A DNA stretch of 37,862 nucleotides from Thermoflexales bacterium (GTDB lineage: Bacteria; Chloroflexota; Anaerolineae; Fen-1058): assembly GCA_030834825.1 (NCBI GenBank), contig JAUQXC010000160.1, forward strand, positions 1 through 37,862, given 5' to 3'. The position numbers were made by a program, and so were the translations under genes. How positions within the stretch are numbered: the first letter of the stretch is position 1; the number at the start of each line of letters is the position of its first letter. The notes beneath the pieces were generated by a model. It was not told the DNA's origin, ran no database searches, and worked only from the letters and a program-made list of their open reading frames with translations. Below, piece after piece: positions 1 to 37,862 of the stretch.

Positions 1-462
1 TCCGGGCCGGGCTTTGCTTGCGGGTACAACAACCACCGGTCGTGCGCTTGGGGAGCCATCAAGGTGCTGCTGGCCTTCAGCAAAGTGCCTGTGCGGCAGC
101 GCACACCATTGATGAAACGCGCCATCAAGCAGAGTGTTGAATTTCTCTTCAGCGTCGATCCAGCTATGGCGACTTATCCCGGCGGCACTAGCAGCAAGCC
201 CAGTCCAAACTGGTGGAAGCTGGGTTTTCCGGTCTTCTATGTGACGGATCTGCTGCAAAATGTTGAATCTCTGACGGCGCTGGGTTATGGCCGCGATAAG
301 CGACTGGCGAATGCACTGGCCCTTATCCGTGACAAGCAAGATGATCAGGGGCGTTGGTCGCTGGAATATGAATACAGAACGTGGGTGAGTTTTGGCCCTA
401 AGCGACAGCCCAACAAATGGGTGACGTTGCGTGCACTGCGCGTACTCAAGGCGGTAGCCTGA
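1..462 (+). CDS. Toroid-fold (prenyltransferase/squalene-oxidase repeat-like) protein, C-terminal part, 5'-truncated by window edge
   Basis: Frame open from base 1 (SGPGFACGYNNHRSCAWGAIKVLL...) and closely matches the C-terminal half of the next ORF; family assignment from W/G-rich helical repeat pattern. Confidence 0.7.
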   Translation, partial: SGPGFACGYNNHRSCAWGAIKVLLAFSKVPVRQRTPLMKRAIKQSVEFLFSVDPAMATYPGGTSSKPSPNWWKLGFPVFYVTDLLQNVESLTALGYGRDKRLANALALIRDKQDDQGRWSLEYEYRTWVSFGPKRQPNKWVTLRALRVLKAVA

Positions 463-543
463 CGGTACGCACGGCTTCGTTACATCTTGCGACACTGTAG
501 CAGTTTCATTGCACGGAGTGACCGGTCGTAGGAGGCAAAGTCG

Positions 544-1557
544 ATGTCATGGCAAATGCAGTTGAAAGGCGCTTCCGTAGCGTGGCTGTTGGAGAAGGAT
601 GATCCCGGCGTGCGTTATCTGGCGCTGCGCGATTTGATGGAACTGTCGGCCGATGATCGTGAATTGCGCGCCGCGCGCAAGGCCGCTCACCAGCAGGGGC
701 CGATCGCCGCGGTCCTGGCCGCGATGGACAAGGCGGGCTTTTGGGTGGAGCCTGGCCCGGGCTACAATCCAAAATATCAATCAACGGTGTGGGCGCTGAT
801 CGCACTGGCCCAGCTAGGCGCATCAATCGAGGCCGACAAACGTATTGCGTTGGCCTGTGCGTACTTCCTCGATCATGCTTTAGCCGCAGGCGGGCAGATC
901 ACGGCGTCGGGCGCACCGTCGGGCACCGCTGATTGTTTGCAGGGCAATTTGTGTTGGGCCTTGCTCGAATTGGGTTACGAGGATCCACGGTTGGTGACGG
1001 CCTTCGAGTGGATGGCGCGCACGGTCACCGGCGAGGGCCTTGCGCCTGTGGCCGATAAACGGGCGGCGGTGCGGTACTATGCCGGAAAATGCGGCCCGTT
1101 GTTTGCTTGCGGCTCAAATAATAAGCTGCCCTGCGCGTGGGGGGGTGTCAAAGTGATGCTGGCCCTGAGCAAGGTGCCCAGTACGCAGCGCACTCCGTTG
1201 ATGAAACGCGCCATCAAGCAAGGCACTGCGTTTCTCTTCAGCGTCGATCCGGCTACTGCCGCTTACCCTGCGGGCTTTAGCAGCAAGCCTAGCCAGAGTT
1301 GGTGGAAGTTGGGTTTTCCGGTTTTCTATGTGACCGATGTGCTGCAGATTATTGAAGCGCTGGTCGCCTTAGGGTATGGGCGCGATCCCCGCTTGGCTAA
1401 GGCGTTGGCGCTCGTTCGTGACAAACAAGATGATCAGGGACGCTGGCTGCTGGAGTATGACTATACCGGCAAAACCTGGGGAGACTTTGGGCGCAAGAAG
1501 CAGCCCAACAAATGGGTCACACTCCGCGCGTTGCGGGCGCTTAAGGCGACGGGGTGA
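544..1557 (+). CDS. Toroid-fold (prenyltransferase/squalene-oxidase repeat-like) protein, tandem paralog
   Basis: 337 aa ORF; shares KRAIKQ..FLFSVDPA.A.YP...SSKPS..WWKLGFPVFYVTD with the upstream ORF. Confidence 0.75.
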   Translation: MSWQMQLKGASVAWLLEKDDPGVRYLALRDLMELSADDRELRAARKAAHQQGPIAAVLAAMDKAGFWVEPGPGYNPKYQSTVWALIALAQLGASIEADKRIALACAYFLDHALAAGGQITASGAPSGTADCLQGNLCWALLELGYEDPRLVTAFEWMARTVTGEGLAPVADKRAAVRYYAGKCGPLFACGSNNKLPCAWGGVKVMLALSKVPSTQRTPLMKRAIKQGTAFLFSVDPATAAYPAGFSSKPSQSWWKLGFPVFYVTDVLQIIEALVALGYGRDPRLAKALALVRDKQDDQGRWLLEYDYTGKTWGDFGRKKQPNKWVTLRALRALKATG

Positions 1558-1874
1558 GGGTCGTGGTGAGGTCGTCAGCCATAACCGTCAGTGCCGCTTC
1601 ATTGCGTTCGATCGTGTTGTCTCAGACGGGGCAGGATGTCAGCCGGTGTTGTGTTTGCGCCCTGTGCGAGGATATCACCGATAGCGGTGGTGACGTCAGC
1701 CTGTCCTTGCTGATGCAATGGATTCGGGTAAACGACGATCGGGCATTGACCTGTCGTACTACGTGGGCCGCAGCCGTACTGGGCCGGGCCGATCAGGTCT
1801 GCGCCAATCAAATCGATATTCCGGCGGTGTTACTAGCCTTACGGGCTGAGGCTCACCGCCGAGGTTTACGCTAG
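1554..1874 (+). CDS. Degenerate HdrC/ferredoxin-like small Cys protein
   Basis: GTGA overlap with previous gene; CCVCALC followed by TxxTWAAAVLGRADQVCANQIDIPAVLLALRAEAHRRGL, an HdrC-like layout lacking most of the second cluster cysteines; start uncertain. Confidence 0.6.
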   Translation: MRVVVRSSAITVSAASLRSIVLSQTGQDVSRCCVCALCEDITDSGGDVSLSLLMQWIRVNDDRALTCRTTWAAAVLGRADQVCANQIDIPAVLLALRAEAHRRGLR

Positions 1875-1879
1875 GGAGG

Positions 1880-2209
1880 ATGAGCATGACGGAGAATCTG
1901 GCAGCACAAGTGTTACACACGGTGGAGTTGGTCGGTTATCAAGAGGGGGCCGTGGTCAGCCGTACGCTGATCAATCAAAAGACCGGCACGGTGACGTTAT
2001 TTGCGTTTGATGCGGGGCAGGAGCTCAGCGAACACACCACGCCCTATGCTGCTCTGGTCCAGGTGCTGGATGGCGAGACAGAGATCAGAATTTCCGGGCA
2101 GCCGTATCAGCTTAAGGCGGGCGATTCGATTATCATGCCGGCCAACGATCCGCACGCGGTGAAGGCGCTGACGAAATTCAAGATGCTGTTGACGATGATC
2201 AAATCGTAA
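1880..2209 (+). CDS. Cupin-domain protein
   Basis: 109 aa; LFAFDAGQELSEHTTPYAALVQVLDGETEIRISGQPYQLKAGDSIIMPANDPHAVKA cupin pattern; GGAGG upstream. Confidence 0.85.
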   Translation: MSMTENLAAQVLHTVELVGYQEGAVVSRTLINQKTGTVTLFAFDAGQELSEHTTPYAALVQVLDGETEIRISGQPYQLKAGDSIIMPANDPHAVKALTKFKMLLTMIKS

Positions 2210-2212
2210 AGT

Positions 2213-2542
2213 GTGACGGCGATGTCTGAAGGAACAGAGCGGAGCGAGCCAGCCAGCCTGCGACAGCTGGTTCGTGAAGCGACCGGGTATGATGTGCGGC
2301 GTTGTGGACGCTGTTCGTACTGCACGCACTTCGTCACACCGGACGACGATCTGAGCTTGGAAATCATGCTGCAGCTGGTTCTGCAGAATGACGAAGAGGT
2401 GTTGACCAGTAAGACCCTCTGGTCGGATGCGGCGTTGCGGCGAGCGCAGCAGATGTGCGTCAGCACCATGGATGTGGCGGCGATCATGTTGGTGTTGCGT
2501 GAAGAGGCGCAGCGTCGCGGATTATCCAAAGAGGAAGGATGA
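2213..2542 (+). CDS. Degenerate HdrC/ferredoxin-like small Cys protein, paralog of 1554..1874
   Basis: CGRCSYC motif and C-terminal QMCVSTMDVAAIMLVLREEAQRRGL parallel to 1554..1874. Confidence 0.6.
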   Translation: MTAMSEGTERSEPASLRQLVREATGYDVRRCGRCSYCTHFVTPDDDLSLEIMLQLVLQNDEEVLTSKTLWSDAALRRAQQMCVSTMDVAAIMLVLREEAQRRGLSKEEG

Positions 2543-2552
2543 GGGATAAAAG

Positions 2553-3326
2553 ATGAAACTAGCCATCAGCGGTAAAGGCGGAGTCGGCAAAACGACCCTC
2601 GTGGCGTTGCTGGCGCAGGCCTACGCCGACGCGGGACGCCAGGTGTTGGCTGTGGATGCGGATCCCTCGCCGTGTCTGGCCGGCGCGCTGGGTTTTCCCG
2701 CAGAGCTGCGGCAGCAACTGCACCCGATCGCCGAGATGAATGAGTTGATCGAGGAGCGCACCGGGGCCAAACCCGGTACGCGCGGCGGCTTCTTCACGAT
2801 CAATCCACGCGTGGACGACATCCCCGATCGGTTCAGTGTGACCTATCGCGGTGTGAAACTGCTGGAGATGGGTTCGGTCGATTTGGGTGGATCGGGCTGT
2901 ATCTGCCCGGAAAGTGCCATGCTCAAGACCTTATTCACGCATCTGCTGTTTCGCGAGGAAGATGTCTTGCTGCTGGATATGTATGCCGGAGTCGAGCACC
3001 TGGGCCGTGCCACCGTGGATTTTGTCGATGCCATGATCATCGTGGTCGAACCGACGCGGCGCAGTTTGGGCACCGCCGCCCAGATCAAACAATTAGCACA
3101 GGACATTGGTCTGTTACATTTCTGGTTGGTAGGCAATAAGCTTCGTAATGAGGACGAAGAGGCTTTCTTGAGAGCAGCGACTCCCGATATCCCGATACTC
3201 GGCTTTTTGCCCGCCGATCTGAAAGTGCAGGAAGCCGATCGGTTGGGTGTGCCCGTCTACGATCATGTGCCGGCCCTGCGTGCTGCGGCAGAAGCCATGG
3301 CGCGCGTTTTGGCCGAGGCACGATGA
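2553..3326 (+). CDS. CooC-type nickel-insertion ATPase (SIMIBI/MinD family)
   Basis: GKGGVGKTT deviant Walker A, AVDADPSPCLAGALG, GCICPE CxC motif. Confidence 0.85.
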   Translation: MKLAISGKGGVGKTTLVALLAQAYADAGRQVLAVDADPSPCLAGALGFPAELRQQLHPIAEMNELIEERTGAKPGTRGGFFTINPRVDDIPDRFSVTYRGVKLLEMGSVDLGGSGCICPESAMLKTLFTHLLFREEDVLLLDMYAGVEHLGRATVDFVDAMIIVVEPTRRSLGTAAQIKQLAQDIGLLHFWLVGNKLRNEDEEAFLRAATPDIPILGFLPADLKVQEADRLGVPVYDHVPALRAAAEAMARVLAEAR

Positions 3327-5020
3327 CTATTCAGAAATGGGTCGCAACCGCATTGCTGCTGTTGACGCTTACCAGCTGTGCGGGAAGGCGGCCCCCTCCG
3401 GTGGTTGCCACAGCGATTCCTAGCGTTGCGCCGACTGTTGCGCAGCTTGGCCCCACTGTCCCGGCAACGCCGATACTCGCACCGACCTTAATGGCGACGC
3501 TGCAAGCGCCCAGTGCCCAGCAGCCGTTTTCAAGCACGTTGCAAATTCTGAAATCCACAGGCGAGATGCAGGCCGTAGACGTGCAGGGGCTGTTGTACGT
3601 GCCGGTCGACTACGGGCGTGATGCTCAACGCCGTTGGCCGCTGATCGTTTTCTTGCACGGTTCGGGTGAACGCGGCGACGATCCGCAGCGCTTGACCAGC
3701 ATCGGGCTGCCGCAAATCCTGCAAGATCGATCGGATCTACCGTTTATCGTGGTGGCACCACAATTGCTGCCCGGCGAGTCGTGGAATGACAAAGGCGAGT
3801 TGGTCGCTGCACTCATGGCCTGGCTCGAAGAACAATACACCATCGATCCGCAGCGTATTTATTTGACCGGCTTCAGTCTGGGCGGTTATGGCACGTGGGC
3901 GTTGGGCCTGAGCTCCCCCGATCGATTTGCGGCGCTCGTGCCGGTAGCTGGCGGTTGGGAGTTCGGCAGTGACGCCGTGCCGTCGAACATCTGCGCTCTG
4001 GCCGCCAAGCCGATCTGGGTCTTTCACGGTGCACAGGACGAGACCGTCAACCCCGCTCAGTCTGAGGTGTTGGTGGAAGCCCTGCGGGCCTGCGGTAGTG
4101 ATGTGCGTTACACCGTGATCCCTCAGGCGACGCATGCGGCCGCAGGCGTGCTGCCCTATCGTGAATCTGAACTTTACGATTGGCTGCTGCAGCAAACGTT
4201 GCCCGAAGAAATTCCGGCAGCCGCTAACGCTGAAGCGACGGCGGACGTTAACACACTGGTGGAAACGCCTGTGCCTGAAGTGGTCAATACGCCCCGCCCC
4301 GGCGATGGCAGTCTCAAACCGATCGGCCAACACGCTTACTCGATCGCGCTGGATGTCGTCGGCACAAACGGCCTGACGCGCACTGCTACGATCAGTTATC
4401 TGCTCTACTTGCCGGGCGCATATGGACAGGACCCGCAGCAGCCGTGGCCGCTGGTGCTGTTTTTGCATGGTTCCGATGTGTGGGGCAATGATCCACAAGC
4501 TTTAATCGCCAGCGGTCTGCCTCGGCTGCTCACCACCACACTCGATTTTCCGGCCATCGTGTTGTCACCGCAAGCGCCGGAGGAGGTCGTGTGGTGGGGG
4601 GCCGAACTTGATCTGGTGCGCGCCTTGCTCGATCACGTGCAGGCCAATTATGCGGTCGATGCTAAACGGATCTATCTGACTGGCCTGAGCATGGGCGGCT
4701 TCGGGGCATGGGCGGTGGCGATACAGCAGCCCCAGCGTTTCGCGGCGCTGGCGCCCATTGCCGGCGGTTGGGATTCCGAGCGCGATATTGTGCCGCGCAA
4801 TATCTGCGCTCTTCAGGCGGTGCCTATTTGGGTCTTTCATGGTGAGCAGGATGACATTGTGCTGCCCAAGAAAGCGCAGCTGCTGGTGAACGCCTTGAAG
4901 CAGTGCGGCGTGGAGGTGCGTTTCACGCTTTATCCCGACGCCAAACATCGCGAATCTTTCGAGCGCGCCTATGCTGATCCGGAACTCTATACCTGGATGT
5001 TCGCGCAACAGTTGCCGTGA
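3323..5020 (+). CDS. Lipoprotein with two tandem alpha/beta-hydrolase (esterase/peptidase-like) domains
   Basis: Lipobox LTSC; internal duplication (LLYVPVDYG...IVFLHGSGERGDDPQ / LLYLPGAYG...VLFLHGSDVWGNDPQ); nucleophile elbows GFSLGGYG and GLSMGGFG; ATGA overlap with CooC-like gene. Confidence 0.85.
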   Translation: MTIQKWVATALLLLTLTSCAGRRPPPVVATAIPSVAPTVAQLGPTVPATPILAPTLMATLQAPSAQQPFSSTLQILKSTGEMQAVDVQGLLYVPVDYGRDAQRRWPLIVFLHGSGERGDDPQRLTSIGLPQILQDRSDLPFIVVAPQLLPGESWNDKGELVAALMAWLEEQYTIDPQRIYLTGFSLGGYGTWALGLSSPDRFAALVPVAGGWEFGSDAVPSNICALAAKPIWVFHGAQDETVNPAQSEVLVEALRACGSDVRYTVIPQATHAAAGVLPYRESELYDWLLQQTLPEEIPAAANAEATADVNTLVETPVPEVVNTPRPGDGSLKPIGQHAYSIALDVVGTNGLTRTATISYLLYLPGAYGQDPQQPWPLVLFLHGSDVWGNDPQALIASGLPRLLTTTLDFPAIVLSPQAPEEVVWWGAELDLVRALLDHVQANYAVDAKRIYLTGLSMGGFGAWAVAIQQPQRFAALAPIAGGWDSERDIVPRNICALQAVPIWVFHGEQDDIVLPKKAQLLVNALKQCGVEVRFTLYPDAKHRESFERAYADPELYTWMFAQQLP

Positions 5021-5101
5021 CGCGTCCCGGTCGGTGTTTTGATTGTTTAAACCGATGCAGTGATTGCACTTGCATCAGAATTCATTCTACTGGAGGCTAT
5101 C

Positions 5102-6856
5102 GTGAACCATAGTCGTTGGATTCGTATTTTTAGCTGGTGTATCGTGCTGACGTTGATGATCATGCCGCTATCCAATCAGCCGCTCGCCGCGGCTGAGGAA
5201 GCGATCGGGCATAACCAACCGGCGAGTTCTCCTTCATCCACGCCTACCGATCAAATCATCATCAAGTACACGGTCATGTCTTTGCAGAGCGGAGGGTATG
5301 CGCCCGCCGGTGCGGCGCATATGGCTCAGCTCAGTGCGAAAGCCGGGATCGAATTGCAGTATGTGCGCCCGATGTCAGATGAGGTGCACGTCGTGCGTCT
5401 GCCGGGGCGCCGGCCGGAGAGCGAGGTGCAGCAGTATGCCGATCGGCTGATGCAGCTCGCCGAAGTGGAATACGCCGAGCCTGATCGCATTATGCGCCCG
5501 GCCTTGACGCCGAATGATCCACAATACAACAGCCAATGGCACTATTTTGGTCCCTACGGCATCAACGCGCCAGCTGCCTGGGATATTACGACCGGATCTT
5601 ACGATGTCGTCGTGGGAGTGATCGATACCGGTTATCGGCCCCATGCTGATCTGGCAGGACGATTCTTGCCCGGCTATGATTTCATCGCCGATGTACCAAC
5701 CGCCAATGATGGCAACGGCCGTGATGCGGATGCCCGCGATCCCGGCGACTGGATTACCACCGCCGAACGCAACGCCGTGGGCGGTCCCTTTGAGGGATGT
5801 CGGGTAGACGATAGCAGCTGGCATGGCACGCATGTGGCCGGCACGATCGGGGCAAATAGCAACAATGGAGTCGGGGTGACCGGTATCAACTGGGTCTCGT
5901 CCATTGTGCCGGTGCGTGTCCTGGGCAAATGCGGCGGTTACACTTCCGATATCATTGATGGGATGCGCTGGGCGGCAGGCTTGTCGGTTACGGGCGTACC
6001 CGCGAATCCCAATCCGGCGAAGGTGCTGAATTTGAGCCTTGGCGGATATAGCCCCGCTGGTTGTGGTACGCCGATGCAAAATGCCGTTAACGCGATTGTA
6101 GCCGCAGGCACGACAGTCGTTGTTGCGGCTGGCAATGAGAGCGATTCAGCTTTGTACTATAGCCCTGGTAATTGTAACAATGTCATTACCGTGGCGGCTA
6201 CGGATAAGTATGGAGACAAAGCTTGGTACAGCAATGACGGATCGACAGTGGAAATCAGCGGGCCGGGTGGCGATACTTACTTCTCGTCTGAAGGTGTCCT
6301 GTCAACGCTCAATTCTGGCACGACCGTTCCGGCTGCGGATATCTATGGGTACTTTCAGGGCACCAGCATGGCCACTCCGCATGTGGTGGGTGTGGTCTCC
6401 CTGCTGTATTCGCTGGTTCCTACGCTAACGCCGACACAGGTCCGGCAAATCCTTCAGAACACCGTTACAGCTTTTCCCGGTGGCAGCACATGCAACACTT
6501 CTATTTGTGGTAGTGGCATCGTGAATGCGGCGAACGCCGTCGCAGTTCTGCCGCGTATTACCAGTTTGAGCCCAGCCTCGAAGTTGTACAATACCGGAGG
6601 GTTCACACTCACCGTGACGGGCGCCAACTTTACAGCCGGTTCGGTCATCAACTGGAATGGTTCGGCGCGGACGACCGTGTTTGTGAGCAGTACTCAGCTG
6701 CGGGCCACGATACCAGCTAGTGATGTGAATCACGTGACAGCCGGCGTAGTCACTGTCACGACACCGCATCCCACTTATGGCAGCCTGACGGCGCGCGCCC
6801 GGTCTTTCCTGGTGTTTGGTCCGTTTAATGTGGACTTACCACTCGTAAGGCGGTGA
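5102..6856 (+). CDS. Secreted subtilisin-like S8 serine protease with C-terminal IPT/TIG-like domain
   Basis: Catalytic VIDTGY..HADL, SWHGTHVAGTIGA, GTSMATPHVVGV; C-terminal ITSLSPASKLYNTGGFTLTVTGANFTAGSVINWNG. GTG at 5102 with GGAGG RBS preferred over ORF start 5060. Confidence 0.9.
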   Translation: MNHSRWIRIFSWCIVLTLMIMPLSNQPLAAAEEAIGHNQPASSPSSTPTDQIIIKYTVMSLQSGGYAPAGAAHMAQLSAKAGIELQYVRPMSDEVHVVRLPGRRPESEVQQYADRLMQLAEVEYAEPDRIMRPALTPNDPQYNSQWHYFGPYGINAPAAWDITTGSYDVVVGVIDTGYRPHADLAGRFLPGYDFIADVPTANDGNGRDADARDPGDWITTAERNAVGGPFEGCRVDDSSWHGTHVAGTIGANSNNGVGVTGINWVSSIVPVRVLGKCGGYTSDIIDGMRWAAGLSVTGVPANPNPAKVLNLSLGGYSPAGCGTPMQNAVNAIVAAGTTVVVAAGNESDSALYYSPGNCNNVITVAATDKYGDKAWYSNDGSTVEISGPGGDTYFSSEGVLSTLNSGTTVPAADIYGYFQGTSMATPHVVGVVSLLYSLVPTLTPTQVRQILQNTVTAFPGGSTCNTSICGSGIVNAANAVAVLPRITSLSPASKLYNTGGFTLTVTGANFTAGSVINWNGSARTTVFVSSTQLRATIPASDVNHVTAGVVTVTTPHPTYGSLTARARSFLVFGPFNVDLPLVRR

Positions 6857-6865
6857 TAGAGCAAG

Positions 6866-7051
6866 ATGACCACAGTTGGCCTTCTCACCGATATCACAGC
6901 CAGCATCCCACCCGAGCGGGAACTGCAGATCGAAACGATCGCTTACTACGTTCATCGCGAATTGGAGACGCTGCGTGATATGATTGAGGTACAGCCTGAG
7001 CCGGTTGCGCGGTATCTGGCTCAAACCAATCGGCTGCCCACCACCTCTTGA
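6866..7051 (+). pseudogene. DegV-family N-terminal fragment
   Basis: 61 aa VGLLTDITASIPPE..IETIAYYVHRELETLRDMIEVQPE.VARYLAQTNRLPTTS resembles the DegV N-terminus and ends exactly at the conserved PTTS; no DegV continuation downstream. Confidence 0.55.
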
Positions 7052-7149
7052 GTGGGCGGAAACGATCTCGACCTGGTTGTCACCGGCGGTGGGGGTGCAT
7101 TCCGGTCCGGGGACGGTGGGGGTACATTTTTATCCAGTGGAGTGAGAGC

Positions 7150-7935
7150 ATGACGACGACGATTGCATTAGCGGGCAAGGGCGGTGTCGGCAAAACCACC
7201 ATCGCCGCGATGGTAATCAAGTATCTGGCACAGGCGCAGCCGGGGGCCGTGCTGGCGATTGATGCGGATCCGAGCAGCAACCTCAACATGGTGCTGGGAC
7301 TCGATCTGGATTGGACGGTGGGCGAGATCCGCGAGGACATGCTGTCACAGGTCAAGCAATCGCTGACGGCGGGTGGCGCGGCGATGGGTGCGTTGTCCGG
7401 CGGCATGAGCAAACACGATTACCTCGATCATCACATTCGCTCGTCGCTGGCTGAAGGCGCGCGCTTCGATCTCATCGCGATGGGGCGCGGTGAGGGGCCG
7501 GGCTGCTACTGCGCGGTGAACCACAACCTGCGCGAAGTGATCGACGCGATGAGCAAGAACTATGCCTACGTGGTCATCGATAACGAAGCGGGCATGGAGC
7601 ACCTGAGCCGCCGCACCACGCGCGATGTGCAGCACCTGCTCATCGTGACCGATCCGACTCAGCGCGGCATCGTCGCCGCCGAGCGAATCGCGGGCTTCCG
7701 CCAGGAACTTGATATTCGCATTGAGAACAGTTATCTGATTCTCAACGACATGACGGGCGCAGTGCCCACGCCGTTGCTGGCACGCATCCAGCAGCTGGAT
7801 ATTCCGTTGCTGGGCGTCGTGCCGCATGACGAGACGGCGAAAGAGTTTGAATTCAACGCGCGGCCGTTGGTGGAGTTAAGCGAAGAGACGCCGCTGTACC
7901 AGGCCGTAGCGGGGCTGATGCAGAAGATCTTATAG
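7150..7935 (+). CDS. CooC-type ATPase, second copy
   Basis: MTTTIALAGKGGVGKTT, AIDADPSSNLNMVLG, GPGCYCAVN CxC motif, IDNEAGMEHLSRRTT; ATG at 7150 preferred over ORF start 7048. Confidence 0.88.
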   Translation: MTTTIALAGKGGVGKTTIAAMVIKYLAQAQPGAVLAIDADPSSNLNMVLGLDLDWTVGEIREDMLSQVKQSLTAGGAAMGALSGGMSKHDYLDHHIRSSLAEGARFDLIAMGRGEGPGCYCAVNHNLREVIDAMSKNYAYVVIDNEAGMEHLSRRTTRDVQHLLIVTDPTQRGIVAAERIAGFRQELDIRIENSYLILNDMTGAVPTPLLARIQQLDIPLLGVVPHDETAKEFEFNARPLVELSEETPLYQAVAGLMQKIL

Positions 7936-7952
7936 GACACGGATTGACAACG

Positions 7953-8012
7953 AGAAACCGGGGTTCTACCTTCATGACTGCTTGCGAGTCAAGCTGTAGA
8001 AACCCGGTTTCT
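7953..8012. repeat. Inverted repeat / possible terminator after CooC-like gene
   Basis: AGAAACCGGGGTTCTAC (7953-7969) and GTAGAAACCCGGTTTCT (7996-8012) pair with one mismatch. Confidence 0.7.
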
Positions 8013-8028
8013 GATGAGAAACACTCTC

Positions 8029-8385
8029 TTAGGCGACCTCTGCCCACGCCGCTTGTAACCAGTCACGAACTTCACCGTCGATGTCTGCTGTGGAGTACAG
8101 CTCAAGATGATGCGTGAAGCGCCCCGGTCTCGGCTCGACGATTTCCTTCCAGCGTGATGATGGGTCTCGATAGTGGAATGACAAAGTCAGCACCAACGGA
8201 GCATGTTTGCCGTGCAGGTAGCGATCAGGAATCCAGGCTCGAGCAAAAGCCTTCTTGCGGCAGAAGGCCACCTGGCTCTTTGTGACGCGGATCTCCACCG
8301 GCCCTAAACTCTCAATGGCCCCACGCAGCGCCTCGAAGATTGACCGGGAGTTTTCCTGTCCGGTGAAGAATTCGTCCAGCGTCAT
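8029..8385 (-). CDS. DUF5655-like protein
   Basis: 118 aa; TLDEFF.GQENSRSIFEALRGAIESLGPVEIRVTKSQVAFCRKKAFARAWIP resembles DUF5655. Confidence 0.7.
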   Translation of the reverse strand: MTLDEFFTGQENSRSIFEALRGAIESLGPVEIRVTKSQVAFCRKKAFARAWIPDRYLHGKHAPLVLTLSFHYRDPSSRWKEIVEPRPGRFTHHLELYSTADIDGEVRDWLQAAWAEVA

Positions 8386-8402
8386 ATATTTACCATGGGA
8401 TT

Positions 8403-8499
8403 AGAGCAGTTTCCAGGTTGATTTACCGCACCACCTGCTCCTGCTGGATGGTTACATCCAGCAGGAGCAGGGTCGTAAACGGAATTGGAATCTGCTCTA
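8403..8499. repeat. Long palindromic element
   Basis: Perfect 16-bp arms CTGCTCCTGCTGGATG/CATCCAGCAGGAGCAG (8435-8450/8455-8470, 4-nt loop), nested in imperfect outer arms AGAGCAGTTTCCA / TGGAATCTGCTCT. Confidence 0.85.
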
Positions 8500-8985
8500 G
8501 ACTTCCTCAAACATGCGTTTGTCACGATTCTTGCGGCATTTGAATGGATCGAAGAGGCGGCCATTCATGGCAATATACACGCCGTGTGGCAGCGCTGATA
8601 CCGCCCCCACCGCCGCACCGATGTTGAAGACGGCATCGCTGGATTTGAAGCGCGCCGGTTCCATCGCGCCCGTCAACACGATGCACTTGTCGGTGATGGC
8701 GCTCAACTTCTGCGCCGTCTCGATCATCGTGTCGGTGCCGTGCGTGATGATGATGCGGGGAGCGGGATCGGCGGCGACCTGCTGCAGCACCCGTTCCCGA
8801 TCGGCGTCATCCATGTCAAGGCTGTCCTTGCGCAGTAGCGATTCGACCTCGTACTCAAACGCGATGGGCAAGCCATCCAGAATCTCGCGCACGCTGGGAA
8901 AGCCCACCTGATACTCGCTGAGTTGATCGAAGTACACCTTGTCGATGGTGCCGCCCACCGAGAATATTTTGATCTTCACAGGCAC
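8497..8985 (-). CDS. Single-domain (short) L-asparaginase-like protein
   Basis: 162 aa; VGGTIDKVYFD, IIITHGTDTMIETA, KCIVLTGAM. Confidence 0.85.
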   Translation of the reverse strand: MPVKIKIFSVGGTIDKVYFDQLSEYQVGFPSVREILDGLPIAFEYEVESLLRKDSLDMDDADRERVLQQVAADPAPRIIITHGTDTMIETAQKLSAITDKCIVLTGAMEPARFKSSDAVFNIGAAVGAVSALPHGVYIAMNGRLFDPFKCRKNRDKRMFEEV

Positions 8986-10031
8986 TAACCTCGCTGGAGT
9001 ACCTGGCCCGTCTGTGCCAGCGTCTCGATCGCCCGATCGGCGATCTCGATCGTCGTTGGCCCCAAGCCGCAGGCGGTGGTAATGAGGCTGCGCTGGGCGA
9101 ATTCTTCCACTCCGATTGAAACTCCGCGCCCGCGCGCTTTGTCGCTGATGAGCTGGATGCCCGCCCGCAGCCGCTGCGCCAATCCTTCCGGCGTGACGTT
9201 GAAGATCCCTTCGTTGTTAGGAATGATGCCCCAGGCGAGGTTACCACCCCGATCGAGGAAGGCGCGCACTTCGTTGGGGTACAACGCCAGGTTGTCCAGA
9301 TATTCGTAGGCGTCCAGATTGAGAATGTCCACCGAGGTTTCCATCAGCACCGACCAGTCGGTGTTGCCACAGCAGTGCACCCCGGCGAGTGCGCCCTCGG
9401 CGTGAATCGCGTCGAAGACCTCATTGAGCAGCGTCACCACCTGCTCGCGGCTCAGACTGATGAAGGCCGATCCGAACGAGGCCATGTAGGGTTCGTCGAC
9501 GAAGATGATGACGTTCGAGCGGACTTGCTTCAATTGCCGCACCTGCCAGCGTGCGTTGAAGGCCAGCTGCTTCACGATGGGATCGGCCAACTGCTCGTTG
9601 TACAGACTCGAGCGCAAATCCTGATCGACGACGGTCAGCCCAAAGCTGATCGGGCCGGTGACGTGCCCCTTGGCCCACTCGCCCGGAGTGGATTTCAAAG
9701 TGTCCCACATCGTGTAGAAGCCGGCGGCATAATCGGTTGATAACGCAAACGAATCGACATCGTCGGCCAGATAACGCCCATAGAATTCTTCCAGCGCTGG
9801 GGAAAGATCGCCCGTGGTATCAAAGGTGACCTTCTCTTTGATTTCGTCGATGACGATGCCCGGTAGACCGGCGCTGTACTGGGTATACATGTTCTCGCGA
9901 AAGGTGCGGCGGGGCAATTGCGGCCAGGCCGGGATTTGAACTTCGCGCGCCAGACGCGGACACAGGACTGCTCCGTCGGGGTGCGGAAAGCTGCCGATGA
10001 GGGTGGTCACAAACGGTTGTTCGAATGCCAT
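8985..10031 (-). CDS. MetE C-terminal/UROD-like methyltransferase family protein
   Basis: IGSFPHPDGA, FVDEPYMASFGSAF, GVHCCGNTDWSVLMET, zinc-site-like His/Cys; TAGTG overlap with asparaginase gene. Confidence 0.85.
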   Translation of the reverse strand: MAFEQPFVTTLIGSFPHPDGAVLCPRLAREVQIPAWPQLPRRTFRENMYTQYSAGLPGIVIDEIKEKVTFDTTGDLSPALEEFYGRYLADDVDSFALSTDYAAGFYTMWDTLKSTPGEWAKGHVTGPISFGLTVVDQDLRSSLYNEQLADPIVKQLAFNARWQVRQLKQVRSNVIIFVDEPYMASFGSAFISLSREQVVTLLNEVFDAIHAEGALAGVHCCGNTDWSVLMETSVDILNLDAYEYLDNLALYPNEVRAFLDRGGNLAWGIIPNNEGIFNVTPEGLAQRLRAGIQLISDKARGRGVSIGVEEFAQRSLITTACGLGPTTIEIADRAIETLAQTGQVLQRG

Positions 10032-10086
10032 CAGAATGACTCCTGAAGAAGATACACGCCGGCGCTATTGTAATCGATTCGCGCAA

Positions 10087-11703
10087 ATGCGGGAATGGCT
10101 GCGCGGTGGTAGACTTCGTCGTAGGTGGGCGCACTTGAAATCGATCTTCGACTTTCGCTACTTACTCATCGTTCTGATCTGCCTGGTGGCCTTTGCCCTG
10201 CGTCTCGGCCCGTTGTTCGACAATCGCTTTCATCCCGACGAAGCGTTGTTCAGCACCTGGGCGTTGCAGCTCGCACGCGGCGAGAATTTCCTGCTGGCCG
10301 GAGTGCCGGTCGACAAGCCGCCGCTGCTGATCTACCTTACCGCGTTGAGTTTTTTTATCTTCGGTCAAAGTGAACTGGCGGCGCGGGTACCGAACTTGCT
10401 TGCCAGTGTGGTCAGTGTGCCGTTGGTGTATCAACTCACGCGACGCGCATACTTCACCGGTAGGAGTGCTTCGCATGCTGAGCGGACTCTGAGCGAGCCT
10501 GAGCAAAGCGAAGGAGAGTCGAAGCGGCAGTCGAAGCATGCTCACGCTGACGATCCGGCATTCGTCGTAGCGCTGTTGCTCGCCCTCTCACCCTTTGCCA
10601 TTCTCTTTGCTCCCACGGCCTTTCTCGATCCGCTGATGGTCATGTTCGGTCTCGCTGCCCTCGTCGCCGTCTCGCGGGGCCGAGCGGGTTGGGCGGGTAT
10701 CTGGTTAGGCCTGTCATTTGCCACAAAAGTGCAAGGTCTTTTCTTTGCGCCATTGTTACTTGTCTTCTGGATAGCATGTCAGCCTAAACAGTCATCCCGT
10801 CACCCTTTCATCTTGTCACCTGGTCATTCGCTCTGGCGCCTTTTACTAGCTGGCCTATCCATCATGTTGGCCGTGCTCCTCTGGGATCGCCTTCGCGGCG
10901 GCTCGCCCTTTTGGGTGCAGCAGACCATCAACTATGGCGGCATCCGCGTGATCTACGCCAGCGAACTCGGTCCGCGCCTGATCGGCTGGTTGAACTTCCT
11001 GCCGTACTTCTTTGGCCCGATTATTGGAGCGCTGGGCTTGATCGGCCTGCCGATCTTGCTCTATCGTGATCTCACCCGTGATGCCCGCACTCGATCGGCC
11101 TGGATCGATCTGTGGCTGTTCACCTATACGATCGGGTTCCTGGCGCTTCATTGGTTTCTCGCCTTTCCCGTTTGGGATCGTTACTTGCTTCTTCTCGTTC
11201 CCATTACTGCGCTTTTGTTCAGTAGAGCTGTGTATCACCTTGTCACCTGGTCACCGCATCACCGTGTCTCTCCTCCTCTCGTTCTCTTTGTCATTGCTCT
11301 CACGCTGTTGCCCTTCAGCCTTGTTGCCGCGCGATCCGGCTATCCGATCGGTGGCGATCATGGCGCGAACGACGGTATCGAACCGGTCGCCGATTTTTTG
11401 AAATCGCTGCCACCGGGCACTGTCGTGTACGATCACTGGCTGGCCTGGCAGTTGGGCTACTACCTGGGCGACGGTTTTGCGTATGTGGCCTACTTCGACA
11501 CACCCGCTGCCCTGGCCGACGATCTGCGCGTGTTCGCCCGAGGCGACGATCGCTATGTCATCTTTCCGGCGCGCGAAGCACCCGACAAGGTGATCGACGC
11601 CATCGGGCAAGTGGGGTATACTCTGACGCCGGTGTTCACCACACAGAACCGTTTTGGACAGACGTCATTCACTGTTTACCAAATCATCAAACGAAAAACG
11701 TGA
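10087..11703 (+). CDS. GT39/PMT-like membrane glycosyltransferase
   Basis: Polytopic; FHPDEALFSTWALQLARGENFLLAGVPVDKPPLLIYL, LARVPNLLA-like region; start at 10087 avoids overlap with the divergent MetE-like gene. Confidence 0.85.
   Translation: MREWLRGGRLRRRWAHLKSIFDFRYLLIVLICLVAFALRLGPLFDNRFHPDEALFSTWALQLARGENFLLAGVPVDKPPLLIYLTALSFFIFGQSELAARVPNLLASVVSVPLVYQLTRRAYFTGRSASHAERTLSEPEQSEGESKRQSKHAHADDPAFVVALLLALSPFAILFAPTAFLDPLMVMFGLAALVAVSRGRAGWAGIWLGLSFATKVQGLFFAPLLLVFWIACQPKQSSRHPFILSPGHSLWRLLLAGLSIMLAVLLWDRLRGGSPFWVQQTINYGGIRVIYASELGPRLIGWLNFLPYFFGPIIGALGLIGLPILLYRDLTRDARTRSAWIDLWLFTYTIGFLALHWFLAFPVWDRYLLLLVPITALLFSRAVYHLVTWSPHHRVSPPLVLFVIALTLLPFSLVAARSGYPIGGDHGANDGIEPVADFLKSLPPGTVVYDHWLAWQLGYYLGDGFAYVAYFDTPAALADDLRVFARGDDRYVIFPAREAPDKVIDAIGQVGYTLTPVFTTQNRFGQTSFTVYQIIKRKT
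10463..10545. repeat. Imperfect inverted repeat inserted in frame within the glycosyltransferase gene
   Basis: GCTTCGCATGCTGAGCGGACTCT against reverse complement of AGAGTCGAAGCGGCAGTCGAAGC; encodes hydrophilic SASHAERTLSEPEQSEGESKRQSKHAHADD. Confidence 0.55.
10790..10829 (+). repeat. Octanucleotide tandem repeat block (consensus NGTCACCY)
   Basis: agtcatcc cgtcaccc tttcatct tgtcacct ggtcattc. Confidence 0.65.
11233..11264 (+). repeat. Octanucleotide tandem repeat block
   Basis: tatcacct tgtcacct ggtcaccg catcaccg, decaying further to about 11296. Confidence 0.65.
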
Positions 11704-11707
11704 TGCG

Positions 11708-11739
11708 TGTCACCTTGTTACCCTGTCACCATGTCACTT
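11708..11739 (+). repeat. Octanucleotide tandem repeat block spanning the YfhO-like start codon
   Basis: tgtcacct tgttaccc tgtcacca tgtcactt; ATG at 11731 lies across units 3 and 4. Confidence 0.75.
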
Positions 11740-14542
11740 CGTCTCTCCATCGCTCAGTTCCTCAATCGTAAAGACCTGCTCGCTTTGGGCATATTGCTGG
11801 CACTGGTCCTGGCTTTCTTCTGGAAGCTGGCATTGACCAATCTCCTCATCGCGCGCGGCGACATCTTCTACTACTTCTATCCCTATCGCGACTTTGCCGC
11901 GCAGGCCGTGCGTGAAGGGCGCCTCGCGCTGTGGAACCCCTACCTGTTCATGGGCACGCCATTCATGGCGAATAGCCAGGCCGGGTTCTTCTATCCCTTC
12001 AATCTGGGGCTGGTGTGGCTGGAAACGGCCCGCGCGATCAACTGGACGATCGTGCTGCACATCTTCATTGCGGCGAGCGGCGCATATGCGTTTGCGCGAT
12101 CGCGATTGAAGAGTTCGATCGCGGCGTCTCTTTTGGCGGCCGCCTCCTTTGGGCTCGGCGGCTACCTCGGCACGCAGATCGAGCACATCAATCAACTGCA
12201 AGGGCTGGCCTGGATCGGGTGGATATTTCTGGCATACGAGTCAGCGGTCAGCAGTCAGCCATCAGCAGTCAGCCATCAGAAATCTCAAGTGGATTCCGCT
12301 GGCGCTCTTGATCACACTGCAATTACTGGCAGGTCATACTCAGTCAGTCTTCATCACGCTGGTCGGTTTAGGCACTTATGCATTGTGGCAAATCATTGAG
12401 TCGATCTTTGCGGCGCGTCCAATCGGCTGGCGTGGTTACGCACTACGGATTACGTATTACTTGTCGCCTCTCATTCTTGCTGCAATCGTTGCTATCGCGC
12501 TCTCTGCGATTCAACTTCTGCCCACGCTCGAACTCACTCGCAATTCAGCCCGCAGTGGCGGCCTGCCGACGAACCTGGCCGTGTCCTTCTCGCTCGATCC
12601 ACGTCTGTTGGGACGCGCCCTGCTGCCTGATTACGAGGGCGCACTGCCGGCGGGCGGCGAGTTCACGGCGTTTTTCTCGGTGGCCGCGTTGGTATTGATG
12701 ACGATCGGCGTCACCACCCTGCGACGTGCCACACGCCCGGCACACGCTGTCGTCGTCGTCGCCTTCATCGGATTGTTCTTCGCACTCGGCGGTTACAATC
12801 CACTCTACTATTTGCTGTTGAAAATCCCCGGCTTCGATCTGTTCCGCGCGCCTGCGCGTTGGATCGTGCTCTTGGCCTTTGCCGGATCGCTGCTGGCCGG
12901 CCTCGGCCTCGACGCCATACGCGAGCGCAAAGTGTCGCGGAAGACAGTGCTGTTGGCCGTGGCTGTCATCGCGATTTTGCTGGGACTCGTTTGGATCAGC
13001 ACTGGTCTCACTCCCGCAGGCGCTTCTGGCCCGCTGGAACGACCTTCCACTCCGGCTCTCTTGCTATGGCTTGGCGCGCTGTTCATCACGCTCCTTCTTG
13101 CGTTTTACACTTCACGTTTCACGCGCCACTCGTCACTGATCACCTTCTGCATCCTGCTTCTTGCAACTTGCGAACTCTTCCTTGCCACCCGCCCGCTCGC
13201 TTACAACTCCCACACCACGGCGCCTGACGCTTTGCTCAGTCTGCGTCCGCCGATCACTTATTTGATGCAAGCCGGGCAGGGGCATACGCCACCCGATCGC
13301 TTTCTCTCGATCTCCGACATCTTCTTCGACCCCGGTGACCTGACGGAGTTGCAAGCCATCTTTGGTGATCAACTCCCCAAGGATGCTTTCTACGACCTGA
13401 TTGTGGCGACGAAGATGAAAGAGATCATCGCGCCGAACCTGCCGCTGTACTATCGCCTCCCTGCCGTCGACGGTTACGATGGCGGAGTGCTGCCGTTGAA
13501 GAATTACATTGAATTCCAGAAACTCTTCCTCGATCCGGCGTTGATTCAAACCGATGGCCGCTTGCGGGAACAACTCAAATCGATCCCGGATGCGCGCTGG
13601 CTCGATCTGATGAATGCGAAGTACATCATCACAGACAAGGTCGGCGATCAGTGGTATGACGGCGTGCTGCACGATCTACGGCTTACAACCCCCGTGGCTG
13701 CCAACGAGGTTGTCTCGACCACGCGTTTGCCGGCTTTACGCGCCGATGCGCTAAGTGTGGTTTACTCTGATCCCCGGGGCAAGGGGACATTGGGGCAAAT
13801 CGAGGTCACTTTCGAAGATGGCTCGGCTCAACAACTCATGCTGCGCGATCAACCGCTTGAGACAAAAGAGGGCCGCTCGGCAGTGCGCTTGACGTGGGGG
13901 CTACCGCAGCGTGTAAAGTCGCTGCAAGTGACGGGAGTCGCCGGATTAACGCTGCATGGCCTGGCGTTGATCGATCAAACGGCTGGCGCGTTCCAATCGT
14001 TTGTCGTGGCGCCACAGGGTCAATTTGAAGTGGTGCATTCCGGTGACGTGAAGATTTACGAGAACCGCACGGTATTGCCCAGGGCCTTCTGCGTGAGTCA
14101 GGTCTTGTCTGCGGCAAACGATGAGCAAGCCGTACAATTGATGCAGGTTGCGCAATTTGATCCGGCGAAGACGGTTGTCTTGAGCGGCGAATCTGCCGGT
14201 CCAACCGATCACCTTGTCACCTTGCCGCCTTGTCAGGCACAGCCTGTCACCTATGAACCTGAACACGTCATGATTGACGTGAATGCCTCGCGAGACGGCT
14301 ACCTCGTCCTCACCGATGCTTACTATCCCGGTTGGACCGCCACGGTCGATGGTCAACCGGCTGACATCGAACGGGCCGACCTCATGTTCCGCGCCGTGAA
14401 AGTCTCGGCGGGACAGCATCGCGTGGAGTTCTGTTATCAACCGCAGTCATTCGCCATCGGTGCGGTGATCTCGCTCGGGACGGTGCTAGCCCTCGTGGGG
14501 GTGTGGCTCGCCGCACGCCGTCGCAGATCAGCCGGCGATTAA
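11731..14542 (+). CDS. YfhO-like bacterial membrane protein, split into two frames at a heptamer repeat
   Basis: ORF 11707..12399 carries the N-terminus (...IEHINQLQGLAWIGWIFLAYESAVS) and ORF 12149..14542 carries the continuation (KWIPLALLITLQLLAGHTQSVFITLVG...); switch occurs at 12239-12287. Confidence 0.8.
12239..12280 (+). repeat. Heptanucleotide tandem repeat (6 units, consensus NRTCAGC) at the frameshift
   Basis: agtcagc ggtcagc agtcagc catcagc agtcagc catcaga. Confidence 0.9.
12434..12461 (+). repeat. Heptanucleotide repeat block
   Basis: ggttacg cactacg gattacg tattact. Confidence 0.6.
13102..13185 (+). repeat. Twelve consecutive heptads (NNNTCAC changing to NNNYTGC)
   Basis: gttttac acttcac gtttcac gcgccac tcgtcac tgatcac cttctgc atcctgc ttcttgc aacttgc gaactct tccttgc. 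Confidence 0.6.
14207..14238 (+). repeat. Octanucleotide repeat block
   Basis: gatcacct tgtcacct tgccgcct tgtcaggc. Confidence 0.55.
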
Positions 14543-14690
14543 AATCGCGCCTCGTGGGTTAAAGCCGCAATGTCGGCCTGCGCCGACTGCAATCGGCCGC
14601 ATACCTTGTCCGCGCAGGGGCGACTTCGATTCACTGGGAATTGTTCAACGTGCCGTCGAAACCGATTGCCTGTGCTATAATCCCCGCGCT

Positions 14691-15632
14691 ATGAGTGATG
14701 CAGCGGAGCCTGTCGCTCCAAAATCCAAAACCCAAAACCCAAAACTGGAAAGTAACAACCAGCCACTCCCGTTTTCATTGTCGGTAATGGTCGAGAGTCT
14801 ACTGTTCGTCGCCAGCGAACCGGTGCCCGTCACTCAGATCGCCGAAGCGCTTGAGGTGAAACTGGCCGAGGTGGAGCAGGCCCTGACGGAGTTGAACACC
14901 GAGATCGTGGCGCGGGGTGTGCGCGTGCAGCGCAAAGGCGACAAGGTGCAGCTGACGACCCAGCCCGAATGCGCGCCCTACGTCGAAAAATTCCTGGGCC
15001 TCGATCTGACCACGCGCCTCTCCAAGCCGGCGCTGGAAACGCTGGCCATTATCGCCTATCAGCAGCCGGTGACGCGGGCGCAGATCGAGCACGTGCGCGG
15101 CGTGAATTGCGATGGCGTGCTTTCGACGTTGTTGAATCGCGGCTTGATCGAAGAGGTGGGGCGTTTGGAAACGGCCGGCCGGCCCATTCAATACGGCACG
15201 ACCTTTGCCTTTTTGCAGCATTTTGGCCTGCGCGGCCTGGAGGATATGCCCTCGTTGCAGCCGGAAGAGGCGGTGGCCTTGGAGGCGCTGGCTGAGCAGG
15301 GGCAAGCGATTGCCGTCGATCTGGCGGTGCCCGCCGATCGAGTTGCCAGTGAAGCTGCTGGGGTTGCGTCCACCCCCGATCATGCTCTCACGCCGATTGA
15401 GACGCAGCTAGCCTTACTAAGTGATGAAGCGCCGCGACTCGACCAGGTGGCGGTGGTTGCCGAACAAGTGGATGTCAGTGCCGAGCCGGAAGCGCCGAGT
15501 GTTGAAGCGCTGGAAGCCGATCGGGTGATTGAAGCGCACGTGACGGTTGATCTCACCCCCGATCAATCTGAGGACGCGATCGAGCCACAAGCTACTGCTG
15601 AAGATTCCCCCCACGAAACCGCCGCGCTCTGA
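14691..15632 (+). CDS. scpB: Segregation and condensation protein B with acidic C-terminal extension
   Basis: VESLLFVASEPVPVTQIAEALE, KPALETLAIIAYQQPVTRAQIEHVRGVNCDGVLSTLLNRGLIEEVGR..GRPIQYGTT. Confidence 0.93.
   Translation: MSDAAEPVAPKSKTQNPKLESNNQPLPFSLSVMVESLLFVASEPVPVTQIAEALEVKLAEVEQALTELNTEIVARGVRVQRKGDKVQLTTQPECAPYVEKFLGLDLTTRLSKPALETLAIIAYQQPVTRAQIEHVRGVNCDGVLSTLLNRGLIEEVGRLETAGRPIQYGTTFAFLQHFGLRGLEDMPSLQPEEAVALEALAEQGQAIAVDLAVPADRVASEAAGVASTPDHALTPIETQLALLSDEAPRLDQVAVVAEQVDVSAEPEAPSVEALEADRVIEAHVTVDLTPDQSEDAIEPQATAEDSPHETAAL
14718..14745 (+). repeat. Heptanucleotide repeat (4 x CCAAAAY) in the scpB 5' coding region
   Basis: ccaaaat ccaaaac ccaaaac ccaaaac. Confidence 0.85.
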
Positions 15633-15778
15633 TCGCAGCCGCTTAATCCGTTGTTGGGCTGCTGATTTTCTGTGTGGACCTGGAGCGTAGGATGTGCTGA
15701 GCAATAAGCAAGTCGAATCTGTACCAAATGAAACACGTCAGAAGATGCTGGTAAAGTGAGTTTTCATCAAGAGGACAT

Positions 15779-16201
15779 ATGCCTGAAATTACCCCTTTGG
15801 TTTGCACCGCCTGTGGTAGTCAACTTAAGCCAACAGAGAAAGAAGATCGTTTCATTTGCTCCAATTGTGGGACGGAGTATTTGGCGGAGCGTAATACGGC
15901 ACCGGTTTTCGTACGGGCTCAATCCCAAGACAATGTCAGTCCATCGCCAAGGGGCAAGCGGGATGCAGCCAGCGTCCTTATCGAGCTGCTGGATTGCGTG
16001 CCTGACGCCAAAAAATTGGATAGACTGCTTGACCCCGTCAATCTACTGAAACTGCTGGTGTTGTATGGTTGGAAAGAGCAGGATTTGAAGCAGCAGCTGG
16101 CAACGGGGACAATTCCGGGTGAATTATTACTAGACCTGCTCAAACGCGAACCCAATCCAGATGTCTTGCTCACGAGTTTAGGGCGATCGAAAAGGGGCTA
16201 G
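15779..16201 (+). CDS. Zinc-ribbon protein with helical C-terminal domain, unknown function
   Basis: VCTACGSQL...FICSNCGTEYL double CxxC; 140 aa. Confidence 0.75.
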   Translation: MPEITPLVCTACGSQLKPTEKEDRFICSNCGTEYLAERNTAPVFVRAQSQDNVSPSPRGKRDAASVLIELLDCVPDAKKLDRLLDPVNLLKLLVLYGWKEQDLKQQLATGTIPGELLLDLLKREPNPDVLLTSLGRSKRG

Positions 16202-16219
16202 GCTGGTTTAACCAGCCTA
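16199..16219. terminator. Palindromic hairpin between convergent genes
   Basis: TAGGCTGGTT T AACCAGCCTA, 10-bp arms, including the stop codon of 15779..16201. Confidence 0.6.
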
Positions 16220-16228
16220 CCCGTTGAG

Positions 16229-18475
16229 CTACAACTGCCCCTGCGCGTCGATCACCGCCACCGCCGCAATCGAAACGATTTCATCCACGTCATCGCCCGC
16301 CTGCAAGACGTGCACTGGCGCGCCCACGCCCAACAGAATCGGCCCGATCGTTTGCGCCTGGCCCAGACGTTTCATCAGTTTATAGGCCACGTTGGCCGCT
16401 TCGAGATCGGGGAAGACCAACACGTTGGCGTTCTTCACGGTACTAAACGGATAGCGCGTCTCGATCAACTCCGGCGTTATGGCCACGTCGGCCTGCATCT
16501 CACCATCGACAGCGAGTTCGGGCCGCCGCGCGCGCACGAGCTCCACCGCGTGACGCACTTTGTTGGACAGCGGATGCGGCGCGCTGCCAAAGTTGCTGAA
16601 TGAAATCAGCGCCACGCGCGGCTTCAAATTTAACTTCTCGGCCAGATCGGCCGCCAGTACGGCGATCTCGGCCAGGTCTTCTGAAGTCGGATCGATGTTC
16701 ACCGTGGCGTCGGAAAAAATGTAGACATTGTCTTTGGCAATGACAATGTAGGCGCCCGCAGCTTTGTGAACACCCGATCGGGTGTGGAAAATTTGCAGGG
16801 CGGGGCGAATGACTTCGGGATATTCATGGGTGAGACCGACCACGCAGGCATCGGCGTCGCCTTGCTGCACCATCAACAGGCCAAAGGTGTTGGCTTCGCC
16901 CGCGCGCCGTTGGGCCTGGCTCAACGTGAGGCCGCGCCGCTGCCGCAATTCGTAGAAAGCCCGGGCATATTTCGGCGTGCGATAGTCCGTGCCGGGATCG
17001 ACGACCTGCGGCGCGAAGTGCAGACCCAGCTCCTGCACCTTCCGTTGAATGATCTCAGGCCGCCCGATCAAGATCGGCTGCCCGATGGCTTCGTCGGCGA
17101 TGACCGCGGCGGCCCGCAGAATCGTCGCCTCTTCCCCTTCGGGAAAGACGAGGCGTTTCGGCGCGGCTTTCGCTTTGTTGATGATGTAACGCCGCAGCCG
17201 TACGCCGGAACCCAGACGTTCGGCCAGCCGCTCGCGGTATTCCGTGAGGTTGAGCTGCTTGCGCGCCACGCCAGAGTGCATCGCGGCTTCAGCCACGGCG
17301 GGCGAGACCCATAACATCACCCGTGGATCGAGCGGTTTGGGGATGATGTAATCGAGTCCGAACTTTAACGCCGTGAGGTTATAGGCATTCAGCACGGCAT
17401 CCGGCACATCTTCATGCGCCAGCGCAGCCAACGCCTTGGCCGCCGCAGCTTTCATCTCCTCGTTGATGGCGCGCGCCTGCACGTCGAGCGCGCCGCGAAA
17501 GATAAAGGGGAAGCCGAGTACGTTGTTCACCTGATTCGGATAATCCGATCGGCCTGTACACACGATCGCGTCCGGGCGAGCGGCACGCGCCTCCTCGTAC
17601 TTGATTTCCGGATCCGGGTTCGCCATCGCCAGGATCAGCGGCTGCGGCTTCATCGCCTTCACCATGTCCTGCGTGACGAGGTTGGCCACCGATAAGCCGA
17701 TGAACACGTCGGCCTCGACCAATGCTTCAGCCAGCGTACCCGGTTGATCGCCCTGGGCGAATTTGGCCTTCTCTGCGAACATCTCTTGCTTACGCCCGTG
17801 GTAAATCAAGCCGGCGATGTCGCACATCCAGATATTCTGCCGGGGCACACCTACCGTGACGAACATGTTGGCGGTAGCGACCGCGGCTGCGCCTGCGCCG
17901 GAAAACACGACTTTGATCGCCGCGATCGGTTTGCCGGTGATTTCCAGGTAGTTGAGCAGCGCTGCTGAGGCGATGATGGCCGTGCCATGTTGATCGTCGT
18001 GGAAGACGGGAATATCCAGCTGCTCCTGCAATGTCTTTTCGATGAAGAAACATTCCGGCGACTTGATGTCTTCCAGATTGATGCCGCCAAACGTGGGGGC
18101 GATGGCCTTGACGACTTGAATGAGGGTGTGCGGATCGTGCGAATCCACTTCGATGTCGAACACGTCCACGTCGGCGAAACGTTTGAACAACACGCCTTTG
18201 CCTTCCATCACCGGCTTCGCGGCTAACGCGCCACGATCGCCGAGGCCGAGGATGGCCGTGCCGTTGGAGATGACGGCGACCAGGTTTGCCTTCGCCGTAT
18301 ACTCATACGCCGAGTTGGCGTTGCGCTCGATCTCCAGTACAACTTCGGCCACGCCGGGTGTATACGCCAGCGACAGATCGCGCTGGGTCAACATCGGCTT
18401 GGTGGGCGTGACCTCGATCTTGCCGGGTCGTCCGCGACGATGATATTCGAGCGTTTCTTGAGCAGTGACGGCCAT
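16229..18475 (-). CDS. maeB: NADP-dependent malic enzyme with phosphotransacetylase-like domain
   Basis: 748 aa; [35 protein letters not shown]-terminal PTA-like [16 protein letters not shown]. Confidence 0.93.
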
Positions 18476-18591
18476 GCTAGTCCTTCCCGTGGGTTAAATG
18501 AACTTGCCCGCGTTTGTCGATGACGTGCGCGGGCAAGGTTAGCAGATTTCTATTCGCCTTATGGGAGCGGAGTGGAGAGTGAGCCGCGAAC

Positions 18592-18861
18592 CTAATAATG
18601 ATAGCGGCAAGCCAGAATTCTGATCTTGTCGTCAGACACCTGATAGATGAGCCGATGTTCACGATCGATGCGCCTTGACCAACAGCCGGTCAGCTCATGT
18701 TTCAACGGTTCGGGTTGGCCTAGGCCTTCAAATGGAATGCGCTGCGTCGCCTCAATGAGTTTGACAATGCGTAAGGCCTGCTTACGATCCTGTTGGATCC
18801 ACCAAGCTAAATCTTCAAAAGCTGCTGGATCAAATTCCAAGTTTCTCACGCGCGGCCTCAA
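18592..18861 (-). CDS. YoeB/Txe-family toxin
   Basis: 89 aa; AFEDLAWWIQQDRKQALRIVKLIEATQR.PFEGLGQPEPLKHELTGCWSRRIDREHRLIYQVSDDKIRILACRYHY. Confidence 0.92.
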   Translation of the reverse strand: MRPRVRNLEFDPAAFEDLAWWIQQDRKQALRIVKLIEATQRIPFEGLGQPEPLKHELTGCWSRRIDREHRLIYQVSDDKIRILACRYHY

Positions 18862-19039
18862 AGGATATCCCTGTCGTGCGTTGTTTGGCCTTCAGTAACC
18901 GCTTTTTCATGGCAGGACTCTTCAATAGATAGGCCGTTTCGCGTTCGGATTGAATTTCGTGCCACAGTTTCAGGGGCACAATTACTCCTTTGGGCCGACC
19001 ATGCTTGTCTAGAACATATTGAATGTCTGTTTGGGTCAT
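18830..19039 (-). CDS. Antitoxin of the YoeB-type pair
   Basis: 69 aa, overlaps toxin start; DIQYVLDKHGRPKGVIVPLKLWHEIQ antitoxin-like N-terminus. Confidence 0.75.
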   Translation of the reverse strand: MTQTDIQYVLDKHGRPKGVIVPLKLWHEIQSERETAYLLKSPAMKKRLLKAKQRTTGISFEAAREKLGI

Positions 19040-19147
19040 CTGGCACCTCCTGCTACCAGAAGTATATCAGCAGCTGTGACCAATTGCAATAAGTCGTGGC
19101 ATGCATGCTTACTTCTCCCTAAAAGGGAGGCGAATTCATCTCCGGTT

Positions 19148-19165
19148 GTATAATCTTAATTATAC
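19148..19165. promoter_or_regulatory. Operator-like inverted repeat upstream of the ceramidase-family gene
   Basis: GTATAAT-CTTA-ATTATAC perfect 7-bp arms. Confidence 0.4.
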
Positions 19166-19219
19166 AGCCGGCCCGGATCAACCGCTTAATCTCACTCACT
19201 TATTCAATGAGTATCACGT

Positions 19220-20068
19220 ATGCCACCTCTGCGCCCCTTCATTCGACCCTGCGTGCTGTTCTTGCTGATCACGTTGGCGCTCATCCCCTTGCGTTGGCTG
19301 CCGGCTCCCTGGGATTCATGGCGAGCGGCGACCTGCCTGCCCGACGCCTGTTTCTGCGAAGCGATCGGCGCTGGCTTCATCCGCCAGCCGATCGCTACCT
19401 GGTCGAACCTGGCGTTTGTGCTGGTAGGTCTGTTGATTCTGGAAGACGTACTGTGGTCCTCATCCACCCGCTTGAACTTGTTGGCCCAACGGCGAACGTA
19501 TGGCGTGGTCTATGCTTGCGCCGCCATCCTCATCGGCCTCGGCTCGTGGTTCTATCATACTTCGTTGACATTCGTCGGCCAGTGGTTCGATGTGATGGGG
19601 ATGTACTTGCTAGGGACGTTCATGGTGTTGTACAACGTGACACGGTTGCGACCATTGAGTAATCGCGCCTTTGTCGTGAGCTATGTGTGGTTCAACCTCG
19701 CCTTGGGACTCGGCCTGATCAGCGTGCCGGAGTTGCGGCGCTATCTGTTCGGTGGGTTGCTGTTGATCGCAATCGCGTTGGAGGTGATCTTACGACGGCA
19801 CAGAAGAAACGGGGTTTCTCCATCTGGCGGGGAATGGCTGACGGAAAGTAGCCCCCCGATTTCCGGCAGTCCCAGATACTTCATTGCTGCGTTAGTGATC
19901 TATCTTCTGGCGCAGATTATCTGGACGCTCGATCTTAATCGTATCATCTGTGATCCCGACAGCCTGCTGCAAGGTCATGCCGTCTGGCACGGGCTGACCG
20001 CGCTCGCGGTTGGGCTGGTGTACTGGCATTATCGGTCGGAAGCAGCCGTGAGCACGGCTACAACGTGA
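19220..20068 (+). CDS. Ceramidase-family membrane protein
   Basis: CFCEAIGAGFIRQPIATWSNLAFV, GLGSWFYHTSLTFVGQWFDVMGMY, LLQGHAVWHGLTAL. Confidence 0.85.
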   Translation: MPPLRPFIRPCVLFLLITLALIPLRWLPAPWDSWRAATCLPDACFCEAIGAGFIRQPIATWSNLAFVLVGLLILEDVLWSSSTRLNLLAQRRTYGVVYACAAILIGLGSWFYHTSLTFVGQWFDVMGMYLLGTFMVLYNVTRLRPLSNRAFVVSYVWFNLALGLGLISVPELRRYLFGGLLLIAIALEVILRRHRRNGVSPSGGEWLTESSPPISGSPRYFIAALVIYLLAQIIWTLDLNRIICDPDSLLQGHAVWHGLTALAVGLVYWHYRSEAAVSTATT

Positions 20069-20693
20069 TCCCAGTGATTTCGGCAATCCGCCGGCGGGCC
20101 GCGGCTTCGTTTCCCTGCCGCAACAGCGCCAGAATATCGGCATCGACCAGCTGATACCAGATCGCTTTGCGTTGCGCAAAATCGGCGTGGCGGGCGGCCA
20201 GCGGTTCCCGCAGTTCACCGGCCAGCTGCAGAAAGCGCACATATTCCTGCCCCAACGCGCGTTCGAGCTCTTCGCGCAGCCGCACCGCTAACGCGGGCGC
20301 TTTGCCGCCGGTCGAAATGGCGACGGTCAGATCGCCGCGCCGCAACAGTGCAGGCGCGATGAAAGTGCAATGCGGCGTATCGTCGACAATGTTAACGAGG
20401 ATGTGCCGATCCTGCGCCTCTTGCCATACTTGTTCGTTGATGGCGCGATCGTCGGTGGCTCCGATGACGAGAAACGCGCCGGCCAGATCGCCGGGTTGAT
20501 ATTCACGCGCGCAGTAAGTCACGCGCTGCGCCGTGACCAGCGCTTGCAGTCCCTGCGTCAGCGTCGGCGTGATCAGGGTCACACGGGCTTCCGCTTGCAA
20601 CAGTCCATGCACCTTGCCCTCGGCGACCGGGCCACCCCCGATGACCAGGCAGCGTTGTTGTTGCAGATTGAGCGAGATCGGATAGTAGTTCAT
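20058..20693 (-). CDS. Precorrin-2 dehydrogenase / siroheme synthase (Met8/CysG N-terminal type)
   Basis: MNYYPISLNLQQQRCLVIGGGPVAEGKVHGLLQAEARVTLITP; start moved from 20876 to 20693, downstream of the cysH stop. Confidence 0.88.
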   Translation of the reverse strand: MNYYPISLNLQQQRCLVIGGGPVAEGKVHGLLQAEARVTLITPTLTQGLQALVTAQRVTYCAREYQPGDLAGAFLVIGATDDRAINEQVWQEAQDRHILVNIVDDTPHCTFIAPALLRRGDLTVAISTGGKAPALAVRLREELERALGQEYVRFLQLAGELREPLAARHADFAQRKAIWYQLVDADILALLRQGNEAAARRRIAEITGITL

Positions 20694-20703
20694 GCTCAAG
20701 CTG

Positions 20704-21477
20704 CTAAGCGGCGGGCGATTCAGGGGGCAGCTGCAAATGAATGCCGCATTCGGTTTTAGTGTGGCCCGCCCACCGGCCCGATCGCGGATCGGCGCCTGGC
20801 AGCACGGCATGGGTGCACGGCCAACAGCCGAGGCTGGGGTAGCCCCGATCGTGCAATGGATTGTAGGGCAAACCATGTTCCAGCAAATACGTCCAGACTT
20901 GTTTGGACGTCCAGCCGGCCAGCGGATTGATCTTCACCAGTTGATTCGTTAAATCCCATTCGACCAGATCGGCGTTGGCGCGGGCGGCGGTTTGATCGCG
21001 GCGAATGGCCGTAATCCAGGCGCGCTTGTCCGACAAAAACCGGCGCAGCGGTTCCACCTTGCGCAGGCGGCAGCAGCGATCGGGCTGCTTGGCCCACAGC
21101 TCCGGCTCGTGGCGGCGTGCCTGATCGTTCAATGACAGCTCGCCGCGAACACGCGTGAAGCGCAGGCCCAGACGCTTTTCCAACTTGTCGCGCAGCTCGT
21201 AGGTTTCTGGAAAGAGCAGATCGGTGTCCAGATAAAACACCGTGGTCTGCGGTGCGATCTGCGCCAGGATGTGCAGCAGCACGATCCCTTCCGGCCCGAA
21301 GCCGGTCGCCATGACTAGATCAGCCCCAAAGATTTCAGACCCCCAGCGGATAAGGTCGTGGGGGGGGCTGGAGTCAAATTGCTGACTGATGGCTTTCAGT
21401 CGTTCAGGCGCCCATTCGTTGAAGGTCTTCTCGGATATCAAAGAGTTGATCAGCATAGTCGTGTCCCGTTGGTTCAT
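20704..21477 (-). CDS. cysH: Phosphoadenylyl/adenylyl-sulfate reductase
   Basis: FYLDTDLLFPETYELRDKLEKRLGL, CCRLRKVEPL, NPLAGWTSKQVWTYL..HGLPYNPLHDRGYPSLGCWPCT; true start may be 21456. Confidence 0.92.
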   Translation of the reverse strand: MNQRDTTMLINSLISEKTFNEWAPERLKAISQQFDSSPPHDLIRWGSEIFGADLVMATGFGPEGIVLLHILAQIAPQTTVFYLDTDLLFPETYELRDKLEKRLGLRFTRVRGELSLNDQARRHEPELWAKQPDRCCRLRKVEPLRRFLSDKRAWITAIRRDQTAARANADLVEWDLTNQLVKINPLAGWTSKQVWTYLLEHGLPYNPLHDRGYPSLGCWPCTHAVLPGADPRSGRWAGHTKTECGIHLQLPPESPAA

Positions 21478-22195
21478 ACCAATTCAGCGTTGGGTGGAAC
21501 TTCACCACTTCGCCGGCGATGAAGAGGGCCGGAGGTTGGAGCGGCTGCGCTTTAGCGGCGATGTCTTGCAGCGTGCCGCTGATGATCACTTGTTCCGGCG
21601 TGGTGCCGCGATAGATCACGGCCGCCGGTAGATCGGCCGCAAAACCGTGGGCGATGAGCTGCCGGGTGATCTCGGCCAGATGCTGGACGCACATCAAACC
21701 AATCAACGTGCCCTGCCGGGGCAGCGCCGCGTAATCGATCGCAGTCTCGTCGGCGGTCTGGCCAGTGATGACCGTGAACGAGCGCGCCACATCACGATGG
21801 GTGACCGGAATGCCGGCATAAGCGGGCACTGCCAGCGCGCTGCTCACCCCCGGCACCACCTCGAACGAAATACCGGCCTGCACCAACGCCTCGCACTCTT
21901 CGCCACCGCGCCCAAACACAAAGGGATCGCCGCCTTTCAAACGCACGACGATCTTACCGGCCCGTGCCTTTTCGATCAGCAGCGCGATGATGGCGCTTTG
22001 TGGATAACGCTGCTGTGCCGGTTCTTTGCCTACGTCGATCAACTCGGCCTGCAGCGGAACCTCGTACAGTAGCTCCGGTGCGATCAAGCGATCGTACAGC
22101 ACGACATCGGCGCGGCGCAGGCAATGCAGTCCCTTCACCGTGATTAACCCCGGATCACCCGGCCCACCGCCGACGAGATAAACCATGCCCGTCAT
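21404..22195 (-). CDS. cobA: Uroporphyrinogen-III C-methyltransferase
   Basis: VYLVGGGPGDPGLITVKGLHCLRRADVVLYDRL, VVRLKGGDPFVFGRGGEE, VPGVSSALAVPAYAGIPVTHR. Confidence 0.95.
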   Translation of the reverse strand: MTGMVYLVGGGPGDPGLITVKGLHCLRRADVVLYDRLIAPELLYEVPLQAELIDVGKEPAQQRYPQSAIIALLIEKARAGKIVVRLKGGDPFVFGRGGEECEALVQAGISFEVVPGVSSALAVPAYAGIPVTHRDVARSFTVITGQTADETAIDYAALPRQGTLIGLMCVQHLAEITRQLIAHGFAADLPAAVIYRGTTPEQVIISGTLQDIAAKAQPLQPPALFIAGEVVKFHPTLNWYEPTGHDYADQLFDIREDLQRMGA

Positions 22196-22214
22196 GCGCC
22201 TCGCCTCTTCCGGC

Positions 22215-22799
22215 TCAAGCCGGCATGCGCTCTGCGGCGAGGTTTTGCAGGAGCGTCGTCACGGTGATCGGCGTGACGCTCTTGACGCTGAGGGTCAACC
22301 GTTCCCGTGGATCGCCACTGATCCGATTGAGCGTGTAAGCGGCCTGACCATACAACCGTTCGAGAGGTTCTTGTAAAGTCGGGCGCAGGGCCTCCAGCGT
22401 CTTCGGGGTGTTGGGCGCCAATAAGCGATCGTTGAAGGTGAGCTGCACTTCACTGCCGCTAAACTTGAGGCCGTTCTCGTGTTCAAGCCGCCGGCACGCC
22501 AGCAGCGTGGCGCGCATGGTCTCACACAACCGATCAGCGATCGACCCCATCAAGGCAGCCTTATGACTGTACAACAAGCCCAGTCGCCCGTCAGTCTGAT
22601 CGAGGCTGTAGTTGGCCGCATGACCGATCAACACCACACCCGGGCCGTTGACCGTGTGACGATAATCGGCCACATCGATCAGCAAGTCATCCGTGAGGTG
22701 GCGCTGGATCCAGTTGTTGAAGATGCCGATGAAGGGTTCCAGATCGATCGGGCCTGGTGAAGCAACAAAGACTTTAACGTTGAGATGTTGCAGATCCAT
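22215..22799 (-). CDS. Conserved protein of unknown function in sulfite-reduction operon
   Basis: 194 aa intact ORF between cobA and sulfite reductase, same strand, tight spacing. Confidence 0.7.
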   Translation of the reverse strand: MDLQHLNVKVFVASPGPIDLEPFIGIFNNWIQRHLTDDLLIDVADYRHTVNGPGVVLIGHAANYSLDQTDGRLGLLYSHKAALMGSIADRLCETMRATLLACRRLEHENGLKFSGSEVQLTFNDRLLAPNTPKTLEALRPTLQEPLERLYGQAAYTLNRISGDPRERLTLSVKSVTPITVTTLLQNLAAERMPA

Positions 22800-22811
22800 G
22801 GCTTACTCCTG

Positions 22812-25070
22812 TCAAGCATTTTTGAGTTTCAACAGGCGGCGATAGCAGCTGTGCGCGGCTTCCACCACCAACTGTGCTTCTTCAATACGCCGGCGCGTGG
22901 TGTCTACGGTATACGGCTCGCGCGCGTGTTCGTGGGCGTGAAAGAGATAGTGGCCGAACTTGCCGCCCGCATAATCATCCCAGAACAATTTCGTGTTGTA
23001 AAAGCGTGTGCGGAATTCGCCGATGATCTGATCGGGCTGGTTGGGTGCAGCGTAGAACTGTTCTTTGACCAGCGCGTAAGCGGCCTGCAACATTGCCGCA
23101 TAGGCGCGTTCGCCGGCCGCTTGAATCTCGCCTTTGTCCAGCAGCACCTGCGCTTCAAATACCTCACGCTCGGCCGCCGCCAGATCGAAATCGATGCGCG
23201 AAACGATTTCGCCCGCACATTCACCTTCGCCACGATCGCCCAGGGTGAACTCGCGTGCATCGCGCCAGTCGGTGTACAACGTGGGATCGAGATCGTGCGG
23301 GGGGATGGGCGTCAGATCGTCGAGCAGTTGTTTGATCTCTGCTTTGCCGATGCGCTGGATAAACGTCTGGAACGACTCATCCGGCTGGCGATCTTGGATA
23401 TACCGATTGGTGATACGCGTGACAACTTCCGGAATGCGCTTGGCGGGAACGGCACCGATCGGCAGACCGTACGAACCGGCGTTGTTCGTCCATTGCCCAC
23501 CCAACATCACTTGAAAGTGCGGCACCGTGTAATTGCCGGCATGCCGGCTGACGCCATAGAACCCCAGATCGGCAACGTGATGTTGTCCACATGAATTGAA
23601 ACAGCCGCTGACTTTCAGGCGCAGATTGCGCACGGCTGGATCGAGCGTCTCAACCTGGGCCGCTAGCTGGCGCGTGAGCTCACCGGCCAGACCGCGCGAC
23701 GAAGCGATGCCCAGCTTGCACGTATCCGTGCCGGGGCAGGCGGTTACATCGGCGATGGTGCCCGCGCCTGCCTGATGCAGGCCCAGGGCATATAGCGCGC
23801 CATAGAGGTGTGGCAGATCAGCCTCACTGATCCAGCGCAGCACCAGGTTTTGTTCGACGGTGGCGCGGACCGTTTCATAGGTGAAGCGTCGCGCGATGTC
23901 GGCCAGGCCGCGCAGCTGCGGGGGGGTAAGATCGCCCAACGGCAAAGTCACCGTCACCGTCACATAGCCGGCCTGCTTTTGTGGATACACATTCGTTGTC
24001 AACCAGTACTCGAAACCGTCGGGCGCGGGTGCACCGTTGAGTGCCGCCACCGGACGCAGCGGTTTTTCGTCCAATACTGACACGTCATCAAGAAAAGCCG
24101 TCCAGCGTGGATCGGGCGGCAGCTGCGCGCGTTCGGCCAGCACCAGGCGTTTGAATTCGTCCATGCCCAACTGCGCCACCAGAAACTTGATGCGCGCCCG
24201 ATTGCGATTTTTCTTCTCACCCAGCCGGGCAAATACGCGCGCGATGGCTTGGGTCAGCGGCAGCAGTTCTTCGACCGGCACAAAAGCATCTAGGAGTTTG
24301 GCCTGATAAGGGACCGATCCCAACCCGCCGCCGACATACACTTCGAAGCCGCGCCGCTCGCCGCCATTTTCCGTGCGCGTCACAGCGATGGCGCCGAGAT
24401 CGTGCATGTTTACCAGACCGCAGCCCGTCTCGCGGCAGCCGGAGAAAGCGATCTTGAATTTGCGACCAAAATCTTGCACGTCGGGATGTCCCAGTAAAAA
24501 GCGCATCAAGGCCTGCGCGTAGGGTGTCACATCAAAGGCTTCCGTGTGGCAGACCCCGGAGTAAGGACACGCCGTGACATTGCGCACTGAGTTGCCACAG
24601 GCTTCACGCGTCGTGATGTCGACGGCCGCCAGGCGCCGCATGATGGTGGGCGTGTCGTCGATGTGAATGAAGTGCAGTTGAAAATCCTGCCGCGTGGTGA
24701 CGTGCGCAATGCCGTCAGAATATTCCTCGGCCAGCTCGGCCACCACTTCCAGTTGACGGGCGTTCAAGCCGCCATATGGAATTTTGATACGCAGCATGCC
24801 AGGCGCATCCCAGAGCGTATTGGGGCCTTTGGTCAACTCACCGGAGGGATAGGCCAATTGCTGCGTTTCCTTTCCATCCCAGCGTTGGCCGTTGTCATAG
24901 CGTTGCCCGTAAGCGCCCCGTCGCAAGCGTGTTTCGGCAAACAACTTCTCGTCCAGCTTGCCTTGCTTGCGCAGCAGCAATTCCGTCTCGAAAATATCGA
25001 TCTCGTGCGCCAACTCAGGCGGCATCGCATTCAGAACTTGATCACGCCAGAGAGCGTTGCTGACTTTCAT
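22812..25070 (-). CDS. Ferredoxin-type sulfite/nitrite reductase with C-terminal HEPN-like domain
   Basis: NVTACPYSGVCHTEAFDV, KIAFSGCRETGCGLVNMHDLGAIA, VTACPGTDTCKLGIASSRG, KVSGCFNSCGQHHVADLGFYG; ATG 25070 after GAGGAGG; helical extension about 600-752. Confidence 0.92.
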   Translation of the reverse strand: MKVSNALWRDQVLNAMPPELAHEIDIFETELLLRKQGKLDEKLFAETRLRRGAYGQRYDNGQRWDGKETQQLAYPSGELTKGPNTLWDAPGMLRIKIPYGGLNARQLEVVAELAEEYSDGIAHVTTRQDFQLHFIHIDDTPTIMRRLAAVDITTREACGNSVRNVTACPYSGVCHTEAFDVTPYAQALMRFLLGHPDVQDFGRKFKIAFSGCRETGCGLVNMHDLGAIAVTRTENGGERRGFEVYVGGGLGSVPYQAKLLDAFVPVEELLPLTQAIARVFARLGEKKNRNRARIKFLVAQLGMDEFKRLVLAERAQLPPDPRWTAFLDDVSVLDEKPLRPVAALNGAPAPDGFEYWLTTNVYPQKQAGYVTVTVTLPLGDLTPPQLRGLADIARRFTYETVRATVEQNLVLRWISEADLPHLYGALYALGLHQAGAGTIADVTACPGTDTCKLGIASSRGLAGELTRQLAAQVETLDPAVRNLRLKVSGCFNSCGQHHVADLGFYGVSRHAGNYTVPHFQVMLGGQWTNNAGSYGLPIGAVPAKRIPEVVTRITNRYIQDRQPDESFQTFIQRIGKAEIKQLLDDLTPIPPHDLDPTLYTDWRDAREFTLGDRGEGECAGEIVSRIDFDLAAAEREVFEAQVLLDKGEIQAAGERAYAAMLQAAYALVKEQFYAAPNQPDQIIGEFRTRFYNTKLFWDDYAGGKFGHYLFHAHEHAREPYTVDTTRRRIEEAQLVVEAAHSCYRRLLKLKNA

Positions 25071-25097
25071 CGGTATCTCCTCCTCTCGATCGGCAAC

Positions 25098-25127
25098 AAA
25101 AAAGCCCGGAAGCGATCTTCCGGGCTT
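25098..25127 (-). terminator. Intrinsic terminator in sulfite reductase leader (attenuator)
   Basis: Minus strand AAGCCCGGAAG-ATCG-CTTCCGGGCTT followed by T-run; about 28 nt upstream of the start codon. Confidence 0.85.
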
Positions 25128-25142
25128 AATCCTCAGATGAAC

Positions 25143-25174
25143 GCTCCCCTCACCAGCAATTGGGCCAGGGGAGC
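25143..25174 (-). promoter_or_regulatory. Leader hairpin upstream of the attenuator
   Basis: Arms GCTCCCCT / AGGGGAGC. Confidence 0.6.
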
Positions 25175-25201
25175 CGTTACGCGGTCGGTCAAATGAGCTA
25201 G

Positions 25202-25264
25202 CTAGGTGATACACACGCTGGACCTGGACCGGGGTGACGATTCCCCATCCAGACACATACACAT
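25202..25264 (-). CDS. Putative 20-aa leader peptide MCMCLDGESSPRSRSSVCIT
   Basis: ATG TGT ATG TGT ... GTG TGT ATC ACC TAG, preceded by AAGGA; inside the sulfite reductase leader. Confidence 0.45.
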   Translation of the reverse strand: MCMCLDGESSPRSRSSVCIT

Positions 25265-25305
25265 GCATCCTTGAGTAAGCAGATTTGTGTGGTTCATCGC
25301 GGAGC

Positions 25306-25330
25306 ATTATAAAGGATCATGTGCCTGAAA
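25306..25330 (-). promoter_or_regulatory. Sigma70-like promoter for the sulfite reductase operon
   Basis: Perfect TATAAT on minus strand (25306-25311) with TTGTCT 18 nt upstream; leader of about 230 nt. Confidence 0.55.
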
Positions 25331-25638
25331 GACAACAGCAAATTGAAAGAATTTTGATCTTCTAAATTCGGCAATCTTCACAAGCGACTCAGCGCGACGT
25401 CTTGCGTGCCTTTCGTTCGTCCGCTGACACAGACAAGCCGGGCAGCGGACACGCTCACCATATTTAGATCGGAGTCGTGGGCCGCAGATTGACTCGGCGA
25501 GTCTGCTATACTTTTACAGCAAGACCGCTGTGCCCGCGCAACAACGTGTAGCTCAGCTTAGCCAGCAGATCCGCCCGGAAGCTGGTATAGTGAGGGCCGT
25601 GCGGTTATTCGGGGAAAGCGTTAGGGGCTGAGACAAGT

Positions 25639-26754
25639 ATGTCCGAAGCGAGCTTGGATCCTGAACGTCAAAAGAAGGCCAAGCGGTACGCGCGGATCAA
25701 GCGTAAGTTATTCTTCGTCGATCTGGCACTGGGCGGCGTGTACGTCATTGCGTGGTTGATCTTCGGCTGGTCGCTCGCGGTAAAGAACGCGTTGGCGGCC
25801 AGCTCCACAGCGGATTGGTTTCTGGTGGCCGGCGTGGCGTTCGTGTTCGCGGCGGGTCTCTACGTAATCGATCTGCCGTTGTCGTACTATTCCGGCTTTG
25901 TGCTGCCGCATCGCTTCGAGTTGTCCACGCAAACGATGGGCGGCTGGATCAGCGATCAGCTCAAGTCGCTTTTGATTGGCGGCATCTTCGGCTTCATCGT
26001 CAGCGAAGTGATCTACGCGGCGCTGCGTGCTGCGCCGGAGACCTGGTGGTTATGGTCGGCGGCGATCCTGCTCTTGTTCACGGTGGTGCTAGCTCATCTG
26101 GCGCCGATCTTTTACAAGGTGGCGCCGCTGGGTGAGGAGTACGCGGAGCTCGCCGGCCGCTTGATGCGCCTGGCCGAGCGAGCGCACACCTAGGTGCGCG
26201 GCGTCTACAAGTTTGACCTGAGCCGCCGCACCAAAGCTGCCAACGCGGCGCTGATGGGCCTGGGCAACACGCGCCGCATCGTGTTGGGCGATACGCTGCT
26301 CAACGAGTTCAGCGCTGACGAGATTGAGACGGTTCTGGCGCACGAGTTGGGCCATCACGTCAACAAAGATATCGCCAGCGGCATCGTCGTCGAGACAGCT
26401 TCGACCGTCATCGGTTTGTGGATCGCCTCGGTGGTGATGAACTGGGGCGTGGTGACGTTTGGCTACAGCAGCCCGGCCGATCCGGCGAGTCTGCCGCTGT
26501 TCATATTGGTGCTGGGTCTCTTCGGCTTGATCACCCTGCCGTTAGGCAATGCTTTCTCGCGCTGGCGCGAGCGCAAAGCCGATGCCTATGCCTTGCAAGC
26601 AACGCACAATCCACAGGCCTTTATCGGGGCCATGACGCGACTGGCAAATCAGAACCTGGGCGAAGTCGATCCGGAACCGTGGGAAGAATTCTTGTTGCAC
26701 TCGCATCCCGCTTTGGGCAAGCGCATCAAAATGGCGAAAGTGTATAAACCGTAG
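25639..26754 (+). pseudogene. M48 (Ste24/CAAX-type) metalloprotease interrupted by in-frame TAG at 26191-26193
   Basis: ORFs 25639..26193 and 26194..26754 are in the same frame and abut; RLAERAHT*VRGVYKFDLSRRTKAANAALMGLGNTRRIVLGDTLL...VLAHELGHH. Confidence 0.85.
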
Positions 26755-26834
26755 CGCGAGCAGGAGCACTGCACGTGTTGCCAACTCGCACAGGCAGGTC
26801 ATTGACTTGCCCTACATTCAAGACAGGAGTCACC

Positions 26835-27695
26835 GTGACTGAAGAACGCATTCAAAAACTACTGGCACAGGCGGGTTATGGATCGCGCCGTGCGTGTGAG
26901 GAATATCTGACCGAACAGCGTGTCACCGTCAATGGCAAAGTTGCCGAACTAGGCGCCAAGGCCGATCCGGTCCGCGACGTGATCAAGGTGGATGGCAAGC
27001 GCGTGCATTTCGAGAGCAACCGGATCTATCTCGCACTCAACAAGCCAATCGGAGTCGTGACGACCAACTCCGATGAATTTGGCCGCCAGACCGTGCGTGA
27101 TCTGATCCCGATCGAGGGACATCTCTATCCCGTCGGTCGTCTGGATGCCGATAGCGAGGGGTTGGTGCTGTTGACCAACGATGGCGATCTCGCCAACGCG
27201 TTGACGCATCCGCGCTACGAGCATGAGAAAGAATATCGCGTGCTGGTGGAAGGTGAGCCGAGCGCCGGCACGCTCAAGGCGTGGCGGCATGGGGTGCTGT
27301 TGGAAGGGCAACAGACTGCGCCCGCCCGAGTCGACGTTGTCGATGCGGGACGCGGACAAACGTGGTTGCGCATCATCATGCATGAAGGCCGCAAGCGACA
27401 GATTCGCGAAGTGGCCGGGATGCTGGGCCATCGCGTGAAGTACTTGCAGCGTGTGCGCGTTGGACCCATTCGCCTGACGACCTTGAAAGTGGGCGAGTGG
27501 CGGCATCTCTCGGCGTCGGAGATCAAGCTGCTGCTGGGCTTGATCGCTCCCAGCGCAACCAAGCGATCGCCGAATACCCGAACGGGAAGGGGTACGACGG
27601 GTGTGCGAGGCCCGCGGGAGGCGCGGGGCGCCAAGAATCCCAAGCGACCGAGCAGCACCCGACCTCCCAGGACCTCGCGGTCAAGATCGCGTTAA
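26835..27695 (+). CDS. rluB: Pseudouridine synthase RsuA/RluB family
   Basis: ERIQKLLAQAGYGSRRACEEYL S4 domain; VGRLDADSEGLVLLTNDGDLANALTHPRY; GTG 26835; basic C-terminal tail. Confidence 0.9.
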   Translation: MTEERIQKLLAQAGYGSRRACEEYLTEQRVTVNGKVAELGAKADPVRDVIKVDGKRVHFESNRIYLALNKPIGVVTTNSDEFGRQTVRDLIPIEGHLYPVGRLDADSEGLVLLTNDGDLANALTHPRYEHEKEYRVLVEGEPSAGTLKAWRHGVLLEGQQTAPARVDVVDAGRGQTWLRIIMHEGRKRQIREVAGMLGHRVKYLQRVRVGPIRLTTLKVGEWRHLSASEIKLLLGLIAPSATKRSPNTRTGRGTTGVRGPREARGAKNPKRPSSTRPPRTSRSRSR

Positions 27696-27713
27696 GAGAT
27701 AGACGAAGAAGAA

Positions 27714-28145
27714 ATGCCTGAATCGGAAGATGAGATCCTGGCGCGCGAACTCGCGAAGATTGGCGGGATGACGGGCGGCCTCGGTGGAAAGGCCGGAGCC
27801 GGCCTGATGGGTCGATTGCTGCCGAAGAATACCTTCGAGCTCAAGATCGAGATAAAGGCGGTTCCCCGCGACGTGTTACAGAAGGCCTTTAGCCTGTTAA
27901 GCGAAAAGGGAACTCTCTTGGAAGAGACGGATACCTCGGCTACAGTGCCAACTCTGGCAGCCGTCATCGGCTCGGGCTTTATGAATATGAACCCCGCTAT
28001 TGTCACCGTCGAAGTAGTGCCGCTCTCAGAAGGTTCATCGCAAGTATCGATTCGCGGCGTCGCAAAAGAAGGACTGATTAAGCAGCGCGCTGGAGAAAAG
28101 GCCGCCCGGCAAATTGGCGATCTGTTACAACAAGCCTTTGTGTGA
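27714..28145 (+). CDS. Conserved hypothetical protein
   Basis: 143 aa intact ORF with plausible composition and spacing. Confidence 0.6.
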   Translation: MPESEDEILARELAKIGGMTGGLGGKAGAGLMGRLLPKNTFELKIEIKAVPRDVLQKAFSLLSEKGTLLEETDTSATVPTLAAVIGSGFMNMNPAIVTVEVVPLSEGSSQVSIRGVAKEGLIKQRAGEKAARQIGDLLQQAFV

Positions 28146-28171
28146 TGTGTTTTCGTTGAAGGACGTGGCTT

Positions 28172-28777
28172 TCACGCCTCCGGTTCTGCGGCTTCGATCT
28201 TTTCGACGACCTGCCGCAGGACCTCGTAGGGCTGTGCTCCGGAAACCAGGTACCGGCTGCCAAAGATCAACGCGGGGACGCCGGTTAGTCCGTAGTGGTA
28301 TGCTTCTTCGATGTCTGCCTCGACTTGTGCCTCGTATTGCGCGTCTTGTAACGCTGCCCGAAACGCCTCACGTTCCAACCCGATCGATTGCGCGATTTCA
28401 AGCAACACGTCCACATCGCCAATATTGTTCGCTCGCTGCCAATAGGCGCGAAACACCGCGTCGTGATACTGCAGGCCTTTACCCTGGGCCTCCGCAACTT
28501 TTGTGCCGACCAAGGCCGCTCGGCTGGAGACGCCCAATGGGCCGCGATTTAACTCCAGGCCGTATTGCTCGCGCGCTATTTTAAGCAAGCGTGGTTCGGT
28601 TGATTTGATGCGCGCCAGATACTCTGGTGGCATGGGTGGCGAACCTTTGGGGCGTAGTTCATACGAATGCCACACGACTTCCACGTCATGCGTTTGCTTG
28701 AGGTTCTCCAGACTGGAGGAAACCAGGAAGCACCACGGTCAAACGAAGTCGGACCAGACATCAATGCGAACGGCCAT
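28172..28777 (-). CDS. FrnE/DsbA-family oxidoreductase, probable selenoprotein (Sec at TGA 28739-28741)
   Basis: ATG at 28777 gives MAVRIDVWSDFV-TGA-PWCFLVSSSLENLKQTHDVEVVWHSYELRPKG..., continuous with ORF 28172..28684; TGA replaces the first Cys of CPWC. Confidence 0.8.
28702..28724 (-). promoter_or_regulatory. Candidate bacterial SECIS hairpin
   Basis: GGUU-[UC]-CUCC-(AGUCU)-GGAG-AACC; apical loop begins 24 nt after the UGA. Confidence 0.65.
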
Positions 28778-28825
28778 GCTTGATTTTCTCCTGGGCATTG
28801 CCCCATCAAAATGGTAACACGCGCT

Positions 28826-29152
28826 CTATGGCCGAGCGTTGAGCGGCAGGCTGCCTAACGCGGGCTTCGGCGTCAAGTTGGCACGCCACAAGCCGGCTTG
28901 GCTTGGCCGTAGTTGGTGCAGAACGTCCAGCACGGTGGCCCAGTCGTTTACAGCCCAGGCCGATTCCAGATCGGCGCACGTAATCGGTTTAGGCGTCTCC
29001 GTGCCGGCCGGGCTGTTTGATGTCGTCGCAGCGCTAGAGGCCAAGGTGGCCGATCGTGTTGCGAGTGGCGTGCCGGGTGGGGGCGAAGCGCAAGCCGTGA
29101 GGGCAAGGAGGCCCAGGCTGAACAGTAAGCAGAGTATCTCATGGAGCAGCAT
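28826..29152 (-). CDS. Small lipoprotein, unknown function
   Basis: Signal peptide with lipobox LTAC; 108 aa. Confidence 0.6.
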   Translation of the reverse strand: MLLHEILCLLFSLGLLALTACASPPPGTPLATRSATLASSAATTSNSPAGTETPKPITCADLESAWAVNDWATVLDVLHQLRPSQAGLWRANLTPKPALGSLPLNARP

Positions 29153-29250
29153 GGCCTCATTCTACCATGCAGCTGGATGTGCCTTTGACAAGTGACGGCT
29201 CATCTCGATGGGGTACAATCACAGTGCAATAAATCCGAAGGGGGCATGCG

Positions 29251-29730
29251 ATGGATAACGCGCTCAAGAAAACCGTACTGCGTCTCTTCACCTATGGCCT
29301 GTATGCCGCCACTACCAAACAGGGTGATGACGTCGGTGTCATGACTGTGAACTGGTTGACACAGTGCTCGTTCGATCCGCCTCTGCTGGCCTTAGCTGTG
29401 GAAGCCGACAGTCACAGTCGGCAAGTGATTGAGGCCAGCGGCACGTTTGCACTCAATCTGTACGAAAGCGGTCAACGTGAGTTGGCGGGCAGCTTGGGCC
29501 GCACCTTTCGCAAACATCCGGAAAAGATCACAGAAGTCGCCTGGCAGCCTGGCCCGGCAACGGGCAGTCCGCTCCTTGAAAATGCACTGGGTTGGGTCGA
29601 ATGCAAAGTTACTTCCAGCCTGCCAACCGGCGATCACATCTTGTTTGTGGCGGAAGTTGTCGAAGCGGGCCTCAACCGCGAAGGCGTTCCACTGACTTTG
29701 AAAGAAACCGGGTTCAAGTATGCGGGTTGA
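29251..29730 (+). CDS. Flavin reductase-like (FMN-binding split-barrel) protein
   Basis: YGLYAATTKQGDDVGVMTVNWLTQCSFDPPLLALAVEADSHS..VIEASGTFALNL. Confidence 0.88.
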   Translation: MDNALKKTVLRLFTYGLYAATTKQGDDVGVMTVNWLTQCSFDPPLLALAVEADSHSRQVIEASGTFALNLYESGQRELAGSLGRTFRKHPEKITEVAWQPGPATGSPLLENALGWVECKVTSSLPTGDHILFVAEVVEAGLNREGVPLTLKETGFKYAG

Positions 29731-29818
29731 TCGAACCTGACAGCCTCGGCGCGCGTTCCGCGTGGACAAGTCCCCACCGTTCGGGTAGAATCGCGGTACT
29801 CTTTCGAACGGATGGAGC

Positions 29819-30502
29819 ATGAAACCGACCATCATTGCAATCGACGGCCCGGCGGCTTCGGGCAAAAGCACCATCGGCGCCGGGCTGGCCCGCAAGTTGG
29901 ACTATCTCTACTTTGACACCGGTGTCATGTATCGCGCGGTAACCTGGGCTGCACTCGAGCAAGGCCTGGACATTTCCCAGGAAGCTGCCGTGACGAAATT
30001 GACTGAGTCACTGTCGATCGACGTGAAGCCACCTTCGCAGACCGATGGCCGCCAATACGATGTGCTGTGCGACGGCGTGGATGTGACCTGGGCGATTCGT
30101 TCACCGGAAGTGGACGCCCACGTGTCACCGGTTTCGGTTTATCCCGGCGTCCGATCGGCCCTCACAGCTCAACAGCGCCGCATCGGCCTGCGGGGTAACG
30201 TGGTCATGGTCGGACGCGATATCGGCACGGTGGTGCTGCCAGAGGCGCCCTTGAAGATTTATCTGGATGCTTCGGCCGAGGAACGGGCCTGGCGGCGCTA
30301 CGCGGAAGTGCAGGCTCGGGGCGATCGATCACAGACCTATGAAGATATTTTGGCCAACGTGAAAAGCCGTGACGCGATCGACAGCCGCCGCGCCACCGCA
30401 CCGTTGAAAGCCGCGCCGGATGCCGTGATCATCGACTCGACCGGCTTAAGCATCGAAGAAGTGATCGCCCAGGTTGAAGACCTTATCGTCCAGGAGCCGT
30501 AG
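29819..30502 (+). CDS. cmk: Cytidylate kinase
   Basis: IIAIDGPAASGKSTIGAGLARKLDYLYFDTGVMYRAVTW; GRDIGTVVLPEAPLKIYLDASAEERAWRRY. Confidence 0.96.
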   Translation: MKPTIIAIDGPAASGKSTIGAGLARKLDYLYFDTGVMYRAVTWAALEQGLDISQEAAVTKLTESLSIDVKPPSQTDGRQYDVLCDGVDVTWAIRSPEVDAHVSPVSVYPGVRSALTAQQRRIGLRGNVVMVGRDIGTVVLPEAPLKIYLDASAEERAWRRYAEVQARGDRSQTYEDILANVKSRDAIDSRRATAPLKAAPDAVIIDSTGLSIEEVIAQVEDLIVQEP

Positions 30503-30504
30503 GC

Positions 30505-31254
30505 ATGAATCCGCAACCGTCTGTGATGACTCGCCGGCGCAGCAAAGACAAACTCTTTTATCAGAACTATCGCTTGCGCTGGCCGGGGCGCGTGCTGTTC
30601 ACCGGCTTGCGCTTTGGCATGTGGTTGTGGCTTGACGTGGAGAAGCAGGGTTGGGCCAACATCCCGCGCCACGGCCCGGCCATCATGATGATCAATCATA
30701 TCGCTTTTCTTGATCCGGTCATTCTCACGGGCCTCATGCCGCGCGCGCTGGTGTCCATGGCCAAGATCGAAGCCTACGAAGACAAAATCATCGGCCCGCT
30801 ATTGCGTGCCTTTGACTCGATCCCCGTCAACCGGGGTGCGGCTGATCTACAGGCTTTACGCCGCATCCTGGATGCGCTGGAGGCGGGTTTGGCCGTGCTC
30901 ATTGCGCCTGAAGGGCATCGCAGCGAGACGGGCGGCCTGGGGGAAGCACACGAAGGGATCGCCTTCGTCGCCTATCGCGCCAAGGTCCCTATTGTGCCGG
31001 TCGGCATCAGCGGCACGCCGGCCTTCAAGCACAACTATTGGAAGATGAAGAAGACCCAGGTCACGTATCGCTTCGGCCAACCGTTCTATCTCGATCCCGG
31101 CGGCGAGCGGGTGACGACGGAGATGCTCAAGCAGATGACGGACGAAGCGATGTATCAACTTGCCGCGCTGTTGCCACCGGAGCAGCGTGGCCTATATGAG
31201 GATCTGGATAAAGCCACGGCAAAGTACGTCAAGTTTGCGCCACAGGTGAAGTGA
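30505..31254 (+). CDS. plsC: Lysophospholipid (1-acylglycerol-3-phosphate) acyltransferase
   Basis: MINHIAFLDPVIL (NHxxxxD-type), IAPEGHRSETGGLGEAHEGIAFVA. Confidence 0.85.
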   Translation: MNPQPSVMTRRRSKDKLFYQNYRLRWPGRVLFTGLRFGMWLWLDVEKQGWANIPRHGPAIMMINHIAFLDPVILTGLMPRALVSMAKIEAYEDKIIGPLLRAFDSIPVNRGAADLQALRRILDALEAGLAVLIAPEGHRSETGGLGEAHEGIAFVAYRAKVPIVPVGISGTPAFKHNYWKMKKTQVTYRFGQPFYLDPGGERVTTEMLKQMTDEAMYQLAALLPPEQRGLYEDLDKATAKYVKFAPQVK

Positions 31255-32675
31255 ACGTGGATACTCTACACCGCGGGGGCCTCGTCGCAGCCATCGAGCC
31301 GGAGAGTTTTGCGTCCGAGCTTGGCCTGCAGGTCGGCGATGAAATTATCGAAGTCAACGGTCACCTGGTCGAAGATGTCATCGACGTGCAGTTCTATGCC
31401 GCCGACGAATGGATTGAGTTGAAAATCCGGCGCAACGGCATGCTCCTGACCTGCAAAGGCGGGCGCGCTTACAATCAGACGCTCGGCATCGAGTTCGAGC
31501 ATCCCACATTCGACATCGACATCCGGCGCTGCAACAACCTGTGCCCGTTTTGCTTTGTGTTGCAAATGCCCAATCGCATGCGGCGAGCCCTGTACGTTAA
31601 AGACGACGATTATCGCTACTCGTTCCTGCACGGCCACTTCGTCACCCTGACCAATCTCTCCGATCACGATTGGCAGCGCATTGCCGATCAATTCCTCTCG
31701 CCGTTGTATGTTTCGGTGCACGCCACCGATCTACGCATCCGCCGCGCCTGTCTGCGGAATCCCACCGCGCCCGACGTGCTGGAACAACTTCGCTGGCTGG
31801 CGGATCATGACATTGAAGTTCATACCCAGTTGGTGATTACGCCCGGTCTGAATGATGGACCTTATCTGGGCCAATCAATCCGCGATCTGGCGACCTTGTG
31901 GCCGCACGTCTCATCCGTGTGCGTGGTGCCGGTCGGCTTGACGAAGCACCACAAATATGATCGCCGCCCGCTGACCAAGGCGGAGATGCGCGTCATCGTC
32001 GACGAAGTGCGGGGCTATCAGCGGGAATACTTGTCGAAGTTTGGCGTGCGCTTCGTCTATCTCACCGATGAATGGTATCTGCAACTTGATGAAGAAGTGC
32101 CACCCAAATCACACAACGATGGGTTGGCGCTGGAAGAAAACGGGCAGGGGATGGTGCGGAACTTCTTGGACGACTGGCAGGCCGTGAAGCGCGAGCTTAA
32201 GAGCAAGAAGCCCGCCGGACAGCAGCGTATCCGATCGCGCTACAAAAGCGCCACGCTGGTCACGGGCAGGCTGTTTGCACCCACCCTGACGAAGGTGGGC
32301 AAAGAGTTCGCGCGGCTCAGCGGCCTGCCGGTGGATGTCGCACCGATAGTCAACGAGCGGCTGGGCGAGACGATCGTGGTATCCGGCCTGTTGATGGGCG
32401 ACGATGTCATCAATCAACTGAAGGGGCGCGCGTTGGGCGAAGTGATCGTGCTGCCGCGCATCATGTTCGATCACCCACGCGGCGTGGCGCTGGACGACGT
32501 CTCACCGCTGCGGATCGCGCAGCTGCTCGAGCGGCCGGTGGCGTTGGCCGATGCCATGGGCGACGTGCTCGACGCATTGACCGGACGCAATGCGTTAACG
32601 ATCAAGCCCACAGATGAACAGATTCCGCTCGACGTGATGCGGGCTGGCGGCTGGTCAATTGAAAAGTACCTGTAG
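31251..32675 (+). CDS. DUF512 family protein with N-terminal PDZ and radical-SAM-like CxxxCxxC region
   Basis: PDZ-like IEPESFASELGLQVGDEIIEVNG; RRCNNLCPFCFVLQMPNRMRRALYVKDDDYRYSFLHGHFVTLTNL. Confidence 0.9.
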   Translation: MNVDTLHRGGLVAAIEPESFASELGLQVGDEIIEVNGHLVEDVIDVQFYAADEWIELKIRRNGMLLTCKGGRAYNQTLGIEFEHPTFDIDIRRCNNLCPFCFVLQMPNRMRRALYVKDDDYRYSFLHGHFVTLTNLSDHDWQRIADQFLSPLYVSVHATDLRIRRACLRNPTAPDVLEQLRWLADHDIEVHTQLVITPGLNDGPYLGQSIRDLATLWPHVSSVCVVPVGLTKHHKYDRRPLTKAEMRVIVDEVRGYQREYLSKFGVRFVYLTDEWYLQLDEEVPPKSHNDGLALEENGQGMVRNFLDDWQAVKRELKSKKPAGQQRIRSRYKSATLVTGRLFAPTLTKVGKEFARLSGLPVDVAPIVNERLGETIVVSGLLMGDDVINQLKGRALGEVIVLPRIMFDHPRGVALDDVSPLRIAQLLERPVALADAMGDVLDALTGRNALTIKPTDEQIPLDVMRAGGWSIEKYL

Positions 32676-32720
32676 GACAAGCCAGGCGCTTGTCCTGATT
32701 CAATCCTGCGGGAGGCTGCC

Positions 32721-34481
32721 ATGAATTCCAATCGTTCGCAGATCATTTTCGTGTTCGTGATCGCTATCGCCATCATCGTCGTCGCCTTCGGCCTGATCCT
32801 GCGGAGCACTTCTAATTCCACCGCAATCCTTAATCCAGTCACTGTTCCAGCCGGGGGTGTCACTGCGCTGCCACCCGGATCGATTGAAGTCAAAATTGAA
32901 TCATCCAACACCAAAGAAGACTGGCTGAATGCGATGGTGCAGGACTTCAATGCGTCAGGCGTGAAAACGAGCCAGGGACAGACGATCGTGGTGTCGGTGG
33001 TCCACGGCGGATCAGGCACCGGCCTGGATAATATCCTGGCAGGCAGCTCCAGGCCGGTCGTGTATAGCCCCGGCACCGATGTGTGGATCAATCAACTCAA
33101 TCAGAAGTGGAAAGATCAGTATAACCAACCGTTGATTAAAGCGGCTTGCCCGGCCTTAACCAGCGAACCCTTTGGCGTGGCGATGTGGAAGCCGATGGCT
33201 GAGGCGCTGGGTTGGCCGGATAAGCCGATCAAGTTGAGCGACATTGCGCAGCTGGCCGCCGACCCACAAGGTTGGGCCGCGGTGGGGCATCCCGAATGGG
33301 GAACGTTCAAGTTTGGGCATGGTCATCCTGCCTACGCCAACTCAGGTTTGTTGACGATGGTGGCGGCGGTCTATTCGGCGGCCGGTGAGCGCAGCGGGCT
33401 GACGCCCGCACAGGTGAAAAGCGCGCCGGTCATCTCCAATGTGCGGGCGTTGGAACAGAGCGTTTACCATTATGGCCGGCTTTCAACGGATCTGTTCGAG
33501 CGGATGACGGCGCGCGGCCCGAATTATCTGCATGCCATCACCGCGTTTGAAGCCGATGTGGTGAAGTGGAATCTCAAACATGCCGATGAGCTGCGCTTTC
33601 CCCTGGTGTTTATCGTACCGGCCGACGCGACGTTCTGGACGAATCATCCTTATTGCATTCTGGACAATGCCGACTGGGTGAGCGACGAACAGCGCGAGGC
33701 CGCGCAACTCTTCCAAACATACCTGCTCGATCCGGCCAATCAGGCGAAGGCGATTGCCACCGGCCTGCGGCCGGCCGATCTCACGCTTGCGCTGACGGCG
33801 CCGGTCGATCTGGAACATGGCGCGCTGACCACTTTCAATGCCAGAAATTTGCCGGAACTGGAGTATCCGTCGGATGAAGTCGTGGCGCACATTCTGGATG
33901 TGTTTTATCAGGTCAAGAAGCAGGCCACCGTGCTGGTCATCGTCGATACCTCTGGCAGTATGGGCGGCGAAAAGATCAAGGGCGCGGTCGATGGCGCTTT
34001 GAGTTTTCTGGATAACATGGAGCCGAACGAGCGGGTGTTGGTGTACAGCTTCTCCGATGAGATTATGCCGCTTGTTCCCTCGGGGCGCGTTGGCGATGTG
34101 CGCGAACAATTGAAGCAAACCGTCAGCGGCTTGTACGCAGGTGGCGGCACGGCGCTGCACGAAGTCGTGATCCGTGCATTGGATGAAATGGAGCAGATCA
34201 AGGCGCAAGACGAGGCCGCCGGTGAGAATCGGCTGTATGGCATTGTGCTGTTGACGGATGGCAAGAACGACATCGGCGGCGGACCCAGCGAGGCCGATTT
34301 ATTGAGCCGCTTGCCCTCCGGCGATCAACCGGGCGGCATCAAATTGTTCACCATTGCTTACGGGGATGATGCCAACGAACAATTGTTGCAAACGCTGGCG
34401 AATCGGTCGAACGGCAAGAAGTTCAAGGGCGATCCTAAAACGATCCGCAGTGTGTACCTGGCGATCTCGTCTGAATTTTAG
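32721..34481 (+). CDS. Solute-binding-like plus VWA domain protein
   Basis: N-terminal TM; ABC-substrate-binding-like middle; VWA MIDAS VLVIVDTSGSMGGEKIKGAVDGA. Confidence 0.88.
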   Translation: MNSNRSQIIFVFVIAIAIIVVAFGLILRSTSNSTAILNPVTVPAGGVTALPPGSIEVKIESSNTKEDWLNAMVQDFNASGVKTSQGQTIVVSVVHGGSGTGLDNILAGSSRPVVYSPGTDVWINQLNQKWKDQYNQPLIKAACPALTSEPFGVAMWKPMAEALGWPDKPIKLSDIAQLAADPQGWAAVGHPEWGTFKFGHGHPAYANSGLLTMVAAVYSAAGERSGLTPAQVKSAPVISNVRALEQSVYHYGRLSTDLFERMTARGPNYLHAITAFEADVVKWNLKHADELRFPLVFIVPADATFWTNHPYCILDNADWVSDEQREAAQLFQTYLLDPANQAKAIATGLRPADLTLALTAPVDLEHGALTTFNARNLPELEYPSDEVVAHILDVFYQVKKQATVLVIVDTSGSMGGEKIKGAVDGALSFLDNMEPNERVLVYSFSDEIMPLVPSGRVGDVREQLKQTVSGLYAGGGTALHEVVIRALDEMEQIKAQDEAAGENRLYGIVLLTDGKNDIGGGPSEADLLSRLPSGDQPGGIKLFTIAYGDDANEQLLQTLANRSNGKKFKGDPKTIRSVYLAISSEF

Positions 34482-34688
34482 GGCTTTGACACAATCCTGA
34501 CGCGCCCGAACGAGATTCCCTTGATCCTTTCAATGGAGCGCAAACCAGAATCGAGTACAATACCTGTCAGGTGGCTACCTGATCTGGGAAGTGCCAGAGC
34601 GGTGATGGTCTACCGGACAGGTCTTCGAGACAGGAGGTGATTGGCCAAAATCATATGGGAAAGACAGCGCATGGGCTCGCTGGCTGAC

Positions 34689-34770
34689 GTCATTGCGAGC
34701 GCTGTTTGCGGAGCAATCCCGCTTTCGAGTAAGAGATTGCTTCGTCGCATACAACGCTCCTCGCAATGAC
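34689..34770. repeat. GTCATTGCGAG-type interspersed inverted repeat
   Basis: GTCATTGCGAG (34689) and CTCGCAATGAC (ending 34770), inner GCAATC / GATTGC arms. Confidence 0.8.
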
Positions 34771-34974
34771 AGCGGTGCGTGAGTTAACGAGGTGACGGTT
34801 CCTGCCGCAGGGCAGCGCTAATGGTTTAGTTGATCACTTGAGACCAGAAAATCGAGGAATCAGCGGATGCCGTCAGGGTGGTCACACCCTTATCTTTTCC
34901 CTCCTGAAGCAGCAAGCGCCGCGACAAAGACGTGAAGCGATTCGCGCACAAAACGCGGCGAGGTGGCACGAACA

Positions 34975-35065
34975 GTAGTCAGTTGTCAGTTCATAGTTTT
35001 CAGTAACAGCTGCTGTTATGGTGCTTGACTGAATACTGATAACTGATGACTGAGCACTAATCATT
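34975..35065. repeat. Inverted pair of heptamer arrays upstream of glmS
   Basis: tagtcag ttgtcag ttcatag ttttcag; TAACAGC t GCTGTTA; ttgactg aatactg ataactg atgactg. Confidence 0.75.
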
Positions 35066-35091
35066 ATTCCCCAACAGGAGGGTTCCCTACT

Positions 35092-36936
35092 ATGTGCGGC
35101 ATTGTTGGTTATGTCGGCGTGCGCGATGCGACGCCCATTGTCTACGACGGTTTGAAGCGGCTGGAATATCGTGGTTACGATTCGGCCGGAATTGCGGTGA
35201 TCCACAAAGATCACATCGAAGTGCGGCGCGAGGCGGGCAAGCTGGATGCGCTGCGCGATCTGCTTTCGACGCAGCCCCTCACCGGCTCGATCGGCATCGG
35301 CCATACCCGCTGGGCCACCCATGGCCAGGCGAATCAGATCAACGCTCATCCCCATCTCGATTGTACGGGCGACCTCGTGGTGATCCACAACGGCATCGTC
35401 GAAAATTTCCTCGAACTGCGCGGCGACCTGCAAGCGCAGGGTCACACCTTTCGCAGCGAGACGGACACCGAAACGATCGTGCATTTGGTGGAGCAGAATA
35501 TGCGCGACGGCCTGGGCTTTGAAGAGGCCGCCCGTCAGGCCCTGGGCCGCTTGCAGGGATCGCAGGCCGTGGTGCTCATGAATAAATGCCAGCCCGATCG
35601 CTTGATCGCGGCCCGGATCGGAAATGCGGGCGGCGTGACGATCGGTTTGGGCGACGGTGAAATGTTCCTGGCCTCGGACATGCCCGCCATTCTGGATTAC
35701 ACGCGCAAGGTGATTTTCCTCGAATCGCGGCAGATGGCGATCGTGTTGAAGGATGGCTATCAGATCATCTCGCTCGACGACGGCGAACGGGTCGAAGCGT
35801 CGGTGCACACGATCTCGTACGATCCGGCTTCGGCCGCCAAGGGCGAGTATCGCCACTTCATGCAGAAAGAGATCTTCGAGCAGGGCCGTTCGTTGACGGA
35901 CACGATTCGCGGGCGCGCCGATTTCGAACGGGGCGTGATCGAATTGCCGGAAATGAATCTGACCGCGCAAAGCGCCAGGGCGATCAGCCGGATCGTAATT
36001 GCGGCCTGTGGTACATCCTATCATGCGGGACTGGTGGGCCGTTACATGATCGAACAACTGGCGCGCATCCCGGTGGAAGTGGACATTGCGTCAGAGTTCC
36101 GCTATCGCAACCCGGTGATCGATCCCACTGTGGCGTTGCTGACGATTACGCAGAGCGGCGAGACGGTGGATACGCTGGCGGCGATGGAGCAGGCCGACGC
36201 GGCGGGCTGCCCCTTGTGGACCATCACCAACGTGATCGGTTCGCAGGCGCACCGCGTGAGCGACGGTGCGATCTTGATTCACGCGGGACCTGAGATCGGC
36301 GTGGCCTCCACCAAGACCTTCACCGGCTCACAGGTGGATATGTACATGCTGGGCCTGTATCTGGCGCAGCTGCGCGGCGTGCTCGATCCGGTGCATGTGC
36401 GGCACCTGGTGGATGACCTGGCGCGGCTGCCGGATCTGATCGGGCACATGTTCGATCGGGCCGGCGAAGTCGAACACCTGGCGAATGAGTTTCAGCGTTA
36501 CACCAACTTCCTGTTCCTGGGCCGCGGCATCAATTACCCCATCGCGTTGGAAGGCGCGTTGAAGTTGAAGGAGATCTCGTACATTCACGCGGAAGGTTAT
36601 GCGGCGGGCGAGATGAAGCACGGTCCCATCGCGCTGATCGACGAGAACATGCCGGTGGTCTGCCTGGCGCCGAAGGATGCCGTGTACGACAAGATGATCA
36701 GCCAGATCGAGCAGGCCAAGGCACGCAATGCCATCGTGATCGCGGTAGCCACCGAAGGCGATCTGGCGATTAAGCGCAAAGCCGATCACGTGATCTATGT
36801 CCCGCCGGTGCCGCCACTGCTGCTGCCGGTAGTGCTCTCGATTCCGCTGCAAATGCTGGCGTACTACATTGCCGTGCGGCGCGGCGCGGATGTCGATCAG
36901 CCCCGGAATCTGGCTAAATCGGTCACGGTCGAATAG
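35092..36936 (+). CDS. glmS: Glutamine-fructose-6-phosphate aminotransferase (isomerizing)
   Basis: MCGIVGYVGVRDATPIVYDGLKRLEYRGYDSAGIAV...; SIS domains; C-terminal DQPRNLAKSVTVE. Confidence 0.98.
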   Translation: MCGIVGYVGVRDATPIVYDGLKRLEYRGYDSAGIAVIHKDHIEVRREAGKLDALRDLLSTQPLTGSIGIGHTRWATHGQANQINAHPHLDCTGDLVVIHNGIVENFLELRGDLQAQGHTFRSETDTETIVHLVEQNMRDGLGFEEAARQALGRLQGSQAVVLMNKCQPDRLIAARIGNAGGVTIGLGDGEMFLASDMPAILDYTRKVIFLESRQMAIVLKDGYQIISLDDGERVEASVHTISYDPASAAKGEYRHFMQKEIFEQGRSLTDTIRGRADFERGVIELPEMNLTAQSARAISRIVIAACGTSYHAGLVGRYMIEQLARIPVEVDIASEFRYRNPVIDPTVALLTITQSGETVDTLAAMEQADAAGCPLWTITNVIGSQAHRVSDGAILIHAGPEIGVASTKTFTGSQVDMYMLGLYLAQLRGVLDPVHVRHLVDDLARLPDLIGHMFDRAGEVEHLANEFQRYTNFLFLGRGINYPIALEGALKLKEISYIHAEGYAAGEMKHGPIALIDENMPVVCLAPKDAVYDKMISQIEQAKARNAIVIAVATEGDLAIKRKADHVIYVPPVPPLLLPVVLSIPLQMLAYYIAVRRGADVDQPRNLAKSVTVE

Positions 36937-37130
36937 ACGCAGCGGCTTACAAATTTGGCGTACGCCCAGCCTGGGCCATGACTCGAGAGCGCAGGTCTCT
37001 TACGGGCAGACCCACATGTCCGGCGGTGTGAGAGAGGGAACGGGCGACCGCTCCCTCTACTCGATTGGCTGGAGCAACAGCGGGCACGGTTGAATTAGGG
37101 AAGAGCAGGCCCAGGATAAGGAGGAATTTG

Positions 37131-37862
37131 ATGCCCACCAATTCGTTCCTTCAGTCTCTCTTGAACTGGTTGTCCACTTGGTTTGGTCGTCCGGGAAATT
37201 CACCCGTGCCCGGCTCGCGTGCCGTGACGCTGACCGTGAACAATACGACGGAACCGGTACAGGTTCTCTCGCCACGGGTACTGGTCGTGGTTTTCGATCC
37301 TGTCTGGGATCGACAGACGGGTCAGCGACTTTCGCAGGCGCCCGAAACGGCGCACTGGAACCGCGTGGATGATTTGTTGGCCGGCTACCTCGCCGATGTG
37401 GAGGAGTGCAGCGGTGGATTAGTGAAGTATCAAGTCGTCGAGCGCATCACACTTGATCACTTTCCAGTCAAAGAAGACCAGTTCGTCTACGATGGCGCGT
37501 CATATTTACAGGCGCTCCGCACTGGCCGCTATCATGCGCCCGATTGGATGGACTATGGCCGTGTTCTAAATGAATTGCGACTGCTCCAGCGGGTGGAACA
37601 AGGCGACTGTGACGAAGTGTGGTTCTTTGGCGCCCCGGGCTTTGGTTTCTATGAATCACGCATGGCGGGACGTGGCGCATTCTGGTGCAATGCCCCCGCT
37701 TGTGAGAACACCGAGTCTTGCCACAAGCGTTTTGTGATGATGGGCTTCAGTTACGAGCGAGGCGTCGGCGAGATGCTGGAAGATTTGGGCCATCGCGCGG
37801 AATCGATTTTGCATTATCGCTGGCGCACGGTACCCGACCGGGCAAATTTGTGGAAGGTCTTC
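37131..37862 (+). CDS. Protein of unknown function, 3'-truncated by window edge
   Basis: ATG at 37131 after AAGGAGGA; frame open to the last base (MPTNSFLQSLLNWLSTWFGRPGNSPVPGSRAVTLTVNNTTEPVQVLSPRVLVVVFDPVWD...). Confidence 0.75.
   Translation, partial: MPTNSFLQSLLNWLSTWFGRPGNSPVPGSRAVTLTVNNTTEPVQVLSPRVLVVVFDPVWDRQTGQRLSQAPETAHWNRVDDLLAGYLADVEECSGGLVKYQVVERITLDHFPVKEDQFVYDGASYLQALRTGRYHAPDWMDYGRVLNELRLLQRVEQGDCDEVWFFGAPGFGFYESRMAGRGAFWCNAPACENTESCHKRFVMMGFSYERGVGEMLEDLGHRAESILHYRWRTVPDRANLWKVF

Follow-up and report, generated by a model that had tools for sequence, protein, structure and literature searches.

A gene for a YfhO-like membrane protein is broken within the window (the whole stretch of 37,862 nucleotides from an uncultured Thermoflexales bacterium that was analysed), and the break lies inside an array of imperfect 7-nt repeats. 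The corresponding gene is unbroken in relatives, its downstream half shows no decay in the window, and arrays of the same family reside in frame inside other genes. The reading which we find moderately probable is that of a recent and in principle reversible slippage in one of many heptamer arrays located in protein loops, an incidental event and not a selected switch.

The split gene and its repeat array

Table 1. Positions and characteristics of the YfhO-like gene and of the repeat arrays in the window, followed by the arrays placed elsewhere.
Feature	Position	Strand	Remarks
YfhO-like gene, upstream piece	11707..12399	+	230 aa, from GTG (11707) to stop (12397-12399); polar first loop conserved; conserved frame lost at the array
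YfhO-like gene, downstream piece (PF09586)	12281..14542	+	Different frame from the upstream piece; conserved; dN/dS ~0.15 vs G001
Heptamer array	12239..12280	+	Six imperfect 7-nt units (AGTCAGC GGTCAGC AGTCAGC CATCAGC AGTCAGC CATCAGA); frame break inside
14-nt sub-repeat AGTCAGCCATCAGC	12253..12279	+	Perfect, 1.9 copies (TRF period 14)
Octamer array (GTCACCTT-like)	11708..11755	+	Start of the YfhO-like gene; different octamer in G001
Octamer array	11235..11264	+	In frame, adjoining PMT_2 gene (9997-11703); loop with different octamers in G001
Heptamer array CCAAAAC	14717..14745	+	In frame, scpB N-terminus; AATCAGC x4 there in G001
Arrays in NuoG-type oxidoreductase, ferredoxin/pyridine-nucleotide oxidoreductase, MoeA/PBP protein, GT2 and GT4 glycosyltransferase			In frame
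Arrays in PurL (two), isocitrate/isopropylmalate dehydrogenase (iso_dh), two MutL and a membrane protein on C903			In frame
Array in second YfhO-like gene on C624			In frame, corresponding loop
Further arrays			One at the PrmA N-terminus; three intergenic (L005, L015, L144)

The downstream part of the split gene matches the Pfam family YfhO (PF09586) with 87.9 bits, against a gathering cut-off of 28.5, and 14 YfhO-like matches are found in the assembly to which the window belongs (G000, 8.0 Mb in 987 contigs). The protein has many hydrophobic segments, some of which flank the array-bearing loop, and a polar first loop; its sequence points to a putative GT-C-type glycosyltransferase-like membrane protein. 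The Pfam match above cut-off, the hydrophobic segments and the polar first loop are shared with the GT-C-type YfhO of Bacillus subtilis, which is required for lipoteichoic acid glycosylation (PMC5836110), whereas the loop with its array, like the frameshift, is peculiar to this Anaerolineae lineage. Membership of this family suggests that the window gene may have a role in glycan metabolism or decoration.

The sequence reads as six 7-nt units from position 12239, as had been stated in an earlier note on this DNA. The span given there (12239-12287) is correct up to about 12280, where the clear part of the array ends, while positions 12281-12287 contain no convincing unit. TRF reports periods of both 7 and 14 at this site, and the period-14 reading (12239-12279, 92% matches, score 68) fits better than the period-7 one. 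The lag-7 score of the array is 15.5, and no comparable segment was found in order-1 Markov randomised copies of the window. The six units comprise four different sequences, the sole perfect part being the 1.9-copy sub-repeat of 14 nt, which is the most slip-prone part of the array. As a whole, this is not the kind of long, near-perfect array for which a high slippage rate is expected.

The units sit exactly at the frame switch of the gene, as was also noted before: the ORFs upstream and downstream differ in frame, and the shift maps inside the array. When the number of units is varied from -3 to +3, a long ORF is obtained at two counts only, -1 (942 aa, with zero internal stops, as claimed for the removal of one unit) and +2 (949 aa), and all remaining counts (-3, -2, 0, +1 and +3) lead to a stop at 196-237 aa. 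Since the sole perfect sub-repeat is 14 nt long, the frame could be regained just as naturally by the addition of 14 nt. The unit length of the repeat is not divisible by three, and the repeat is placed in such a way that changes in unit number switch the YfhO-like ORF. Two weak, in-frame heptamer-like stretches, read by eye and under the scan threshold, are located in other loops of the same gene (12440-12465 and 13105-13145), and the site of the first carries other heptamers in two relatives (G001 and G004).

Comparison with relatives and constraint on the downstream half

The order-level comparison took in five genomes, with G001 as the nearest relative compared. The YfhO-like gene is a single uninterrupted ORF of 954 aa in G001 and of 988 aa in G003, and the G004 copy stays open for 805 aa until the contig stops. 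Each of the three carries a heptamer array in the corresponding loop, made of GGAATTC/GGAATTT units in G001, of GATCAGG in G004, and of a long degenerate GTCAGTN/TCAGCNN array in G003. The array edges are common to G003 and the window (TAYGAGKCAGYGGTCAGYAGTCAG ... ATCAGAAAT), the upstream frame being kept through VSSQ and the downstream frame from AIRN, and G003 is longer by exactly 35 nt, which corresponds to five 7-nt units (5 x 7). With in-frame edges on both sides and a difference of 5 x 7 nt, the shift is confined to the array. The same comparison rules out an indel outside the array, which the earlier note had named as a possible alternative, as well as a shift at the nearby AAA. A second allele is absent from G000, where the locus is single and the other hits are cross-matches between arrays, and from the collections searched. 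In a further genome (G027, locus L035), the loop matching window positions 12239-12280 encodes a peptide (FDLALRQA...VVSLSNH) which resembles a further palindromic repeat of the dispersed kind, as though the YfhO loop would take any repeat.

Compared with G001, dN/dS amounts to 0.158/0.977 for the part upstream of the array and to 0.155/1.067 for the downstream part. Unique amino-acid changes in the downstream part number 35 on the window branch and 45 on that of G001 when G003 is used as the outgroup, and 28 and 32, respectively, with G004. Neither dN/dS against G001 nor these branch counts give any sign of relaxed selection past the array, and the switched frame is under purifying selection, running to 14542 with zero further stops or shifts. 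Decay of the downstream frame, which the earlier note had named as a sign against its reading, was sought and is absent, and this rules out an old pseudogene; the relatives are unbroken and have differing arrays. The break of the YfhO-like gene is recent, reversible or not real, and it is the lack of decay in the downstream half that suggests a recent event.

Arrays elsewhere in the genome and phylum

The array survey consisted of a 0.8-Mb sample and a genome-wide pattern search. G000 contains 32 occurrences of the pattern TCAGCNRTCAGCNRTCAGC and one of its reversed control. In the window, a 0.14-Mb sample of G000 and a G001 contig, most strong tandem arrays have a period of 7 or 8, and randomised sequence should contain hardly any such arrays. 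The units form a dispersed heptanucleotide SSR family, found in tandem at many sites and with a favoured period of 7 nt.

All matches to the TCAGCNRTCAGCNRTCAGC pattern, with additions by DNA similarity, were placed relative to genes, and Pfam was run on ten of the proteins. Twelve arrays of this family were placed inside genes (Table 1), and in all twelve the reading frame is the same before and after the array, which would occur by chance with a probability of (1/3)^12 (about 2e-6) if the frame were free; selection does of course act on these genes to preserve their frame. Among the arrays placed, that of the window is the sole gene-breaking one, and sampling of G000 (0.50 Mb) and G001 (0.30 Mb) revealed no further gene disrupted by an array; at nine additional arrays of this sample the frame seemed to break, and on inspection these cases were judged to be gaps between neighbouring genes. 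The TCAGC heptamers are stop-free in all frames in the forward sense, while their complement always meets TGA, which explains why the intragenic TCAGC arrays all have the same orientation. The arrays are not concentrated in genes for surface structures or host interaction, since nuoG-like, purL, mutL, moeA and iso_dh genes carry them alongside glycosyltransferases. Within the phylum, the TCAGCNR pattern is present in 39 of 301 genomes and is very unevenly spread, with a maximum of 128 hits in one genome.

An 11-unit, near-perfect heptamer array of 75 bp is located in frame in a GT4 glycosyltransferase gene (L053:1478-1552, contig C885 of G000) and its length makes it a stronger candidate than the window array for frequent slippage. 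Two different MutL homologues also contain in-frame heptamer arrays (L017:1489-1525 and L018:1359-1532, on contigs C782 and C807 of G000). A slip in these could disable mismatch repair, and would in that case raise slippage at every other array.

Heptanucleotide repeats are already known in bacteria, for example as the TAACTGA repeats of Beggiatoaceae (PMC4679880) and the G-rich heptamers of Xanthomonas and Nostoc (PMC4692102). The distribution of long heptanucleotide SSRs among bacteria is scattered, as summarised in PMC4679880 from Mrazek et al. 2007, and the uneven spread of TCAGCNR over the phylum resembles it. The likeness extends to dispersed short arrays of a preferred 7-nt period, thought to be slippage-prone and patchy over genomes. 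The published repeats are described, in the accounts found, as mainly intergenic or under-represented in coding sequence, whereas stop-free heptamers are found here in frame inside conserved genes, with other units occupying the corresponding sites of relatives. No report of heptanucleotide repeats in Chloroflexi or Anaerolineae was found in the literature searched.

Explanations for the frame break

In the explanation we prefer, this Anaerolineae (Chloroflexota) lineage would be one that carries many short 7-nt arrays, both in intergenic DNA and in protein loops that tolerate them, and replication slippage in the source lineage or population of the assembly would have added or removed a number of units that is no multiple of three. 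Such a slip would have disrupted the frame of the YfhO-like gene for a GT-C-type membrane protein, leaving a 230-aa product that should not work, and it could in principle be reversed by the loss of one unit or the gain of two. Selection would remove most intragenic unit changes, and the one that persists would do so in a gene that has numerous relatives elsewhere in G000 (14 YfhO-like matches). The earlier note had instead proposed a contingency locus. The parts of that proposal which hold are that a unit change explains the frame switch and that the gene is of the YfhO type, unbroken in relatives and undecayed downstream; it is weakened by the array being short and imperfect, and by the arrays of the same family in housekeeping genes, because background slippage would give such a spread and a switch confined to surface functions would not. 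Selected phase variation, in which the array is kept since units are often gained and lost and a surface-glycan enzyme is thereby turned on and off, the assembly representing the OFF state, seems unlikely to us, even though -1 or +2 units restore the ORF, the downstream part is without decay, envelope glycosylation is a plausible target given the role of B. subtilis YfhO (PMC5836110), and an array is present in the loop of every relative in which the loop is sequenced and of the C624 paralogue. As in known phase-variable SSR loci, a change in the copy number of a non-triplet repeat can switch expression. The heptanucleotide switches of Haemophilus influenzae hmw1A/hmw2A have, however, 13-38 copies and act in promoters (PMC2651432), while the window array has only six imperfect units of four sequences, in the middle of a gene, and switching would make little sense for the arrays in purL, mutL, nuoG-like and iso_dh genes. 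That these housekeeping arrays are in frame does not show that the YfhO-like gene is unswitched, since housekeeping genes must stay in frame.

An error in the assembly or consensus, with a true count that is in frame (e.g. five or eight units), would give the same appearance as a slip of one unit. The draft, metagenome-like state of the assembly with its 987 contigs, the normal constraint on the downstream half and the in-frame state of every other array placed inside genes would all fit with it. The 42-nt array is nevertheless shorter than ordinary short reads, so that the assembler should span it, and the 75-bp array of C885 was assembled in frame; we consider such an error improbable. A fixed loss of function, in which the gene was dispensable and decay into a pseudogene is beginning after the slip, is compatible with the broken frame and with the many YfhO-like paralogues, but replacements are not in excess on the window branch and the downstream part is without further stops or shifts, which makes it a very improbable explanation. 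If very recent, such a loss is indistinguishable from the incidental slippage which we favour.

Conserved sites with changing units

Seven sites were compared with relatives; their choice was not systematic, and the units in the PurL and MutL relatives were read by eye. The iso_dh loci of G002-G004 did not enter the comparison, since another gene provides the longest ORF in them. At all seven (two in PurL, and one each in MutL, scpB, PMT_2, the YfhO loop and the start of the yfhO-like gene), relatives have arrays made of other units. The first PurL site carries GTCAGTN-type units in G000, GCAAGAG-like ones in G001 and GCACCAC-like ones in G002 and G004, and the second carries AATCAGC-type units in G000, GATCAGG in G001 and CCTCCAA in G002 and G004. 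In the MutL linker, TCAGCNR in G000 is replaced by GGTCAATT-like octamers in G002 and G004. Arrays that keep their site and vary their unit are, from these alignments, a strong lead, with no measured rate.

This conservation of site with turnover of unit is more surprising than a single frame break, and is the part worth following. It is possible, and we put it forward tentatively, that a mutational habit of the lineage repeatedly seeds and replaces 7- and 8-nt arrays at the same tolerant protein loops, the site and the frame being conserved in orthologues while the unit turns over. Non-triplet repeats would then set linker length and, when slipping, produce reversible frameshifts as in the yfhO-like gene. 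If this is true, such repeats would actively feed the evolution of protein loops and would now and then break a frame.

Paired heptamer arrays that are oppositely oriented, and could thus form hairpins, are seen in an intergenic region of G001 (L055:17614-17684) and, in what appears to be the inside of purL, in G002 (L158). An ACTGATA-like heptamer array in the window itself (35028-35069) has a coding signal on one side only.
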